Translations under genes and position numbers: made by a program | The notes under the pieces: model-generated | Database searches by the model: none | What the model saw: only the letters and a program-made list of their open reading frames with translations | What the model was told of the DNA's origin: nothing | Shown: one piece after another, positions 1 through 64,000 of the stretch | How positions within the stretch are numbered: the first letter of the stretch is position 1 | How the letters are laid out: each line of letters opens with the position of its first letter | Source of the DNA: Candidatus Moanabacter tarae | GTDB lineage: Bacteria > Verrucomicrobiota > Verrucomicrobiia > Opitutales > UBA2987 | NCBI GenBank assembly: GCA_003226295.1 | Contig: CP029803.1 | Coordinates: 1,048,211-1,112,210, forward strand | Length of the DNA stretch: 64,000 nucleotides | Reading direction: 5' to 3'

Positions 1-687
1 GAAAAACCGCAACTCTTCAAGGACAGGACAGAATTCTTTAGTTTCTGCGAATGATAAACCGCGTTCGTGCATAAGATCGAAATCCCATCCAACTGACTCC
101 CGTAATTTGCGAAGGAAAGCAGCGTAAATTTCTACATTCATGAGTTCCCTGAAATTTTCGCCAAGACGAAACTTAAAGGAAGTAAACCCCTCTTCTTTGT
201 ATTTAAGAGCCTCGTCAATTAGATCATCGGGTCGCCTCTTCCAGTCGTGCAACGTCCCGCAGCTGGCATAGTGCTTAACTTCTGGAGTTAGATCTTTGCT
301 GTCACCCAGCAATCTATAAACTGGCTTGTTTTTAGCCTTACCAATTATATCCCAACAGGCATTTGTAACGCCGGCCCAAGCACAGGCTCGTCTAAAACTT
401 TGGTGCGCAGGCTCGCGCAATCCAACATCAAACAGATTTTTTCCGATAATTTCCTGTTTGATGATTTTTTCCGTGTAGTTTTTAACAAACTGTCCGCCAC
501 CGTAGTGTCCGGGAGGACCGATACCAACGATACCGACATCAGTGAAAATCTCAGTTACCATCTCGATTCCGCAACCCCACCAATATTTCTCAACAGGAAT
601 TTGACACGAAAACAGACGTACTCGAACATCCGTAATCTTGATATTCTCTCGTTTTATTTCTTCAAGTGGATGATAACGCTTCTTCAT
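1..687 (-). CDS. Mandelate racemase/muconate lactonizing enzyme family protein, C-terminus cut by window edge
   Basis: An uninterrupted minus-strand frame runs from ATG at 687 to base 1, giving 229 visible residues; an in-frame TAA lies just upstream of the ATG. The N-terminal capping domain of the enolase superfamily is visible: a beta strand (residues 16-28), GIGPPGHYGGG (55-65) and the typical VTNACWDIIGK (107-117). The barrel then begins with FKFRLG (171-176), where the first catalytic lysine normally sits, and FDLMHERG (203-210), where the first metal ligand is expected. The remaining metal ligands and the last catalytic residue would lie beyond base 1. Related enzymes are about 380-400 residues, so roughly 150 are missing. 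Probably a sugar-acid dehydratase or racemase; the substrate cannot be read from this fragment. Confidence 0.82.
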   Translation of the reverse strand, partial: MKKRYHPLEEIKRENIKITDVRVRLFSCQIPVEKYWWGCGIEMVTEIFTDVGIVGIGPPGHYGGGQFVKNYTEKIIKQEIIGKNLFDVGLREPAHQSFRRACAWAGVTNACWDIIGKAKNKPVYRLLGDSKDLTPEVKHYASCGTLHDWKRRPDDLIDEALKYKEEGFTSFKFRLGENFRELMNVEIYAAFLRKLRESVGWDFDLMHERGLSFAETKEFCPVLEELRFF

Positions 688-898
688 ACAATCAGTCAGA
701 AACCCTGGAACTTATCGGGCCTAATTACCAAATCCATCGAAAATCAGGACTCAGTCAATTTAAGATTATCCCACCCTATGAGCTAATACCTCGCCTAATA
801 TTAAATCTTACTTTCGAATTAGCTGAAACAACAAACGAAGTAAAAGATCGACACCGACTTCATCACATTTCTAAAAAATGACTCAAAAGGATTCTTAT

Positions 899-1882
899 AT
901 GAAACAAGAAGCTCCCTGGATTACCTACAGACCAGAATTAAAGGTACTAGATTGTACAATTCGTGACGGCGGTTTATGCAATAATCACCAATTTGATGAC
1001 GATCTGGTGAAGGCGGTCTATGCGACATGCGTAGAATCAGGTCTGGACTATATGGAGATTGGGTACCGTAACTCAAAGCGACTTTTTCCGAAAGACGAAT
1101 TTGGACCTTTTCGCCACAGTGACGAAGAAGACATTCGCAAGATCACCGGCGATCACAATTCCGAATCTACTGGACTCAAACTGGCACTCATGGCGGATGC
1201 CGGGAAAAGCGACTGGGCGGAAGACATACTACCATGCGATGAAAGCGTAGTCGACATGGTTCGCATCGCCTGCTACGTCAACCAAATCCCAGAAACGGTG
1301 GAGATGATCTACGATGCCCACGAAAAGGGATATGAAACAAGCTGCAATATAATGGCCATCTCCATCGTCCAACAAGGCGAGATTGATGAAGCACTGAAAG
1401 CAGTTATCGCTACTCCAGTAGACGTGATTTGTGTGGTCGACAGTTTCGGAGCGCTGTACCGCGAACAAATTGAAATCCTTGTTCGCAAATACCTACAGGC
1501 GGTCGAAGGAACGAGCAAGGAAGTGGGCATCCATACCCATAACAACCAGCAACTGGCTTTTGCTAATACTATCGAAGCAATCATTTTGGGATCCAACAGA
1601 GTCGATGCCACCATGGATGGTCTTGGCCGCGGAGCCGGGAATTGCCCGATGGAGCTTCTTTTAGGATTCCTGCGGAATCCTAAATTCAAAACCCGGCCGA
1701 TATATCAATTATTGCAGGAATACTTTATACCTCTTCGACGAAACCTTGAATGGGGGCCGACCGTACCATACAATATCACTGGCCAGCACAACCAGCATCC
1801 GCGAAGCGCTATGGCTTTTGAAGCCAGTTCTTCAAGGGAAGATTACGTTGATTTCTATGACAAGATTATCCGAGACATTTAG
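899..1882 (+). CDS. DRE-TIM metallolyase (HMGL-like / 4-hydroxy-2-oxovalerate aldolase-like)
   Basis: A 327-residue TIM barrel of the HMG-CoA lyase/4-hydroxy-2-oxovalerate aldolase superfamily. The DRE-type motif DCTIRDGG supplies the metal-binding Asp and catalytic Arg, HTHNNQQLA supplies the paired metal His ligands, and DGLGRGAGN is the conserved late loop. Members cleave or form C-C bonds on 2-oxo acids using a divalent metal. The start is set at 899 because AAGGA at 887-891 lies seven bases upstream; an in-frame ATG at 878 would add seven residues without such a site. It lies next to a divergent enolase-family gene, which fits cleavage of a keto-deoxy acid, but the length lacks the extra C-terminal partner-binding part of DmpG. 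The exact substrate is unknown. Confidence 0.75.
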   Translation: MKQEAPWITYRPELKVLDCTIRDGGLCNNHQFDDDLVKAVYATCVESGLDYMEIGYRNSKRLFPKDEFGPFRHSDEEDIRKITGDHNSESTGLKLALMADAGKSDWAEDILPCDESVVDMVRIACYVNQIPETVEMIYDAHEKGYETSCNIMAISIVQQGEIDEALKAVIATPVDVICVVDSFGALYREQIEILVRKYLQAVEGTSKEVGIHTHNNQQLAFANTIEAIILGSNRVDATMDGLGRGAGNCPMELLLGFLRNPKFKTRPIYQLLQEYFIPLRRNLEWGPTVPYNITGQHNQHPRSAMAFEASSSREDYVDFYDKIIRDI

Positions 1883-2033
1883 TGAATTTGAGGAAATCAC
1901 GCAACTTTATCGGATCTCAGACAAATCCTTCCAAACATAATTCTGAATTGTATTTCTTCCTCTGAGAAGGTGGTTTTCTATTATTAATCACTAGTCCCTT
2001 CACCAAGGATTCGCAAACAATCTTCTAATTGGA

Positions 2034-2888
2034 TTAAATCCCAGCTGCTTGCCAAGCTGGCTCCAGGGACTCATGAATTTCACTGACAGCCTGTTCGACT
2101 GGCAATCTCCCAAGTTTCGAATTGAATGGCTCTGGCGATACTGGACCATCGTATCCTATATCCTTCAAAGTTTTTAGAAATTCAATTAGGTCGATGACTC
2201 CCGTTGCTGAAGGCATGCCACGCTCATGATCGATAAAATCCCAAAACCCAACCCCGTAAGGTGCATCATTGACATGGACATGGACAATATTTTCGGCTTT
2301 GAGCGATCTCAAATCTTCAATTGCTCCCAAACTTGTGTGCCAATGCCAGCTATCCAATAAAAGACCTACGTTGTCTGTGCCAATTGCTTCGCATAAAGCC
2401 AGCATACCACCGATTGTATAGATAAATCCATACTGTTTCCCCACACGTTGAGACCGAGGTCCTATAAATTCCAACCCCAATCGACACCCGTATTCCTGTA
2501 GGATTACAGAAATCGGCCTCAACCGGTGTACATGCCAACGGAAATTCTCGATAAATTTTCGATCATTAGATCCCGACGGGATCCAAAGAATAGCTCGATT
2601 AGCTCCAATCTTGGAAGCTATTTTTGCAAATTCCGATAGTTTCGCCAATCCATTACTGTATTCCTCATCAGTCCCATTCCATAGAACTGGCAATCCCCAG
2701 GACCCCATCCGAAGATCTCTATTAACGAAAAGATCTGTTACAAAATCAGCCCCTTGTTTCTCAACAAGACCAGCAACCTCTCCAATGTCTATATCGAATC
2801 CTTGAAATCCTGCCTGATTGGCTAGGCCCAAACCTTCCTCTAGTTCTCTTTTGATACCTATGGCACCTAACGACAGACTCTTAAACAC
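2034..2888 (-). CDS. Sugar phosphate isomerase/epimerase family TIM barrel
   Basis: 284 residues, AP-endonuclease-family-2/xylose-isomerase-like barrel. The four expected metal ligands are in order: Glu in LEFIG, Asp in LLLDSWHWH, His in VHVND and Glu in SPEPFN. This is the pattern of inosose dehydratase/isomerase (IolE, IolI) and ketose 3-epimerase relatives, which interconvert or dehydrate sugars and cyclitols in the cytoplasm. The start is GTG at 2888; no good Shine-Dalgarno sequence precedes it. It sits about 80 bases downstream of the lactonase gene on the same strand, so the two could be cotranscribed in a sugar oxidation route. The specific substrate is not determinable. Confidence 0.72.
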   Translation of the reverse strand: MFKSLSLGAIGIKRELEEGLGLANQAGFQGFDIDIGEVAGLVEKQGADFVTDLFVNRDLRMGSWGLPVLWNGTDEEYSNGLAKLSEFAKIASKIGANRAILWIPSGSNDRKFIENFRWHVHRLRPISVILQEYGCRLGLEFIGPRSQRVGKQYGFIYTIGGMLALCEAIGTDNVGLLLDSWHWHTSLGAIEDLRSLKAENIVHVHVNDAPYGVGFWDFIDHERGMPSATGVIDLIEFLKTLKDIGYDGPVSPEPFNSKLGRLPVEQAVSEIHESLEPAWQAAGI

Positions 2889-2971
2889 GATATTTTATCG
2901 TTAAACAGCACAAAGTGAATTCCGCCAACTCAAAGTAGGAAAAACAGTTTTCTCGTAAACTTTATTTAAAT

Positions 2972-4051
2972 CTATTGGACTGGTAGAAACTGTAAACAAA
3001 CTGGTCTTGGCACATGAGCAACCTTACCGAAGGGAGTGAGGCCCCCGGTATCCTCATCGATGATAAATGTAAAGATATCGTTCGAATCTTGATTAGCCAC
3101 CAAAAGGTAGGTTCCGGTCGGATCTATACCAAAGTTACGTGGGTTCTCACCTCCCGTTGGTTCGTGAGCAAGAACTTCTAAGGTTCCGCAGCTTTCATTG
3201 ACCTCACAGATGACTATACTATCGTGACCGCGGTTGGATCCATAGAGAAATCTACCGTTCGGATGCACATGTATGTCAGCCGTATAACTGGTGCCATCAA
3301 ACCCAGGAGGAAGTGTTGACACCTTCTGAACAGGTTCAAGTTTACCATGATCGGCGTCATAGTCGTATGCCACAATAGTATTTCCGAGCTCATTGATAAC
3401 ATAGGCAAAACGACCATTCGGATGGAAATCAAAGTGTCGAGGCCCCTCACCCGGATCAACCTCAGTAAAGGAGTGATCGCCATGAAGAAATTTCCCATTT
3501 TCTAAGTCAATTGAGTAAATCATAATCTTGTCTAGGCCAAGATCAGGAACAAATGCATGCATATTGTTGGGAGAAACTCTTATAGAGTGAGCATGGGGGA
3601 TTTTTGGGCGATTCGGATTAAAACTTGATCCCTTATGTTTAATGAAATCACTGGCCGCCCCTAGAGATCCATTTTCTCGAATAGGCAATAAGGCAACACT
3701 CCCACCCCCGTAGTTTGCAACCAAGAGATACTTTCCTGACCTGTCGATGTCCAAATGACATGGACCGGGACCAACCGTGGACTCCGTGTTCAAGTGGGTA
3801 AGAAACCCTCTCTTCTGATCTACAGAATAGGAAGCAGCAGCTCCACCAGGTTTGCCATCAAATTCATCCACCTCTCCTATAGCATAGAGAAATTGTTGGT
3901 CCGGAGATAAATCAAGAAACGACGGATTAGTAATTCCAGAAATAGAACTAACCGGTGAAAGATGTCCGTTCGACATGTTGAGTCTATAGACATAGATTCC
4001 TTCACTATTTGTGTCCGTGTAAGTTCCTATATACACAAAAAAATCGCTCAT
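2972..4051 (-). CDS. Lactonase family protein (6-phosphogluconolactonase-like beta-propeller)
   Basis: A seven-bladed beta-propeller of the Pgl/YbhE type (PF10282). Hallmarks are VYIGTYTD at the N-terminus, GPCHLDIDRSGKYLLVANY in the second quarter, HAHSIRVSP, GEGPRHFDFHPNGRFAYV and HPNGRFLYGSNRG. The family hydrolyses sugar lactones, typically 6-phosphogluconolactone, though many paralogues act on other aldonolactones. The start is placed at ATG 4051 (359 residues), where the propeller sequence starts immediately; a TTG further upstream at 4117 would add 22 residues unlike the family. A paralogue lies at 26985-28079. Cytoplasmic, since no signal peptide is visible from the chosen start. Confidence 0.82.
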   Translation of the reverse strand: MSDFFVYIGTYTDTNSEGIYVYRLNMSNGHLSPVSSISGITNPSFLDLSPDQQFLYAIGEVDEFDGKPGGAAASYSVDQKRGFLTHLNTESTVGPGPCHLDIDRSGKYLLVANYGGGSVALLPIRENGSLGAASDFIKHKGSSFNPNRPKIPHAHSIRVSPNNMHAFVPDLGLDKIMIYSIDLENGKFLHGDHSFTEVDPGEGPRHFDFHPNGRFAYVINELGNTIVAYDYDADHGKLEPVQKVSTLPPGFDGTSYTADIHVHPNGRFLYGSNRGHDSIVICEVNESCGTLEVLAHEPTGGENPRNFGIDPTGTYLLVANQDSNDIFTFIIDEDTGGLTPFGKVAHVPRPVCLQFLPVQ

Positions 4052-4204
4052 GTGAGTTTCCGCAGTTTGATTTTGGTTATCAGGACTACTATTCGACACC
4101 CCGACATAACATGTCAAACGCGGTATAGCAAACAGAGGACAATTTAGGAGCGTGTTTAATAAAATCTATCGTCAATGGATACCTAATACAATCTACTGGG
4201 ATTT

Positions 4205-4226
4205 CCGTACACAAATCTCTGTACGG
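4205..4226. terminator. Hairpin, possible terminator
   Basis: CCGTACA and TGTACGG form a seven-base-pair stem with an eight-base loop. On the plus strand it is followed by GTTTT, but the neighbouring genes are on the minus strand, where no T-run follows. It lies about 80 bases past the aldolase stop codon. Either a weak terminator or an incidental inverted repeat. Confidence 0.3.
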
Positions 4227-4308
4227 GTTTTCAAATATATTCCAAAGCTTATCGGGCAGAGATCGCCTATCGTTGCCAACAACAGATTACCTGCGTTGTT
4301 CTACATTT

Positions 4309-5049
4309 CTATTTCAAATGAAGATTAGTCGGCGGGGCTTCCAAGAGAACTGTAACCCCCATATCCTTATACTTCTCGCGCAAATCTGGATCGTAACTTC
4401 TAACCATAAGTCTCGTGCCCGTTCCATCGAGAAGTTTGACAGTATGGGCCACACAATCGTCGTCTGTCTTTAAAGGATGCTGCGGATTGCCTTCCCGATC
4501 GAAACTTAAATCAGCAGGTCCCCAAGAAAGACAATCTACTCCCTCCTTGACTAATCTATGTGCTCCGGCAACCGATCTCAAGGACTCAATCTGCATCCAA
4601 AGTACGCCACGATTATTCCACCAATTTGAATATTCCAGACGGTCGCTCCGTTCACCGACTCCAACTCGCGCAGCACCACCCCAACTTCTTTTACCAATTT
4701 GAGGATAGTAGAAATAATTAACCGCCTCTTCTACCGTAGTTTCTTCCTCAACCTGTGGCACTTCGATACCAGAGGGACCTAAATCCAAAAGGTTTCCTAC
4801 TAGGAACGTCAGGTAAGTATGTTTAATACGGAATATCACAGGAATACCAAATCCCTCCGCAGCATTACAAAACTCAACCAATCGTTCCTCATTAAAGGCT
4901 CCATGCTGACTATCAGTTGAAACGAATCCATAATCATCATATTCCCAGATTTCCTTCAAATGTTCCACCTTTGTAAACAATGGCACACTTACCCCAATAA
5001 CCAGTTCACCTTCATGAATTCTCTTCTTCAATGTCTCAATACCATGCAT
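4309..5049 (-). CDS. HpcH/HpaI-type class II aldolase (citrate lyase beta-like family)
   Basis: 246 residues with the HpaI aldolase layout: STDSQHG near residue 45 (metal/substrate loop), GIEVPQVEEE (conserved G-I-x-V-P strand), a conserved YPQIGKRSWGG stretch, WMQIES carrying the metal-binding Glu, and GPADLS near residue 175. These enzymes reversibly cleave 4-hydroxy-2-oxo acids such as 2-keto-3-deoxy-L-rhamnonate into pyruvate and an aldehyde. ATG at 5049. The neighbouring lactonase, epimerase and enolase-family gene would fit a non-phosphorylated sugar-acid route ending here, which is inference. Substrate unknown. Confidence 0.8.
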   Translation of the reverse strand: MHGIETLKKRIHEGELVIGVSVPLFTKVEHLKEIWEYDDYGFVSTDSQHGAFNEERLVEFCNAAEGFGIPVIFRIKHTYLTFLVGNLLDLGPSGIEVPQVEEETTVEEAVNYFYYPQIGKRSWGGAARVGVGERSDRLEYSNWWNNRGVLWMQIESLRSVAGAHRLVKEGVDCLSWGPADLSFDREGNPQHPLKTDDDCVAHTVKLLDGTGTRLMVRSYDPDLREKYKDMGVTVLLEAPPTNLHLK

Positions 5050-5229
5050 ATTTATTTCATTAAGCAGTTAATAAACCGGTCTCCACTCTGATAGAACCGA
5101 ACCTTATTCTAGAATAATGAAACCAACGAGATTTAAGAATACGTCCTGATTGAAATTTCGGGTAGCAACTTGACCTCTATTTAATCACATTGTGGAATTA
5201 AAGCTCCAGCACTCACTCAGGAAGTCGAA

Positions 5230-6549
5230 CTATTCATCCCCCGAATCTGGCCGAAAATTTGGATCTTTTTCCCAGATTTTTTCCAGATCATCATATTCAG
5301 GCTTCTCCTTGATCTCATCCCCTTCCATAGTTATGCCAATTTTGAATCGCAATGGGCCATGGATTGTATCGCGAGTTTCTATCCTCCGTACTAGCTGAAC
5401 CTTATCCCAACGGCGGGTACGCAGTCCAAAAGTTGCACTACTGCGCAACATCAAAGAGACTAATTCCGATTTACTCTGGGCATCCGTAAGTATCGAAAAA
5501 AGTTGAGCCGCCCGGTTCTTTTTTCCTACTATCGGTGTGATCCATACGTCAAGGGCTCCTCGCTTCAGCGCTTGTTGTTGGAGCCAAGCCGTTCTCTCCG
5601 GAGTCTCATCGTCAAGATTGCAAACAATCTCGATGATTTCACTATGCACAAAGGATGATTCCAAATGTGGTTGAGCATCTAAATCTTCCATCCACACGAC
5701 CCGAGTAACATTAGGATAGTTTTTGAGCTCCATTGATCCCGCTCCACAACCGTGGGTGATAACGCGACCGGAAGGCCAACCTTGAGTAAAACTCGGCTGC
5801 AGTACCCTTAAGATAGCCAAACCCGTAGGAGTCGAGAGTTCGAGATTCCTACGGCTGATAGAGTCAGGCACAGGATCAACAGGAAATCCCTGGCTTAGGA
5901 TCGCGGAAGCGGGAGGAGGAACAGGGTATAATCCATGTGCAATACGGACATTCCCACGGCCCAATTTAATTCCTGAAGCAAACACCCGTTTAGGCGATAG
6001 GCGAGAAATTATTAGTCCCGCCATCGCTATATCGACTATTGAATCGATCCGACCGATTTCATGAAAATGGACAAGTCCCGATTCAGTGCCGTGCGCTTTT
6101 GCTTCAGCACAAGCAAGCTCTTTGAGAATATCCTTTGCCGCTCTTACTGCAACCGGACAGAGATTGCTTGAATCCAAAATAAGTTCAATTACGCGAACTG
6201 GAATATGATTCGATTGAAGTTTCAACTCGTTCGAATGCTTAGCCGCATGTTGAGGAGACTGGCCTTCCGATTCTAAACACTCCAAGTGCTCTAGGATCTC
6301 CGCCCGTGACTCTACGAAACGTGTCCATGCTCCTTCTTCACATAGAACCTCCATGTGAGTCGCCACCAAGTGGGCCCTCTTTACACGTGTAAACCGTACC
6401 GAAACTCCATCAAAGCCCAGATGATCCGGAACATCCTTGAGTTCGCCAGCTGTGACCAGCTCGGCATCAACACAAGCTGCCGAGAACATATCACCCGCGA
6501 TGCCTGCTATGCTCTCGATAAAAAGAACTGCATCGGAGTTTCCATTCAT
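5230..6549 (-). CDS. larC: LarC, nickel insertion enzyme of the nickel-pincer (NPN) cofactor
   Basis: LarC inserts nickel into pyridinium-3,5-bisthiocarboxylic acid mononucleotide, the last step in making the lactate racemase cofactor. The 439 residues carry family landmarks: IESIAGIAGDMF (10-21), VHFHEIGRIDSIVDIA in the middle, ELSTPTGLAIL, and in the C-terminal nucleotide-binding half NLDDETPERTAW and GALDVWITPIVGKKNR. In Lactiplantibacillus the two halves are joined by programmed frameshifting; here they are one continuous frame. The ATG overlaps the larB stop as ATGA, implying translational coupling. No larA is in the window. Confidence 0.93.
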   Translation of the reverse strand: MNGNSDAVLFIESIAGIAGDMFSAACVDAELVTAGELKDVPDHLGFDGVSVRFTRVKRAHLVATHMEVLCEEGAWTRFVESRAEILEHLECLESEGQSPQHAAKHSNELKLQSNHIPVRVIELILDSSNLCPVAVRAAKDILKELACAEAKAHGTESGLVHFHEIGRIDSIVDIAMAGLIISRLSPKRVFASGIKLGRGNVRIAHGLYPVPPPASAILSQGFPVDPVPDSISRRNLELSTPTGLAILRVLQPSFTQGWPSGRVITHGCGAGSMELKNYPNVTRVVWMEDLDAQPHLESSFVHSEIIEIVCNLDDETPERTAWLQQQALKRGALDVWITPIVGKKNRAAQLFSILTDAQSKSELVSLMLRSSATFGLRTRRWDKVQLVRRIETRDTIHGPLRFKIGITMEGDEIKEKPEYDDLEKIWEKDPNFRPDSGDE

Positions 6550-7340
6550 CCCTCTTTGACACTCCCCAGTCTATGCTTAATTGCGGATATTACCCGACAC
6601 CCTGCATAAGCGGCTGAAAATCCGTTGTCTATATTGACAACACAGATTCCCGGGGAACAAGAATTTAACATAGCCAAAAGAGCAGTCAATCCATTCAAAT
6701 TAGAACCATATCCAACACTTGTCGGAACCGCGAATATCGGTTTGCCGACCAGTCCTCCAACTACGCTAGGCAATGCTCCTTCCATTCCCGCTATTACCAC
6801 GAGCACCGTTGCATCCTCGAGTTCATCTATGCGTCGGAGAATTCGATGTAAGCCAGCTATTCCTACGTCTGAAATCATAACGAACGGAGTTTCGGCCGCT
6901 ACACAAGTTTCCGCAGCTTCCTCCGCAACTGGAAGATCACTCGTCCCGGCGGAAATGATCGCAATATGTGGATGATCTTTAGCAACTAAACTAACGGGAG
7001 GCGGGTTAACGATAAAAGTTCCTCCAGTCAAACTAGCCCGACCATTTGGAAAAGATACTTTCAGAGCAGCTAACTTCATCCCATCCAGGCGGGTAATAAG
7101 CACAGGCACGCCTCCTTCCGAAAGCTCTCCCGCTATAGATGTAATCTGTTCAACAGACTTGCCCTCACCAAAAATCACCTCGCACAGTCCGTGCCTCAAC
7201 CGACGATGATGATCGGGCGTCGCCTCACCCAAAAAGGAATCCTTAAAGGGCCCCTGCTTCAATGCACGAACTGCATCATTCAGTGTTACGGTCCCCTTCT
7301 GAACGCCGTCAAGGAGACTACGTAAATTCTCTTCTTTCAT
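6546..7340 (-). CDS. larB: LarB, pyridinium-3,5-biscarboxylic acid mononucleotide synthase
   Basis: LarB carboxylates nicotinic acid adenine dinucleotide and cleaves its phosphoanhydride to give the biscarboxylic mononucleotide precursor of the nickel-pincer cofactor. The 264 residues show the PurE-like (NCAIR mutase) C-terminal domain: IISAGTSDLPVAEEA, VIAGMEGALPSVVGGL, VPTSVGYG and VVNIDNGFSAAYAG. The N-terminal 120 residues form the LarB-specific domain with the LITRLDG strand. Start and stop codons overlap the neighbours by four bases on both sides (larE upstream, larC downstream), so all three should be made from one message in a fixed ratio. Confidence 0.94.
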   Translation of the reverse strand: MKEENLRSLLDGVQKGTVTLNDAVRALKQGPFKDSFLGEATPDHHRRLRHGLCEVIFGEGKSVEQITSIAGELSEGGVPVLITRLDGMKLAALKVSFPNGRASLTGGTFIVNPPPVSLVAKDHPHIAIISAGTSDLPVAEEAAETCVAAETPFVMISDVGIAGLHRILRRIDELEDATVLVVIAGMEGALPSVVGGLVGKPIFAVPTSVGYGSNLNGLTALLAMLNSCSPGICVVNIDNGFSAAYAGCRVISAIKHRLGSVKEG

Positions 7341-8191
7341 CTATTGGCTCCACCCGTTCTATAACCTTCTAGGTCAAGCGTAACCCAACGGTAGCCACGC
7401 ATTTTAGCCTCTTTCACCAAAATTTCTTTTAGTTCTAAGGCACGTTCCATCTCCGTTGGAACCACCTCCAAGCGGATAAACCTACTTTCACCGTCATCGT
7501 GATGCCGAACTCGAAAGCACTTGAGCCCCCGGTCAAAAAGTAGATTTTCCAGCTCCTCGATATCCTTTAACATCATCGGCGTTATAGAAACTCCAGTCAT
7601 CACACGGGAACTCAAACACGGACTGGCAGGTTTTTCTCCTATTTCGTACCCGTTTTGACGCAGAGATTTACGAATCTCATCCTTAGTAAATCCAAATTCA
7701 GCCAAAGGGTATAGAACTTTATGTTCTTTCGCTGCTTGGTGTCCGGGCCGAATGTCACTCTTATCCGATGCCGTGTAACCATAAGCAACATATTGGAAAT
7801 TCCTGTCCCTAATAATTGAATCAGAAATCCGAAACAACTCCGACTTGCAGAAATAGCATCGCATTCGATCATTCCGAACATATCGTTCATTCTTAAACTC
7901 TTCGCTCTCAACAAGCTCACATTCGACCCCGATTCTTTTAGCAAAACTGAGGGCATCATCAATATCTCTCTGAGGGACACTAGGGCTAGTCGTCGTAATT
8001 GCAAGAAGCCGTCCCCCAGTCCGCTTGTGCGCTTCGGACGCTGCCCATAAAAGGAAGGAACTATCCACTCCGCCAGAAAACGCAACTAACAGCCCTTCTC
8101 GAACGTAAGAATCTAGTTTCGAAATAAGGCCATCAAATTTAAGCTGTGCTTCAGATATCATGTCCATACTCTCAGATCGAAGTGAAGTCAT
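7337..8191 (-). CDS. larE: LarE, ATP-dependent sulfur transferase for the nickel-pincer cofactor
   Basis: LarE activates the cofactor precursor by adenylylation and converts its two carboxylates to thiocarboxylates. The PP-loop SGGVDSS is at residues 39-45. Three cysteines are placed like those of iron-sulfur-type LarE: C112 and C115 in RCYFCK, and C192 in PCLSSR. In single-Cys LarE the equivalent of C192 is the sacrificial sulfur donor; three-Cys forms instead use a [4Fe-4S] cluster to carry sulfide. That suggests a catalytic rather than sacrificial enzyme, by family knowledge. It is first in the operon and overlaps larB by ATGA. An alternative ATG lies eight codons inside. Confidence 0.93.
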   Translation of the reverse strand: MTSLRSESMDMISEAQLKFDGLISKLDSYVREGLLVAFSGGVDSSFLLWAASEAHKRTGGRLLAITTTSPSVPQRDIDDALSFAKRIGVECELVESEEFKNERYVRNDRMRCYFCKSELFRISDSIIRDRNFQYVAYGYTASDKSDIRPGHQAAKEHKVLYPLAEFGFTKDEIRKSLRQNGYEIGEKPASPCLSSRVMTGVSITPMMLKDIEELENLLFDRGLKCFRVRHHDDGESRFIRLEVVPTEMERALELKEILVKEAKMRGYRWVTLDLEGYRTGGANR

Positions 8192-8406
8192 TCGGCCGAA
8201 TCAACCCCTTTCAACACCAACCATCCATCCCTTGCGATCCACCTCATGTCTCTAAGATTTAAATACAAGTTAGAAAGATTTGACTTGGGGCTAGCAGTAG
8301 AGTGCCTCTCTCAATCATCATACCGAGGTCGTGGTTCATAAAGGTTGCCTGTAGGTCTGTGTCGATTCTTTCCATTCTACTAAATAAACCACATGGTTCT
8401 TTTCAT

Positions 8407-8862
8407 TCATTTAATCTGACGAAGGGCCTCATATAAGCCTATTCCAACAGAGGTTGAAAGATTTAAAGAACGAAGACCTTGGCCAAACATGGGAATTGTG
8501 ACTCTCCATTCCTTTCCAACCTGTTCATGAACCTCAGAAGGACAACCTGAACCTTCATTTCCAAAAAGAAGACCGTCCTCTTCCTCAAATCCAACATCCC
8601 AAAATGACTGCGTTGACTTTGTCGTAAAAAGCCAAATTCTTCTAGGTTTGTTAGGTTCCGCCAAAAACCTTTCCCAGGAATTGTGGTTGATCAGATCGAG
8701 TGACTTCCAATAATCCATCCCGCTCCGTTTTAGATGGCGGTCTGATAACTCAAAACCAAGAGGATGGATCAGATGAAGACGGGAAGTTGTCAATGCGCAC
8801 AATCGTCCAATATTTCCGGTATTTTGAGGAATCTCAGGCTTATACAATATGATGTGGAGCAT
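8407..8862 (-). CDS. trmL: tRNA (cytidine/uridine-34 2'-O)-methyltransferase TrmL
   Basis: 151 residues, the usual TrmL length, SPOUT fold with a C-terminal knot. It methylates the wobble base ribose of tRNA-Leu isoacceptors using S-adenosylmethionine. Visible motifs are PEIPQNTGNIGRLCA (9-23, motif 1), LLFGNEGSGCP (motif 2) and RSLNLSTSVGIGLYEALRQ (motif 3, SAM-binding knot). HLIHPLGF is also typical. Monocistronic, with about 215 bases of non-coding DNA on either side; aroQ lies divergently upstream. Confidence 0.94.
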   Translation of the reverse strand: MLHIILYKPEIPQNTGNIGRLCALTTSRLHLIHPLGFELSDRHLKRSGMDYWKSLDLINHNSWERFLAEPNKPRRIWLFTTKSTQSFWDVGFEEEDGLLFGNEGSGCPSEVHEQVGKEWRVTIPMFGQGLRSLNLSTSVGIGLYEALRQIK

Positions 8863-9076
8863 TCGATATCGACAATTATAAATCAGTCCGCTTTAGTCGA
8901 GATCTAAGGTTTGGCTAGCCATAAAGAAAGAGATCTTTTCGATTAACCAATTTAATGGTTTTTATGCACCTCTGAAAACTCGTTCCTTTTCATCCGGATA
9001 GAAATACCTATAGCGGATTCGAGGCTATCCCTTTAGTGCCAGAAAAATTTGTTCTATAGAAAAGCATAAAAAAGTA

Positions 9077-9508
9077 ATGAAAAAAATCGGCTGCCTTAAC
9101 GGTCCAAACCTGAACCGGCTCGGAATCCGTGAGCCCGGGACCTACGGAACCTTCACTCTCTCGAACTTGGAAGAGCGGCTACGTTCGGAGGCAGCAAGTC
9201 TCGGAATCGCAGTCGAATGCTTCCAGTCGAATCACGAAGGCTATCTAATCGACCAGATCGCCCAATGGGACGATGAAAAGTTCGGAGGTGTGATACTGAA
9301 CCCGGGTGGCTATACCCATACCAGCATCGCATTGCGCGATGCCATTTCCGGTTCCCGCCTCACCGTAGTGGAAGTGCATATTTCAAATACGCACAGCCGT
9401 GAATCATTTCGGCACAAATCTGTCACTGCCCCGGTTAGTAAAGGAGTTATCGCAGGGTTCGGGTTTGATGGCTACCTTCTCGCATTACGTTATCTTGCAC
9501 AAGATTGA
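9077..9508 (+). CDS. aroQ: Type II 3-dehydroquinate dehydratase
   Basis: AroQ converts 3-dehydroquinate to 3-dehydroshikimate in the shikimate pathway. The 143 residues match the type II dodecameric enzyme: NGPNLNRLGIREP near the N-terminus with the flexible-lid Arg and the catalytic Tyr in TYG, SNHEG, NPGGYTHTSIALRDA (substrate loop) and EVHISNTHSRESFRH with the catalytic His. The end matches the family's GFGFDGY pattern. It ends 43 bases from the convergent pgsA gene. Expected cytoplasmic and essential for aromatic amino acid synthesis. Confidence 0.95.
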   Translation: MKKIGCLNGPNLNRLGIREPGTYGTFTLSNLEERLRSEAASLGIAVECFQSNHEGYLIDQIAQWDDEKFGGVILNPGGYTHTSIALRDAISGSRLTVVEVHISNTHSRESFRHKSVTAPVSKGVIAGFGFDGYLLALRYLAQD

Positions 9509-9551
9509 TTACCTAATATTTAAGCGGACATTCAACCAACCGCAAAGGATT

Positions 9552-10166
9552 TTAATCTGGGAGCTCGAATACAACGGTCCAGTATTTTTTCAGATACACC
9601 AGTCCAGAATATATCGTAAACAAGGAAACGAGCACGAAAAAAGCGATTCCCAATTCCTGCAACAGATCCGCAAACCATCCTACGGAAAATCCTGTTAGGT
9701 AGCTAAAATCTTCTCTAATTGAAGGAACAGCAAGAATTACACTAATGCAGATAATCTGCATAATCGTTTTCTGCTTTCCCCGCTTTTCCGCAGCAAGCAC
9801 GACACCATTTCCAGCTGCCACCAACCGAAGTCCCGTAACTAAAAATTCGCGACAGAGAATAAGAAGAACGAACCCAATGGACCATTTTGGCAACATTTGG
9901 ACAGCAAGGAGGGTGACGAACATTCCTACGATAATAATCTTGTCCGCCAATGCATCCATCAACTTCCCAAAATTAGAGATCATATTAAACTTTCTTGCAA
10001 TGTAGCCATCTATCCAGTCCGTCACCCCGGCAAACACAAATAGGAAAAAAGCAATGGAGGGAGCACCTATCCACTCAGCATAGAGCAATGCAGAAATAAC
10101 AAAAAGCAGAGGAATCCGAGATAAAGTAATTAGATTAGGGAGATTCACAAGAAGTCCAGGTGTCAT
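9552..10166 (-). CDS. pgsA: CDP-diacylglycerol--glycerol-3-phosphate 3-phosphatidyltransferase
   Basis: 204-residue integral membrane enzyme that makes phosphatidylglycerophosphate, the first committed step to phosphatidylglycerol and cardiolipin. The CDP-alcohol phosphotransferase signature is complete: DGYIAR, then after eight residues G, then D three residues later and the final D (DWIDGYIARK...GKLMDALADK). LPNLITLSRIPL is the usual N-terminal amphipathic stretch and CREFLVTGLRLVAA a conserved PgsA helix. About five to six hydrophobic segments are visible. ATG at 10166. Confidence 0.93.
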   Translation of the reverse strand: MTPGLLVNLPNLITLSRIPLLFVISALLYAEWIGAPSIAFFLFVFAGVTDWIDGYIARKFNMISNFGKLMDALADKIIIVGMFVTLLAVQMLPKWSIGFVLLILCREFLVTGLRLVAAGNGVVLAAEKRGKQKTIMQIICISVILAVPSIREDFSYLTGFSVGWFADLLQELGIAFFVLVSLFTIYSGLVYLKKYWTVVFELPD

Positions 10167-10434
10167 TCAGTAATTAATACGGATACAATATTAATCGATC
10201 TGAGGAAACATTTCGAACAATTCCTTTCTGGAAATCTAGCTGTGGTAATTTGGTTCAACTATCAACTCTCTAGCTGACTCTCAAAGCTTGCCCTCTAGTG
10301 TAATATCAATCGGCAAACGAATTCTTTCTCTAAAATTCGAATTGCGCTTATGCTAAACAATAAGATTATCTATGTTAATAAAAGAAAAGCCAGACCAAAC
10401 CAGCACATCGTCTTTTCAAATTTAAAAAAAGGGC

Positions 10435-10914
10435 ATGAAACTCGCCATTTATCCAGGCACATTTGATCCCATAACGAACGGTCATCTTGATATTCTCAAC
10501 CGGGCTGCCCGTATATTTGATCGGATCATCATTGCGGTTGCGCTTAATGAGGACAAAGAGCCCCTGTTCAGCCTTGAAGAGCGTCTAACTTTAATAGAGG
10601 AAAATATTACTGGTAGCGATGAAATCATAGTTTCAAGTTTTGATGGTCTTCTAGTGGACTACGCACACGAAACAGGAGCAAGTTCGATAATTCGAGGATT
10701 AAGAGCAGTTTCAGACTTCGAATATGAGTTCCAAATGGCCCTTATGAATCGCCACCTGTCAGATGAAGTTGAGACTATTTTTTTGATGCCAACACAAGAC
10801 TCGTTCTTTACTAGCTCTCAACTTATTAAGCAGGTGGCTCGCTATTCTGGAAATATTGGTAGACTGGTTCCCACCAATGTAGCGAAAGTTCTGAAGAGGA
10901 AATTCTCCGGGTGA
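10435..10914 (+). CDS. coaD: Phosphopantetheine adenylyltransferase
   Basis: CoaD transfers AMP to 4'-phosphopantetheine, the penultimate step of coenzyme A synthesis. The 159 residues have the nucleotidyltransferase start YPGTFDPITNGH with the T/HxGH-type ATP motif, SSFDGLLVDYA, RGLRAVSDFEYEFQMA and FTSSQLIKQVA. It is the length of a standard bacterial CoaD. Its TGA overlaps the GTG start of the following MFS gene (GTGA), indicating coupling. CoA supply is relevant to the phosphopantetheinyl transferase and acyl carrier fusion elsewhere in the window, though they are not linked in an operon. Confidence 0.95.
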   Translation: MKLAIYPGTFDPITNGHLDILNRAARIFDRIIIAVALNEDKEPLFSLEERLTLIEENITGSDEIIVSSFDGLLVDYAHETGASSIIRGLRAVSDFEYEFQMALMNRHLSDEVETIFLMPTQDSFFTSSQLIKQVARYSGNIGRLVPTNVAKVLKRKFSG

Positions 10915-12257
10915 TTCCCATAGGTCCTGCGCAGGAAAGTAACGGCAACACTCAATCTCGGTCCAGGTTGGGAGTCATTCTCTTAACTATCTTCATCGAT
11001 CTAGTTGGGTTTTCTATAATCTTTCCCCTTTTCCCATCGATACTGGAGTACTACCTACCTCGCGGAGGAGACAGCGGCATACTCGCTGCGTTTATTTCCC
11101 TCATGAGTACTCTCCCCGTTGTAGAGGAATCCCAGCGACCCTTTCTCACCCATGTATTATTCGGAGGGATTTTGGGATCTCTCTACTCAATCCTACAGTT
11201 TATCTCAGCTCCCATATGGGGTAGAATGTCCGACCGAATAGGCCGAAGAAATATCATGCTTTGGACAGTTGCTGGAACAACATTTGGATATTTAATATGG
11301 TTCCTAAGTGGAAGTTTCTTACTCCTTATTATTTCCAGAGTTATCAATGGAATTTCAGGCGGAAACCTCTCTGTCGCTACAGCCGCCGTTGCTGACGTCA
11401 CTGGTAAGAAATCACGCTCCAGCGGAATGGCTCTTATCGGGGTTGCCTTCGGTCTTGGATTCATTGTAGGCCCAGTTATTGGAGGATTCTCAGCCCTTTA
11501 TGATATATCTGCCCACCACCCGGGGCTAGTAGGATTTGGGGTGAATCCTTTTTCCATGCCAGCTCTCATCGCTTGTCTTTTATCAGCTATCAACTGGATT
11601 TGGATATTTCTTCGTTTCGTAGAGACATTGCCTCCGGAACCTCAAAAAGTTTCACAAAGGGAAACTTCCAGAAATAGAATTACCGAGATGTTTAGCATCC
11701 AAGACCGCGATGTGCGACTCACTACACAGCTCTATTTTATTTTTATCACAGCCTTTAGTGGTATGGAATTCACCCTACCTTTTCTAGCTGCCGAACGGCT
11801 TAATTACAGTACTGCTGAGAATGCACGGATTTTCCTCTTTATTGGAGTTATTTTAATCATTATACAGGGTGGCGTTGTTCGATCATTAGCTCCTCGAATG
11901 GGTGAAAAATGCTTGGCCATTCTCGGGATTATTAGCGGGATCTTAGCATTCTTTCTAATCTCCTCCGCTATCAGCACGACTACCTTCTACATTGGGCTTG
12001 CTCTTCTTGCTATTGGGATTGGCTTGGCTAGCCCTACTCTAGCCTCCCTAGTCTCTCTCTACTCCGCGGACCGAGAACAGGGCCATTATCTCGGTCTCTT
12101 TCGTTCCGCTGGATCACTAGCAAGAGCTATCGGGCCAATCGCTGCAGGTTTTATTTACTGGTACGTCGGTTCTCGTTTTTGCTATTTAACTGCAGCAGTC
12201 ATTCTCTTTATCCCTCTCGCTCTCGCTTTCCGTCTACGACAACCGGCAAAGAATTAA
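10911..12257 (+). CDS. MFS transporter, drug:H+ antiporter-like (TetA type)
   Basis: 448 residues with about twelve hydrophobic segments. The N-terminal helix ILLTIFIDLVGFSIIFPL resembles TetA-type DHA1 carriers. The loop between helices 2 and 3 carries GRMSDRIGRR, the MFS motif A, and GVAFGLGFIVGPVIGG resembles motif C of antiporters. An insertion of about 40 residues after helix 1 (PRGGDSGILAAF..VVEESQ) is longer than in classical TetA. Start is GTG at 10911 overlapping the coaD stop. Substrate cannot be inferred; drug or metabolite efflux is the family default. Confidence 0.8.
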   Translation: MIPIGPAQESNGNTQSRSRLGVILLTIFIDLVGFSIIFPLFPSILEYYLPRGGDSGILAAFISLMSTLPVVEESQRPFLTHVLFGGILGSLYSILQFISAPIWGRMSDRIGRRNIMLWTVAGTTFGYLIWFLSGSFLLLIISRVINGISGGNLSVATAAVADVTGKKSRSSGMALIGVAFGLGFIVGPVIGGFSALYDISAHHPGLVGFGVNPFSMPALIACLLSAINWIWIFLRFVETLPPEPQKVSQRETSRNRITEMFSIQDRDVRLTTQLYFIFITAFSGMEFTLPFLAAERLNYSTAENARIFLFIGVILIIIQGGVVRSLAPRMGEKCLAILGIISGILAFFLISSAISTTTFYIGLALLAIGIGLASPTLASLVSLYSADREQGHYLGLFRSAGSLARAIGPIAAGFIYWYVGSRFCYLTAAVILFIPLALAFRLRQPAKN

Positions 12258-12353
12258 GATAAATCCACTCTTAGTTGTAGGAACCTGTATTGACTCAATA
12301 CCAGAACGAGAACCTAAGTTTTCATATCAGTCTAGTCGATGATTACGAAACTC

Positions 12354-13364
12354 TTAGGATTGGTGTTTTTCAGGTTTTAATGAACGTCCCATTAGAGACT
12401 GGAGAACCTCTCCAACATCCTTGTCCTGATAGAGTACGGCAAATACTTCATCCAGAATCGGTGATTCCAAATTTTTATCCCTGCATATACTGTAAAAGCA
12501 ATGAGTCGAGTGGTATCCCTCTACCGTCATCCTTTTTTTTGAAAGTAAAGATTCTAGGCACTGCCCCTCTGCAATCATTCTACCGAAAGTACGATTCCTA
12601 CTCCATCCGCCATTACAAGTTGCAGCAAGGTCTCCGAAACCGCTCAGACCATAAAAGGTACTTAATTGCCCCCCTAATGCCACCCCCAATCTTACCATTT
12701 CAGCTAAGGACCTTGTAAGCAAAGCTGATTTTGCGTTATCACCGAAACCTAATCCGTCACAAACCCCAGCAGCAATGGCGTAGACATTTTTAAGGCAAGC
12801 ACCGAGTTCCACACCTCGAAGGTCTTCATTAGTATAAACACGAAGACTTCGATCGCTCATCGCCTCCTGAATTGATAGCGAGTAAGAATCATGCTTACTC
12901 ACTGCAAAAACAACTGCTGATGGCTGGCCAATTGCAACTTCTTTAGCATATGTTGGTCCCGAAAGCACACCCACTCGGATCCCCGGCAATACATCACTAA
13001 TTACTTCCGCAGATAGCAGATGGGTTTCCAATTCAATCCCCTTGCAAAGAGATAGTACGAGTTCAACATTGCGAATCGCATTTCCCACCTCTTTTAGATT
13101 CCAACAGGAATTCCGTAAACCCTTTGACGGACAAGCCAGGAGAACTATCTCTGACCCTTCGATGCCTTCCTCTAGATCACTTGTAATACAGATTTTCTCA
13201 GGGATTCGACAGCCCTTTAGGTACCGTCTATTTTCGCGCTCCCTAGTCAGCTTCCGGGCCTGTTCCACCCGACGAGGAACCAATACTACCTGATGGCCTC
13301 GTCTTGCGATATGAATCGCGATCCCCGTACCCCAAGCTCCAGCACCCAATACACAAAATCTCAT
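12354..13364 (-). CDS. gpsA: Glycerol-3-phosphate dehydrogenase [NAD(P)+]
   Basis: GpsA reduces dihydroxyacetone phosphate to sn-glycerol-3-phosphate, the backbone for phospholipids. The 336 residues include the Rossmann motif GAGAWGTGIA (7-16), LSLCKGIE, LSGPTYAKEV, the catalytic lysine region GACLKNVYAIAAGVCDGLG and FYGLSGFGDLAATCNGGWSRNR. Convergent with the MFS gene. It complements pgsA and the PlsC-domain fusion in the same window in phospholipid synthesis, though it is not part of an operon with them. Confidence 0.94.
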   Translation of the reverse strand: MRFCVLGAGAWGTGIAIHIARRGHQVVLVPRRVEQARKLTRERENRRYLKGCRIPEKICITSDLEEGIEGSEIVLLACPSKGLRNSCWNLKEVGNAIRNVELVLSLCKGIELETHLLSAEVISDVLPGIRVGVLSGPTYAKEVAIGQPSAVVFAVSKHDSYSLSIQEAMSDRSLRVYTNEDLRGVELGACLKNVYAIAAGVCDGLGFGDNAKSALLTRSLAEMVRLGVALGGQLSTFYGLSGFGDLAATCNGGWSRNRTFGRMIAEGQCLESLLSKKRMTVEGYHSTHCFYSICRDKNLESPILDEVFAVLYQDKDVGEVLQSLMGRSLKPEKHQS

Positions 13365-13567
13365 GGCATAAAGGCTTTCGAATTTTGTTGAGAGATTTCA
13401 TTCGATAAAATCGTTCCTATGTAGCAGACTCCGATTAATAAAAGTGTTTTTCTCACGGTTTCCGAGCTTGTTTATTGAATCTTTAATAACACCCGTTCAC
13501 AATAGGGTTGTTTTCCCTAACTGCGCACTACCAATCGTAAAAATCATTTTGAGACACTTGAAGAGCA

Positions 13568-13828
13568 ATGTTTAAGAGATTCTTGCCGTGGCACCATCAG
13601 AACCATAAAAACTCTTACTATTCAATTGATCAAAGGAATTACAAACCACTCTTTAGCGCAGGTTTTTTTGGTTTTCTTGATCGATCTCATTTCTGGCAGA
13701 ACCCATTTAAACGTCTTCAGAATTGGAAATATTGGCGCTCTTTGATTTTTCGCTTTCTTACAGTCTCAATCATCATTTTTCTGGCCTGGGCTGCCTATGA
13801 ATCCTTCCGAGCCCTCCGTCACCTATAG
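13568..13828 (+). CDS. Small single-pass membrane protein of unknown function upstream of modA
   Basis: 86 residues. The N-terminal half is rich in His, Asn, Phe and Trp and carries no recognised domain; the C-terminal part holds one strongly hydrophobic segment (about residues 59-78) ahead of a short Arg-containing tail. It starts with ATG and ends 25 bases before the modA start, on the same strand, so cotranscription with modABC is likely. It could be a small accessory of the molybdate importer or an unrelated protein. Not recognised; coding status rests on position, ATG and the credible membrane segment. Confidence 0.5.
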   Translation: MFKRFLPWHHQNHKNSYYSIDQRNYKPLFSAGFFGFLDRSHFWQNPFKRLQNWKYWRSLIFRFLTVSIIIFLAWAAYESFRALRHL

Positions 13829-13853
13829 GATCTTCCAACATGACAAAGACCGG

Positions 13854-14675
13854 ATGGGTGACGATGTAAAAGTAACATTTCCTCAATGGCTCTTAGCGAC
13901 AACTGCTTTACTCAGCTTACTGGTTCAAGGCTGTACGTCGTCAGATCAAGAATCGAGTTTGGAACGAGTTGACATCTCAATCTTTGCTGCTGCCAGTCTG
14001 AGAGACGTTCTTCTAGAGCTTGGATCCCAATTTCAAAAGGAGCACCCTAATCTTAATTTAGTCTTTAATTTTGCCGGTTCTAACACACTCGCTCTCCAGA
14101 TTCTTGCCGCACCCAAAGCTGACTTATTTATTAGTGCCGACGAAAAGTGGATGGATCGGGTTACAGAAAAAGGGAAAATCCTTCCCAAATCGAGGGTCTC
14201 CCTAATTTCTAACAGACTCCTCGTGATATCGAACTCACAGAGTAACTGGCAAATTGCCAATGCAACGGACCTCTGCGATCTTGAATTCCAGTATTTATCG
14301 ATCGCTGATCCCGAAGCTGTTCCGGCTGGCCGCTATGCTAAATCTTGGCTAAAAGAAATCGGTTGCACCGAAAACAGTCTCTGGGAAGTCACCCGGGAAA
14401 AGGTAGCTGAAACAATGGATGTGCGGGCTGCCCTAAATCTCGTTAAATCGGATCGATCCATTATCGGAATTGTTTACCGATCTGATGCACATGTTTCAAA
14501 AGGGATAAGGGTTCTCCATGAAGTTCGTCCGACAAACGGTCCATACATTAGTTACTCAATGGCTATTCTAGCCAGCAGTCGAGAGAAGGAAGCAACGCGT
14601 ACTCTATATCAATTTCTACTCGAACAAAATACAATTAGAGTATTCAGGCGTTACGGATTCATCAGCAAATCCTGA
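13854..14675 (+). CDS. modA: Molybdate ABC transporter substrate-binding lipoprotein
   Basis: ModA captures molybdate or tungstate outside the cytoplasmic membrane. From ATG 13854 (273 residues) there is a lipoprotein signal peptide: a hydrophobic stretch then LLVQGC, with the lipidated Cys at residue 27. The mature protein starts with ISIFAAASLRDVL, the conserved ModA strand whose Ser binds the oxyanion, followed by FNFAGSNTLALQI, ADLFISADEKWM, IADPEAVPAGRYA and GIVYRSDA. A start at 13797 would overlap the upstream small gene and spoil the signal peptide, so it was rejected. First of three modABC genes. Confidence 0.92.
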   Translation: MGDDVKVTFPQWLLATTALLSLLVQGCTSSDQESSLERVDISIFAAASLRDVLLELGSQFQKEHPNLNLVFNFAGSNTLALQILAAPKADLFISADEKWMDRVTEKGKILPKSRVSLISNRLLVISNSQSNWQIANATDLCDLEFQYLSIADPEAVPAGRYAKSWLKEIGCTENSLWEVTREKVAETMDVRAALNLVKSDRSIIGIVYRSDAHVSKGIRVLHEVRPTNGPYISYSMAILASSREKEATRTLYQFLLEQNTIRVFRRYGFISKS

Positions 14676-14705
14676 AAACAAATTAAAGATTAACCGGTCA
14701 CGAAC

Positions 14706-15371
14706 ATGATCTTTTCGATTTTAGCTCTCACCATCAAGTGTGCTACATTGACAATTCTTGTCATAATGATTCCGGGAACATTGCTAGCATATCTTCTGGC
14801 ACGATATGAATTCTTTGGAAAAAATTTACTATCCGCACTTTCCAATCTTCCTCTTGTTCTCCCGCCTACAGCCATCGGCTACCTTTTACTCCAAGCATTC
14901 GCCTCTGAGGGACTCTTGGGAACAAGAATCATTGGGATCGATCTTGATGTGATCTTGACTTGGAAAGGTGTTGTCATCGCCTGCTCCGTTATGACTTTTC
15001 CGCTTGTTGTTCGAACTGCTCGCGTCTCTTTTGAGTCTGTTAACCCTCGTCTCGAGTTAATGGCCCGGACACTGGGATACAGCCAAGTCCGAGTATTTTT
15101 TTCCTACACTTTACCATTAGCATCTCGAGGACTAGCTGCCGCTCTAATTCTCGGCTTCACCCGTGCATTGGGCGAATTCGGAGCTACCGTAACACTCGCC
15201 GGGAACATCCCTGGAAAGACACAAACTATAGCCTCAGCAATTTTTTCGGCCCAACAGGCAGGAAGCGAGAGTGAGGCTAATACACTTATCTTCGTTGCCC
15301 TGGGTTTTGGATTTTTTGCCATCTTCATTTCCGAGCATCTTTCACGAAATCGTACATCTTTTGTGAGATGA
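14706..15371 (+). CDS. modB: Molybdate ABC transporter permease
   Basis: ModB forms the membrane channel of the importer. The 221 residues have about five hydrophobic segments, [15 protein letters not shown] near residue 48 and the ATPase-coupling EAA loop, seen as [19 protein letters not shown] followed by [18 protein letters not shown], a highly characteristic ModB sequence. It starts 30 bases after modA and its TGA overlaps the modC ATG (ATGA). Together the three encode a complete molybdate importer. Confidence 0.94.
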
Positions 15372-16474
15372 AGCATTTAAATTTGCTCAAGGTTGACCTT
15401 TCATTACCTCTAGATCTCTTTACACTGAGAGCATCTTTCACTACTTCGAAAAAAGTCACAGGCATTTTTGGAATTTCCGGATCCGGGAAATCAACCTTAC
15501 TTGAGGCTGTTGCAGGTTTACGAAGGAAGGCTAGTGGAAGAATTCAATTCGGAGAAGAAATCTGGCAAAATTCTTTAACAGGCCTTTTCGTAAAACCAGA
15601 AAATCGGGGAATAGGATATGTCCCCCAGGACAGTCTCCTTTTCCCACATATGGATGTGGAGACTAATCTTTTGGCGGGCGCTTCCAGAGCACGGCACAAT
15701 GGTAGTCACTGGGGGACAACCCATGATACAATCCTTAAGGTTCTTCATCTCTCTCCTCTCCTAAAGAGAAGAGTTAACTCTCTTTCAGGTGGTGAAATCC
15801 AGCGAGTCGCTCTGGGACGCGCCCTTTGTTCAGGACCGCAGATGCTTCTCCTCGATGAACCTCTGGCTTCCCTTGATCTTGCGCTTCGTTATAAAATTCT
15901 GCCCTTTCTCCAGACAATTTGTGAAAAATTTCAACTACCGGTTCTAATCGTTTCACATGACCCGATCGAAGTGCAAGCGCTCTGTGATGACCTCATTGTA
16001 CTCCGTGAAGGTAAAGTGATCGGAAGGGGTGAACCAAAGAGTGTTCTAACAAAGCCTGAGATTTTTCCTATGGCTAAGAATGAAGGCTTTCAGAATATAT
16101 TCAAAGGGCGAATTAATAAACTATACAGGGAAACAGCCACTATTCGGATCGGGGAAATGAACAGTAGCGTTGAATTTATTACCCCTGCAGCAATAGGCCA
16201 TGTTGGAGATCCAATCCTCCTCCGTATTTCTTCCAATGATATCATGATAGCCACCACTAAACCTAAAAATCTATCCGCTCGTAATGTTATTCCCGCCGTT
16301 GTCGAAGGGATTCAGACAATCCGTAATTCAAGGATCATATCGGCTAGAATGGCAGAAAATGTTTCCCCTATCATAGTTGAGCTGACGACCGATTCGATTA
16401 AGAAACTTAAAATCTGTGTCGGATTCCAAATCTTTCTTATAATCAAAACAACTTCGTTCTCACTTTACCAATAA
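15368..16474 (+). CDS. modC: Molybdate ABC transporter ATP-binding protein
   Basis: 368 residues with an ABC ATPase domain and a C-terminal regulatory domain. Walker A is GISGSGKST, the Q-loop lies in [14 protein letters not shown], the signature is [15 protein letters not shown], Walker B is [11 protein letters not shown] and the switch His is in IVSHDP. The last 120 residues fit the TOBE oxyanion-sensing fold, which in ModC can inhibit transport when molybdate is plentiful. ATGA overlap with modB. The only molybdoenzyme subunit in the window is the hydroxylase at 21401-23656. Confidence 0.93.
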
Positions 16475-16645
16475 GAAGGAATCTGTTGGCACTTCGATAG
16501 AGCATCATTGGGCAACACACCCAAATAATTCTTCCCAATACTACATTAACAACCGAATCCCAATTATTTTAGCATTCGAAACTTCAGAGAAATAGTTTAG
16601 TTTAAAATGAAACCAGAAGATCAGGAGTTGGCCCAATGAATTTCT

Positions 16646-16719
16646 CACGGGAGCTGGGATTCGAACCCAGGACCTACGGTTTAGAAGACCGTTGCTCTGT
16701 CCAGCTGAGCTACTCCCGC
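16646..16719 (-). tRNA. tRNA-Arg (anticodon UCU)
   Basis: A complete cloverleaf of 74 bases on the minus strand. The acceptor stem GCGGGAG pairs with CTCCCGT (one G-U), the D arm is GCTC/GAGC, the anticodon arm ACGGT/ACCGT encloses CTTCTAA with anticodon TCT, and the T arm CTGGG/CCCAG encloses TTCGAAT. Discriminator base is G. The 3' CCA is not encoded and must be added. It reads AGA codons, which are common in this window. Confidence 0.95.
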
Positions 16720-16813
16720 CGAAATTTGGATCGCACAATCTAGTCGATGCAAAGGAGATGGGAAGTTTATTTTACCAACACCTGCTAAAGACAAGCAGAG
16801 TTCACTCCAAAAC

Positions 16814-17557
16814 TTAATCTAAAACAACCTCGATCTTCATTTGAGTCTTCTTTGGCAAGACGATTGTTAACACAAAGGAATCCAAAACCCAACTTTGGAA
16901 TCGATACTGTCCAAAGTTCCGAAATTTTCCGAGAAAGGACGATTCAGTCTGCTCCAGTTCACAGATAGCATACCCTTCAAACGGATTCATCATTCCACAG
17001 CGAACAACTTTTGACAACGCCTCTTTAGCTGTCCAAATGACCGTTGAGCGGTAAGTTTGGTTAATTTTCCATTTGGATGCCATTTGAAGTTCATCCTCCA
17101 AAATCTGACTCTTCATAACATTGACTTTTGAGTTCAACGCCATTTCCAGGTCAATACCCATCGGGTGATCCTCGGGATGAGAAAGAGCGCAAGCATATGA
17201 ATTCGTGTGACTGATGCTCACTCCCGCATGCTCTCTAGAAAGATATCTTACTACCGGCTGGGTGAAGACTCCCGTGCCGATCTCAATTTCGGTCAAATCC
17301 AATTCATCTAACTGTTTTGATAATGCCTTTTTCCCTGCGTAACGGCCCAGCAAATATGTGCGTCGACGTTTATCAAATTTTAAGCCTTTAAAATAGTTTA
17401 ACTCGTTAGGATGAAGGATTTTTTCACATTTAGTCTCTAAGTCCAAGAATTGCAACTCATGGGCACAGGCTAAATAACCCTGTCGCACACTATTTTCACG
17501 AAAAAGAGTGATAGCCCAAATTTGGGAATCAAAAAAATCCTTTGAATCGAATTCCAT
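16814..17557 (-). CDS. 4'-phosphopantetheinyl transferase (Sfp/AcpT superfamily)
   Basis: 247 residues. It transfers phosphopantetheine from CoA to a Ser of carrier proteins. Seen in order are RRRTYLLGRYAGKKAL, typical of Sfp-type N-terminal halves, SISHTNSYACALS, the magnesium-binding MGIDLE and WTAKEALSK, which matches the (F/W)xxKE(A/S)xxK motif. It is longer than the 120-residue AcpS, so it is the two-domain Sfp type. The ACP-containing fusion at the right edge of the window is a plausible client, which is inference. Located beside tRNA-Arg, no operon. Confidence 0.88.
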   Translation of the reverse strand: MEFDSKDFFDSQIWAITLFRENSVRQGYLACAHELQFLDLETKCEKILHPNELNYFKGLKFDKRRRTYLLGRYAGKKALSKQLDELDLTEIEIGTGVFTQPVVRYLSREHAGVSISHTNSYACALSHPEDHPMGIDLEMALNSKVNVMKSQILEDELQMASKWKINQTYRSTVIWTAKEALSKVVRCGMMNPFEGYAICELEQTESSFLGKFRNFGQYRFQSWVLDSFVLTIVLPKKTQMKIEVVLD

Positions 17558-17802
17558 ATAACAAATATTCTTATTAATTCCGTTATCTCAATCAATCACA
17601 GGATCAGATAACCACAAAAAAGTCTAAGAATTATCTAACCTGATTTAGAGGCTTTTGTGGAGCCAATTCCCATTCGTTCAACAGGCCTAAGACCAAAGGT
17701 AGACCAAAAACCTTCCTAAACTTAGCTAAATAGGAGCCCTGCAAACGGAGGCTCTTTACTATCTATAGTTGACCAATAAAAATCTATCTGCCTATTGAAA
17801 TA

Positions 17803-18777
17803 ATGTCTGAAATTAGAATGGGACTAGTTGGGTCAGGTGGAATGGCCTGGCGGCGGGCACGTAATTTCCAAGAAATACCCTATTCCAAGGTAACGTCGAT
17901 CGCTGCGAGAAATCCAGAGACCGGTAGGGCACTCGCAAATGAGATGAAATGCCATCTACATTCTGATTGGCGTAGCCTAATCGACGATGAAGAGATCGAT
18001 GCAGTGGTTATATGCACGCACAACGCTCTTCATGGAGAAATCGTGATAAAAGCTCTGGAGAATAACTTACACGTGTTTACAGAGTACCCAATCGCCCGAT
18101 ATCAGAACGAAATAAAAAAAATAAGGCAACTGACGAAGAAATCATCTCCGATTCTGAGAGCAGCGCATTCGGAAACCGTTTCGCTCGAACACCAAGCCCT
18201 AAAAGATCAAATTGAAGGGATGGGAGATCTGGTTGCATCGAATTTCCTTCGGCTTACCCCAAATCGTGGAACACGACCTGAAGTGCTATTTAATCTTAAA
18301 CTTTCAGGTCCTCCTGCACTATTCTTTATCTACCACATCTATCCTATGATTGATCTTTTCGGCCCAGCCATATGGGTCGAATCTCACGCGAACTACAGGA
18401 ACCTCCGAAAAAATGGAAGTTATGACTGCTTCTTCAACACACTGACGGTGGGGTTTGCCGAGGCGGGTATCGCTCAATGGACTTGGGCTGGCGGTATCGA
18501 AATCAAATCGGCACGGCAATTTGAGCATATCGTCCTCTCCAAGGGCACATTGACTTACGAAAGGGAAAATTGGACTTTTTCAAATCGGGAAACCGTAAAA
18601 GATTTGAAAACTCCGATTATGGAAAATGAAACCCTTGAAGCCCAATTTGTAAGAGAAATTCTAGAAGAAAATGATTTATGGCGCGAGGATCTTGAAACCG
18701 CACTCCACGCCACGGAAATTGGAATCGCCGCAGAAGGATCCGCAACTAAGGGATCACGTTTAATTCTACCATTGTAG
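17803..18777 (+). CDS. Gfo/Idh/MocA family oxidoreductase with EYP motif
   Basis: 324 residues. The N-terminal Rossmann fold is clear: LVGSGGMAWRRAR (8-20), followed by the IDAVVICTHNALHGEIV strand-turn. Where most family members have the E-K-P motif with the catalytic lysine, this protein has E94-Y95-P96 in VFTEYPIA. Biliverdin reductases carry the same EYP variant. The rest of the C-terminal domain binds the substrate but carries no telling motif. It may reduce something other than a sugar or cyclitol, or bind cofactor without catalysis. A promoter-like TTGACC and TATTGA pair with 18-base spacing lies directly upstream. Monocistronic. Confidence 0.78.
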   Translation: MSEIRMGLVGSGGMAWRRARNFQEIPYSKVTSIAARNPETGRALANEMKCHLHSDWRSLIDDEEIDAVVICTHNALHGEIVIKALENNLHVFTEYPIARYQNEIKKIRQLTKKSSPILRAAHSETVSLEHQALKDQIEGMGDLVASNFLRLTPNRGTRPEVLFNLKLSGPPALFFIYHIYPMIDLFGPAIWVESHANYRNLRKNGSYDCFFNTLTVGFAEAGIAQWTWAGGIEIKSARQFEHIVLSKGTLTYERENWTFSNRETVKDLKTPIMENETLEAQFVREILEENDLWREDLETALHATEIGIAAEGSATKGSRLILPL

Positions 18778-18884
18778 GAATAAGTTTTTCATACCCCCGG
18801 TATTATCCTCGTAATAAATTAACCATTGGAGTTTAGGGATTACCAAATCATTTTACTCTTCAAATTTGGCATTCTGATAATTTC

Positions 18885-18912
18885 TTTACTCTGTAAACAG
18901 TTGTACTATAAT
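18885..18912 (+). promoter_or_regulatory. Probable sigma-70-type promoter of the PhyH gene
   Basis: TTTACT and TATAAT are separated by 16 bases. The -10 element is a perfect consensus 19 bases upstream of the ATG at 18932, which would leave a leader of only about a dozen bases. The same nine-base ACTATAATC box lies just ahead of the second PhyH gene at 39352. Confidence 0.5.
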
Positions 18913-18931
18913 CGATAGAAATTCTAGGAAA

Positions 18932-19843
18932 ATGAAATACAATCAAGCTGCTACCCTCCCTGTAGAAAAATCTTTGCTAAGTAAGGCTGAGATAAACAGC
19001 TACACCGAAAATGGCTACTTGTCACTTTCTGGGGTTCTGAATGGATCAGAACTTGAAGAACTACAAAGCGTGACGGATGAGTTTATCGATAAGTCGCGGG
19101 AGATAAAAGAAAGTGACACCGTTTTTGATCTTGAACCCTCTCATAGTTTTGCCAATCCCCGTTTGCGCCGACTTAAGAGTCCGTCCAAAACGCATCCCGT
19201 TTTTAAGAAAACCCTCAGCCATACCCGAATACTCGATATCGTTTCCCAACTCATCGGACCCGATATTTATACAAATGGTGATAAAATGAACATGAAGCTG
19301 CCTCACGTAGGGAGCCCTGTCGAATGGCACCAGGATTGGGCATTCTATCCCCATACCAACGACGATCTCTTGGCAGTCGGTATCTGCCTTGATGATTCAA
19401 ACAAAAAAAACGGTTGTCTCATGGTGGTTCCAGGTTCCCACAGGGGGCCTACTCTTGATCACCATCAAGACGGACATTTCGTTGGTGCCGTAACCGACAG
19501 GAATTTTGACCCCGCAGCAGCAGTTCCTATAGAACTAAAAGCGGGCGATATTTCCATTCACCATGTACGTGCCCTACATGGCTCATTGCCTAATAAATCG
19601 GATAAAGCCCGACGCCTTTTCCTTATTCAATATGCTGCTCTCGATGCTTGGCCACTTCAACCTCCACAGTATATGGGAACAGATTTTCACGAATTTGATA
19701 ACTATATTCTTCGCGGGTCACCTAATTTTCAACCTAGAATGGCTGACGTTCCGGTTCGACTACCTCTCCCTCCTGCCAAGAGGCGGGGTTCTATTTACGA
19801 AACTCAGCTGGAATTAAAGGAATCTACCTTCCAGAAATCCTAA
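18932..19843 (+). CDS. Phytanoyl-CoA dioxygenase (PhyH) family protein
   Basis: 303 residues, Fe(II)/2-oxoglutarate-dependent oxygenase of the PhyH family. The iron facial triad is visible: H133 and D135 in VEWHQDWAF and distal H216 in ALHGSLPN; an Arg at 227/228 (ARRLFLIQY) can bind 2-oxoglutarate. GCLMVVPGSHRGP and AGDISIHH are also family-typical. Members hydroxylate or oxidatively process small substrates such as fatty acyl-CoA, ectoine, phosphonates or N-methyl compounds. It closely resembles the second PhyH at 39352 in layout. Just downstream lie two hairpins and the ANKH-like gene. Confidence 0.86.
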   Translation: MKYNQAATLPVEKSLLSKAEINSYTENGYLSLSGVLNGSELEELQSVTDEFIDKSREIKESDTVFDLEPSHSFANPRLRRLKSPSKTHPVFKKTLSHTRILDIVSQLIGPDIYTNGDKMNMKLPHVGSPVEWHQDWAFYPHTNDDLLAVGICLDDSNKKNGCLMVVPGSHRGPTLDHHQDGHFVGAVTDRNFDPAAAVPIELKAGDISIHHVRALHGSLPNKSDKARRLFLIQYAALDAWPLQPPQYMGTDFHEFDNYILRGSPNFQPRMADVPVRLPLPPAKRRGSIYETQLELKESTFQKS

Positions 19844-19846
19844 GCC

Positions 19847-19872
19847 TTTGTGTTAGATTGGCCTAACACAAA
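19847..19872 (+). terminator. Strong hairpin after the PhyH gene, candidate terminator
   Basis: TTTGTGTTAG and CTAACACAAA form a perfect ten-base-pair stem with a six-base loop, three bases after the PhyH stop codon. No T-run follows, so it may act as an mRNA stabiliser or attenuator as much as a terminator. Confidence 0.55.
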
Positions 19873-19898
19873 ACAGGGGAATCGGCTTGTCCCCCTGT
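19873..19898 (+). promoter_or_regulatory. Second hairpin in the leader of the ANKH-like gene
   Basis: ACAGGGG pairs with CCCCTGT across a 12-base loop, directly abutting the first hairpin and ending 10 bases before the GTG start at 19909. It would occupy the region where a ribosome binding site is expected; no Shine-Dalgarno sequence is visible. Confidence 0.4.
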
Positions 19899-19908
19899 AC
19901 CATCCAAT

Positions 19909-21192
19909 GTGAGGTCTTTCTGTTATCTGACTTACCTTAGGTTCCTAGTGCCTCTGGCACTGACCGTGTTTGCTTTTGATCTTCGCAGTCCGTTGGTAAA
20001 CAGCGGAATGGCTCGCCTACCCCAATCAAAGGAAACTTTAGCTGCCTTTGGATTGGCCTGGACCTTAATGATTTTTCTCTGTCTTCCCCTTCAACAGGTG
20101 AGTCATTTAGGACTGGTTCTAGCTAAGAACATCAAGGCTAAAAGAAAAATTCAGAAATTCGTCCTTTTGATATGCCTTTCCTTCTCTCTTGCTTCGGCGT
20201 TATTTGTTTTTACCCCTTTCGGGGCCTGGTATCTAGAGAATCTCCATCAAGTAAATCATGAGATCGGAGAGTCGGCCCGCTATGCGCTCATGGCTCTCAT
20301 CCCATTACCTCTAATTATCGGTATGACCAGCTACCACTCCGGTCTTCTCATGCGTGTTCACAGAACTGATTTAATCAGTTACGCCACTTTCGCCAATATT
20401 GGTTTAAGTCTTTTCTCTGTCTACCTTTTCATCCAATTAGAATCCGTAAATAGAAATCCAATTAGACTTCCCATCTATGTTATTTATGTCGGCTCAATAG
20501 TCGAATTTGCAGTTATTCTTCTCGGTTATCTAAGAACCGCCCAACCTTCTCTAAGAAAAATACCGAATTCATCTATTTCTTATTACCGCGCAGCGCGATT
20601 CTTTTTACCTCTTGCAACTGTCATGGCCCTCCAGGGGTTTAGTCGTCCAGTTATTAATCTATTCGTCTCTCGCGGACATGATAGTGTTGCTGTGCTTGCT
20701 GCTATATCCGTATCATATTCCCTTGGAGGAATTCACTATGGATGGATCAACAGTCTAAAGTCGCTTGTTCCCGCTTTTCCAAACACCAAAGATAGCCAAC
20801 ACAAAATCATGGGATTCTGTATCACCTGCGGGGTGAGCTCATTCATTCTGGCTTCAGTTCTTTTTTTTACTCCGTTAAGAAATTATATCCTACTTAAGCT
20901 CATTGCTGTTACCCCAGAAATTGCCGAGCTCTGTACCGTACCCCTGGTTTTGTCTGCATTTCTACCTCTCATTGCCCTATTTCGTACATATTACCATGGT
21001 GTTGCGATGGCCAAACAACAAACGGTTCTCCTCGCTCCCAGTGGACCAACTCGGATAGTGGGAACTATTCTGATACTGGTTGCACTTTCTCAAACGAGCC
21101 TTCATGGAGCTACGATCGGTATCGCAGCACTTGTCGGTGGCTACATTCTTGAAACCATCGTTGTTGTCTGGCTGGTATTCAGAAATACATGA
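19909..21192 (+). CDS. ANKH-like (progressive ankylosis family) membrane transporter
   Basis: 427 residues with about ten to twelve hydrophobic segments. By recollection of the vertebrate ANKH sequence, several blocks line up in order: RFLVPLAL near the N-terminus, LAAFGLAW with a following TLM, the LHQVNHEIGESAR helix region, SRPVINLFVSR, HYGWINSLKSLVPAF, IAELCTVPL and LHGATIGI. ANKH (MOP superfamily) exports pyrophosphate precursors, ATP or citrate in animals; the role in bacteria is not established. GTG start with a hairpin-rich leader and no clear ribosome site. Preceded by a PhyH gene 65 bases away. Function in this organism is unknown. Confidence 0.72.
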   Translation: MRSFCYLTYLRFLVPLALTVFAFDLRSPLVNSGMARLPQSKETLAAFGLAWTLMIFLCLPLQQVSHLGLVLAKNIKAKRKIQKFVLLICLSFSLASALFVFTPFGAWYLENLHQVNHEIGESARYALMALIPLPLIIGMTSYHSGLLMRVHRTDLISYATFANIGLSLFSVYLFIQLESVNRNPIRLPIYVIYVGSIVEFAVILLGYLRTAQPSLRKIPNSSISYYRAARFFLPLATVMALQGFSRPVINLFVSRGHDSVAVLAAISVSYSLGGIHYGWINSLKSLVPAFPNTKDSQHKIMGFCITCGVSSFILASVLFFTPLRNYILLKLIAVTPEIAELCTVPLVLSAFLPLIALFRTYYHGVAMAKQQTVLLAPSGPTRIVGTILILVALSQTSLHGATIGIAALVGGYILETIVVVWLVFRNT

Positions 21193-21400
21193 CCAATGAA
21201 ACAAAAAAGAGAGGCCCTCTGATAAGGCCTAGATGCAATAGGAATAGGAAGAAAAGCGAACTGTATAAACTGCCCGAGGTAATCCTATTCTATATTTTCT
21301 TTAGTTGAATCATAAGATTGGTTTCACTTATGCTTGGCAAGACATGGTAGGATTTCTATTGTATAGCTAACCTATTTAATTCTCAAGACTGTCTGAAATT

Positions 21401-23656
21401 ATGAAGAATGGAAATTACGAAATTATTGGCACACGCCCGGTCAGACATGATGGCATCGACAAGGTTACCGGAAGAGCAGTCTACGGTGCTGATGTGCGGC
21501 TTCCCAAAATGCTTTATGGAAAAGTAAAGCGAAGCCCCTATGCCCACGCAAAGATAGTTTCGATTGACTGCAGCAAGGCTCTGGAAATGCCAGGAGTCAA
21601 GGCAGTCGCAACGGCCGATGATCTTGTTAACACCGTTGATAGGATGTCTGATATTGGCGAAACGGTCGTGAATACGAGAGAAATTGCCCAAAACTCCCTC
21701 GCTTCAGATAAAGTACTCTACAAAGGGCATTCGATAGCCGCAGTAGCTGCCACAAGCCCTCACATAGCAGAAGAAGCCCTTGATTTGATCCAAGTTGAAT
21801 ACGATCCCCTCCCACCTGTTATCGACGTTTTGGAAGCAATGTCAGATGACGCTCCATTACTCGACGAGAAACTTACTACTCGGTCAATGGGAGAAGATTC
21901 TAAAAAACCCAGTAACATTGCTTCCCACAATCAATACAAAATTGGAAATCCCGAAAAACAATTTGTTGAAGCCGATGTTATTGTTGAACGCGAGTTTCGG
22001 ACTGCTACCGTACATCAAGGCTACATTGAACCCCATAATACGACTGTCTATTGGAGAGAAGATGGAACCGTCACCGTATGGGTAAGCACCCAGGGTCCAT
22101 TCCAGATTAGAGACCAACTAGCCGATGTTCTTCAAATACCAGTTTCTAAGATCAAAGTTATTCCAACTGAAATCGGCGGAGGATTCGGAGCCAAATTTCC
22201 TATATATATGGAACCAGCTGCTGCGGTAATGTCACAAAAAACCAGATGTCCGGTCAAAATGGTGATGACTAGAACTGAAGAATTTGAGGCCACTGGTCCT
22301 GCTCCTGGTTCATATATCAAAGTCAAAATGGGAGCTACTAATGACGGGAAAATAGTTGCCGCCGAAGCATATCTTGCCTACGAAGCTGGTGCCTATCCCG
22401 GTTCCGCTGTAGGTGCTGGTGCAATGTGTATTTTCTCTCCATATAATATAGATAGTCTCATCATCGACGCCTATGACGTCGTAGTAAATAAACCAAAGTC
22501 AACTGCCTACAGAGCCCCAGGAGCACCAAATGCCGCTTTTGCTGCGGAAACAGTTATTGACGAACTGGCAGAGAAACTAGATCTCGATCCGTTACAGTTT
22601 CGTCTAGCTAATGGCGCTGAGGAAGGGACTCGCCGTGCGGACAGTGTGAAATTCAGTCGAATCGGTTGTAAAGAAACAGTCCAGGCTGCTATCGACTCCG
22701 ATCACTATCAATCTCAATTAATTGGACCTAATCGCGGCCGCGGAATCGCCTCAGGATACTGGATGAACGGCGGCGGCCAATCTGCTGCTACTCTAAGTGT
22801 AAATCCAAATGGAACTGTTAATCTGCTGGAAGGCTCAGCAGATATCGGTGGAAGTCGTGCTTCAATGGCAATCATCGTAGCAGAAACATTGGGTATAAAA
22901 GCAGATGATGTTAATCCTCAAGTTGTTGATACAGACTCGGTTGGGTTTACTGACGGAACCGGAGGAAGTCGTGTTACCTATGCAACCGGACATGCCTGCT
23001 ATCTGGCAGCAACGGAGCTTAAGGAAAAAATGATCGAGCGTGCTGCCCAAGAATTAGAAGTGGACAAGGGTGCAATTGTATTTGATGAGGGCCGGTTCAT
23101 TGATCGTAACAATAATCACAAGAATCTTAGCTTTAAGGAAGTAGCCTCCAATCAGAGGGATACCGGGGGCCCGCTTACAGCCGATGGTGCTGTCAATGCA
23201 GAAGGACCAACTAATGGTTTTGCAACTCACATCGTCGACGTTGAGGTTGACCCTGAAACAGGGAAGGTTGAAATCCTCCGGTATACGGCAGTCCAGGATG
23301 TCGGTACCGCAATTCATCCCAGCTATGTTGAAGGCCAACTGCAAGGAGGAGTGGCCCAGGGAATAGGCTGGGCATTGAATGAGGAATTCTACTTTAACAA
23401 AGATGGATCTCTTGCGAATACCAGTTTTCTTGACTACCGCATGCCCACACCTTTTGACGTCCCGATGATTGAAACGATTCTTGTCGAGGTACCCAATCCT
23501 TTAAGTCCACACGGTATTCGAGGGGTCGGAGAAGTTCCTATTGTGCCTCCCCTCGCTGCAATTGCCAATGCCGTATATCACGCCGTAGGCGAACGCGTAG
23601 ATACTTTACCAATCACACCGGCTCGTCTTAGCGCCGCTATGGGAAGTAGAAAATAG
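21401..23656 (+). CDS. Xanthine dehydrogenase/aldehyde oxidase family molybdopterin-binding subunit
   Basis: 751 residues, the large subunit of a molybdenum hydroxylase. The a/b hammerhead domain spans about 1-130 (KVTGRAVYGADV, KRSPYAHAKI). The molybdopterin domain follows, with EIGGGFGAKF, TAYRAPGAPNAAFAAE and near the end GVGEVPIVPPLAAIANA, whose Glu is the usual catalytic base. The active-site loop AYRAPGAP is of the xanthine/aldehyde type, not the AYxCSFR of form I CO dehydrogenase. The FAD and 2Fe-2S subunits normally encoded beside it are absent from both flanks. The modABC importer lies 5 kb upstream. Substrate unknown. Confidence 0.88.
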   Translation: MKNGNYEIIGTRPVRHDGIDKVTGRAVYGADVRLPKMLYGKVKRSPYAHAKIVSIDCSKALEMPGVKAVATADDLVNTVDRMSDIGETVVNTREIAQNSLASDKVLYKGHSIAAVAATSPHIAEEALDLIQVEYDPLPPVIDVLEAMSDDAPLLDEKLTTRSMGEDSKKPSNIASHNQYKIGNPEKQFVEADVIVEREFRTATVHQGYIEPHNTTVYWREDGTVTVWVSTQGPFQIRDQLADVLQIPVSKIKVIPTEIGGGFGAKFPIYMEPAAAVMSQKTRCPVKMVMTRTEEFEATGPAPGSYIKVKMGATNDGKIVAAEAYLAYEAGAYPGSAVGAGAMCIFSPYNIDSLIIDAYDVVVNKPKSTAYRAPGAPNAAFAAETVIDELAEKLDLDPLQFRLANGAEEGTRRADSVKFSRIGCKETVQAAIDSDHYQSQLIGPNRGRGIASGYWMNGGGQSAATLSVNPNGTVNLLEGSADIGGSRASMAIIVAETLGIKADDVNPQVVDTDSVGFTDGTGGSRVTYATGHACYLAATELKEKMIERAAQELEVDKGAIVFDEGRFIDRNNNHKNLSFKEVASNQRDTGGPLTADGAVNAEGPTNGFATHIVDVEVDPETGKVEILRYTAVQDVGTAIHPSYVEGQLQGGVAQGIGWALNEEFYFNKDGSLANTSFLDYRMPTPFDVPMIETILVEVPNPLSPHGIRGVGEVPIVPPLAAIANAVYHAVGERVDTLPITPARLSAAMGSRK

Positions 23657-23821
23657 ACAGGTCTACGAAAGACACATTGACCCTAGATTCCTATCGGATT
23701 CCAAGATTGGCAAGGTGTTAACCTTTCAAGAAATAAGAGCTCGGCTATAAAAATCTATCGCCCAGGGAAGCAATCATGAATTGGACCAGCCGAATCTTGC
23801 GAAAAGAATCTCCCCGATTTA

Positions 23822-24208
23822 TCAATCGACTCGGAGCTGAACCAACCCGCGTAACATAAGCAATTTTGTATAGTGGATTACAGCCGAATCACACTCTTCT
23901 CGGTTAATATTAAATCGAGTTTGAATACTTTTAGCTATTGAGCGTAAATCTCTGATGCCATCTATCTGCTGCCAAAAGAAGGTCCCCCTCTCGTCGAGAT
24001 TAACTCTTACGGAGCGACGAAATCCGAGTTTGTCAGCCATAAATTGCATAAGTTGAGAACTAGGCTTGATTTTGTGTCTAAGCTGCAGCATCGAACGACT
24101 ATCTAACTTTGCCTCAATTCCAGGAGTGATTGAAGGGACAGCCGCGAACGGATCCTTCTCCTTCCTTCTATTTCTTTCTTTTTCCGACCTATAAGCGTCG
24201 TCAGTCAT
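23822..24208 (-). CDS. PqqD-like (RRE-fold) protein
   Basis: 128 residues. The last 75 match the PqqD fold: VNLDERGTFFWQQIDG, then DLRSIAKSIQTRFNI and a C-terminal helix LLMLRGLV. PqqD-type domains bind precursor peptides of RiPP pathways and present them to radical SAM enzymes. Here no radical SAM gene or short precursor peptide is adjacent, and the N-terminal 50 residues are a charged extension. Free-standing PqqD-like proteins of this sort are common and mostly of unknown role. Divergent from the alcohol dehydrogenase. Confidence 0.7.
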   Translation of the reverse strand: MTDDAYRSEKERNRRKEKDPFAAVPSITPGIEAKLDSRSMLQLRHKIKPSSQLMQFMADKLGFRRSVRVNLDERGTFFWQQIDGIRDLRSIAKSIQTRFNINREECDSAVIHYTKLLMLRGLVQLRVD

Positions 24209-24387
24209 TTATTACTTCTATCATCACGATGTAGCAGAAGAACACAATTTAAACTTGCCCCACACCATAACTCCTTGCTCTCACCCCGATTTAATAATGG
24301 CTACAAACAAGTGAATCATTTTTACTCATGGTAGTTTCATGATTTTTTATTTGGACCTAAAACAGCAATAGTTATTATCTATAACGA

Positions 24388-25494
24388 ATGAAAACAAAAG
24401 CCGCAGTCGCCTATGAAGTAGGAAAACCGGTCGTAGTTGAAGAAATCGACTTACGGCCACCTCGAGAGAATGAGGTCCTCGTTAAAATTAGAGCCAGTGG
24501 GGTATGTCACAGTGACCTCTCTTTGCTAAACGGAACCATTGTTCACGCCCTTCCAGAAGTTCTCGGACACGAAGGAGCTGGAACCGTTGTAGAAGTTGGA
24601 AAGGGAGTCTATCAATGTAAACCCGGAGATCCTGTCATGCTCTCATTCGTCCTCTGCTGTGGCAAATGTGAACAATGTAAATCCGGCCATCATACTCTAT
24701 GTGAGGTCCACTTCGAAAACGATCGTGGCCGATTACTAGACAACTCATGTCGATTTCACAAGAATGGGCTAGAGATCAACCAATTTTCGCGCCTCGGAAC
24801 AATGTCCGAGTACACAGTCGTTCCCGTAGATACAGTAATTCCTATGCCTGAAGGAAGCTCCCTTAGAACTGCTTCTCTAATTGGTTGTGGTGTATCAACG
24901 GGGATTGGAGCTGTTACCCGAGCAGCCAAAGTAAGGGAAGGAGAAAGTGTTTGTGTGATTGGTACCGGAGGAGTGGGACTGAACGCTGTCCAGGGGGCTC
25001 GACTAGCGGGAGCAGATCCTATTATCGCGGTTGATAGACTAGAAAACAAACTTCAGGCAGCAACAGAGTTTGGAGCCTCCCATACGGTAAATTCATCCGA
25101 AAGAGACGCTGTTGAAGCAGTGAAAGAAATAACCTCAGGGAAAGGTGTCCATTATGCCATAGAGGTAATCGGCATTACCTCAACCATGGAGATGGCTTTC
25201 AGTATGCTTCGCCCTGGAGGAAACGCTGTCATTGTCGGTATAGCAGCACAGGATCAAAAAGTTCAGATACCTGCAGCCATGCTACCTTACGGCGAACGGC
25301 GAATTTCTGGAACATTTATGGGGTCATGTAATCCTAAAGAAGACATGCCTCACTTTCTAAAACTCTACGAAGAGAAGAAACTAAAATTGGATGAATTAGT
25401 AACCAGGTTCTACAAACTTGAGGAAGTTAACGATGCTTTCGCTGACCTCGAAGCAGGTAAAAACATCAGAGGCGTAATAGACTTCGGAGATTAA
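24388..25494 (+). CDS. Zinc-dependent alcohol dehydrogenase (MDR superfamily, class I/III-like)
   Basis: 368 residues, NAD(P)-dependent oxidation of an alcohol or reduction of an aldehyde. The catalytic zinc site is SGVCHSD with Cys39-type ligand and GHEGAGTV with the His. The structural zinc site has four cysteines in CCGKCEQCKSGHHTLC. The coenzyme fold is GTGGVGLNAVQGARLAGA followed by the Asp of IAVDRLENK, suggesting NAD preference. It could act with the molybdenum hydroxylase upstream (alcohol to aldehyde to acid), which is inference. ATG at 24388; the 3' flank is non-coding. Confidence 0.87.
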   Translation: MKTKAAVAYEVGKPVVVEEIDLRPPRENEVLVKIRASGVCHSDLSLLNGTIVHALPEVLGHEGAGTVVEVGKGVYQCKPGDPVMLSFVLCCGKCEQCKSGHHTLCEVHFENDRGRLLDNSCRFHKNGLEINQFSRLGTMSEYTVVPVDTVIPMPEGSSLRTASLIGCGVSTGIGAVTRAAKVREGESVCVIGTGGVGLNAVQGARLAGADPIIAVDRLENKLQAATEFGASHTVNSSERDAVEAVKEITSGKGVHYAIEVIGITSTMEMAFSMLRPGGNAVIVGIAAQDQKVQIPAAMLPYGERRISGTFMGSCNPKEDMPHFLKLYEEKKLKLDELVTRFYKLEEVNDAFADLEAGKNIRGVIDFGD

Positions 25495-25685
25495 AATAGA
25501 CGCAAAAAGACAGATTAGTCTAAGGCGTTAACGCATTGTCGCATAATTTAACTCTCCCCCAAGTTGAAGAAATTTCGCGCAATCTTCATTAAAGGATAGA
25601 ACTCCTTCGCCCTTGCCCATGACAGGGATGCAAAGAAACCTGGTGATAAAATGTTTAGAATGACAAAGATGGAACCGAAGAGTAA

Positions 25686-26894
25686 CTAGGGCCTTACCGG
25701 ACTCCCATCCGGCAATCGAGTCTGGGTCCACTCCTCAACTGCATCACGGCACGGGTATCGAGAAGCAAGTCTCTCATTAATATCAATGCCAATACCTGGC
25801 TGATTATTGGAATACATATACCCATTTCTTACTTCAGGAAGTCCTGGAAACATCTCGTAGACTAAATCATTAAACCCGCACCATTCTTGAATCCCAAAGT
25901 TTGGAGCCCATAGATCGAGATGAAGTTGGGCAGCATGACCCACTGGAGAAGTGTCACCTGGCCCATGCCATGCGGTTCGAATGCCGTGGAGGTTCGCAAA
26001 AGAAGCTACGTTTCTAGCTGGCGTTAGACCTCCCATTTGGCTCACATGCATGCGTATGAAATCGATCAGTCTTTTCTCAATTAGTGGTTTCCACTCGAGC
26101 GGATGGTTGAAAAGTTCCCCCATTGCTATTGGGGTTACGCACTGCTCACGGATTCGCTGGAACCAATCAATATCTTCTGGTGCCAGTGGGTCCTCAAGAA
26201 AGAATAGCCGAAAACACTCGACATCCTTCGCAAACCCTACCGCTTCAATCGGTCTCAATCGTTCATGAATATCGTGAAGAAGTTCGATTTCATATCCAAA
26301 TTCTTCACGAAGGCGATCGAACAATTCCAAGTGTTTACGCCTATAGGATCCTGGGTCATAATAATTTCCATCGGGTGCACCTTCGGGACGTAATTTATCG
26401 GTTGCATCCGAGCCTCCATATCCTCCCATTTGTATGCGCAGATAACGGTACCCTTCATTCATCAAGATTTGGACGCTATCAAAAACCTCTTCGACCGTTC
26501 CTCCCCCAGCATGGGCATAACACGCGGCAGCCTCCCTACATTTCCCCCCCAATAGCTGGTAGAGCGGCATTCCGGCACGCTTCCCTTTAATATCCCAAAG
26601 CGCCTGGTCCACTCCCGATAAAGCATTATTCAGAACCGGACCATTCCTCCAATATCCATTAACCATTCCCATTTGCCAAATCTCCTCGATCCGGTCTACG
26701 TCTCGACCAATGAGAAAGGGCTTAAGATGTTTCTCAACTGCCGCAACTACGGCATGGAATCTCTGAGTGAAAGTGGCGCAGCCCAGTCCATAAAGACCAG
26801 GTTCCGATGTGACAACCTTCACTACGACAAACCTAGCTTGAGCAGGTTGTGTTGTGATTACTTCAACGTCCTCTATAGTCGTGGGGTTCCCCAT
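25686..26894 (-). CDS. Mannonate dehydratase-like enolase-superfamily protein (RspA type)
   Basis: 402 residues. The D-mannonate dehydratase branch is recognisable by GGGTVEEVFDSV, LRIQMGGYGG, the HDIHERL segment with the first metal ligand and catalytic His, FFLEDPLAPED with the second Glu, MGELFNHP with the third, and WHGPGDTSPVGHAA with the second catalytic His. This branch includes true mannonate/gluconate dehydratases and slow or inactive RspA-like relatives, so low-level or regulatory activity is also possible. It would yield 2-keto-3-deoxygluconate. ATG at 26894. Next on the same strand upstream is the second lactonase. Confidence 0.87.
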   Translation of the reverse strand: MGNPTTIEDVEVITTQPAQARFVVVKVVTSEPGLYGLGCATFTQRFHAVVAAVEKHLKPFLIGRDVDRIEEIWQMGMVNGYWRNGPVLNNALSGVDQALWDIKGKRAGMPLYQLLGGKCREAAACYAHAGGGTVEEVFDSVQILMNEGYRYLRIQMGGYGGSDATDKLRPEGAPDGNYYDPGSYRRKHLELFDRLREEFGYEIELLHDIHERLRPIEAVGFAKDVECFRLFFLEDPLAPEDIDWFQRIREQCVTPIAMGELFNHPLEWKPLIEKRLIDFIRMHVSQMGGLTPARNVASFANLHGIRTAWHGPGDTSPVGHAAQLHLDLWAPNFGIQEWCGFNDLVYEMFPGLPEVRNGYMYSNNQPGIGIDINERLASRYPCRDAVEEWTQTRLPDGSPVRP

Positions 26895-26984
26895 TATCTA
26901 GAATACTAACTGAAAAGGCCCAAATCTTAAAGATTCCGGTTCTCTAGAAATAATGACCAGCTTATCACCCTGGCAATCCCAATT

Positions 26985-28079
26985 TCAAGACGAAGCTATC
27001 ATCCTAACACAGATGGGATTAGGTATCTCGATACGAGAACCAGTTGGCTCCAAGTTGCCACTTTTCTCATCGTAAAGAAAAGAATAAACGTCACTCGTAT
27101 CCTGGTTAGCAACGATCACGAAATTCCCGGTAGGGTCAAAGGCAAAATTTCGCGGAGTTCTACCCAGAACAGATTGATGGCCTACTGATTCCAGTAGGCC
27201 ATTCTCCTCATTGACGGAATAGATCGCAAGCGAGTCATGCCCACGATTTGATGCATAGAGAAAGTGACCATCAGGGCTCAATATAATCTCGGCACATGTA
27301 CTTTCTATACTAGTGTCTTTCGGTAATGCAGATATCGACTGTTCTTCCTTTAGAGAGCCTATCTCTTCGTTGAAAGAAAAGACAGTTACGGTAGAATTGA
27401 TCTCGTTAAGGACATAAACCCATTTCCGGTTTTGATGAAAAGCAAGGTGCCTTGGCCCAGCTCCTCCGGCAACCCTAGCAAAGGGTGGGTTATTCGGATC
27501 AAGCCTCGCAATACCTGGCTTGATTCTGTACACTAATACCTGGTCCAACCCAAGATCACAAACCAAAGCAAAGCGATTCGATGGATCCAGAAAAATTGAA
27601 TGAGCGTGAGATTGATTCTGTCTAGTTGGATGCACCCCCGATTTCCCCTTATGCTGGATAAACGAGTTTGCCTCACCCAAACTTCCGTCAGACATGACGG
27701 GAAATGCCGCTGCACTTCCCCCACCATAATTGGCAACGAAAAGACTATTTCCATTTTCGTCTATGGAAATATGACAAGGCCCCGCACCAACAGATGATTG
27801 TCTATTTATTAACTGCAAATCACCGTTTGTGAGTTTCCGGCTAAAAGCATTAACAGATCCTGCATCTCTCTCATCACCTTCCAGTTTTTCCCCAGTGGAG
27901 TAAAGATAAAGCCCTGATGGGTGAATAGCGAGAAAACCTGGATTCCCTATATTCGCTGCTAAAGCAACCCCAGTCAGTTCTCCATTGTCACTATTAAGCC
28001 AACACCGATAAATGCCATCTGATTCACCAGCCGTTGCGGTTCCAAAGTAGACAAGTGTATCTTTAGTTTTTTCACTCAT
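26985..28079 (-). CDS. Lactonase family protein (beta-propeller), second copy
   Basis: 364 residues, same PF10282 propeller as the gene at 2972-4051. Shared blocks include VGAGPCHISIDENG, LFVANYGGGSAA, SHAHSIFLDPSNRFALV, DLGLDQV and a GRTPRNFAFDPTGNFVIVANQD finish, so the two are paralogues rather than unrelated genes. It probably opens an aldonolactone upstream of the mannonate-dehydratase-like enzyme 90 bases downstream on the same strand, which would supply the acid substrate. ATG at 28079, weak ribosome site. Confidence 0.83.
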   Translation of the reverse strand: MSEKTKDTLVYFGTATAGESDGIYRCWLNSDNGELTGVALAANIGNPGFLAIHPSGLYLYSTGEKLEGDERDAGSVNAFSRKLTNGDLQLINRQSSVGAGPCHISIDENGNSLFVANYGGGSAAAFPVMSDGSLGEANSFIQHKGKSGVHPTRQNQSHAHSIFLDPSNRFALVCDLGLDQVLVYRIKPGIARLDPNNPPFARVAGGAGPRHLAFHQNRKWVYVLNEINSTVTVFSFNEEIGSLKEEQSISALPKDTSIESTCAEIILSPDGHFLYASNRGHDSLAIYSVNEENGLLESVGHQSVLGRTPRNFAFDPTGNFVIVANQDTSDVYSFLYDEKSGNLEPTGSRIEIPNPICVRMIASS

Positions 28080-28269
28080 GATAGATAAACCCTATCAAAG
28101 AGAAAAAAATCGGAAAGTTTTTTCTTCAACCATATTCTTTTAGTCAAAATGCTGATCGAAGCCTGAAAATAAGCTATGTTATAAATTATGTGACACTCCA
28201 GGATAGTAGAACTTGCCCATACTGAGGAAATTTTTTTAATAAAAAAAAGATGGAAACAGACCAATTAAG

Positions 28270-29109
28270 ATGAGATTAGGTGGGCCTATATTTAAACCAT
28301 ACGATGATGCCGAAAGCTGGGCACATGCAGTACGAACTTCGGGGTACCGAGCAGCCTACTGTCCCTTGGAACTAGTGGAAAATGGTTCACCAAGTGAATG
28401 CCTGAAATTAGTAGATGCAGCTAAGAAGTTAGATATCGTGATCGCGGAAGTTCCCGCTTGGAGTAATCCAATAAGTCGGGATGAAAGGGTGAGGAGAAAG
28501 GCAATTGAATTGTGCCAAAGAAGACTGGAATTAGCGGAGAGAGTAGGTGCGAACTGTTGCATAAATCTTGCGGGTTCAAATGGAGAAAGTAAGTCTGAAC
28601 CGCATCCAGAAAATCTCAACTCCGATACTTTTGACCGAATCGTCGAGTCAGTACGTGAAATCATTGATGCAGTTAAACCAAAGAGAACTTCTTACGTTCT
28701 GGAGATGTCGCCATGGGTACACCCAACTTCGCCTAACAGCTACTTACGATTCATCAACAAAATTAAAAGAGAAGGATTTGCTGCACACCTGGATCCAGTA
28801 AATGTTGTCTCTACCATACATCGTTTCTATTACAACGCTGCTTTCCTCGAAGAGTGCTTCACCACCCTAGGTCCCTATGTTCGATCATGTCATGCTAAAG
28901 ATATCATTTTACGTAAAAAGCTAACGGTCCAACTCAATGAGGTAAGACCCGGCTTAGGGAAGCTCGATTATAGCAAGTATTTGCGTTTAATTGAACACCT
29001 TGATCCCGATATGCCTCTAATGCTTGAGCATCTCAAAACGGAAAAGGAATACACAAAAGCAGCAGATTACATCCGAATGGTAGCGAAGGGAATAGGGATC
29101 GCAATCTAG
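28270..29109 (+). CDS. Sugar phosphate isomerase/epimerase family TIM barrel
   Basis: 279 residues, xylose-isomerase-like barrel. Candidate metal ligands are Glu in YVLEMSPW, Asp in AAHLDPVN, His in RSCHAKD and Glu in MLEHL; the order and spacing match IolE/epimerase relatives. The N-terminal LGGPIF and the CPLELVENG loop are not diagnostic. Divergent from the lactonase gene. Likely isomerises or epimerises a sugar or sugar acid in the same catabolic region. Confidence 0.68.
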   Translation: MRLGGPIFKPYDDAESWAHAVRTSGYRAAYCPLELVENGSPSECLKLVDAAKKLDIVIAEVPAWSNPISRDERVRRKAIELCQRRLELAERVGANCCINLAGSNGESKSEPHPENLNSDTFDRIVESVREIIDAVKPKRTSYVLEMSPWVHPTSPNSYLRFINKIKREGFAAHLDPVNVVSTIHRFYYNAAFLEECFTTLGPYVRSCHAKDIILRKKLTVQLNEVRPGLGKLDYSKYLRLIEHLDPDMPLMLEHLKTEKEYTKAADYIRMVAKGIGIAI

Positions 29110-29220
29110 TATAATTCTCCAACCATCCTATTCCTACATCATAAGGCGTTTATTCTGAAATTTTACAGATAAACTCCGATAAAACAGTCAAAGATCCTTA
29201 GTTTTCTTCGGAGGGGAATT

Positions 29221-30069
29221 CTATGGCTCATCTGTTGGGTCCCATGTACAACTATAATTTTCGTTCAGTTGGTCGAGTTTTTCCATATCAGTATCTTCGA
29301 TTTCAAAATCGAAGACATCGGCGTTTTCGGCAATACGTATTAGGTTTTCTGACTTAGGAATGGTGATGAAACCCTTCTGCAAACCCCAACGAATTAAAAT
29401 CTGCGCTGTAGATTTCCCATAGTTCTCAGCCGTCGTGACCAGGTCATGATCGTGGAGCCTTACTCCTTTAGTCAAAGGACTGTAGCATTCGACACAGATG
29501 CTGTTTTCAAGACAAAGATTTATGACTTCATGCCGATAGCGATAAATGAAGGGATGCATTTCAATTTGGTTTACAGTCGGCACGACTTTACACTGCTCCA
29601 GAAGCTCCTCCAAATGGTGAACCATGTAGTTGCTTACTCCAATTGCCTTGCACTGCCCTTCTTCGTATAGCATCTCAAGCGCTCGCCATGATTCCCTACG
29701 AACGCCTCTCACAGGCCAGTGAATTAAGTAGAGATCAATATAATCAAGCCCCATTAACTTCATACTCTTTTCGAATGCTCTAATAGTAGCATCGTAGCCA
29801 TGATCATTGTTCCAAAGTTTGGTTGTTACATAGAGCTCAGATCTTGCGATTCCAGATTCCCGTATCGCCTCTCCTACTTCAGCCTCATTCCCATAAAAAG
29901 CCGCTGTATCGATATGCCGATAGCCATGTTTAACTGCGACTTTCATAATTTCAACCGAACGAGAATTAGCTCCCAAAAGATAAACACCCAACCCCAGTTG
30001 CGGAATAAAGGTTCCGTTATTAAGGAGGATGCGGTTTCTAATGGATGGCTTAACCTTACTATAATCCAT
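29221..30069 (-). CDS. Aldo/keto reductase
   Basis: 282 residues, NADPH-dependent reduction of carbonyl groups. The catalytic tetrad is visible: Asp in HIDTAAFYGNEAEVG, Tyr in the same motif, Lys in VTTKLWN and His in LIHWP. The C-terminal KSENLIRIAENADVFDFE is the usual coenzyme-binding loop with the IPKS motif. This layout is that of 2,5-diketo-gluconate reductase-type (AKR5) enzymes. It is separated by about 70 bases from a Gfo/Idh gene on the same strand and may form a two-gene unit. Confidence 0.86.
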   Translation of the reverse strand: MDYSKVKPSIRNRILLNNGTFIPQLGLGVYLLGANSRSVEIMKVAVKHGYRHIDTAAFYGNEAEVGEAIRESGIARSELYVTTKLWNNDHGYDATIRAFEKSMKLMGLDYIDLYLIHWPVRGVRRESWRALEMLYEEGQCKAIGVSNYMVHHLEELLEQCKVVPTVNQIEMHPFIYRYRHEVINLCLENSICVECYSPLTKGVRLHDHDLVTTAENYGKSTAQILIRWGLQKGFITIPKSENLIRIAENADVFDFEIEDTDMEKLDQLNENYSCTWDPTDEP

Positions 30070-30138
30070 GTCCTAAATGTTCGACCAACATCTCCTTTAT
30101 CTCATTTTAGACAGACCACAATCCAGAGTTTAGAACAT

Positions 30139-31221
30139 TCAAACATGAAAAATGTAAAGTCCTCTTTCAAGTAAAGGCAGGTCAACCCAAGTTCCACCCT
30201 TACGGTGACTTTCAGCTACAGCGAAACAAGCCTCTGTAATATGATGCGCACAATCAATATGGCCCAGAGTCGGACCTCCCGAACTGAATGCAGACAAGAT
30301 ATCTTCAAGGCATGAGACCACAGGACTCTTTGGGCTTTTTGGGGGAAACGGGACCTCCTCCCAACTCTGGCGACGTCCTACCATAGAACCTGGTTTCCGC
30401 AAAATAGTACCATTGCCATTATTGATTGAACGGATGGAGCCCGCAGTTCCAACCACTTCGAATTCCCATTCTCCTGCTGCAATTGAGGATACTTCAACGC
30501 CATTCTCGAAGCGTAATTGATAGATGGCGTTAGGATCCTGTGAAAGATGGCAACCTTTGATTTCTAAATCTCTAGGGAGCAACTCGCCACGAACTGCAGT
30601 GATCTTTGGATCACCGAGAAGGAATGATACAGTATCGATAGAATGGATATGTCCATGCATTAGACTGGAAGGAGCAAAGTGTATGACAGCCCTCGGCTCT
30701 CCAATCTCACCCGATGAAATTGCATCACGCACTGCATCGTAGGACTCATCAAACCTACGAAGGACTCCTGTATTGATAACCGTCTTATTTTTTTTGATCG
30801 CATTTAGAATTAAATCGGCTTGTTCCAGTGAACTCGCCATCGCTTTCTCTACATAAAGCATTGGAACCCCTGCATTAGCTAGTGCTATTGTCAGTTCTGC
30901 GTGTGAGTCACCACGAAAGGTTGAATCTGGGGCTTTATTAATAGGTTTCTGAAGTCCAGAAGCGGTAGTACAAACTGCAACCAAATCTGGCTTCTCCTTT
31001 TCGACCATTTCCATGTAATCTTCATAAAGGGCTTTCACTCCCCAACGATCCCTAAAGGCCTCGCGTCTTTCCGCTCGGAGGTCGGCTCCTGCTGCCAGAG
31101 TTAAACACTCGATGGCCTGGCATGAAGCTGCTATTGAGTAGGGATCTCTACCGTGTCCCTCGTCATCGATAGTACTACCCATACGGCCAAGACCAATTAT
31201 TCCTAAACGATAATTCTTCAT
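30139..31221 (-). CDS. Gfo/Idh/MocA family oxidoreductase
   Basis: 360 residues from ATG 31221; a TTG three codons earlier is in frame. The Rossmann motif is IIGLGRMGS and the second strand PDLVAVCTT. The family lysine motif is EKAMA rather than EKP. The C-terminal domain has GEPRAVIHF and the substrate-binding strand SSLMHGHIHSIDTVSFLLG. An unusual insertion (SGLQKPINKAPDSTFRGDSHAE) follows the Rossmann fold. It likely oxidises a sugar or sugar acid with NAD(P). Cotranscription with the aldo/keto reductase downstream is possible. Confidence 0.83.
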   Translation of the reverse strand: MKNYRLGIIGLGRMGSTIDDEGHGRDPYSIAASCQAIECLTLAAGADLRAERREAFRDRWGVKALYEDYMEMVEKEKPDLVAVCTTASGLQKPINKAPDSTFRGDSHAELTIALANAGVPMLYVEKAMASSLEQADLILNAIKKNKTVINTGVLRRFDESYDAVRDAISSGEIGEPRAVIHFAPSSLMHGHIHSIDTVSFLLGDPKITAVRGELLPRDLEIKGCHLSQDPNAIYQLRFENGVEVSSIAAGEWEFEVVGTAGSIRSINNGNGTILRKPGSMVGRRQSWEEVPFPPKSPKSPVVSCLEDILSAFSSGGPTLGHIDCAHHITEACFAVAESHRKGGTWVDLPLLERGLYIFHV

Positions 31222-31335
31222 AGGATGCAAACAATGAAAGAGGGAACTCTAGTTAGCAAACAAGATTTAGTCGTAATCCTAGAGCTTGACTCCGAACAGA
31301 CATAAAAGAACCCTTTGACCCTAAAAGGAACGATC

Positions 31336-32484
31336 ATGAAGATTACTGATATCGAAACCTTTGTTGTTGGAAATCCCTGGAAGAATTGGGTTTTTATCAA
31401 ACTGTATACCAACGAAGGAGTATACGGCATCGGAGAAGCAACAGCTCATCGAAAGGCAAAGATGATGGAAGCCGCTTTGCTGGAGTATAGGCAATACTAT
31501 CTTAATCGTAATCCCTTCGACCTGGAAAAAATCAACTATGAACTCACAACTAATTCCGCTCCAGCTCCGGTAAGAGCCGCAATCGACATCGCGTGCTGGG
31601 ACATTAAAGGAAAGGTCTTAAGACAACCAATTTATAATCTAATAGGCGGGCGATTCCGTGGTAGAATTCGAGCTTATGCCAACGGATGGTACCAAGTTGA
31701 CCGAGAACCTGAAGCTTTCGCAGAACGAGCAAAAGAAGTTGTTAAGAAAGGCTACACAGCCATGAAATTCGATCCTTTTGGCACCGCTTTCGAAAGGATA
31801 TCAAAATTTGAACTAAAGCGTTCAATAAGCATTGTTGAGGCTGTAAGGACAGCAGTTGGGAATGATGTAGATCTTTTTATTGAATGCCACGGGAGGTTTA
31901 ATTCAACAATTGGGATCAACGTAGGCCGACGTCTCGAAATATATGATCCTGGATGGATTGAGGAACCCGTTCGTTCATCTCAGATCGAAGACCTGAAAAC
32001 GATTTCATCCTCCATTTCAATTCCGATCGCGGCTGGAGAAAGTCTGGATGGAATCGACTCCTTTCTCCAATTGATTGCCAGCCGAGCGACACAAATCATT
32101 CAACCTGATCCAATTACTTGTGGAGGCATTTCTGAAATAAAAAAAATCTGTGCCATTGCGCAGGCCCACCATATCGACGTCGCTCCACACAACGCACAGG
32201 GACCAGTTTGCACTGCTGCCTGTCTCCACATCGGTGCCTCAACTCCAAACATACTGATTCAAGAAGTATTCGAAGACTTCGCCACTCCCTTCTCAGAACA
32301 AATTACCGACAATCCGATAAAGTGTGAAATGGGTGAGATCCAAATTCCCACCGGTCCAGGGCTGGGACTTGAACTTAATGAAACCGAAATGGCCAAATTC
32401 CCCTATGATGAATCTCATTTCCTCGATATGTATGGGAAAGAGGGCTGGGAGAAACGGAACTTAACAACTCCTACTCAGATTTAA
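31336..32484 (+). CDS. Mandelate racemase/galactonate dehydratase-like enolase-superfamily enzyme
   Basis: 382 residues from ATG 31336, which has AAAAGGAA at 31324-31331 just upstream; a TTG further upstream is in frame but lacks this site. The dehydratase arrangement is seen: MKFDPFG for the barrel lysine, the FIECHGRF position for the first metal ligand, WIEEPV for the second, AAGES for the third and APHNAQGPV with the catalytic His, as in galactonate and gluconate dehydratases. It would convert an aldonic acid to its 2-keto-3-deoxy form. The DapA-type aldolase starts 15 bases after its stop codon, forming a tight pair. Confidence 0.85.
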   Translation: MKITDIETFVVGNPWKNWVFIKLYTNEGVYGIGEATAHRKAKMMEAALLEYRQYYLNRNPFDLEKINYELTTNSAPAPVRAAIDIACWDIKGKVLRQPIYNLIGGRFRGRIRAYANGWYQVDREPEAFAERAKEVVKKGYTAMKFDPFGTAFERISKFELKRSISIVEAVRTAVGNDVDLFIECHGRFNSTIGINVGRRLEIYDPGWIEEPVRSSQIEDLKTISSSISIPIAAGESLDGIDSFLQLIASRATQIIQPDPITCGGISEIKKICAIAQAHHIDVAPHNAQGPVCTAACLHIGASTPNILIQEVFEDFATPFSEQITDNPIKCEMGEIQIPTGPGLGLELNETEMAKFPYDESHFLDMYGKEGWEKRNLTTPTQI

Positions 32485-32499
32485 TTGGTATAAGTATTT

Positions 32500-33411
32500 A
32501 TGAAGAAAGAACTATTTAGGGGAATTTTTACCATACCGGCTACTCCGTTCGACAGGAACGGAGAAATCGATGAATCTAGCTTCCGCAGGTGTATTGACTT
32601 CTGTATAGCATGTGGAGCACACGGTCTAGTCTACCCAGTAAACGCAAGTTCCTTCTCGGTCCTTTCAGATGACGAGCGCCGCGCTATGACAGAGGTTCTA
32701 GTAGCCCAAACCCGCGGAAAGATTCCAGTTATCGTTGGAGTACAGCATCTTTCTGGAAAGACAGCTGCTGGGATGGCAAGTCACGCCAAACAAATCGGAG
32801 CAAATGGGGTTATAGCCATGCCTCCTTACGCGTGGAAACAACAACCGTCGACCGAGGCAATTTACGATTACTACAGCATGATCTCGGAAGCAGCCCAAAT
32901 GCCAATTTTTGTGCAAAACAACCCACCACCAATCGGGATTGTAATGACCCCTGAATTTCTTAACCGGCTATGCAACGAGATCGAACACGTATCTTATATC
33001 AAGGAGGAAGTGCCCCCATCAACCCTAAATACCTCTCGAATCATAAAACTCAACTCAGGATCCTGCAAGGGAGTAATGGGAGGAGCTGGAGGACGTTATC
33101 TCATCGAGGAGTATCGAAGGGGCACGTGTGGAAATATGCCTGGCTGCCATGTCACTGATGTTATGGTAGCCTTCTGGGAGGCTCTAGACAGAAATATGGA
33201 AGAAAATGCTATGCAGATCTACCGAGAGTTAGCACCGCTTTATTTTTTCGAAACCCAACTGCCTGGTGTTTATAACGAAATACTTCATCGTCGCGGTGTC
33301 ATCGAATGTCCAGCTCAACGTAATGGAATTGTACCAATCGACAGAATCTCATCTAGCTATCTCGACGAGATTCTCAAGAATCTAGAACCCTTGATGAGCT
33401 GGATCCCATAG
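32500..33411 (+). CDS. Dihydrodipicolinate synthase family aldolase with non-canonical active site
   Basis: 303 residues. Schiff-base-forming lysine K168 is in SYIKEEVPP. Most DapA/NanA-family proteins have YNxP for the catalytic Tyr; here the position reads Q139-N140-N141-P142, so the Tyr is Gln. The GTTGE-type loop near residue 47 reads VNASS. GANGVIAMPP and GCKGVMGGAGG fit the rest of the fold. Members cleave 2-keto-3-deoxy acids to pyruvate and an aldehyde or perform related reactions. Paired with the dehydratase upstream. A different chemistry than standard aldol cleavage is possible. Confidence 0.78.
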   Translation: MKKELFRGIFTIPATPFDRNGEIDESSFRRCIDFCIACGAHGLVYPVNASSFSVLSDDERRAMTEVLVAQTRGKIPVIVGVQHLSGKTAAGMASHAKQIGANGVIAMPPYAWKQQPSTEAIYDYYSMISEAAQMPIFVQNNPPPIGIVMTPEFLNRLCNEIEHVSYIKEEVPPSTLNTSRIIKLNSGSCKGVMGGAGGRYLIEEYRRGTCGNMPGCHVTDVMVAFWEALDRNMEENAMQIYRELAPLYFFETQLPGVYNEILHRRGVIECPAQRNGIVPIDRISSSYLDEILKNLEPLMSWIP

Positions 33412-33595
33412 GAACATATTTAAACGGAAAAAACTAAATTATACGTCCTGACACTTAAGAAAAGGTTGAAACCATTTGACCATCCCCGGCAGGAGAATAA
33501 TGCGAGATTTATCGGTAGAATGTTTTCCTCTCTTATCTTTTGTATGATCCGCCGTGAAATTATTCTAGTGCCTCCTCTTGTTTCAAGTAGAACAT

Positions 33596-34423
33596 ATGGA
33601 CCATAGCGGAAAACCACCCACTGGAAATTACCCTTTGGAACTCAGATCTGGGGAAATCAATCGTCTTCGTATCCAGAGTGAAGCCCTGAAATTTGATGCA
33701 AAAACCATGCTGGATGAAATTGGGGTCACCAAAGGATGGCATTGCCTTGATCTGGGATGTGGCGCTGGTGGTATAATGGATCTTTTAAGCACCTCCGTCT
33801 GTGATATTGGATATGTGGTTGGATTAGACTCCAACCCTAAGTTACTGAACGCGGCCAAAGAATGGACCGCCACCTTGGGATTAAAAAACACAGGATTTAT
33901 AAGAGGCGATGCTTACGCTACTCGCTTACCTGAAGAATCATTCGATCTCGTTCACATTCGGTTTTTGCTTGGTACGGCCGGAGAGCCGGAAAGGCTAGTA
34001 AAAGAAGCAAAAAGGTTAACTCGGAAAGGGGGAGTCATCGCTATTCAGGAACCGGACTCCAGTATGCTTGGCTGCTTCCCTCGTCATCCAGCCTTTGACC
34101 GTTTAAAGCAACTATTAATAAAATGTTTTGCCGATGTTGGCGCGGACCTCAAGTTGGGGAAAAAGGCCTACCATCTGATCTCCGCTGAAGGTCTGACCGA
34201 TGTCACATACCGGCCATTTATATTGGGATTCCGGAATTCCGACCCCATGGCGGATTACTTGCCGCAAACAATAGAGTCCATTCGGAACACTCTAATTAGC
34301 CGCAGCATTGCTTCAGGGGAAGAAATTGATCGGCTTATTGATGAATGTCGTAACCACCTCGCTAGTCCCACTACAGTGTCAAACTCCTTTCTAGTTGCCC
34401 AAGTGTGGGGATGGAAAAAATAG
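33596..34423 (+). CDS. Class I SAM-dependent methyltransferase
   Basis: 275 residues from ATG 33596; an upstream in-frame TTG at 33578 was not preferred. Motif I is CLDLGCGAGGIMDLL and the acidic post-I residue is in VVGLDSNPKLL. IRGDAYATRLPEESFDLVHIRFLL holds motifs II-III as in UbiE/ubiquinone-type methyltransferases. The acceptor is unknown. Convergent with the EamA permease only 17 bases away. Confidence 0.8.
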   Translation: MDHSGKPPTGNYPLELRSGEINRLRIQSEALKFDAKTMLDEIGVTKGWHCLDLGCGAGGIMDLLSTSVCDIGYVVGLDSNPKLLNAAKEWTATLGLKNTGFIRGDAYATRLPEESFDLVHIRFLLGTAGEPERLVKEAKRLTRKGGVIAIQEPDSSMLGCFPRHPAFDRLKQLLIKCFADVGADLKLGKKAYHLISAEGLTDVTYRPFILGFRNSDPMADYLPQTIESIRNTLISRSIASGEEIDRLIDECRNHLASPTTVSNSFLVAQVWGWKK

Positions 34424-34440
34424 CGATTCACAATTCTTTC

Positions 34441-35322
34441 TTATTTTCCCCAAACCAAAATAATAAAAAGGCCTACCATAATCGACCCAACTGCCAACCA
34501 TCGGTGCGAAGGAACGCGTTCCTTCAAAAACACTATCGCCATTATCACACCAACAACGATGCTAAATTGCCTACAGGCAACGACGTACCCGGCGCGACTA
34601 GACATCTGATAGGCCCAAAGCACCAACCAGTAGGCCCCAAAATTAAGTATCACACCTGCTAATACAGGCACAAAATCTATTTTTAGATTAATTTTCCAAA
34701 ATGCGGTTCGATTCGTGATACTGAAGTAAACAAATGCTCCAGTTGCTAGATAGAAGTAACAGTAGACAGCCGCCGATGTAGGACCAGTGACAACTAATTC
34801 AGCCGCTGCATTATCCATTACGGAATATCCCGTCGTTCCCAGTGCAGCACCGAGAAGAGGAACTGTCGAAGGTCCAAACACAGTTGATACGGACACGGAC
34901 TCTCCGCTTCGAAATGCCACAAAGATGCAACCAAGAACGACAATAACCATACCTCCCCATCCGAGAAGCGATGGTTCTTCATTAAGGAAAATGTCAAAGA
35001 TCCCAACAAATATCACTGGAATCGCTCGAGCAATGGGATAGACAACATTAAGTTCCTCCTGTGCGTAAGCTTTGCTTAGCGCGGCGTAATAAACACCGCA
35101 GCAGATTCCTGAGGCGATTAACAAAAGCCAAGCTTCCGCCGGTATTAGCGGGCTACTAATTTGGACCCAAATAGCGGGCACGGCTCCAAGCAACACCGTC
35201 ATAATGAGTATTCTCGAAAAGTACAAACCTACCACTTTGCCTCCTGATCTTCGCGCCTGAACATTCCAACCAGCATGCAAAATTGTAGATAGAAGAATAA
35301 GGAATAACGGAAATAGACTCAT
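34441..35322 (-). CDS. DMT/EamA family permease
   Basis: 293 residues with about ten hydrophobic helices in two EamA-type repeats. The first repeat has HAGWNVQARR at the start and YPIARAIPVIFVGIFDIFLNEEPSLLGWGGMVIVVLG, the second VACRQFSIVVGVIMAIVFLKERVPSHRWLAVGSIMVG; both conform to the family's pattern of helix, Glu-rich turn and helix. Exports or imports an unknown metabolite across the cytoplasmic membrane. ATG at 35322. Confidence 0.82.
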   Translation of the reverse strand: MSLFPLFLILLSTILHAGWNVQARRSGGKVVGLYFSRILIMTVLLGAVPAIWVQISSPLIPAEAWLLLIASGICCGVYYAALSKAYAQEELNVVYPIARAIPVIFVGIFDIFLNEEPSLLGWGGMVIVVLGCIFVAFRSGESVSVSTVFGPSTVPLLGAALGTTGYSVMDNAAAELVVTGPTSAAVYCYFYLATGAFVYFSITNRTAFWKINLKIDFVPVLAGVILNFGAYWLVLWAYQMSSRAGYVVACRQFSIVVGVIMAIVFLKERVPSHRWLAVGSIMVGLFIILVWGK

Positions 35323-35464
35323 TGCCTTGCTAATATCTTAAAGGGAAAAGTAAGAAACCCCGAGGACATAGGCGAACTGACACGGGATCTTACCCTGGCA
35401 CAGGTTTTTGTCTTGTAATAATAAAAGCCCGCAATTCGTACATACCATCCAGAGTCCACCTCTC

Positions 35465-36307
35465 TCACCGCATCAAAGCGCCACCAGAAACGCTAATGGA
35501 TTGGCCTATCATATAATCACCTTCTGATGATGCGAGAAAAGCAGCCACAGATGCAACGTCTTCGGGTCGTCCGATTCTACCAAGTGGACTCATTTCAACA
35601 GAACTATCAATCATTCTCTCTCGATATTCTTCCGTCGACATGTTGTCAGGCTTAAGACCGCTGGCGATTCCGTAAAGGCGCTCAGTATCAATCATTCCCG
35701 GGCAGATTGCATTGACGTGAATATTGCTTGGTGCCAATTCGCGAGCCAATGATTTCGTAAATCCAACCACAGCCGATTTAGATGAACAATATGCAGCATA
35801 ACGAGCATATCCCTGGAATCCTGCGGTCGATGCGATGTTTAAGATCTTCCCTCCTTCTCCGCGTTCAATCATGTTCCGAGCGATCAACCGAGAACAAAGA
35901 AAAGTGCCCTTGACGTTAACTTGATAGACTAGATCAAATACTGATTCTTCTAGCTCGACAACCGGGACTCGGTCGGGTCCTGCTGGCGCTCCAGCATTAT
36001 TAACCAAAATATCGATCTTTCCAAAACTCTTAATAACATATCGGACCATATTTTCTACCTGATCAGACTTTGACACATCCGCTGTTATTGCCTGCGATCT
36101 CTGTCCCCTTTCCTCTATTTCCTTCGCCACCTTAGCCAACCCTCCCCAATCACCCCTAGGGTCTAAATTGAGATCATTGACAGCCACATCTGCTCCCTCT
36201 TCGGCAAACCGAAGGGCAATTGCACGACCAATCCCTCTCTCGCCTCCTGCTCCAGTAACAAGGGCTATTTTTCCCTTAAGATCGCTTGACTTCCTCTCTC
36301 TGAGCAT
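35465..36307 (-). CDS. Short-chain dehydrogenase/reductase (FabG-like)
   Basis: 280 residues, classical SDR. Cofactor motif TGAGGERGIGRA (19-30), acidic residue in AVNDLN suggesting NAD, NNAG (about 98-101), catalytic Ser in NIASTAG and Tyr-Lys in YAAYCSSKSA; INAICPG-like NAICPG and a C-terminal SVSGGALMR follow. Oxidises or reduces a sugar, acid or alcohol. Located beside a DMT permease and a dipeptide-epimerase-like enolase-family gene in the accessory sugar region. ATG at 36307. Confidence 0.87.
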   Translation of the reverse strand: MLRERKSSDLKGKIALVTGAGGERGIGRAIALRFAEEGADVAVNDLNLDPRGDWGGLAKVAKEIEERGQRSQAITADVSKSDQVENMVRYVIKSFGKIDILVNNAGAPAGPDRVPVVELEESVFDLVYQVNVKGTFLCSRLIARNMIERGEGGKILNIASTAGFQGYARYAAYCSSKSAVVGFTKSLARELAPSNIHVNAICPGMIDTERLYGIASGLKPDNMSTEEYRERMIDSSVEMSPLGRIGRPEDVASVAAFLASSEGDYMIGQSISVSGGALMR

Positions 36308-36578
36308 AAGTTAATCTAGCCTCTCAAACCATTGATTTAAAGATGAAAGTAATTACCCGCCACTTATCTCGATCCGTGATTTGCAGAACCGGACACCTAG
36401 TAGATGCAACGTTCTCTGGCCAAAATTTTACCCAGAATAAAGCCTTCTTCGTTAACCTACCTGCAGAAAACCCACAAAGGACTTCAGGGATGGACATGAC
36501 ACGCATAACATAAGTGATTAAAGCCGCCATCAGAAATAGATTTACTCGTTAGTTTAACACCCATTACCAAACCGCCAA

Positions 36579-37676
36579 CTAACCCACTGTCTCCTTCCAA
36601 CGTAAACCCAAACCTGGCTCGGACCACGGCATAAGAAATGGTCCATCATAACAATACCCACCAGATGCAAAGGGATCTTCCGCCATTAAAAGAGGTGTAT
36701 CCAAGTCTAAAATACTGATTCCTCCCAGTCCCAGCACAAGGGAAAATGAGCAACCCATTGCGATTCGCGTCTCAATCATTCCTCCTATCATAAGGCCAAT
36801 CCCAAAAGCTTTACATAGTGATGCGATTTCAATCGTCTCGATGAGTCCACTTTTAGTTATCTTAAGATTAATAATATCAGCAGCATTCATCTCAATAATC
36901 TTCTTTGCGTCGGTCAGGGAAAGCACTGATTCGTCTGCCGCAATTGGGAAAATTAACTTTTCTCGTAATTCCTTTAATCCCTCTAGATCACGGTAATCAA
37001 CCGGCTGTTCAAAGACTTCAATTCTCAAATTAGTCTGCTCCAAAACGTCGGCAAAAGCAATCGCTTGAGAGACAGAGTAACCCTGGTTAGCATCGATGAT
37101 CACTTTGAGACCAGGAAACTGTTTAGACAAAGCTTCCATCAATAAGATATCCCGTTCGACATCGATCCCTACTTTGACTTTGATTCTGCGGAAACCTTTT
37201 ACGCACCAAGTCCCCACAATATCTATTGAATCGTTTATATCTCGAATAGGAATTGTTACGTCCGTTTCATACTTCCTAACGTCGGCACCTCCCCAAAGGG
37301 CCCAGAGTGGAATTCCTGTTCCACGGCTCAATGCATCTGCAATTGCCGTTTCGAATCCGCAACGCACCGACGGGAACTCTGGCAACCGATTGCGAAGGGC
37401 ATTCCCTATACCTCGAAAGTTGGTTACATTAAGACCAGTAAGGAATTTGGATGTCTCTTGCGCAGCTGCCAGGCAATCATCTCGAGCCTCACCAGTGAGT
37501 TCTTGGAACGGAGCAATCTCGCCATAACCATAAACGCCTTTCTTTAAGAACAATATGATGATGATATTCCTAGCAACGCGAACCTCTCCCTGGGAAATCG
37601 TAAATGCTTCCGATATCGGAATATCAATCTCTGAGATATTAACCTTAATAATCGAAAACTCGGAATCTTTTAACAT
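36579..37676 (-). CDS. Dipeptide epimerase / muconate lactonizing-like enolase-superfamily enzyme
   Basis: 365 residues with the two-lysine active site of the muconate lactonizing subgroup: RRIKVKVG (first K-x-K pair), IIDANQGY with the first metal ligand, VFEQPV with the second, AADESV with the third and NLKITKSG with the second Lys on the opposite face. This is the pattern of L-Ala-D/L-Glu and related dipeptide epimerases and of o-succinylbenzoate synthase. Epimerase is favoured because no menaquinone genes surround it. ATG at 37676. Divergent from the next enolase-superfamily gene. Confidence 0.84.
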   Translation of the reverse strand: MLKDSEFSIIKVNISEIDIPISEAFTISQGEVRVARNIIIILFLKKGVYGYGEIAPFQELTGEARDDCLAAAQETSKFLTGLNVTNFRGIGNALRNRLPEFPSVRCGFETAIADALSRGTGIPLWALWGGADVRKYETDVTIPIRDINDSIDIVGTWCVKGFRRIKVKVGIDVERDILLMEALSKQFPGLKVIIDANQGYSVSQAIAFADVLEQTNLRIEVFEQPVDYRDLEGLKELREKLIFPIAADESVLSLTDAKKIIEMNAADIINLKITKSGLIETIEIASLCKAFGIGLMIGGMIETRIAMGCSFSLVLGLGGISILDLDTPLLMAEDPFASGGYCYDGPFLMPWSEPGLGLRWKETVG

Positions 37677-37908
37677 ACATTCTTTCTGTGCTCAGTGTAC
37701 CATAAATCCCTATAGCCTACTAGCCGACCAAGAATAATTCTGTATTTCTCAGCCTTTAAAAGTATATCGTACAAAATGCTAACTTTGGTTCACTTTAGCG
37801 AGTTGAAAATCATGAACATAGCTCTCCTCCTTTCTGGTCACTAAAGATATAAGTTAGATTTTATGAGAATCTGGACTTCTAAGAATCTCTCGATATTTTC
37901 CTCTCATA

Positions 37909-39162
37909 ATGAATACGCAATATCTTCAACCTTCCCCAGTCTCCGACCAAAAAATTACGATCACTGCTGTTGAAACAATACAGCCCGTGAATCTTTTTCC
38001 AGGGCTTCTCTTGCTACGGATTCACACTGATTCTGGATTGATTGGACATGGGGAGACCTATTACTGTGCAGGAGCTGTCCAATCCATGATTCATGATTGG
38101 ATGGCGCGACGGTTGCTTGGAGAGGATGCGTTAGCAATCGAATCTCACTGGCGTTTCCTTTACGAAAGAGCAGCAAATTTTGGAGTACGCGGAACAGAAA
38201 TACGGGCTCTTTCGGCTATCGATTTAGCCCTTTGGGACATTCTGGGCCAAATCTGTAATCAGCCAATCTATCGGCTTCTCGGCGGTCCGGTCCGTAACAA
38301 AATACAGGTTTATAATAGCTGCGGCAACCCTCAGTATGGGGCAAGTAAAACAGGTCGACATGGATGGCCCGGATTTGGTGATATAGGGGATCCCGGGCCA
38401 TGGGCCGACTCATGGCGTCTCTTTAACGAACCTGTAGAGCTAGCGGAAGAACTATCCAATCTGGGCTATAGCGGAATGAAAGTTTGGCCGTTTGATCAAG
38501 CAGCAAAAAGATTCGGGCCTTCTCTCATACCCTATCGCGAGATCGAAGAATCAGTCCGGCCATTAATAAAAATTCGGGAAACCGTAGGTTGGGATTTAAA
38601 TCTTCTTGTGGACGGTCATGCTCACTTTCAATTGCCTCAGGCATTGCGTATTGCTGATGCCCTTCGGGAAGTAAAACCACTTTGGCTTGAGGATATGATA
38701 AAAATGGACAACATTGACGCTCTTGCTGATTTCCGCCAACAGAGTAGAATGCCAATCTCGGCAAGTGAAATGTTGCTCAGTAGAGCGGACTATAATGAGG
38801 TGCTTCTCAAGAATGCTGCCGACTATATAATGATTGATCCTACATGGGTGGGCGGAATCTCTGAAACCTCACGAATCGCAAATCTAGCCCAGACCTATAA
38901 TGTCCCAGTTACAATGCATGATTGCACAGGGCCTTTGACGCTTTTTGCGGGCCTTCATGTTGGAGCTGCTGTCGCAAACTGTTGTTATCAAGAAACAGTA
39001 CGAGCCCATATACAAACCGTCTATCCCGACCTAATCGAGCCAAGTATAAAAATTGAGAATGGCCACGTTAGTATTCCTACTGGACCTGGTCTTGGTACTC
39101 GCCTGAACCCCAACCTTTTCAACTCAAAACTTCCAGCCTATCGAAAATCGGAGCTGGAATAA
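37909..39162 (+). CDS. Mandelate racemase family dehydratase-like enzyme (galactonate dehydratase type)
   Basis: 417 residues. Capping domain with LIGHGETYYCAGAVQ and LSAIDLALWDILGQ, then barrel motifs MKVWPFD (barrel lysine), LLVDGHAHF (first metal ligand plus His), LWLEDMI (second), ISASEMLLS (third) and TMHDCTGPLTL (catalytic His). The insertion with NPQYGASKTGRHGWPGFGD around residue 140 is longer than in typical galactonate dehydratases and may shape substrate choice. Probably dehydrates an aldonic acid. ATG 37909. A candidate terminator hairpin follows at 39217. Confidence 0.83.
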   Translation: MNTQYLQPSPVSDQKITITAVETIQPVNLFPGLLLLRIHTDSGLIGHGETYYCAGAVQSMIHDWMARRLLGEDALAIESHWRFLYERAANFGVRGTEIRALSAIDLALWDILGQICNQPIYRLLGGPVRNKIQVYNSCGNPQYGASKTGRHGWPGFGDIGDPGPWADSWRLFNEPVELAEELSNLGYSGMKVWPFDQAAKRFGPSLIPYREIEESVRPLIKIRETVGWDLNLLVDGHAHFQLPQALRIADALREVKPLWLEDMIKMDNIDALADFRQQSRMPISASEMLLSRADYNEVLLKNAADYIMIDPTWVGGISETSRIANLAQTYNVPVTMHDCTGPLTLFAGLHVGAAVANCCYQETVRAHIQTVYPDLIEPSIKIENGHVSIPTGPGLGTRLNPNLFNSKLPAYRKSELE

Positions 39163-39216
39163 GTGAGACTTACCATCTTGAACCAAAAACTATTTAGTCA
39201 CCCCAGATTTCATAAA

Positions 39217-39258
39217 CCCAAGATCAGTAAACACCCGCAACTTGGGCCGATAATTTTT
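39217..39258 (+). terminator. Candidate terminator after enolase-superfamily gene
   Basis: CCCAAG pairs with CTTGGG across an 18-base loop and is followed after seven bases by TTTTT. It lies 54 bases past the stop codon at 39162. Stem is only six pairs, so support is moderate. Confidence 0.35.
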
Positions 39259-39331
39259 CTTTGACGCGAGGCTTAAATAGCACGCAGCGGACGACGGTGG
39301 GCTAAAGAAATTCGATTGAATAGTTATCTAC

Positions 39332-39337
39332 TATAAT
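39332..39337 (+). promoter_or_regulatory. TATAAT -10 element of the second PhyH gene
   Basis: A consensus -10 hexamer within ACTATAATC, 14 bases before the ATG at 39352, with no convincing -35 element at normal spacing. The same nine-base box precedes the PhyH gene at 18932. Confidence 0.35.
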
Positions 39338-39351
39338 CCAGAATCTAATTC

Positions 39352-40203
39352 ATGCTTACTGAACCAAAAGTTAAAGAATACAGGGAAAAAGGATGGACTG
39401 TGGTCCCAGACCTTATCGATCAGAGAAAGGTATCAGACCTTTTGTCTGAAATGACCAACATCTGCGCGGGAAATACCCTGGAAACTCATGACAAAACCCG
39501 AATGGAGATGGAACCGGACCAGCCTCCGGAAGGAAGCGCTGTAAGGAGGCTTTACGAACCATGTACCCACTACCCAGCCTTCAATGCGTTCTCAAGATCT
39601 GATCAAATACTTGACCGCGTCCAGTCACTCATAGGACCTGATATTTTACGCCATTACAGTAAAATTAATATGAAACCGGCAAAAGTCGGGTCCGTTGTAG
39701 AATGGCACCAAGATTTGACCTACTACCCTCTAACTAACGGAGATTCTTTGGCCCTTCTTCTTTATCTAGACGATGCAAATATGGAAAACGGATGCCTGAA
39801 ATTGATTCCAGGTCAGCATAATCAGCCTCCCATGGATCACACCTCTGAAGGATTTTTTCAAGGACGAGTTACTTGCCCGGTTGATGAAAATGTCGCGGAA
39901 GCTATAGAAGGTAGTGCGGGAACGGCTATTTTCATGCATGCTATGACACCTCATTCATCAGTACCAAATAAAACTAACAAACCTCGCCGTACTTTAATCA
40001 TAAGCTATCGATCAGCTGACTCTTACCCAATCTTCAGGGGACAAGAAACTGCTGATATTGAACAGCTTGTGGAGTTAGTTCGCGGCAAAAGAAAACTTAA
40101 CGCACGAATTACATTCTCCTCATTTCCAATTCCCGTACATGAAAAAAAAGTAGCTTCACTATACGAACTTCAGGAACAATCGCGAGCAAAGAAAGAACGT
40201 TAA
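39352..40203 (+). CDS. Phytanoyl-CoA dioxygenase (PhyH) family protein
   Basis: 283 residues. The Fe(II) ligands are H119 and D121 in VEWHQDLTYYP with the distal H201 in TPHSSVPN, and an Arg at 212/213 can hold 2-oxoglutarate. NGCLKLIPGQH and GTAIFMHAM are conserved. It is similar in layout to the protein at 18932, although the N-terminal part differs, so the two are probably paralogues with different substrates. Convergent with an enolase-superfamily gene 15 bases downstream. Confidence 0.85.
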   Translation: MLTEPKVKEYREKGWTVVPDLIDQRKVSDLLSEMTNICAGNTLETHDKTRMEMEPDQPPEGSAVRRLYEPCTHYPAFNAFSRSDQILDRVQSLIGPDILRHYSKINMKPAKVGSVVEWHQDLTYYPLTNGDSLALLLYLDDANMENGCLKLIPGQHNQPPMDHTSEGFFQGRVTCPVDENVAEAIEGSAGTAIFMHAMTPHSSVPNKTNKPRRTLIISYRSADSYPIFRGQETADIEQLVELVRGKRKLNARITFSSFPIPVHEKKVASLYELQEQSRAKKER

Positions 40204-40218
40204 AGTCTTGTCCTATCT

Positions 40219-41391
40219 CTAAAGCCTGTACTCCTGGATCATTTCTTCATTCAATCCTGTCCCGAAACCCGGCTCATCCGATGGATAGTAATATCCATCT
40301 TTAAAGGGAGCCGTGATCGCATTCATAATTTCAGTGCCATCGTCCCCAGTGCCAAAGCTTTCGACGAATGGACATATCCCGGAATTTAAGGCAATAGGGA
40401 GTCCATAGAGACTCCCTCCACGGTGGGGACAAAAAGAAAGACCGTCATCAGCGGCCATCTTTGCAATTTTCCGAACTGCCGTAACGCCTCCGCTCCACGT
40501 AACATCGGGTTGGAGAACTTGTACCGCATTTCGACGGATCAATTCTGAAAAACCATATTGTGTATATTCATGCTCTCCGCTTGCAATAAGTGGTCCTCTC
40601 ATTTCTCGAACAAGTCGGGCATAACCTTCAAGATCATCCGGGAAAAGCGGTTCCTCGATCCAATGGAGGTTGACCGCCTGGAGCCGTCGTGCCATTTCCA
40701 GAGTATATTCTACATTCTCCCAACGAGCGGAACAATCTATCATCAAAGTACAGTTGGGCCCAATTAGGTCACGAACGTTACCCAAGGTTTCAAGGTTACT
40801 CTTTATACCTGCGCTACCGTCTGCGAATCCACAGGGAGGATTCACTTTAAAATGCTGAAATCCGTTATTTAAAGCTTTCTTGATATTCCCATCCGTTTTG
40901 TATCCAAGTATCCTTTTTTTTGGCTGAAGCCCTATTAAACGGTATACCGGTTTGGAAGTAAACTTACCAATAATATCCCAAAGTGCATTATCGAGAGCAC
41001 TCAGCGCCATGACAAACACACCACGGCGTCCATAGTAGCTTCCAGCCAAATATAGTTGCTCCCATAACATATCTACATTAAGGGGGTTAGTACCGACCAG
41101 AAGGTTTCTAAGATGCCCATCAATTATCTCTACCGCCACCCGGCCTCCACCACCAAGCCCAAATCCGGTTATACCCTCATCAGTACGAATAACCGCAACG
41201 ATTGCACTGACTAACTGGGCAAATGGCCCGTGATAATGCCGCCTCGCTGCATCATCATCCGACTTAAAAATTGGCAACCCTCCCTGATTCGTGTGCTGCC
41301 AAAGTCGAACAGAATAAGCAGAAACTTCTGAAATCCTGAGTTCGCCTTTAACGGGACTAAAAGAATTAGATAACACTACACGACCGTACAA
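40219..41391 (-). CDS. Enolase-superfamily dehydratase, rhamnonate dehydratase-like
   Basis: 390 residues. Barrel motifs: HFKVNPPCG (Lys), LMIDCSARW (first metal ligand), HWIEEPLFPDDLEGY (second), ASGEHEYTQYGF (third Glu plus His), LQPDVTWSGGVT and CPHRGGS with the catalytic His. The GEHEYT and QPDVxWxGG combination is characteristic of rhamnonate/fuconate dehydratase-like groups; exact specificity is not assured. The only start codon at the 5' end of the frame is TTG (41391), with a GTG five codons inside; neither has a Shine-Dalgarno sequence. It could feed 2-keto-3-deoxy-rhamnonate to an HpaI-type aldolase such as that at 4309, but that gene is 36 kb away. Confidence 0.8.
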   Translation of the reverse strand: MYGRVVLSNSFSPVKGELRISEVSAYSVRLWQHTNQGGLPIFKSDDDAARRHYHGPFAQLVSAIVAVIRTDEGITGFGLGGGGRVAVEIIDGHLRNLLVGTNPLNVDMLWEQLYLAGSYYGRRGVFVMALSALDNALWDIIGKFTSKPVYRLIGLQPKKRILGYKTDGNIKKALNNGFQHFKVNPPCGFADGSAGIKSNLETLGNVRDLIGPNCTLMIDCSARWENVEYTLEMARRLQAVNLHWIEEPLFPDDLEGYARLVREMRGPLIASGEHEYTQYGFSELIRRNAVQVLQPDVTWSGGVTAVRKIAKMAADDGLSFCPHRGGSLYGLPIALNSGICPFVESFGTGDDGTEIMNAITAPFKDGYYYPSDEPGFGTGLNEEMIQEYRL

Positions 41392-41501
41392 CTTAGATTC
41401 TCTAAGTCCAATAGAATTGAAGCACTTAGAGTCTGAGGTTGGGAGAAGATAAACTGCCCATAAATTATATGCATCATTGCTTCATGCTAGCAAGCAATGG
41501 T

Positions 41502-42749
41502 TCATATACTACGGGGAGGCGCCGATTGGGATCCGAAATATACGGCCACAAAAATGCCGCTCGCAATTCGAGACAAACACGCCAGCACGAAAGCTGCATA
41601 GTATCCATATTCAACGATCAAAAAACCACCAAGAATACTCCCTGCAAAAGCGAGAATCTGAAATCCGCACACACGGAAGCCTTGTATTCGCGCCCAAAAA
41701 TAACGTGGAAGTAACTCGGTGGAGAAAATCTGTTCGATTGGATTATCAATAACTTCTGACACTCGTGAGATTAAAAACATAACGATCGAAATAGGGAGAC
41801 TGATAACGGTTCCCATTATACCGATGGCTCCTCCCCAAATGCTACGAAGGGGAAACATAGTCAACGGTGCTCCGAACCGCCTCATTAACTTGGGTACGAT
41901 GATAATAGATGGAAGGCTTAGAAATTCACTGAGAAAATAAATCACCCCGATAACCATCGGACCTAAATACAACTCCTCTTGGAAAAAAACATTAAAAAAT
42001 GGAAAGGTCAGTCCTACGGCAAACCCTCTAGCACCACTCGATACAGTAAAACCAAAGTAAGTCCGCCACTGAATACCTAATTCCACCACTCGATTCCGGG
42101 ACTCCATTTTGTCACCGGTAAGTGCCTCAACTCGGTGGGGCATGCGTATGAGAGGTAGTACGGATAAAAGAGAACAAGCAGCACCAATTAGTAGCGAATA
42201 TCGAAATGGTTCAGGCATCTCGGTTGAAGTATTCAGAAAATAACCCATTACCCCAGGCAACATGCCACCGATGAGAGTACAAAACATTCGTACCACAATC
42301 TGCATAGCTGTCCACAAGGCTAAAGCTTCAGCTCGCCGTATTCTTACAGTATTATCAGACAGAAAGGGTACGTGGTTAACCCAAATACAGGCCATTGCTA
42401 TTCCTCCTATAAAGGAGAATGCAAAGAACGATGCCGTAGCTGTAGAAAAGCATAAACCAATCTGTGATACAGCCAACAGGACACTAGCCCCCACTAGGAA
42501 GATTTTCCGACCGATTCGGTCACTAAGCATACCAATAGGCAAAGCTAAAAGTCCCGTGGCCAGAGGCCCCATACTTGCAATTTGCCCTATTAAATCCTCC
42601 CGGAAGCTGAGTCTCAGCAAATAGAGATTATAGAGAAGAGTGAATAACGCCATACCAGCGTTTAGGGAAAGACCGTAAATATAAAACAACTTCACATTGC
42701 GACTAAATTCACGCAAACGGAAGTTGTTTGGGATAGTAAACAGTCTCAT
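41502..42749 (-). CDS. MFS transporter
   Basis: 415 residues, about twelve hydrophobic helices. Motif A between helices 2 and 3 is GMLSDRIGRK. It differs from the MFS at 10911 in the C-terminal half and is followed downstream by no other gene on the same strand. Located between the rhamnonate dehydratase-like gene and an amidase, both on the same strand, so it may import a substrate for one of them, which is inference. ATG at 42749. Confidence 0.78.
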   Translation of the reverse strand: MRLFTIPNNFRLREFSRNVKLFYIYGLSLNAGMALFTLLYNLYLLRLSFREDLIGQIASMGPLATGLLALPIGMLSDRIGRKIFLVGASVLLAVSQIGLCFSTATASFFAFSFIGGIAMACIWVNHVPFLSDNTVRIRRAEALALWTAMQIVVRMFCTLIGGMLPGVMGYFLNTSTEMPEPFRYSLLIGAACSLLSVLPLIRMPHRVEALTGDKMESRNRVVELGIQWRTYFGFTVSSGARGFAVGLTFPFFNVFFQEELYLGPMVIGVIYFLSEFLSLPSIIIVPKLMRRFGAPLTMFPLRSIWGGAIGIMGTVISLPISIVMFLISRVSEVIDNPIEQIFSTELLPRYFWARIQGFRVCGFQILAFAGSILGGFLIVEYGYYAAFVLACLSRIASGIFVAVYFGSQSAPPRSI

Positions 42750-42827
42750 CAGCTGTACAGCTGTTATCTGAGAGCTCAGTCTGAGAAAAGATTATACGTC
42801 TCTAAACCAATATACAAGCCGCATAGG

Positions 42828-44129
42828 TTAAGCCAAAATTTCAGACACTGACTTCACAAACTCAACTAACGACTCGTCACATCCGATTCGACCTACAAGC
42901 TGAATTCCTTGGGGCAAGCCCTCTCCGCCCACTTCAATGGGAACCGAAATAACAGGCATGCCACAATGAGTCCATGGCAAGTTCATGGTGGCATCTCCAG
43001 TACTCTCGAGGCCCTCAGGCGCGGGGCCGGTAGCAGAAGGAGCGATCCAAAAATCCACCCCATTCTGATCCATTAGATCCTCTAACCGCTGACAATTCTC
43101 TTTCTTTTTCCCCAAAAGTTCTTTGTGTCTTTCATCACTTATAAGCATCCCTTTATTAATGAGATCAGCTGTTTTAGGCCCATAAGAAACCCCGTATGCT
43201 TCGTACCACAACTTATGCACAACGGCCATTTCCTTCATCATAATCTTCATATTGCAGTCAATCATCTCATCCAGATCGGGAAAGGCTGATATTTCCAATA
43301 TCTGGAATCCCCCTTCCCTCAATCGACGCAGATTCTCAGCGAAACGTTGTCGCCCACAATCAGAGACACGTTCCAAATAAGGCCCCTCAGGTATTCCAAT
43401 TACCAAACTAGAATGACCATGAAAAGAAGAACTAAGCTCGGCATTCCAATCCTTCATCAAAACCGATGCAACCGGTGAAAGACCGAAAACATCTCGGCAA
43501 AAAAATCCTACGTGGTCAAGTGACGGTGCCAAGGGAATGACCCCATCCGTAGGAATCCGGCCGAAAGAAGGTTTAAACCCAAAAACACCACAAAAAGAGG
43601 CAGGCCTGATTACGGATCCTACCGTCTGTGATCCAAGTGCTACTGGATAGAACCCACTAGCAACACCCGCTGCCGAACCACTGCTAGATCCTCCCGGAGT
43701 GTGGTTAAGCCTATGGGGATTCCGAGTCGGGCCAGGCATATAGGAAGCAAATTCTGTAGTAACGGTCTTTCCCATCAACACAGCACCCGCATTAAGAAGT
43801 CTTGTGACTGAACTCGCCTGTTTGCCCTCAAAGAGAAGTGGAGGCAATCGTGAGCCACATCGTGTTTCATATCCATCCACTCGATAAATATCCTTGATCC
43901 CGATTGGCAACCCGAACAATGACGGTCTTTTATCTGTTTCCGGATATTTCTTAAGTAGGCTTTCACCCCGAGATCTGATTGTTTCACGATCGCATTGCCC
44001 CGAAACAAAAGCATGGATTGTTCCTTCTTCCTCATCAATCCGATCACAAATTGCATCTAGATAAGATCCTAAAAAAAGATCACCAGACCGCAAAGAATCC
44101 AATTCATCCTTAATACTCAAGTTGCACAT
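42828..44129 (-). CDS. Amidase signature (AS) family enzyme
   Basis: 433 residues from ATG 44129, with GGAATG eight bases upstream; longer in-frame starts to 44234 would overlap the divergent MlrC gene and add non-family residues. The Ser-cisSer-Lys triad is K79 in GIKDIYRV, the cis-Ser S148 in GGSSSGSAAG, and nucleophile S172 in QTVGSVIRPASFCG. Hydrolyses an amide to acid and ammonia in the cytoplasm. Possible substrates include aryl or alkyl amides; not GatA, because the gatB/gatC partners are absent and the nucleophile loop differs. Confidence 0.85.
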   Translation of the reverse strand: MCNLSIKDELDSLRSGDLFLGSYLDAICDRIDEEEGTIHAFVSGQCDRETIRSRGESLLKKYPETDKRPSLFGLPIGIKDIYRVDGYETRCGSRLPPLLFEGKQASSVTRLLNAGAVLMGKTVTTEFASYMPGPTRNPHRLNHTPGGSSSGSAAGVASGFYPVALGSQTVGSVIRPASFCGVFGFKPSFGRIPTDGVIPLAPSLDHVGFFCRDVFGLSPVASVLMKDWNAELSSSFHGHSSLVIGIPEGPYLERVSDCGRQRFAENLRRLREGGFQILEISAFPDLDEMIDCNMKIMMKEMAVVHKLWYEAYGVSYGPKTADLINKGMLISDERHKELLGKKKENCQRLEDLMDQNGVDFWIAPSATGPAPEGLESTGDATMNLPWTHCGMPVISVPIEVGGEGLPQGIQLVGRIGCDESLVEFVKSVSEILA

Positions 44130-44263
44130 TTCTACATTCCATAGCTTCTTAACGGAAACTTCAATACACTTACATAGTTTCAGTTGCAAAAAAGTAATTA
44201 GAGATGCAAGTATGCAAAACTCCCAGTACAACAAAAAATAGGAAAACCAGAAGGATTCCCTTA

Positions 44264-45751
44264 ATGCGCGTCGGTATAATTTCCCTCATCCATGAATCCA
44301 ACACCTTCTCCGTCACTCCGACTACGATCGATTCCTTTCGACGAGATAGTCTTCTGACTGGCGAACAAGTTCGCCAGGAGTTCGAAGGGGGACTTCATCA
44401 AATCAGCGCTTTCTTAGAAGGTCTCGATCAATCAGAGATCGAAGCTGTTCCCATATTTCACGCCTCGACTCTACCATCAGGAACAATCACAAATAAAACC
44501 TGCGAGGAGCTTATACGTTTAATTTTAAACGCCTTAGACCAAGCTAGACCTCTCGATGGTCTTCTGGTATCCCCTCACGGTGCAAACGCGGGCAGCAGCC
44601 CAGATTTCAGAGATCTTGATGGATGTTGGTTATCAAAAGTAAGGAAACGGGTTGGACAAAAAATTCCCATTATCTGCGTCATAGATCCCCACGCTAACCT
44701 ATCCCAACGTATGGTTGATGCATGTGACGCCACTATTGCTTACAGGTCGAATCCACACATCGATCAAAAAGAACGCGGATTCGAGGCTGTGGACCTACTA
44801 AAGCGAACACTACGCGGTGAAATAAAACCTGTTCAAAGAGCATCATTACCTGCATTTGGAATCAATATGGAGAGACAAGGAACAACAGAATTCCCGTGTC
44901 TCCCCCTCTACGAAATGGCCGACCGTCAACTCGAAGACTCTAGAGTAATCTCCAATAGTATTGTTCTTGGATACCCTTATGCAGATGTCGAAGAAATGGG
45001 TTCCTCAGCAATAGTAATTACCAACGATGATCCCGAGTTAGCACAAAATCTGGCGGATAACCTTACTGAATACATGCTGGATCATCGTTGTGAATTCGTT
45101 GGTGAATACTTTTCCGTCAAGGATTCAGTCAAAACAGCTGTTGGAATGCCTGGGCCAGTCTGTTTGCTCGACATGGGGGACAATGTCGGTGGCGGATCAG
45201 CCGCCGACGGTACTCTTATTGCCCACGAAATCCATCGTAGAGGTGATACAAAAGGCTTCGTGTGTATTTACGACCCAGCTGCGCAGGAACAAGCCCGAAA
45301 GGCGGGTGTAGGAAGCAATTTGACCTTGAGAATGGGAGGAAAGACCGATGACTGCCACGGTCCACCGTTGGTGGCCAATGTCACGGTTAATAGCCTGCAC
45401 CTCGGAGAGTTTGAAGATTCAGAAATTCGTCATGGAGGATACACTCATTACAACATGGGCCCGACTTCAGTCGTGACCACTGAGACTGGTCTTACGATCA
45501 GCCTAACAAGCTTAAGGGTAGTACCTGTAAGCCTTGGAGTCGTCACAAGCATAGGCCTGTCTCCTAAAAATTTTCAGATACTGGTAGCAAAAGGAGTTCA
45601 TGCCCCGGTCGCAGCATTTAAACCAGTCTGCCCCAATTTAATACGCGTCAATACTCCGGGTTCAACCTCAGCCGATATGCGTACATTCAAATATCATCAT
45701 CGAAGACAACCCATGTACCCATTTGAAGAAATTCCAAATTTAAAACCGTAA
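44264..45751 (+). CDS. M81 family metallopeptidase (MlrC-like)
   Basis: 495 residues from ATG 44264, with AAGGA eight bases upstream. MlrC cleaves linear microcystin fragments; most relatives probably act on other substrates. ISLIHESNTFSVTPTT at the N-terminus, LLVSPHGANAG, IDPHANLS and YRSNPHIDQKERG carry the zinc ligands Asp/His typical of the M81 fold, and DMGDNVGGGSAADGT is the signature near the centre. Start revised from a longer in-frame version whose first 20 residues look unlike the family. Divergent from an amidase, 134 bases apart. Confidence 0.86.
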   Translation: MRVGIISLIHESNTFSVTPTTIDSFRRDSLLTGEQVRQEFEGGLHQISAFLEGLDQSEIEAVPIFHASTLPSGTITNKTCEELIRLILNALDQARPLDGLLVSPHGANAGSSPDFRDLDGCWLSKVRKRVGQKIPIICVIDPHANLSQRMVDACDATIAYRSNPHIDQKERGFEAVDLLKRTLRGEIKPVQRASLPAFGINMERQGTTEFPCLPLYEMADRQLEDSRVISNSIVLGYPYADVEEMGSSAIVITNDDPELAQNLADNLTEYMLDHRCEFVGEYFSVKDSVKTAVGMPGPVCLLDMGDNVGGGSAADGTLIAHEIHRRGDTKGFVCIYDPAAQEQARKAGVGSNLTLRMGGKTDDCHGPPLVANVTVNSLHLGEFEDSEIRHGGYTHYNMGPTSVVTTETGLTISLTSLRVVPVSLGVVTSIGLSPKNFQILVAKGVHAPVAAFKPVCPNLIRVNTPGSTSADMRTFKYHHRRQPMYPFEEIPNLKP

Positions 45752-45835
45752 GGACGAATATTCGGCGAAGTTATTTGTGGAAACAAACTTTACGGTCAAA
45801 AAATATGGTATTTTACTTTTTTGAAGATAGGTGCG

Positions 45836-46810
45836 TTAATAAAGTCCCGACGCTCGTGCCCTTTGTTGAACAAGAGACAATACAACATCTGTTGTTGGAG
45901 TTTTGACTTCGACAAGTCGTCCCATCTCCTGGACCACTGTCAATAAAGCATCGATTTCCATGTGTCGTCCCCTCTCTAGATCCTGCAACATGGATGTTTT
46001 GTGGGCTCCCACCGCTGCTGCTCCAGCAATACGTCTATCAACATCAACGCCAAAACGTACGCCCAATCTCTTTCCAATCGCCTGAGCTTCCAGCATCATT
46101 GTACGTGCTACCTTACGGGTACCCGGTTCGGTCGCAATTATATCCAACGTCGATAAGGTAAGAACGCTAATAGGATTAAAGCATAGATTCCCCCAAAGCT
46201 TAACCCAAATTTCATTTCGAATCTGAGCACGAACGGGTGCTCTCAATCCCGCTCGGTTCATGATCTCGCTCAATCGTGAAACGCGATTAGTCTTACCGCC
46301 AATCGGTTCTCCCAAGCTGAATCGGTCCCCATCAATATGACCAATCAAACCTGGTTTCAAAATTTCTGTAGCTGGATAAACAACACACCCAATAGCCCTT
46401 TCCGGTCCAATCTTATCCCATTGCTCACCCCCTGAATCAATACTCTCAAGTCGTTGATTACACCACGACCCTTCTAACCCATAAAAATACCAGAACGGTA
46501 TGCCGTTGTATGCAGTCACCACTGCTGTATCAGGACCGAGCAAGGGTTGTATGGAATCGACAATACCCGGGATAGATGGTGCCTTTAGCGTAATAATAAC
46601 GTAGTCCTGAGGACCAATGTCAGCTGGATTACTCGTGCAAAAAGGGTGCGCTACACGAGTTTTGCCCTCAGTGTTCAACTTAATCCCACTCTCTCTCATT
46701 GCCTCGAGGTGCGGGCCACGGGAAATCAACGACACTTCCTCCCCAGCAAGGGACAATTGAACGCCAAGATAACCGCCGACCGCCCCGGCACCGTAAATAC
46801 AAATCCGCAT
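45836..46810 (-). CDS. 2-dehydropantoate 2-reductase-like (ApbA/PanE) protein
   Basis: 324 residues. Rossmann motif IYGAGAVGGYLG, the conserved TAYNGIP and GEPIGGKTNR, then IRNEIWVKLWGNLCFNPIS with the catalytic Lys-type residues, and a C-terminal MEIDALLTVVQEMGR. ApbA/PanE enzymes reduce ketopantoate, though the family includes related acid reductases. The start overlaps the acyl-CoA ligase stop by one base (TAATG), indicating coupling. That linkage to an oxalate/acyl-CoA ligase makes a role in an acid catabolic step more likely than pantothenate synthesis; inference. Confidence 0.78.
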   Translation of the reverse strand: MRICIYGAGAVGGYLGVQLSLAGEEVSLISRGPHLEAMRESGIKLNTEGKTRVAHPFCTSNPADIGPQDYVIITLKAPSIPGIVDSIQPLLGPDTAVVTAYNGIPFWYFYGLEGSWCNQRLESIDSGGEQWDKIGPERAIGCVVYPATEILKPGLIGHIDGDRFSLGEPIGGKTNRVSRLSEIMNRAGLRAPVRAQIRNEIWVKLWGNLCFNPISVLTLSTLDIIATEPGTRKVARTMMLEAQAIGKRLGVRFGVDVDRRIAGAAAVGAHKTSMLQDLERGRHMEIDALLTVVQEMGRLVEVKTPTTDVVLSLVQQRARASGLY

Positions 46811-48342
46811 TAGCCAATGCCAAGTTTTTCAGCTAATCCAATGCGTTGTATTTTCCCAGTGGGACCCTTTGGGATTTCGTCAAGGAAAAGAACTTTTCTC
46901 GGCACCTTAAAATTTGCTAGCCGTTCATTAGCAAATGTCTGAATGTCGCGCTCTTCAGCCTTGTTGCCTTCACGCAAAACGATAGCAACGGCAACTTCTT
47001 CACCGAGTTTAGAATGAGGCATTGCAAAGGTCACCACCTGTTCAACTGATGGATGATCCATCAACACGTCATCTATTTCAAGTGGAGAAATCTTTTCTCC
47101 ACCTCGATTAATAATCTCTTTCAGGCGACCGGTGATCGTCAGGTATCCGTCCAAGTCTAACTTACCTTGATCGCCAGTACGAAACCAGCCGTTCTTAAAG
47201 GCCTCATTATTCGCTATCGGATTATTCTCGTACCCCGACGTAACGTTTGGACCTTTAATAACTACCTCGCCAACATCTCCAATCGAAAGAAACAAACCTT
47301 CTTCGTTCATAATGGCCACCTCAGGTCCAGCCGCTCGACCGACAGTGCCCGGTTTTCTCTTCCCTGGAGGAAGAGAATTACAAGTCATTTGATGTGCAGC
47401 CTCCGTCATCGCATATGCTTCCACAACAGGAGAACTAAAAACCTCCTCCAACCGCTGCATTACCTGAGGCGGCAGGGAAGCAGAGGAAGATCGGATGAAA
47501 CGAAGTCCATGGGAATCAATAATGTCCTGATTTCTTCCAGCCATACTGAGTATCATCTGGTGCATGGTCGGAACCGCTGTGTACCACGTCGGTTTTGCTT
47601 CCTCCAACCAGGAAAAGAACCGTAACCCATTGAAACCCGGAGTACAAAACACCGATGCCCCAGCATAAAGACTTGAAAGAATCCCAGCAATTAGACCGTG
47701 TATATGAAAAAGGGGCATCACGTTTAGGCAACGATCTCTCTTCTTTAAAGATAATGTTTCGCAAATATGCTCAGCTGATGCACATACATTCCGGTGCGAG
47801 AGAGGGACAATTTTCGGCCGTGATGTGGTACCTGAAGTATGCAAAACAAGGGCAACATCATCAACACTCGCCAGACCTCCAGACAAATCCGATTTTGAAT
47901 GCCTAAAATCTCCTCTGGGTATAATCTTAAATCGCCCCACGGGACCAGAATCATCTAATACAAGATCAAGCACTGGAATATTAAGTTTGTCTGCCGCATT
48001 AACTGCCGAAGAATTACTTCCCGCCTCCACCAACAAGGCTTTCGATTGAAGATCGGCTAGATAAAACTCAAACTCCTCTTCTCGGTAGGCAGGATTGAGG
48101 GGTGCTGTTGTAGCACCCGAAGCAATAGACACAAAGGCCATTGCCATTTCCGGGCCATTGGGCAGAACGATGGAGACTCGATCGTTTCGACCAATGCCAA
48201 ATTTATTTAAGCTCAATACCGTTTCGTCAACCTGCTCCCGCAGGTTCCCATAGGTGAGCTCTTTCCGTTGAGAACCTAAAATGGCAACGGATTCATCTTC
48301 CCCGATCGAGAGAAGTTTTCTGACTGTACTGTACTTGGGCAT
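46810..48342 (-). CDS. AMP-dependent acyl-CoA synthetase, oxalyl-CoA synthetase-like (AAE3/Pcs60 type)
   Basis: 510 residues, ANL-superfamily adenylate-forming ligase that makes an acyl-CoA from an acid. ATP loop LHTSGTTSRPKIVPLSH, A5-type YAMTEAAHQM, GWFRTGDQG and the C-terminal lysine loop GPTGKIQR. The segments YAMTEAAHQ, GPNVTSGY and GGEKISPLEIDDVL resemble plant AAE3 and yeast Pcs60 oxalyl-CoA synthetases by recollection. Oxalate is therefore a good candidate substrate but other short dicarboxylates cannot be excluded. The PanE-like gene is translationally coupled downstream. No oxalyl-CoA decarboxylase or formyl-CoA transferase was recognised. Confidence 0.77.
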   Translation of the reverse strand: MPKYSTVRKLLSIGEDESVAILGSQRKELTYGNLREQVDETVLSLNKFGIGRNDRVSIVLPNGPEMAMAFVSIASGATTAPLNPAYREEEFEFYLADLQSKALLVEAGSNSSAVNAADKLNIPVLDLVLDDSGPVGRFKIIPRGDFRHSKSDLSGGLASVDDVALVLHTSGTTSRPKIVPLSHRNVCASAEHICETLSLKKRDRCLNVMPLFHIHGLIAGILSSLYAGASVFCTPGFNGLRFFSWLEEAKPTWYTAVPTMHQMILSMAGRNQDIIDSHGLRFIRSSSASLPPQVMQRLEEVFSSPVVEAYAMTEAAHQMTCNSLPPGKRKPGTVGRAAGPEVAIMNEEGLFLSIGDVGEVVIKGPNVTSGYENNPIANNEAFKNGWFRTGDQGKLDLDGYLTITGRLKEIINRGGEKISPLEIDDVLMDHPSVEQVVTFAMPHSKLGEEVAVAIVLREGNKAEERDIQTFANERLANFKVPRKVLFLDEIPKGPTGKIQRIGLAEKLGIG

Positions 48343-48773
48343 GTTTCGATGTGTATTTCTTCGTGATCGTTTTCAAATGGCGCACAGCATACAAGCAATA
48401 TTCGATCCCTTTTTGACAAGTGTCTGAATCAAAGAATCGATACCACAGCGCAGCTTTCTACACGGAGGAAGGATGAACAAAGCAGGATTTCCCGTATTCG
48501 AAATGTCTTAGGAATTATTCCGATCACCTCAAGCAATCGTTTCAACGATGTTCTAATTTCCTCACAATAAACCACATCGAAGAGAAACAGAATAACGGAA
48601 ACCAAATTGTTCCATCCGAAAGTCCGCCTAAGCAATTCACCTCTTCGGATTATCGAACCAATGTGAAACATTGAGTAATACCCACAAATTTAGCCACAAT
48701 TCCCATATACTGGGGCGGGCAATCTCCCATTCAAAACAGCAGTCATTACAAAAGACAGACCATATAGTCCCTA
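48343..48773. other. Intergenic region without a recognised gene
   Basis: Between two minus-strand genes. It contains an open minus-strand frame of 80 codons (48429-48671, start ATG) with no recognisable family, no Shine-Dalgarno sequence and ordinary base composition. A GGAGGAAGGATG on the plus strand at about 48464-48475 looks like a ribosome site but opens a frame of only 12 codons. No clear hairpin or repeat was seen. Confidence 0.35.
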
Positions 48774-49994
48774 TCAATCAAACTGCACCTTTCGTTGCCT
48801 TAGAGCCTTCCCTTTACCACGAAGGATGTCTTCTCTCTGCCAAATTCGAACTATCTCTAAAATCGGATCGTTTTCTCCCAATGTCCCTAGCAGTCGTTCT
48901 TTTGTAAACCACTCCCACCGAATCCCCTCGTGGAACGAATTTTTAAACAATCGTTCCGAATCAATAAACCCATACACCCGACACACCTCGTTCTTCGACT
49001 GAATGTCCTCAATATACGACATCCAAGGGACTTCGATATTAAGTTGTTTGTGAATAATATCCTGTAATGCACTAATTCTCGCCCCTACATCCCATCCGAC
49101 ACCTTCTTCCTCGTCTGCGGCTTCGCCACCAGGCAAAGTCCAATGATCACTGTTGTGTTCACGCACTAGCAAATATCTTCGAGTCCCCTCCCATTCTCTC
49201 TCGACTAATAACCTGGTGGAAGTGATTGGTTTATCAAAATGAATGGGAAGCAACCTCTTTCCCTCCACACTTAGCGATTCATAAGCGGAACTTGTGTAGG
49301 GAAAATATCCCGCAGCGGGCGGCGCACTTACACCGCAATATTTCAGGAAGAAACCACAACGATCTTCCCTGGTATCGCCCGACGGAGGGAAATGCCAGGT
49401 ATGTCCATGCATCAAAAGCAAATCCCCTGTATTAAGCTCAGGATCAATAAAAGGACCCAATCGATCTTTATTTGGACAACTTAAATCCCGGATCCGAGCA
49501 TTCTCATCGATCACCTCCGCCAATTTATGAGATCCAGGTGACACAAGTAGAGGGCCGAATGAGTTATCAAAGTCATTCAGCGGTATGATCGCAAAAAGCC
49601 AATTCATGGAAGAGCCTACTGGCCTCCATCTCTTATAATCGCAGTGAGCTCCCCCACCTTTGTCCCCGGGACTCCTTAGGTAAGCGACAAAAGCAGTCAA
49701 ATAAGACGATTCGCCTAAAAAAGATTCCACAGCATTCACCACCACAGGATGTTCTACTACCGGCACAAACCCCGGGTCGGCCATTTGATTGCCTTGAATT
49801 GTATATTTCCCAGGAGTGGGATATTCCAAGCCTTCGCCATCAGTCCAGGCCCGCCCACCTCTGGTATACTCTTGGACCAAAGAACGATAGTGTTCGGCTT
49901 CATCCAATGTTAATACATTACGAATGATATGGTAGCCCTTCTCTTGGTAGGCACCCTTATCTTGGTCGCTTAAGATAACTTCTTTTTTTACCAT
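48774..49994 (-). CDS. PhyH dioxygenase fused to a degenerate Nudix domain
   Basis: 406 residues. Residues 1-235 are a PhyH dioxygenase: H117 and D119 in AHCDYKRWRP, distal His at 198/201 in MHGHTWHF, and Arg at 209/212 for 2-oxoglutarate. Residues about 260-372 have the Nudix order of strands: RLLVEREWEG, YLLVREHNSDHWTLPGGE, VYGFIDSER and GIRWEWFTKERL. The Nudix box is present as a frame (GGE then about 20 residues) but the REUxEExGU core reads QDIIHKQLNI, without catalytic glutamates. So this is probably a dead Nudix used for binding. Known single-domain relatives lie beside it at 50171. ATG at 49994; a structured stem directly precedes it. Confidence 0.78.
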   Translation of the reverse strand: MVKKEVILSDQDKGAYQEKGYHIIRNVLTLDEAEHYRSLVQEYTRGGRAWTDGEGLEYPTPGKYTIQGNQMADPGFVPVVEHPVVVNAVESFLGESSYLTAFVAYLRSPGDKGGGAHCDYKRWRPVGSSMNWLFAIIPLNDFDNSFGPLLVSPGSHKLAEVIDENARIRDLSCPNKDRLGPFIDPELNTGDLLLMHGHTWHFPPSGDTREDRCGFFLKYCGVSAPPAAGYFPYTSSAYESLSVEGKRLLPIHFDKPITSTRLLVEREWEGTRRYLLVREHNSDHWTLPGGEAADEEEGVGWDVGARISALQDIIHKQLNIEVPWMSYIEDIQSKNEVCRVYGFIDSERLFKNSFHEGIRWEWFTKERLLGTLGENDPILEIVRIWQREDILRGKGKALRQRKVQFD

Positions 49995-49997
49995 GTT

Positions 49998-50060
49998 CTG
50001 AGATTAATGTCAGAATAATTTAGCCAATTTCAATCACACTGGTAAATTGGCTGATCTCAG
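49998..50060 (-). promoter_or_regulatory. Nested inverted repeat in the leader of the PhyH-Nudix gene
   Basis: Outer stem CTGAGAT (49998-50004) pairs with ATCTCAG (50054-50060); inner stem AGCCAATTT (50022-50030) pairs with AAATTGGCT (50044-50052). Both are perfect. On the message the structure ends three bases before the start codon at 49994. It lies 110 bases past the upstream PhyH stop, so it could also terminate that gene. Confidence 0.5.
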
Positions 50061-50170
50061 GATTGAAAGGTATGATTCCCACATCCATTACTATATTTAT
50101 TAATTAGGTTTCTAATTAAAGAAATCAATGACCCTCTACCACCTAAAAAGGAAAAGTCTTAGAAAATTTA

Positions 50171-51064
50171 CTATGAATAATCTATAGCTTCAGGGCCCTC
50201 CCACCTCCGCAGACTAACACCAAACGCATCACGACGCATACCATCAGGACGATTAGGAAGATCGTATTCAATATCGCGAGTGTTGAGGCTTCGAAAGTAG
50301 GGCTGAATATCTTTGGGTAGACTAGCAATTTTTACTGGATCCCGTTCCTCCACCTCCCCTATGGGGCCGGACCAGGCAGGACGATAAGCGAGAGCATACA
50401 TCCGCCGATCCCTATCGCAATGGTTGGGAAAGTTTGCATGAAAAACTTTTTGGTTAATTATCACAGCCGATCCAGCCTTGCAGGTGATCATTAATTCGTC
50501 AGGATGACTGAGGTAACGAAGATAGGGATTGGCGTCCCGGTGCATGGAAAGATGAGATCTTGGTATGACTTTGAATGGAGACCGTTCCGGAGTAAGATCA
50601 TCTAGGTAATATAGGACGCGGGCCAGAATAGGTGAGCTGGATTGAAGACCAAAGATCTTAGAGCCGTAAGGCTGAGCATCCGTATGCATAGCAATTCCAG
50701 GATGACCTGGTTCTGATACAACATAAGCGCATGAGGTACAAATAAGATCGTCACCGAAAAGGTAAGTAAGAAAATCAACAATTTTGGGGTTCCCTATTAC
50801 CTTAATCGCAGTAGGAGAGTCGGTCCACTGTACATCGGAACACCCTCTCTGGTGAGGACTATAATCCACCGCCTCTGTCGGGATCCGGTCAAGCTCCATC
50901 CCAATTGATTCAGTCTCTTTGACTGAAAGGACATCGGGGATAACAACAAATCCGTTGAATTCGATAGATCGAATCTGATCAGCCCGGGTTAGGCTAGCCC
51001 AATTAGTTGTATCCTGTCGGGCGTCGGCAATGCTATCTCGACTGTTGGTAAAAGAAGTGTCCAT
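50171..51064 (-). CDS. Phytanoyl-CoA dioxygenase (PhyH) family protein
   Basis: 297 residues. Iron ligands H127 and D129 in IAMHTDAQPYG, H209 in KVFHANFPN, Arg at 220/221 in DRRMYALAY. The N-terminal 30 residues are charged and probably not part of the domain. The lack of a VEWHQD motif and the GIAMHTDAQ version sets it apart from the two at 18932 and 39352. The same orientation as the PhyH-Nudix fusion 176 bases downstream suggests they act on related substrates. ATG at 51064. Confidence 0.82.
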   Translation of the reverse strand: MDTSFTNSRDSIADARQDTTNWASLTRADQIRSIEFNGFVVIPDVLSVKETESIGMELDRIPTEAVDYSPHQRGCSDVQWTDSPTAIKVIGNPKIVDFLTYLFGDDLICTSCAYVVSEPGHPGIAMHTDAQPYGSKIFGLQSSSPILARVLYYLDDLTPERSPFKVIPRSHLSMHRDANPYLRYLSHPDELMITCKAGSAVIINQKVFHANFPNHCDRDRRMYALAYRPAWSGPIGEVEERDPVKIASLPKDIQPYFRSLNTRDIEYDLPNRPDGMRRDAFGVSLRRWEGPEAIDYS

Positions 51065-51226
51065 TATATTATAGGAAAATAATTTTCTAAATTACGTTAC
51101 AGTTAGTTACAAGATAAGAACGGGAAATTCCTCTACATTCAATACCCCAAAGAGGTCGTCCAGAGTTGCCTAGAGGAGGAAAATCATCCTAGGTTTCATA
51201 AGCAAATTATTATATCAGGTCAGTCA

Positions 51227-52255
51227 GTGATTATTCGAATAAACCCAACGGAAGCGCACCGAATTTCCATGCGCATTCTCGAAGTTCGTATGGGGGCTCC
51301 CCACCACATTGCGGAAGCTACCACATCAGCTCTTATCTATGCCTCACTTCGTGGTGTCGAATCCCATGGAATCGGACTTCTATCAGGCTATGTTGATCAA
51401 TGGAAAAAAGGCCGGATCATGCCAGATGCTGAACCAAGGAAATTAAAAGAAACAAAGACAACTATCCTATTGGATGCTCAGCAAACACTGGGACACTATG
51501 CTAGCCTTAGGGCAGCTGATAACGCGGTAGAGAAGGCGCGAAACACTGGCGTGGGAACCGCTGTTATCCGCAACAGCAACCACAACGGCGCAATTGGTTT
51601 TTACGCTAACAGGATTGCAGAAAAAAAGATGCTTGGAATTGTAGCCAGTGCTTGTGCTCCCCACGTTGCTCCCCACGGAGGCACCAAAGGAATTCATGGA
51701 ACTAATCCTATTTCCTACGCCATACCTAGGAAAACCGGAAATTCAATTGTCTTTGATTTCGCAACAGGTTATTCGGCTGCCAAAACTCGAAAAATAGCTA
51801 ATACAACAGGCCATCTGCCAAAGGGATTTATGGTAAACAAGGACGGAAGGCCGACAACTGATCCTAAGGACATCGAGACAGGTTGGATTCTCCCAACGGC
51901 AGGGAGCATTGGATATGGGTTGGGCATTCTAGTTGATGCATTAACAGCTGGTTTAGCCGATTCGTCCATCGGACAAGAAGTTCCTCTAGTATCGAATGTT
52001 AAGGATCCCTACTGTGGAACATTTAGCGCCATCGCGCTCTCCCCCGATGCATTTGGAGGTTGGGAAGGGTTCAGCTCGCGAATTGAAACTCTTGTAGATC
52101 AAATCCGAAACACCCCCCCCCAAGATCCTAACCACCCAGTTCGCTTGCCTGGAGAGCGCGGTTGGGAGGAGCAGCTAAACCGGATCGACAAAGGAATTCC
52201 AGTTGAGGAAGAAGAATTGAAGAACCTAAGGCAGTTAGCTTTCCTTGATTCATAA
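51227..52255 (+). CDS. Malate/L-lactate dehydrogenase family (Ldh_2) oxidoreductase
   Basis: 342 residues, PF02615 NAD(P)-dependent 2-hydroxy acid or ureidoglycolate dehydrogenase. Catalytic His is in RGVESHGIGL (H47); NSNHNGAIGFY and HGTNPISYAIP follow, with the IVFDFATG strand. GTG start at 51227 with no good Shine-Dalgarno sequence. Members include malate, sulfolactate, ureidoglycolate and pyrroline-2-carboxylate reductases. In this region a role in oxidising a hydroxy acid to a keto acid, for example ahead of the ThDP enzyme, is plausible but not shown. Confidence 0.86.
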   Translation: MIIRINPTEAHRISMRILEVRMGAPHHIAEATTSALIYASLRGVESHGIGLLSGYVDQWKKGRIMPDAEPRKLKETKTTILLDAQQTLGHYASLRAADNAVEKARNTGVGTAVIRNSNHNGAIGFYANRIAEKKMLGIVASACAPHVAPHGGTKGIHGTNPISYAIPRKTGNSIVFDFATGYSAAKTRKIANTTGHLPKGFMVNKDGRPTTDPKDIETGWILPTAGSIGYGLGILVDALTAGLADSSIGQEVPLVSNVKDPYCGTFSAIALSPDAFGGWEGFSSRIETLVDQIRNTPPQDPNHPVRLPGERGWEEQLNRIDKGIPVEEEELKNLRQLAFLDS

Positions 52256-52426
52256 TTAAAAATATAGCCCTTCCCGAAATTACTTGAGCCTGAATAACAA
52301 TGAGTATTCCCAGATCTTAGATGGATCCAGAATTATGGCTAAATATTTACGTTATTGGGAAGATCCCAAACCCTAATTGATTCAGTTATCCAAATTCTTA
52401 GAATCAGGCAGTATTGCATTCATGCT

Positions 52427-53167
52427 TCAACGCCCCTCTACATCGAGGTATCCTCTCTTCCTAAGGATCCTTAAAAACACATAAATCAGTAATCCGATAT
52501 TAAGGAAAACAAGCCAGCCCACTCCCAAGCTCAGAGAACCATGAACAAAATTCCTCAGCATTTCAAAGACCGTGTAGGCAACGATTATAGCGAAAAACCC
52601 TGAGTATTCTCGCTTAAGTACATTTCTCATGGAGAATGGGAGCCTGTCTTGACGCCAGATTCGGAATCTGGGCCAGTATGCAGGGGTTACCCTGGCCCAT
52701 TCAATATACGGAGTTCCGAATTTTTCTAACAGAAAACGCTCCTCTACCAGCATAATGCGTTCGAGATAAAAGAAAACCACCAATACCATAATAGCCGTGA
52801 ACCACCAGACTTGAACCGATAGAATCATCCCTAGATAAATAATGAAATTACCAAAATAAAGTGGGTGGCGATGAATCGAATACATTCCAGTCGTATTAAG
52901 TGATTCGGCTATTTGCTCAGTGGTGCTTCTACCAGAAGTACGTTTTGGAAGATGGGCCACCGTGATACATCTTATCGTAAATCCAAAAAATGACAGGACG
53001 ATGCAGGCGCAATTATATAGTTGGTCACCAACACCTCCAAGAGTTAGCTTGGAATTAGAGGAGTCAGCAAAAGCAAAAAGAAGGAGTGGAATTGAAAATA
53101 ACAGAAAATAGCTTCTTCTTCCAAAGAGCCAGCCACCTTGTTTTTCTAGTTCTTCTCTAAGAAGCAT
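52427..53167 (-). CDS. Isoprenylcysteine carboxyl methyltransferase/PEMT-like membrane methyltransferase
   Basis: 246 residues with about six hydrophobic segments. The SAM-binding membrane methyltransferase motif is LNTTGMYSIHRHPLYFGNFIIYLG-like, carrying the RHPLY element, and EERFLLEKFGTPYIEW, with the conserved E-E of ICMT-like enzymes. In bacteria these may methylate lipids, quinones, or small thiols/carboxylates. No protein substrate with a CAAX end is expected. ATG at 53167. The following intergenic region holds a palindrome. Confidence 0.76.
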   Translation of the reverse strand: MLLREELEKQGGWLFGRRSYFLLFSIPLLLFAFADSSNSKLTLGGVGDQLYNCACIVLSFFGFTIRCITVAHLPKRTSGRSTTEQIAESLNTTGMYSIHRHPLYFGNFIIYLGMILSVQVWWFTAIMVLVVFFYLERIMLVEERFLLEKFGTPYIEWARVTPAYWPRFRIWRQDRLPFSMRNVLKREYSGFFAIIVAYTVFEMLRNFVHGSLSLGVGWLVFLNIGLLIYVFLRILRKRGYLDVEGR

Positions 53168-53485
53168 TAGTTAATAACTCTTTTCGAAGCTAAATAACAA
53201 AGATGGCTGAAACAGGAATTGTAGTAAAGCCTCACGTTTCGTCTCTTAATGTTAGCCAAACCTTAAAGTTAAAAGATTGGATTCTAATCCAATTGTACAT
53301 TTTAATCCTATCGATAGAATAAACCAAATTCCATAAACATTTGACCAAACTTAAATTAAGATAAACACAATAGTCCCAGGATTTCCAATTCGATTTCACG
53401 CATTTTGTCGTCACTATAAATCTACGTGCAAATTTGCACATCTATTTGATTAATTTAAAAGTCCTTTTATAAAGACACAAACCCT
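53168..53485. other. AT-rich intergenic region with divergent promoters expected
   Basis: 318 bases between the membrane methyltransferase (minus) and the ThDP enzyme (plus). It is AT-rich and has a 14-base perfect palindrome at 53426-53439. A minus-strand open frame of 69 codons within it looks spurious. Nothing else recognised. Confidence 0.4.
53426..53439. promoter_or_regulatory. Perfect palindrome, candidate operator for the ThDP enzyme gene
   Basis: GTGCAAATTTGCAC reads the same on both strands and ends 46 bases ahead of the ATG at 53486. The size and position fit binding of a dimeric repressor, but no regulator gene is adjacent. Confidence 0.35.
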
Positions 53486-55120
53486 ATGACAGTTGCTGAT
53501 GCTATTGCCAATGCCCTGAAGAAAGAAGGAGTTAAGTATCTTTTCGCCTATCCAGTTAACCCCCTTATTGAGGCTGCTGCTAAATTAGATATCCGGCCAA
53601 TTATTGTCCGACAGGAACGAATAGGGCTTCACATGGCAGATGCTATAGGACGCTTGTCCTCAGGAAAGCAAATTGGGGTCTTCTGTATGCAGCACGGTCC
53701 GGGTACAGAGAACGCATACGGAGGAGTCGCTCAAGCCTACGGCGAGTCCTCTCCAATTCTTGTTCTACCAGCCGGTTACAATCGGGAACTCGCCCATATC
53801 AACCCGAATTTTAGTTCCTATTTGAATTTCCAACACATCACAAAGTCATGCGAAACGCTTATTACCAGCGCTGCGACTGAGGAAGTCATCCGCCGGGCTT
53901 TCACACAAGTTCGTAACGGCCGTCCTGGTCCGGTGTTAGTAGAAATTCCTGTTGATTTATTTGGAGAAGAATTGCCCCAACCCTTCAACTACACCCCGGT
54001 TCCTACAACTCGATCAGCTCCCGATCCGGAAGCGGTAGAAAAAGCTTCCATAGCACTCCTGGAAGCAAAACGGCCTGTCATTTATGCCGGCCAAGGTATT
54101 CATTATGCCCAAGCTTGGGATTCGCTAAAGACCCTAGCAGAACTCCTAGAAGCACCGGTAGCAACCAGCTTGAGTGGAAAAAGTGCTTTCCCTGAAACCC
54201 ATCCTCTATCGCTGGGTGCAGGAGGACTGGCAGTACCCCAGACAGTATTTGATTTTATTAAGAATGCCGATCTCATACTTGGCATCGGCTGCAGTTTTAC
54301 GCGGAGTTCATTCGCCATCCATATTCCATTAGAAAAACCAATAATTCATGCAACGCTGGATCCTTCCGACATTAATAAAGACGTTAAGGTAAGTCAGGCA
54401 TTAGTCGGTGATGCAAACCTCACCCTTAATGCCATAAATCAATGTATCTCAGATCTTCTTCGGGGGAAACCCCGTAAACGCACTAATCAAGTAACGGAAG
54501 AAATCGCAACTATTAGAAAAAGTTGGATGCAACGATGGAAACCAAAACTGACCGACACATCGACACCATTTTCTCCCTACCGAGTAATCCGGGATCTCAT
54601 GCAAACAGTCGATACAGGAAACACTATTATAACTCACGATGCCGGGAGTCCTCGAGATCAGCTTGCCCCATTCTGGGCTAGTTTGGCTCCTCTCTCATAT
54701 ATCGGATGGGGGAAGACCACCCAGTTAGGATACGGCCTAGGTTTGGCCATGGGTGCAAAGCTCGCATGTCCAGATAAGCTTTGCATTAACGTATGGGGAG
54801 ATGCAGCGATCGGATTTACAGGAATGGATTTTGAAACTGCAGTTCGGGAGCGAATACCAATACTCTCAATTTTGTTCAACAACCTCTCTATGGCCATCGA
54901 ACTCAAAATTATGCCTGTCTCTACAGAGAAGTTTCGGAGCACCGATATTTCCGGCAACTATTCACAAATGGCAAATGCCTTCGGGGGTTATGGGGAACGT
55001 ATCGATTTACCCGAGAACATAATTCCAGCCATAAGGCGGGGCATCGAGAAAACCGAAGAAGGGGTACCTGTCCTTCTTGAATTCATGACCAGCAAGGAAG
55101 TCGAAGTTTCAAAGTTTTAG
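53486..55120 (+). CDS. Thiamine diphosphate-dependent enzyme, acetolactate synthase-like
   Basis: 544 residues with the three ThDP domains. Domain 1 has the catalytic Glu E44 in VRQERIGLH; central domain has the Rossmann-like region with ADLILGIGCSF; domain 3 has the ThDP motif as WGDAAIGFT then MDFETAVRERIPIL and the closing NN in LFNNLSMAIEL. The GDG of the standard motif reads GDA. It resembles acetolactate synthase/benzoylformate decarboxylase-type enzymes; oxalyl-CoA decarboxylase is less likely because its active-site sequences do not match. ThDP enzymes act on 2-oxo acids, forming C-C bonds or decarboxylating. Substrate unknown. Confidence 0.82.
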   Translation: MTVADAIANALKKEGVKYLFAYPVNPLIEAAAKLDIRPIIVRQERIGLHMADAIGRLSSGKQIGVFCMQHGPGTENAYGGVAQAYGESSPILVLPAGYNRELAHINPNFSSYLNFQHITKSCETLITSAATEEVIRRAFTQVRNGRPGPVLVEIPVDLFGEELPQPFNYTPVPTTRSAPDPEAVEKASIALLEAKRPVIYAGQGIHYAQAWDSLKTLAELLEAPVATSLSGKSAFPETHPLSLGAGGLAVPQTVFDFIKNADLILGIGCSFTRSSFAIHIPLEKPIIHATLDPSDINKDVKVSQALVGDANLTLNAINQCISDLLRGKPRKRTNQVTEEIATIRKSWMQRWKPKLTDTSTPFSPYRVIRDLMQTVDTGNTIITHDAGSPRDQLAPFWASLAPLSYIGWGKTTQLGYGLGLAMGAKLACPDKLCINVWGDAAIGFTGMDFETAVRERIPILSILFNNLSMAIELKIMPVSTEKFRSTDISGNYSQMANAFGGYGERIDLPENIIPAIRRGIEKTEEGVPVLLEFMTSKEVEVSKF

Positions 55121-55141
55121 TTAGGCTATGAAATGATCGGA

Positions 55142-55504
55142 CTACAATTCTATCGTCTCTCGGTAAGCAGAAGAAAAGGAGATCAGCAAGATCGCCTCGC
55201 CTGATGAAATATTTCGTGCCTTGTGCGGTAGATTAGCGGGCAAATTGATGGAATCGCCTGGTTGCATCTGTATTCTACGTCCTCCTTCAATAAAGTGCTC
55301 AATTCTTCCCTCTAATACTACCAAAATTTCGGAACAATTAGGATGATAGTGTAATGGATTTTCCTCGCCAGCCTTTAGGACACATTTTCCAACTGTCATA
55401 TTGGTCGAATTTCCAAGTTCGGCGTTCGCATACCAAGTCAGACTACCCCAGTCAAAGGGCACCGTCTTTGACTCTCTGCTACGACGTACTGTTGCCTTTT
55501 CCAT
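55142..55504 (-). CDS. Single-domain cupin protein
   Basis: 120 residues, a small beta-barrel with the two cupin motifs: PLHYHPNCSEILVVLEG (two His and a Glu) and GDSINLPANLPHKARN (third His). Cupins of this size bind a metal and act as dioxygenases, isomerases or sensors. ATG at 55504 faces a 227-base non-coding region that includes short inverted repeats (CCAAC/GTTGG at 55543-55561). Convergent with the ThDP enzyme, whose stop is about 20 bases away. Specific role unknown. Confidence 0.8.
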   Translation of the reverse strand: MEKATVRRSRESKTVPFDWGSLTWYANAELGNSTNMTVGKCVLKAGEENPLHYHPNCSEILVVLEGRIEHFIEGGRRIQMQPGDSINLPANLPHKARNISSGEAILLISFSSAYRETIEL

Positions 55505-55731
55505 ACTTTAAATACTCCTGTTCTTCTGAATTTATTTAATCACCAACTACTCCTTTGTTGGATAAATTATCTAATCATAATCTATCTGATGAGATAATCC
55601 TCCGCCTACCTAAACAAGGAAAGTTATTAATGTGAAGCCCAACGATATCAGACTACCGCAATTATCAGGAACATGCATCTTTATTGCCAATCGTGACAAT
55701 GCAATCCTCCGGCAACTTACGAAGTATCTAT

Positions 55732-57495
55732 CTAGCCACCTTGAAGTTCCCAGAGTTTTTTCATTTCTCTCGACGATTTAAGTAACTCCTCCGGTGTACC
55801 AATAGAGTCTACTTTTCCATCCTTCATAACTACGATCTGGTCAGCTCTAAGGAGAGCGGGCCGGCGATGAGAAACAACAATGTAAGTTGCTTTCCGACCC
55901 TTAAATAAACGTGTCCAAAGAACTCTCTCGGTCTCGACATCAAGAGCAGACGAGAGATCATCAAACACAAACAATTCAGCATCCCGAACAAACATCCGTG
56001 CAGCGCCGACCCGCTGAATCTGGCCTCCAGAAAGTTTTACACCTCGTGGGCCAACGATCGTATTGAGACCGTCCGAAAGAGAGAAGACTTCCTCATCCAA
56101 AACACCTTGATAAAGTGCTCTAGATAAATCATCGGGATCATTAGGAAGACCACAGAGAATATTTTCCCGTAAAGATTCACTGAAGAGATTTGGGATTTGG
56201 GAAGTATAGGCACACCTTGGGGGAGTTAGAAAGGTCTTCGGGTCTTTGATCTTATTTCCATTCCATTTTATTAAACCCTTATTAATAGGAAGTGTGCCGA
56301 GAATAGACCGAAGAAGTGTCGTTTTTCCGGAACCTATCTGACCAGTTATTACTGTAAAGGAACCTACAGGTACCCGGAATGAAACATCGGAGATCCCCAT
56401 ATCAGACTCAGGATATGTGTACCCGATCCCTTCTAACGAAAGTTCTTCCAGTGGATTATTCAGATGTGTTTGATTGGGTTCAGGAGGATGCTCAGTCAGA
56501 TAAAGAGGCGCATCATCAATGAGACGCTGTCGAGGAATATCTTCCACGGTATTCGCTATTCGATCGTAAGAAACTCCTGCGCGTTTATGTTGGGCAAGCA
56601 GTGTACCGAGTAAAGAACCGCTCCGCGCAACTTGCCCGATATAGGTTGCAAAGAGGGCCATATCCCCGACGGTGAAACTGCCAGATTTCATTTTCTCAGC
56701 AACCAGGATAAGGATTACACCAGTAGCAATATGCCCTAAATTCGCATTGATCGACTGAAGTAATTCATTGAATATATTATCAACCAATGTCGATCTGCGA
56801 CGTTGATCATTGAGCCCTCTAAAGTGTTTAACCAAATCGACTTCTGCAGTCCCAACCTTAACGGCAAGAACTGATTTAAACATTTCGTTAATAAAGTTCG
56901 TAGCTCTTTCAGTAGCAACACGTTGAGCTATACGGTATTTATGGATAAGCTTGCGACAAGCGTCTACGATGATAACCACACATATGGCGGGAACCAATGT
57001 AATAAGCGTCACACCGAGATCAATGGCAGCCATATAACGAATCGCTAGAACTGCAAAAACCAAATTACCCCACAAGTGAATGTACTGATTTAAATAATGA
57101 ATAATTCCATTGACATCGTCTCGGAGACGATTGGTTACCTCGCCTGATGCTCCAGAGATACGCAAGGAATCCCTGACTTCGAGAATAGCCGAAAGGAGAT
57201 TTCGCCGCAGGAGAGTTTCTATAGAAAACCACCACCTAGGCCAAGTAAGCGCAGAACCGAAAAGCGCAATGCGATCCCCGACTTCAACAACAATAAAGAG
57301 AGCCACAAAAGTGGCCGCCGTAAAACCCGATTCTGCCTGTCCAGTTAGAACATCAAAAAATGCCTTTAATACGAGCCCTGCAAAAAAAGGCGCAATATCG
57401 TCAATTCCTCGAAAAAAAATTGTAGCCAAGAACAGTAGTGGCCGAAACTTTATGAGCCTCCAAGTTACTTTTCGCATTGATGTAGAGGAACTCAT
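55732..57495 (-). CDS. ABC exporter half-transporter, degenerate-site subunit (fused TMD-NBD)
   Basis: 587 residues, N-terminal membrane domain of about six helices then a nucleotide-binding domain. Walker A GQIGSGKTT (about 385-393), signature LSGGQ (488-492), Walker B FVFDD (D512 then D513 where catalytic Glu is normal) and switch His H543. The Asp in place of Glu predicts a low-activity ATP site composed of this Walker A/B with the partner's signature. It is the second gene of a pair, with its ATG overlapping the previous stop by one base. Substrate unknown; a peptide, lipid or drug is typical of such exporters. Confidence 0.86.
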   Translation of the reverse strand: MSSSTSMRKVTWRLIKFRPLLFLATIFFRGIDDIAPFFAGLVLKAFFDVLTGQAESGFTAATFVALFIVVEVGDRIALFGSALTWPRWWFSIETLLRRNLLSAILEVRDSLRISGASGEVTNRLRDDVNGIIHYLNQYIHLWGNLVFAVLAIRYMAAIDLGVTLITLVPAICVVIIVDACRKLIHKYRIAQRVATERATNFINEMFKSVLAVKVGTAEVDLVKHFRGLNDQRRRSTLVDNIFNELLQSINANLGHIATGVILILVAEKMKSGSFTVGDMALFATYIGQVARSGSLLGTLLAQHKRAGVSYDRIANTVEDIPRQRLIDDAPLYLTEHPPEPNQTHLNNPLEELSLEGIGYTYPESDMGISDVSFRVPVGSFTVITGQIGSGKTTLLRSILGTLPINKGLIKWNGNKIKDPKTFLTPPRCAYTSQIPNLFSESLRENILCGLPNDPDDLSRALYQGVLDEEVFSLSDGLNTIVGPRGVKLSGGQIQRVGAARMFVRDAELFVFDDLSSALDVETERVLWTRLFKGRKATYIVVSHRRPALLRADQIVVMKDGKVDSIGTPEELLKSSREMKKLWELQGG

Positions 57496-59264
57496 TAGAT
57501 GAGTTCCTCCGAACCTCTTCTGAGCAAACCGAAGAAGTGAGAGTTCGAGTCTGCTAAGAGCTTAGAACGTTTACCGTGTTCTCGAATGTATCCGTTCTCC
57601 AGGATTAAAATGCGATCAACCTTCTGAACCGTTTCGAGACGGTGAGCAATGATGATTCCTGTCCTATTTTCGAGAAGGCGCTCCACTGCAATGTTTATGG
57701 TTCTTTCAGTAGCTGGATCGAGTCTCGAAGAAGGCTCATCTAGTATAACCAACCCAGGGTCTTTAAGAAAGACTCGCGTAAATGCAAGAAGCTGGGCTTC
57801 TCCTGCCGAAAGACGGGATTTCCTAGAATCGATCTCACTGTCAAGTCCTTCAGGCAGGGAATCATACCAGCGACCAAGACCTAAATCTCTAAGTGCTGTT
57901 ACAATTTTTTCATCCGGTATTCCCTCTTTAAAAAGAGTCAAATTTTTACGTAAATTAGCATTGAAAAGGTGAACATCCTGAGTGACCAATCCAACATTTT
58001 GGCGTAGATCTTCAACTCGCACATCCATTATCGATTGCTGGCCAATCCTAATTTCTCCTTTCTCAATTTCATGAAGTCTAAAGAGCAGGCGTGTGATCGT
58101 CGTTTTTCCGCTACCAGTCCTTCCAAGTAACCCTAGCTTTTCACCCGGTTTGAGAATAAAATCGATATCGTTCAAAACCGGCTCTCCAGAATTATATGAG
58201 AAAGTGACTTGCCTAAACTGGACTCCGAATGGACGGTTCGAATCTAGGATGTGATGACCCGCACCTACTTTCGATGTAATTCGATGAAGTTCCTCGATTC
58301 GTTTGAGACCAGCAGTTGCTCGCTGCAGTTCATTAATCTGCCGACTGATCTGAAATATTGGCTCGTGGAGCATCGAAGTATAATGAACAACCAAAAACAC
58401 ATCTCCTATCGTGAATATGGATGCCTGGTATAGCCAAATACCCATTCCCATTGCTAAAGCAAACCCGAGGACGTACATAAACCCAGTAATGGCTCGCAGC
58501 AGTTCATTCATTAGTTCCGATCTCTTTACCCGACTATAAACGTCACGATTCACACCATGAAAACGGTTCAGTATGTAATTACCCGATCCGCTAGTTCGTA
58601 TGTCTTCGAGACCAAAAATTCGCTCCTCAAGGAAACCGAAGAGACGGGCATAACCTTCTCTCTCTTCTGTATAGATGGGAACCGCAATATTTCTTGTGAG
58701 ATTGAGGATGATTAACGCGACAATTGAAAACAGAGTTAGAGCAAGACCAACTCGCCAATCTTCCAAAAAAACTAGAACAATAACACCGAGAAGCAAAATC
58801 ACACCACCTAGGACTTGAATCAGAAATTGAGAGAAAAAACTCGAAAGTGCGGTGGTATCTCCATCAACTCGTTCCATCATTTCTCCAGGAGTTCTTTGCT
58901 GATGGAAACTCATATCCAATTTCAAACAATGAAGTGCAAGATTGTTACGCATTTCGTTGGTCACACGCCACCCTACATCCTGGCCGAGATAGGAGCCTAC
59001 AATTTGGATAGTCTGTCTCAAAATACCGATACCAATAAAAGCAACTCCCGCCCAAACGAGATATCGAAGGGGGCCATTCATGGTGGCCGTATCTATAAAA
59101 TAGCGGAAAATCTGAGGATTGAGGAGATTGAGGCCGATCGAGACGAGCATGCTCATGACCAAGAATACAACTCGACCTTTGTAAGGCGCTAAGTAGCGTC
59201 CTAAAAGCGAGGCATAATGCCGTAATCTTACTCGGGAATTTAAGTCCAACTCTAGAGGTTTCAT
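57495..59264 (-). CDS. ABC exporter half-transporter, consensus catalytic subunit (fused TMD-NBD)
   Basis: 589 residues. Six-helix exporter domain, then NBD with Walker A GRTGSGKTT (381-389), signature LSAGEAQ (485-491) instead of LSGGQ, Walker B ILDEP with catalytic Glu E510, and switch His H541. The deviant signature would face the degenerate Walker B of the partner, while this subunit's intact Walker B would face the partner's normal signature. The two overlap by TAATG and form a heterodimer. ATG at 59264. Confidence 0.87.
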   Translation of the reverse strand: MKPLELDLNSRVRLRHYASLLGRYLAPYKGRVVFLVMSMLVSIGLNLLNPQIFRYFIDTATMNGPLRYLVWAGVAFIGIGILRQTIQIVGSYLGQDVGWRVTNEMRNNLALHCLKLDMSFHQQRTPGEMMERVDGDTTALSSFFSQFLIQVLGGVILLLGVIVLVFLEDWRVGLALTLFSIVALIILNLTRNIAVPIYTEEREGYARLFGFLEERIFGLEDIRTSGSGNYILNRFHGVNRDVYSRVKRSELMNELLRAITGFMYVLGFALAMGMGIWLYQASIFTIGDVFLVVHYTSMLHEPIFQISRQINELQRATAGLKRIEELHRITSKVGAGHHILDSNRPFGVQFRQVTFSYNSGEPVLNDIDFILKPGEKLGLLGRTGSGKTTITRLLFRLHEIEKGEIRIGQQSIMDVRVEDLRQNVGLVTQDVHLFNANLRKNLTLFKEGIPDEKIVTALRDLGLGRWYDSLPEGLDSEIDSRKSRLSAGEAQLLAFTRVFLKDPGLVILDEPSSRLDPATERTINIAVERLLENRTGIIIAHRLETVQKVDRILILENGYIREHGKRSKLLADSNSHFFGLLRRGSEELI

Positions 59265-59389
59265 TCGAATCCAGACTGAGCTAGAATAACCCTCGTCCGC
59301 TTCTAAAACACATAAAAATTAAGCCTTAAAAATGACAAGCATGTTGATTCGATTTGTCGCATATTCTCAACCTTAACTCTTGTCCCAAG

Positions 59390-59412
59390 GATTAATCTAA
59401 TGATTATTAATC
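59390..59412. promoter_or_regulatory. Inverted repeat upstream of the symporter operon
   Basis: GATTAAT and ATTAATC are separated by nine bases and end eight bases before the ATG at 59421. Possible operator or short hairpin; AT-rich, so chance is not excluded. Confidence 0.25.
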
Positions 59413-59420
59413 AATAGCAT

Positions 59421-59657
59421 ATGAATCAAACATCGAATCCAAAAAATCGCGATCCAGCAGAGAGACCTACCGTCTGGGTAATTTTTTTCATTCTCATCGC
59501 CGGACTAATTCCAATGTGGCCAATGGATGGATTTATCTTTGGAGTTCCTACTTGGGCAGCATTCGCTGTTCTGATGAGTATCGCTCTTAGCCTTTTCGCC
59601 ACCTATATTATCCACCGATTGTGGCCGGAAAACGACGAAGAAGGGTCTAAAGACTAA
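59421..59657 (+). CDS. Small membrane subunit preceding the sodium/solute symporter
   Basis: 78 residues with two hydrophobic segments (about 18-38 and 44-66) joined by a short loop, flanked by polar ends. It lies one base before the symporter ATG on the same strand. Small two-helix proteins encoded immediately ahead of SSS-family symporters are a known arrangement (for example DUF3311-type or YhdT-type partners). It probably assembles with or stabilises the transporter. Family assignment is by topology and position rather than by a diagnostic motif. Confidence 0.65.
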   Translation: MNQTSNPKNRDPAERPTVWVIFFILIAGLIPMWPMDGFIFGVPTWAAFAVLMSIALSLFATYIIHRLWPENDEEGSKD

Positions 59658-59658
59658 C

Positions 59659-61218
59659 ATGAGTTTGATTGAAACTCTTCCATTTGGTCCGGGTGCTCTA
59701 TGGGTAGTAGGTATCTATGTGTTGAGCCTGCTCGGAATTGGTTATCTTGGCTATATTAAAAGACAGGAAGAAAGTCCGAGCGACTTCTATCTAGCCGGCC
59801 GAGAGATGGGATTTCTCGTCCTTCTCCTAACACTATATGCAACACAATACAGTGGCAATACCCTATTCGGATTCAGTGGCGCTGCCTATCGTAACGGACT
59901 AGGATTTCTCGTCTGTCTTCACTTCATGACAGCTATCGTTGTCGCTTACTTGCTTTACGCACCAGCTCTTTTTAAACTCAGCCGCAAGCACAAATTTGTT
60001 ACTCCAGCCGATTTCATTGCTGAACGGTTCAAACATCGAACCCTACAACTCATCGTAACTCTTATTATGTTGTTCGTCCTCTGCAATTTCGTCATTGCAC
60101 AGATGAAAGCATTAGGAACAGCATTTGAAGGAATTTCCCAGGGCCGCATACCAATGTGGATAGGAGTAATCGGACTAGCTATTGTGATGTTAGCTTATGA
60201 AACTTTAGGTGGCATGCGCAGCGTTGCTTGGACCGACGCAATTCAAGGGGTAATACTTTTGATCGGGTTCGCTCTTATTCTGGCTCTAGCTCTAGTTGAA
60301 TTAGGATCCCTTCCCAAAGCAGTAGCAATCCTGGCAAACAATCCAGAAACCGTCCATAAGGTCACTCGACCTGATCCACCCGGATGTCGTTACTGGCTAA
60401 GCTTCATCCTATTAGTCGGATTCGGAGGAGCAATATATCCTCAAGCAATCCAGCGTATTTACGCTGCAGGGAGTATTCGGATTCTTAAAAAGTCTCTCTC
60501 AGTGATGGCATTCATGCCTCTTGCTACAACTCTTGTAGTAGTCACGATTGGGACGCTCATGGCCGCCTACCATCCCGATCTAGGCCGCCAGGTAACAAGC
60601 TTGGAAACGTCTAGCAATGTCAATCTCTCGGAAACCGTTCTTCCACAGTTATGCCTACAAGTAATGCAGAGTTCTATTCTTGGTTATTGGTTGGTCGTTG
60701 TAATTTTCGCGGCTGTTCTCACGGCTATAATGTCCACTGCTGACTCTGCTATCCTTAGTATTAGTTCTATGGTAACCCATGACGTTTACAAACCTTACTT
60801 GAAACCGAATGCAAATGAACGTCATCTGACAATGGTTGGAAGACTAGCGGTCTGGATTTTAATCCTACCATTAGTTTGGATCGCCCTCGAATACAAAGGA
60901 AACCTTATTCGACTTATAGAGATCAAATTTGAGATGTTAATTCAATGCGTCCCGACTTTTTTTCTGGGTTGTTATTGGAGAAGACTAGAAGGACGTACTC
61001 TTGTGATTGGAATAATTGTGGGCTGTCTGATCAGTCTCGGGCTCGCCTTTTCTGGTTCTCTCGGTCTGACCCATCAAAATTACAAAACCCTTTGGGGGTT
61101 TCACTCAGGCATCATCGGTCTGGCCGCCAACCTTCTTATCTGTTCCACAACTTTTCTTCAGAGAAGAGCCTACGTGTTTACTGAAGATCCACCGGACAGC
61201 GATCTCCAAGTTCCTTAA
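59659..61218 (+). CDS. Sodium:solute symporter family (SSS) transporter
   Basis: 519 residues with about thirteen hydrophobic helices. SSS signature elements are seen: the unwound first helix around YLAGREMGF, FGFSGAAYRNG, AYETLGGMRSVAWTDAIQG (SSS motif 1-like), and TAIMSTADSAILSISSMVTHDVYK near the end, the sodium-binding Ser/Ala-rich motif. The family imports carboxylates, sugars, amino acids or pantothenate with sodium. Substrate not evident. The small protein just upstream is likely a partner. Confidence 0.88.
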   Translation: MSLIETLPFGPGALWVVGIYVLSLLGIGYLGYIKRQEESPSDFYLAGREMGFLVLLLTLYATQYSGNTLFGFSGAAYRNGLGFLVCLHFMTAIVVAYLLYAPALFKLSRKHKFVTPADFIAERFKHRTLQLIVTLIMLFVLCNFVIAQMKALGTAFEGISQGRIPMWIGVIGLAIVMLAYETLGGMRSVAWTDAIQGVILLIGFALILALALVELGSLPKAVAILANNPETVHKVTRPDPPGCRYWLSFILLVGFGGAIYPQAIQRIYAAGSIRILKKSLSVMAFMPLATTLVVVTIGTLMAAYHPDLGRQVTSLETSSNVNLSETVLPQLCLQVMQSSILGYWLVVVIFAAVLTAIMSTADSAILSISSMVTHDVYKPYLKPNANERHLTMVGRLAVWILILPLVWIALEYKGNLIRLIEIKFEMLIQCVPTFFLGCYWRRLEGRTLVIGIIVGCLISLGLAFSGSLGLTHQNYKTLWGFHSGIIGLAANLLICSTTFLQRRAYVFTEDPPDSDLQVP

Positions 61219-61265
61219 ACAGAACCTCACATGCTCTGTCTTTTCAGTGGTTGTAGGCATTGAAA

Positions 61266-64000
61266 CTAGCCAGAGTTTCGGTCCTTACGACGTTGCGCAA
61301 ATATGGAGGCCTGTTCATGGGAAAGCTCTGGTTCCGCACAATGACGGAGGATCCAAGAACGGGAGTTATCTCGTAGTTTGATAGCGATATTCCATCTTCC
61401 ATTATCATTCTGAGCCGATATTTTTTCCGGATCGATTGAGTCTCCTACCACTACCGAGACCGTACCTTTTCTGGGAAACCACGAATCAGCACGTAGGATC
61501 GATCGTGTTCCTCGAATGGCGATGGGAACAATCGCTACGTCTGCTTCTGCAGCAGCAACGAAAGCCCCCAAATGAAATGGAAGAAGTCCAGGCATTCGGC
61601 TGAAAGAACCCTCTGGGAAAAAGAGGAGGGCTGTCTCTTCTCTAGAACTTGAAGCAAGAACCTCAAAGTCTTTGAGCCCCTGTTGGTGGTCGAACCGCTC
61701 AACAGAACAAGAACCGATCTTGCTAAGAAATTTCCCAATCAATAGATTATTCCAGAGCTCTGATTTCGCAACGAATCTTACCGGAAAAGGAAGAAGGGTT
61801 GTTAATATAAACCCATCTATGTAACTAGCATGGTTGCAAACGAAAATAAAAGGGCGATTCTTAGGTATTCGATCAAGTCCCGAGATGGTTAAAGAAATAC
61901 CTGCCAACGCGGAAAGAAAGCGACCTATGTATTTCAATATTGTCCACCGCCACGATACTATGGGATTGGCCACGACTCCGAACCAAATAAAAGGAACCAT
62001 AAAACCAAAAAGAATCCAGCATCTAGTTGCATAAAGCATTGATCGAAGAAAGTTCCATTTTGTCCCAATCTCATCCTTTAAGAGAGACGCCCGAATTCTA
62101 AGGTCTTCTATGAAAGAAATATGACGTCTCTTTGGCTGCTCTTTTCTCTCGTAGATCGCACGATTTGCCGCCCGTCGGACCTTACCACTCGATGTTTTGA
62201 GAACAGTTCGCGGTGGAACGAGAACCAGATCATCGGGAATCAATCCAACCAGTTCTGAAACTATAAGATTGACCTCGGAACGCAGTATATTGAGCCCCCT
62301 CTCCGATTTCTTTCGGGTTTCGGCAATGGCAACTAATCGTTCTAATCCGGAGATTGGATCAGAACTACCAAATACAGCAACATTACCTGTGATGATATCT
62401 TGATGTCGTCCTATAGCTGCCTCTAGTTCATACGGATATAGATTACGTCCAGCTTTAATGATGATATCTTTTACTCGGCCCGTAATGTACACTTCTCCCT
62501 GGGCGATGTACCCGCGATCGCCAGTGTTTCGCCAATCGCCATCAAACAAACGGCCAGTTTCAGAAAAATTCCTATAATAGCCTAACGTGGCTGATGGACC
62601 CCGAAATTGCACTCTTCCTTCCTGTCGTTCGGGCAGTTCTCTTCCACTCGTATCGACAATCCTGATTTCGTGCCCGGGAAGAGGGAGCCCGTTAGAAACA
62701 AACACGAGGGGAATTGCGTCTGTCTGATTCTCCTCCATTGCTATTCCGGTCCTCTGGAATGATTGACGATTAATTTGATCTCGCTTAACCCCTCGACCCA
62801 ATGGGGGAAAGGCTAGACCTACACAACACTCGGCAAGACCATAAACAGGCGTTAAAGTCTCTGACTTAAATCCATAATTACGGAATTTCCCAATGAATTT
62901 CTCTACCGTCACCGCGCTGACTGGCTCGGCACCATTAAATGCTACTCGCCAGGAGCTGAGATCGAGACCAGAAATATGAGCATCGTCGATTCTTCGAAGG
63001 GTCTGGTCATAGGCAAAATTTGGAGCAGCCGAAAGAGTACCTCGATAGCGATGTATAGCCCAGAGCCAACGTTGAGGCTTTGCTAGAAAAGCAGTTGGTG
63101 ACATCAGAACGAGTTTCATCCCGAAGTAAAGGCTACCCATCCAAGCTCCAATTAGGCCCATATCGTGGTAGAGAGGTAACCAACTAATGAAAACATCAGA
63201 TGATCTAGCGTCTACTGCTTCGCCCATCGCCCTAACGTTGTTCAAAAGATTGGAATGAGTGAGCACGACACCCTTTGGATTTCCAGTACTTCCAGATGTA
63301 TACTGCAAGAGCGCCGTATCTTTAGGCGTTATAACTGGGAGTACCTTTGGGGATTTCGATAAGAGAAGATCCGCTACTGTAAAGATATGCTGCAATTTCC
63401 CTGCATGTCCCTTTTTGTTTTCCATAAAACACGAACCCTCCACTGAGGTAATTAGGAATCTTGCTCCACAGCTACGGAGGATCGATTCCTGTCGCTGAAT
63501 ATGATCATCTAACGTTCTCCACCGTGCGGGTGGGTACAATGGAACAGGAACACCTCCCGAATATAGAATTCCCACAAAACTGTAAAAATATTCAGCACCG
63601 GTGGGGAGAATAATTGCGACCGGTTCATTGATTTCCACCCCACGTAGCCGCAAGCTTTCAGCAATAATAAGCGCGGAGTTTTGTAGGCTACCGTAACTGA
63701 TCGTCTCCCCTTCTCCAAGATCAGAGTAAAATTGGATAAGGGTTCGTTCTGGATGCTGGTTTACGTGCCACTTAAGAACTTCAGTTAGTGTCTTAGCACT
63801 GGTAGGATTTCCTTCTATTACCTCTCGGTTCGTCGGTGTAACTGATACCTTGGTAGTTATTCCTTCCTGGAACCCAGCACTTTCAATAACTCGCAACAAA
63901 TCCCGTGGTGTTTCAGCATCAATAAGCGATTGCTCTACGAGGGTGATTTTAAACGTCTCCTCGATTCGAGAGAGGAGCTCCATTTTAGAGAGACTGTCGA
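61266..64000 (-). CDS. ACP-AMP ligase (FAAL-like)-PlsC acyltransferase fusion, N-terminus beyond window
   Basis: The frame is open to the window edge, so the visible 910 codons are not the whole protein. At the right edge DSLSKMELLSRIEETF is an acyl carrier motif, with the phosphopantetheine-bearing Ser at 63993-63995. An AMP-binding ligase follows: YTSGSTGNPKGV, LPLYHDMGLIG, PVYGLAECC and the FAAL-like LYPPARWRT. After about residue 590 come a hydrophobic segment and a PlsC-type acyltransferase: NHASYIDG, SCSVERFD, FFPEGSFSR and VPIAIRGTRS. It should activate a fatty acid, load it on its ACP and transfer it to a lysolipid or similar acceptor at the membrane. The Sfp-type transferase at 16814 may charge it. 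Confidence 0.83.
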   Translation of the reverse strand, partial: DSLSKMELLSRIEETFKITLVEQSLIDAETPRDLLRVIESAGFQEGITTKVSVTPTNREVIEGNPTSAKTLTEVLKWHVNQHPERTLIQFYSDLGEGETISYGSLQNSALIIAESLRLRGVEINEPVAIILPTGAEYFYSFVGILYSGGVPVPLYPPARWRTLDDHIQRQESILRSCGARFLITSVEGSCFMENKKGHAGKLQHIFTVADLLLSKSPKVLPVITPKDTALLQYTSGSTGNPKGVVLTHSNLLNNVRAMGEAVDARSSDVFISWLPLYHDMGLIGAWMGSLYFGMKLVLMSPTAFLAKPQRWLWAIHRYRGTLSAAPNFAYDQTLRRIDDAHISGLDLSSWRVAFNGAEPVSAVTVEKFIGKFRNYGFKSETLTPVYGLAECCVGLAFPPLGRGVKRDQINRQSFQRTGIAMEENQTDAIPLVFVSNGLPLPGHEIRIVDTSGRELPERQEGRVQFRGPSATLGYYRNFSETGRLFDGDWRNTGDRGYIAQGEVYITGRVKDIIIKAGRNLYPYELEAAIGRHQDIITGNVAVFGSSDPISGLERLVAIAETRKKSERGLNILRSEVNLIVSELVGLIPDDLVLVPPRTVLKTSSGKVRRAANRAIYERKEQPKRRHISFIEDLRIRASLLKDEIGTKWNFLRSMLYATRCWILFGFMVPFIWFGVVANPIVSWRWTILKYIGRFLSALAGISLTISGLDRIPKNRPFIFVCNHASYIDGFILTTLLPFPVRFVAKSELWNNLLIGKFLSKIGSCSVERFDHQQGLKDFEVLASSSREETALLFFPEGSFSRMPGLLPFHLGAFVAAAEADVAIVPIAIRGTRSILRADSWFPRKGTVSVVVGDSIDPEKISAQNDNGRWNIAIKLRDNSRSWILRHCAEPELSHEQASIFAQRRKDRNSG

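Follow-up and report, generated by a model that had tools for sequence, protein, structure and literature searches.

The vertebrate membrane protein ANKH (SLC62A1; Pfam family PF07260; TCDB 2.A.66.9) releases citrate and ATP, and its mutation causes disease of bone and joints. In the table of one review, W292R, C331R, S375del, F377del and G389R are listed with craniometaphyseal dysplasia, and L244S with a recessive syndrome (PMC5166521). Passages of the same review link a change of M48 to threonine with calcium pyrophosphate disease, and report that oocytes no longer take up PPi when the protein carries C331R or G389R (PMC5166521). For L244S, the loss of both citrate and PPi release has been described in human cells (PMC7371198). 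The disease roles of L244, W292, C331 and G389 are discussed in passages of PMC5166521, PMC13356900 and PMC7371198. For bacterial members of the family, an open-access search, with most subscription papers and all preprints outside its scope, found no paper on a bacterial ANKH and no use of PF07260 as a term, and a term search of a 2026 review (PMC13356900) found no mention of bacteria. Legionella AnkH is, by its name in the reference list of PMC4929541, an unrelated ankyrin effector. Because Pfam-based pipelines automatically label such proteins ANKH, bacterial matches are probably already visible in databases.

Here, we describe an ANKH gene in a 64-kb stretch of bacterial DNA, the whole of which we refer to as “the window”. 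The original prediction, made from the sequence, held that this gene encodes a bacterial homologue of animal ANKH, and that claim is borne out by a profile match, a full-length pairwise alignment, phylogenetic trees, invariant residues and the predicted fold. The gene is a genuine bacterial branch of the known ANKH family. The features discussed below are as follows.

17803..18777, plus strand: Gfo/Idh/MocA oxidoreductase gene (Pfam), second gene upstream of the ANKH gene
18932..19843, plus strand: PhyH-family dioxygenase gene (PF05721, 129.2 bits), 65 bp upstream of the ANKH gene
19909..21192, plus strand: ANKH-family (PF07260, MOP superfamily) membrane transporter gene, 427 amino acids, GTG start (open reading frame, profile match, fold model)
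20641..20673, plus strand: SRPVINLFVSR block, residues 245–255, with R246, P247 and N250 the same throughout group A (defined below) and in human ANKH
20734..20751, plus strand: HYGWIN block, residues 276–281, with conserved Y277, G278 and W279
20983..21000, plus strand: R359 and G364 (human R384 and G389)
21100..21123, plus strand: LHGATIGI block, residues 398–405, past the end of the PF07260 profile and aligned to VHGATLGV in the human protein

The open reading frame is intact, and a profile search found it to be the lone PF07260 match in the 2.63-Mb, single-contig genome. Its GC content (0.439) matches that of the window (0.446), so the gene is no obvious recent import or contaminant. There is no obvious ribosome-binding site ahead of the GTG start. 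The intergenic interval that separates ANKH from the PhyH gene (19844–19908) contains two hairpin-forming inverted repeats, the second of which is terminator-like on the minus strand. A search of the window with Rfam returned only a tRNA.

The encoded protein matches PF07260 at 140.7 bits (E 9e-41; cut-off 22), with residues 6–297 aligned to profile positions 10–310; this is the alignment that the original prediction had proposed as a check. No other Pfam family matches at E ≤ 0.001. The MatE profile (PF01554) does not match at this threshold or at E ≤ 1. The flippase (MurJ/Wzx) profiles do not match either, with Pfam returning PF07260 alone and NCBIfam models returning nothing. Membership of the MATE, Wzx or MurJ families is thus ruled out by profiles, despite a common fold (see below). 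A placement in MATE or Wzx lacking any ANKH similarity, the outcome that the original prediction named as counting against it, was looked for and not seen. None of 14 control genomes matched PF07260, so the match is not due to chance. We refer to the bacterial ANKH genes of Latescibacterota, Chloroflexota and Opitutales, which score above the PF07260 cut-off, as “group A”. All 20 bacterial group A proteins in our alignment match PF07260 (best E 1.2e-55), and only one of the 20 matches MatE (E 0.033).

The PF07260 profile stops at about residue 345 of ANKH. For comparison along the whole protein, we used a sequence of 492 residues that we take to be human ANKH; at all 11 of the mutation positions checked it has the residue expected, and it matches PF07260 at 743 bits over the whole profile (residues 1–345). 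F377, S375, W292, C331, G389, L244 and M48 are also named in published work. Residues 6–419 of the window protein align with residues 10–444 of this profile-checked human sequence (31% identity, 51% similar, E 2e-64). The likeness is collinear over the full length, as had been claimed, and includes the third of the three blocks on which the claim was based; the blocks SRPVINLFVSR, HYGWIN and LHGATIGI occur in the predicted order. Identity to human ANKH is 34% for the protein of a second Opitutales locus, L006 (against the same sequence), and 37% for that of locus L108. The window protein and the L006 protein share 40% identity, meaning that the bacterial genes are scarcely closer to one another than to human ANKH. 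Two parts of the human protein are missing from the bacterial proteins, including the window protein: the C-terminal tail containing E490, and an insert of four residues that follows SRPIVNLFVSR.

Conservation extends to residues with known consequences in humans. Human ANKH and each of the 18 group A rows, including that of the window protein, are identical in 42 alignment columns. Four disease positions, L244, W292, C331 and G389, are among these columns, and all four residues are present in the window protein. Y277, G278 and W279 (W279 being human W292) are likewise invariant in human ANKH and 18/18 group A rows. Phenylalanine occupies the position of human F377 in 17 of the 18 rows, the sole exception being the window protein, which has leucine. 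S375, P5 and E490 of the human protein are not conserved, and the position of human M48 (window residue 43) is threonine in every group A row. In ten pairs of relatives (nine from group A and one from a more divergent set, group B, described below), dN/dS ranges from 0.08 to 0.28, which indicates functional proteins under purifying selection in these relatives; the pairs comprise relatives only, since nothing close enough to the window protein was available for such a pair.

An AlphaFold2 model (m40aa9fbb130f), built on the alignment of 20 group A sequences, has a pLDDT of 88.7 and a pTM of 0.85. Comparison using Foldseek and VIA-align matched it to MATE, MurJ and WzxE structures, with Z scores of 20–32 over 360–412 residues among the 50 matches listed. 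The predicted fold is that of the MOP superfamily, as for vertebrate ANKH. This fold is superfamily-wide and does not choose among MOP families. Identity to MATE (PF01554), MurJ and WzxE proteins in the structural alignments is only 8–14%, alike as the predicted folds are. A sequence search of the PDB for a solved ANKH structure returned none, yielding only antibody noise.

The fold matches to MurJ (Foldseek TM up to 0.73) and WzxE would also be expected of a MOP flippase or polymer-export component of the Wzx/MurJ kind that resembles ANKH in sequence only. A DegT/DnrJ sugar aminotransferase gene lies within three genes of ANKH in locus L015, and its presence nearby would suit a flippase role too. 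We consider this reading very unlikely: the profile match is to ANKH alone and recurs in every one of the 20 relatives, the ANKH-type residues are conserved, and a Pfam scan of flanking proteins found no glycosyltransferase family.

ANKH-like genes are present in three bacterial phyla. In the phylum of the window genome, 5/387 sampled genomes match PF07260, only the window genome strongly; in its order, 7/132 genomes match, two of them strongly; and in its family, two of four match, both strongly (the second, G408, carries L006). The GTDB phylum that includes the Latescibacterota locus L023 has matches in 24 of 64 genomes, 23 at >100 bits. It also accounts for 14 of the 18 genomes from which our loci come, several of them labelled Gemmatimonadetes. 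For the Chloroflexota class that includes the Caldilineaceae locus L058, the figures are 48 of 396 genomes at E ≤ 0.001 and 27 at >100 bits, with a best score of 212.6. We also designed a DNA pattern around the YGW block and searched genome contigs with it. This search returned 51 stretches: 21 are group A ANKH genes (counting L047, which is the same contig as L006), and the other 30 are not. The labels of the group A loci are Latescibacterota, Gemmatimonadota/Gemmatimonadetes, Chloroflexi, Caldilineaceae, Litorilinea and Opitutales. The same pattern found four stretches in viral contigs, none related; two alignment scans of viral contigs and a single-protein scan of genome contigs found no relatives of the ANKH protein. 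In the first set of group A genes (Latescibacterota, Chloroflexota and L006 of Opitutales), identity to the window protein or to L006 is ~36–49%.

A second set of genes, “group B” (L002, L005, L007, L098, L099 and others), scores only ~20–37 bits against PF07260. Group B genes were found in the window's phylum, in Latescibacterota and in the Chloroflexota class. The proteins are similar in length to the window protein and 19–24% identical to it, with R246, R359, G364 and E415 in common with ANKH. They keep 15 of the 42 columns in 8/8 rows, including the equivalents of human R255, R384, G389 and E440; a further 15 columns are identical in 0/8 rows. R359 and G364 are invariant across 18/18 group A rows, 8/8 group B rows and human ANKH. 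By contrast, group B proteins lack C331, Q251 and N259, as well as the YGW triplet (0/8 rows), and they form a separate branch (support 99/98).

The phylogeny with metazoan ANKH that the original prediction had proposed was made with a single animal sequence, the human one, which has a long branch, and no other eukaryote. In both of our trees, human ANKH falls with group A and apart from group B, with support of 100/100 in the first (28 rows) and 99/98 in the second (47 rows; fragments, near-copies and L003 excluded). Both trees place the human sequence among, rather than beside, the bacterial ANKH genes of three phyla; AU tests did not reject a tree in which the human sequence is the sister of bacterial group A as a whole (p 0.302 and 0.196). 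It is possible, though rather doubtful, that animal ANKH descended from a bacterial gene of the group A type. According to a passage of a 2024 zebrafish study, Ankh was not identified in invertebrates on Ensembl (PMC11417794), an absence that would be consistent with late transfer of a bacterial gene into the vertebrate line. Within the bacteria, the window protein groups with three Latescibacterota proteins (97/85; branch length 1.14), and not with L006. An AU test also allows the Opitutales pair of window protein and L006 to stay together (p 0.219), and transfer of the Opitutales genes between phyla therefore does not follow.

The ANKH gene lies immediately downstream of the PhyH-family gene and may be co-transcribed with it, and possibly also with the Gfo/Idh/MocA gene. 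A xanthine-dehydrogenase-type gene begins 208 bp downstream. Other neighbors in the window include ModB- and ModC-type transport genes and genes for a phosphopantetheinyl transferase, a molybdenum hydroxylase subunit and an alcohol dehydrogenase. A small protein with a C-terminal PqqD-like domain is encoded at 23822–24208 on the minus strand. The genome has 84 PhyH and 62 Gfo/Idh/MocA matches, a large expansion of two enzyme families. The position beside a PhyH oxygenase, to which the original prediction drew attention, is real. With 84 PhyH matches among an estimated ~2,500 genes, any gene has a ~7% chance of a PhyH immediate neighbor, and in the comparison with relatives PhyH is never the immediate neighbor of ANKH in the other annotated loci. 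The adjacency is thus uninformative, and we dropped the idea of a functional link between ANKH and PhyH. Gfo/Idh genes occur near ANKH again in the L023 clade, L017 and L108, as in the window; we discounted this recurrence as evidence, since three counted genomes that show it hold 60–83 Gfo/Idh genes each.

Neighborhoods of group A genes vary by lineage, and no neighbor is conserved between lineages, the flanks of many loci covering only ~1.5 kb. In L023, ANKH lies between genes for an amidohydrolase and a ThDP enzyme, followed by Gfo/Idh; the ThDP enzymes beside ANKH in Latescibacterota are of the acetolactate-synthase type. A ThDP enzyme of this type is also encoded in the Caldilineaceae locus L100, where ANKH overlaps its stop codon. 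McrBC restriction genes are located directly upstream of this pair (7909–11360 of L100, minus strand). In L105, HpcH/HpaI-type and DHDPS-type aldolase genes are upstream of ANKH. Ten loci of the Chloroflexota class have an MR/MLE-family gene facing ANKH, identified by Pfam in one of them. ThDP, aldolase and MR/MLE enzymes frequently act on hydroxy- and oxo-acids, such that these neighbors mildly favor an organic-acid cargo; given the abundance of Gfo/Idh and PhyH genes in these genomes, adjacency proves little in this regard. Alternatively, the protein might take up sugar acids or other carboxylates for a scavenging bacterium, feeding the catabolic enzymes encoded nearby (Gfo/Idh, PhyH, MR/MLE, ThDP enzymes, aldolases and amidohydrolases). 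This seems decidedly unlikely: the same types of gene are plentiful genome-wide, and characterised members of the MOP superfamily are chiefly exporters or flippases. The wording “symmetrical transporter”, which a review applies to ANKH (PMC5166521), would be in keeping with uptake.

On balance, we lean toward a two-lobed, inner-membrane transporter of the SLC62 family with a MOP fold that works by alternating access and exports anionic metabolites, most likely di-/tricarboxylates or other organic acids. The two lobes would alternate in access as in MATE and MurJ. To judge from their conservation, the arginines R246 and R359 may hold a multivalent organic anion, with R359 a candidate anion-binding residue, and the membrane potential or an ion gradient would power outward movement. 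The role that we favor is export of citrate or similar organic anions, by analogy with human ANKH and its citrate, malate and succinate; the “phosphate/citrate exporter” label of the original prediction is likewise carried over from animals and goes further than the sequence evidence. Counting against this role are the differing neighborhoods, the DegT/DnrJ gene of L015, the window protein's departures from the bacterial consensus (such as leucine at the F377 position), its long branch and the missing E490 tail.

Nucleotides or pyrophosphate would be the next likeliest cargo, and an ANKH-family protein whose natural cargo is one of these, and not a carboxylate, is an unlikely but arguable alternative. 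Human ANKH increases ATP outside cells, and transport of PPi has been reported in passages of PMC7371198 and PMC5166521; moreover, R246 and R359, being family-wide, would suit any polyanion. Against this, citrate release from human cells is put at two or more orders of magnitude above nucleotide release (PMC7371198), and the flanking genes that we scanned include no clear nucleotide or phosphate genes. Organic-acid export remains the reading that we prefer for the bacterial protein.

The cargo of human ANKH (PPi, ATP or citrate) has itself been disputed, and bacterial relatives could serve in the study of the human transporter. As small, tail-less members of the family that keep the disease-sensitive residues, they would lend themselves to purification, to assays in liposomes and to structure determination. 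Their distribution in bacteria makes the origin of animal ANKH testable.

Follow-up and report, generated by a model that had tools for sequence, protein, structure and literature searches.

The gene investigated encodes a protein in which a PhyH-type dioxygenase domain is joined to a C-terminal domain with a predicted, degenerate Nudix fold, and sequence comparison identifies this combination of PhyH and pseudo-Nudix as a real two-part protein, shared by dozens of bacteria that belong to several phyla. The gene lies in a stretch of 64,000 nucleotides of contig CP029803.1 of Candidatus Moanabacter tarae, hereafter called the window. The open reading frame of the original prediction was confirmed as genuine and its strand, absent from that prediction, was added (Table 1). 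In the full protein PhyH was the sole family matched in Pfam, and the NCBIfam library contained no model fitting the full 406-aa protein.

Table 1. Features of the fusion gene and of its product (positions are those of the window)
Feature	Position	Strand	Remarks
Whole gene, PhyH dioxygenase with C-terminal pseudo-Nudix domain	48774..49994	minus	406 aa, ATG at 49994
PhyH (PF05721) Fe(II)/2-oxoglutarate dioxygenase domain, residues ~1-235	49290..49994	minus	Pfam, ligands, Foldseek
Predicted pseudo-Nudix domain, residues ~250-385	48840..49247	minus	AlphaFold2 model, Foldseek PDB
Degenerate Nudix box WTLPGG...GVGWDVGARISALQDIIHKQ, residues 285-317	49044..49142	minus	Alignment, 80 relatives
Conserved basic C-terminal tail RGKGKA...Q...QF, residues 392-406	48777..48821	minus	Alignment, 80 rows

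The N-terminal domain (N-domain) matched the Pfam family PhyH (PF05721) over residues 16-201 with an E-value of 2.3e-17 and 64.4 bits, the cut-off being 22. As predicted for residues 1-235, all Fe(II)/2-oxoglutarate ligands were present; the iron ligands H117, D119 and H201 as well as R212, for 2-oxoglutarate, were invariant in an alignment of 41 sequences. In the wider alignment of 80 rows the H/D/H ligands were found in 78 rows and the arginine in 75, the remainder being gaps or X. Comparison of the full-length model with the PDB by Foldseek yielded 2-oxoglutarate (2OG) oxygenases for all of the best 50 matches, with PhyH-type enzymes at the top and SnoN as the best fold match. A profile of the full family, searched against solved structures, was nearest to EctD (E = 8.5e-11) and also matched SnoK/SnoN; human PhyH gave a weak sequence match only (E = 3.4e-4). 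The matches to solved PhyH-type enzymes ended at about profile position 218 (about residue 220), short of the C-terminal domain (C-domain). Within the very large and functionally diverse PhyH family the N-domain is nothing unusual, and its intact ligands are best read as those of an active, stand-alone Fe(II)/2-oxoglutarate oxygenase.

The link of the C-domain to Nudix proteins proved weak in profile searches. Scanned alone, the C-domain reached 13.3 bits with PF00293 (NUDIX), below the cut-off of 21.1 (E = 0.088), and no family member showed a clear match to this model. No Nudix protein emerged when PDB sequences were searched with the profile of the C-domain, so that sequence alone was not decisive and the fold search had to decide. 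On the positive side, hhalign aligned 90 columns of the family C-domain with 19 Nudix proteins from the window genome and related genomes, beginning just before LPGG; the score of 25.7 (P = 0.0016) exceeded the maximum of 19.8 that unrelated families reached in 60 control comparisons. For residues 236-406, AlphaFold2 gave, from 38 related domains, a model of usable confidence (mean pLDDT 77.5; 75.8-77.5 over the five models, 74-94 for most of the domain) that agreed with the full-length model. The secondary structure predicted for residues ~257-385, b-b-b-a-b-b-b-a-a, is that of Nudix proteins. The strand order originally proposed for residues 260-372 was thus borne out, but not the end of the domain, which reaches to ~385 and is followed by a tail to residue 406.

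Foldseek comparison of the C-domain with the PDB gave 315 matches at E <= 0.001, of which the best 50 were all Nudix-fold or Nudix-related (best E 5.2e-7, probability 1.00). Among the matches listed were the Ap4A hydrolase 1ktg, the NrtR Nudix domain with ADP-ribose (3gz8), Dcp2, NudC, MTH1, the C-terminal domain of MUTYH and AraR with L-arabinose (5deq being among the NrtR/AraR entries). Target-normalised TM-scores were about 0.45-0.7 for most single-domain targets. By prediction, the C-domain has the Nudix alpha/beta/alpha fold; the match of the model is clear at the level of the fold, but distant. A C-terminal part of another kind, resembling a Nudix domain only by chance around LPGG, would agree with the Pfam and profile searches that stayed under their cut-offs, but is highly improbable, given that only Nudix-type chains appeared among the Foldseek matches listed, that the order of secondary structure fits, and that the alignment with the 19 true Nudix proteins exceeded all controls.

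The canonical Nudix box reads GX5EX7REUXEEXGU, with REX2EE as its metal-binding part. In the window protein WTLPGG comprises residues 285-290, and the glutamate positions of REX2EE, 313, 316 and 317, are occupied by I, K and Q; the core had originally been read as QDIIHKQ, which is exact for residues 311-317. Among 80 relatives these three positions are mostly L/I, T and Q (L/I-x2-T-Q). Two or more of the metal glutamates were found in none of the 80 rows, and a single one in 6. The original statement that every catalytic glutamate is lost therefore holds for the three metal-binding residues but not for the glutamate of GX5E, which is retained as E296 (E in 69 of the 80 rows). The register of the box is supported by G319, the EEXGU glycine, which 59 of 80 rows retain. 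Between E296 and the helix lie about 8 residues more than in the canonical box, and this enlarged loop holds a conserved VGWDxGAR. According to the alignment the phosphohydrolase metal site has been lost in the whole family, and its replacement by L/I-x2-T-Q and the VGWDxGAR loop is orderly and consistent rather than the result of random decay. It is very unlikely that the C-domain still acts as a hydrolase by means of the loop glutamates E294-E296 (GEGWEEE), which would render the protein bifunctional. Glutamates do occur at positions 294, 295 and 296, in the loop after LPGG, in 69-72 of the 80 rows, but all three canonical metal glutamates are absent, the loop glutamates are missing in subfamily 2 (described below) as well, and residue 294 of the window protein is D, unlike the glutamate of the family.

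Mean pairwise identity in the 80-row alignment was 73% for the N-domain and 62% for the C-domain. Both domains are accordingly under strong constraint, the C-domain nearly as much as the N-domain, and this constraint on both halves indicates that the dead domain still serves the protein and is not a relic. In the 41 sequences D302, W324, Y327, D330, R339, Y341, W362, W385, R392, G393 and G395 of the C-domain were invariant, and these new invariant residues likewise argue for a retained function. The tail residues R392, G393 and G395 were present in 75-76 of the 80 rows. A role of the pseudo-Nudix domain in dimerisation or stability, free of any small-molecule function, is an unlikely alternative. 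A packed interface would account for the many Trp, Gly, Tyr and Asp residues among the invariants, and also for a box that has been replaced and not merely decayed, but the polar motifs conserved in the C-domain and tail, WEEE, GWDxGAR and RGKGK, are unusual for a plain interface.

A scan of contigs from one genome per species revealed 48 loci, most of them with full-length relatives of 51-59% identity. The survey showed the architecture to be common to Poribacteria, which provided most of the hosts, and to Latescibacterota, Gemmatimonadota and Caldilineaceae (Chloroflexota). Profile searches detected the C-domain in 48 of 85 genomes from the phylum of a poribacterial member, in 18 of 64 from the phylum of a Latescibacterota/Gemmatimonadota member (a second centre drew the same genomes) and in 1 of 350 from the phylum of the Caldilineaceae member. 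In the phylum of the window genome, searched with the single-sequence C-domain as query, the domain was detected in the window genome only (289 genomes); a distant full-length relative of 38% identity was found in G016, a genome of the same order. Complete C-domain matches lay in frames roughly 380-495 aa long, the size that the fusion would need, and no convincing free-standing copy was observed among the C-domain profile matches. Where relatives at the 48 loci are shortened, they appear to be fragments from contig edges or broken frames. Viral contigs and plasmids were also searched, and no relative was found in either. A weak match in G047 (L148) was judged by eye to be an SNF2-like helicase and was rejected as unrelated.

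Two further, more distant subfamilies share the two-part architecture. Subfamily 2 (L050, L120, L121, L123 and L147) has an insert of about 9 residues ahead of the HxD motif and carries LPG[AV] in place of LPGG (LPGAPASID type), the GG-box loop being lost; like subfamily 1, it retains the tail motif RGxG. Subfamily 3 consists of one very divergent protein in a 458-aa frame (L146, 1069-2442, plus strand), whose gene directly precedes a glycoside-hydrolase-32-like gene, named by eye. Some genomes (G328, G333) carry both subfamily 1 and subfamily 2. More distant members whose Nudix box might still be intact were also sought, but the search led only to these two subfamilies, both of which are more degenerate; an active ancestor was thus not recovered. 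The tree placed the window protein on a long branch together with UBA6620 (Latescibacteria) and RS821 (Gemmatimonadetes), with support values for this grouping of 94/92 and 89/72, under the starred level. The patchy occurrence suggests horizontal spread. Many of the bins bearing relatives are named like sponge metagenomes, and Poribacteria are predominantly sponge-associated (PMC3909097); judged from both, many hosts of the fusion are probably sponge symbionts.

For the function of the protein, we see about an even chance that the pseudo-Nudix domain and the RGKGK tail bind a substrate or ligand of an active PhyH oxygenase. Binding is favoured because the fusion is conserved at full length, the oxygenase ligands are invariant, the metal glutamates are lost and new invariants have appeared. 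The C-domain would no longer hydrolyse but would be kept as a binding module; together with the tail it may recruit and position a substrate that contains a phosphate or nucleotide or is otherwise bulky and polar, which the PhyH half might then hydroxylate or oxidatively demethylate. Disorder of the tail in the full-length model, where residues 393-406 have pLDDT values below 50, speaks against such a binding module. A nucleotide-linked substrate is possible, although the gene context gives no support for it. The CoA- or NDP-linked substrate of the original prediction was not supported, since no neighbour is conserved between phyla and the residues of a nucleotide site were not identified; the GG-box loop is missing from subfamily 2 and so cannot have a phosphate-binding role common to the whole family. 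The most specific version, in which the dead Nudix domain grips the nucleotide part (CoA, NDP or ApnA) of a conjugated substrate and feeds its other end to the iron centre of PhyH, as a new class of oxygenase spread in microbial communities of marine sponges, is speculative, with perhaps one chance in four. Somewhat less probable is that the pseudo-Nudix domain is an allosteric sensor, binding a regulatory metabolite other than the substrate (ADP-ribose, NAD, ApnA or a sugar) and switching the oxygenase on or off in the manner of TRPM2 or NrtR/AraR. The Foldseek matches to NrtR with ADP-ribose and AraR with arabinose agree with a sensor, and known dead Nudix domains often act in this way (PMC6461439, PMC4666351). 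If the domain were regulatory, however, its loss from some members would be expected more often, yet the shortened ones look like fragments, and a conserved ligand pocket was not demonstrated.

In the gene neighbourhoods of 49 loci no neighbour was conserved between phyla. The recurrent neighbours represent poribacterial synteny (genes for an acetyltransferase-like and a DUF488-like protein, both named by eye, and another PhyH gene), and none of the recurrent families includes a window gene; an assignment of function from operons was therefore abandoned. The nearest genes in the window encode a PhyH protein (50171-51064), an AMP-binding ligase, a ketopantoate-reductase-like protein and others, none of them recurrent. 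The AMP-binding ligase next to the gene (46810-48342) might hint at a CoA substrate, but this idea was rejected because the ligase is not among the recurrent neighbours of the relatives.

The neighbouring PhyH gene (50171-51064, minus strand) has a single domain and lies directly upstream on the same strand, with a gap of about 176 bases, and further PhyH genes occur in the window at 18932-19843 and 39352-40203. At least 62 PhyH (PF05721) matches were counted in the window genome (2.63 Mb; 94 candidates) and at least 63 in G016 (111 candidates), as compared with 11-21 in three genomes of the same family and 0 in many of the same order. The window genome and G016 show a massive PhyH expansion. 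On contig 12 of G016 about seven similar PhyH-like genes of ~280 aa are arranged in tandem in the same direction, followed by one on the opposite strand (L110, 369-7501), close to the distant fusion relative (8983-10200). Two adjacent genes on this contig (10534-13116 and 13362-15944) encode other fusions, judged by eye, of an N-terminal kelch/galactose-oxidase-like part with a sodium:solute symporter-like C-terminus.

The N-terminal half belongs to the same superfamily (PF05721) as the ectoine hydroxylase EctD, SnoN/SnoK, human PhyH and SptF, with which it shares the ligands, but none of the solved PhyH relatives matches the C-domain. In Poribacteria, 305 diverse PhyH sequences, mostly without function, have been reported from six single-cell genomes (Kamke et al. 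2014, PMC3909097); these families occur in the same hosts as the fusion, and a Nudix domain is not mentioned. The PhyH expansion in Poribacteria is thus known (PMC3909097), while the fusion with Nudix is so far apparently undescribed: in agreement with the original prediction, a text search of literature covering only a minority of subscription papers found no published PhyH-Nudix or 2-oxoglutarate dioxygenase-Nudix fusion. PHYHD1/FJS are PhyH-type 2'-O-methyl-nucleoside demethylases, with Poribacteria among the active sources (PMC12709175). They resemble the fusion in enzyme type and in hosts, acting on nucleosides and having bacterial relatives in Poribacteria and Gemmatimonadota; Nudix is not mentioned for them (PMC12709175). 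As PhyH genes are hugely expanded in Poribacteria and in the window genome, almost all without a known substrate, a subfamily with an additional, recognisable domain predicted to bind could provide a handle on substrate identity.

With Nudix hydrolases such as MutT, 1ktg and Dcp2 the C-domain shares the predicted fold, the strand order, LPGG and the glutamate of GX5E; it differs from them in lacking REX2EE in all members, in its longer loop and in being joined to an oxygenase. Also comparable are the dead Nudix domains that are used for binding and fused to an effector, i.e. NUDT9-H of TRPM2, AraR of the NrtR family and CCAR2/DBC1, which the C-domain resembles in its predicted binding. The dead Nudix domain of human TRPM2 binds ADP-ribose (PMC6461439, PMC4974056), and Nudix domains sense ligands in the NrtR-family regulators NrtR/AraR (PMC4666351). 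The effectors of these types are a channel, DNA-binding domains or a scaffold, whereas here the effector is a metabolic oxygenase. The fusion would be, as far as found, the first oxygenase with a Nudix-derived domain, and would lengthen the short list of dead Nudix domains that have been reused as binders.
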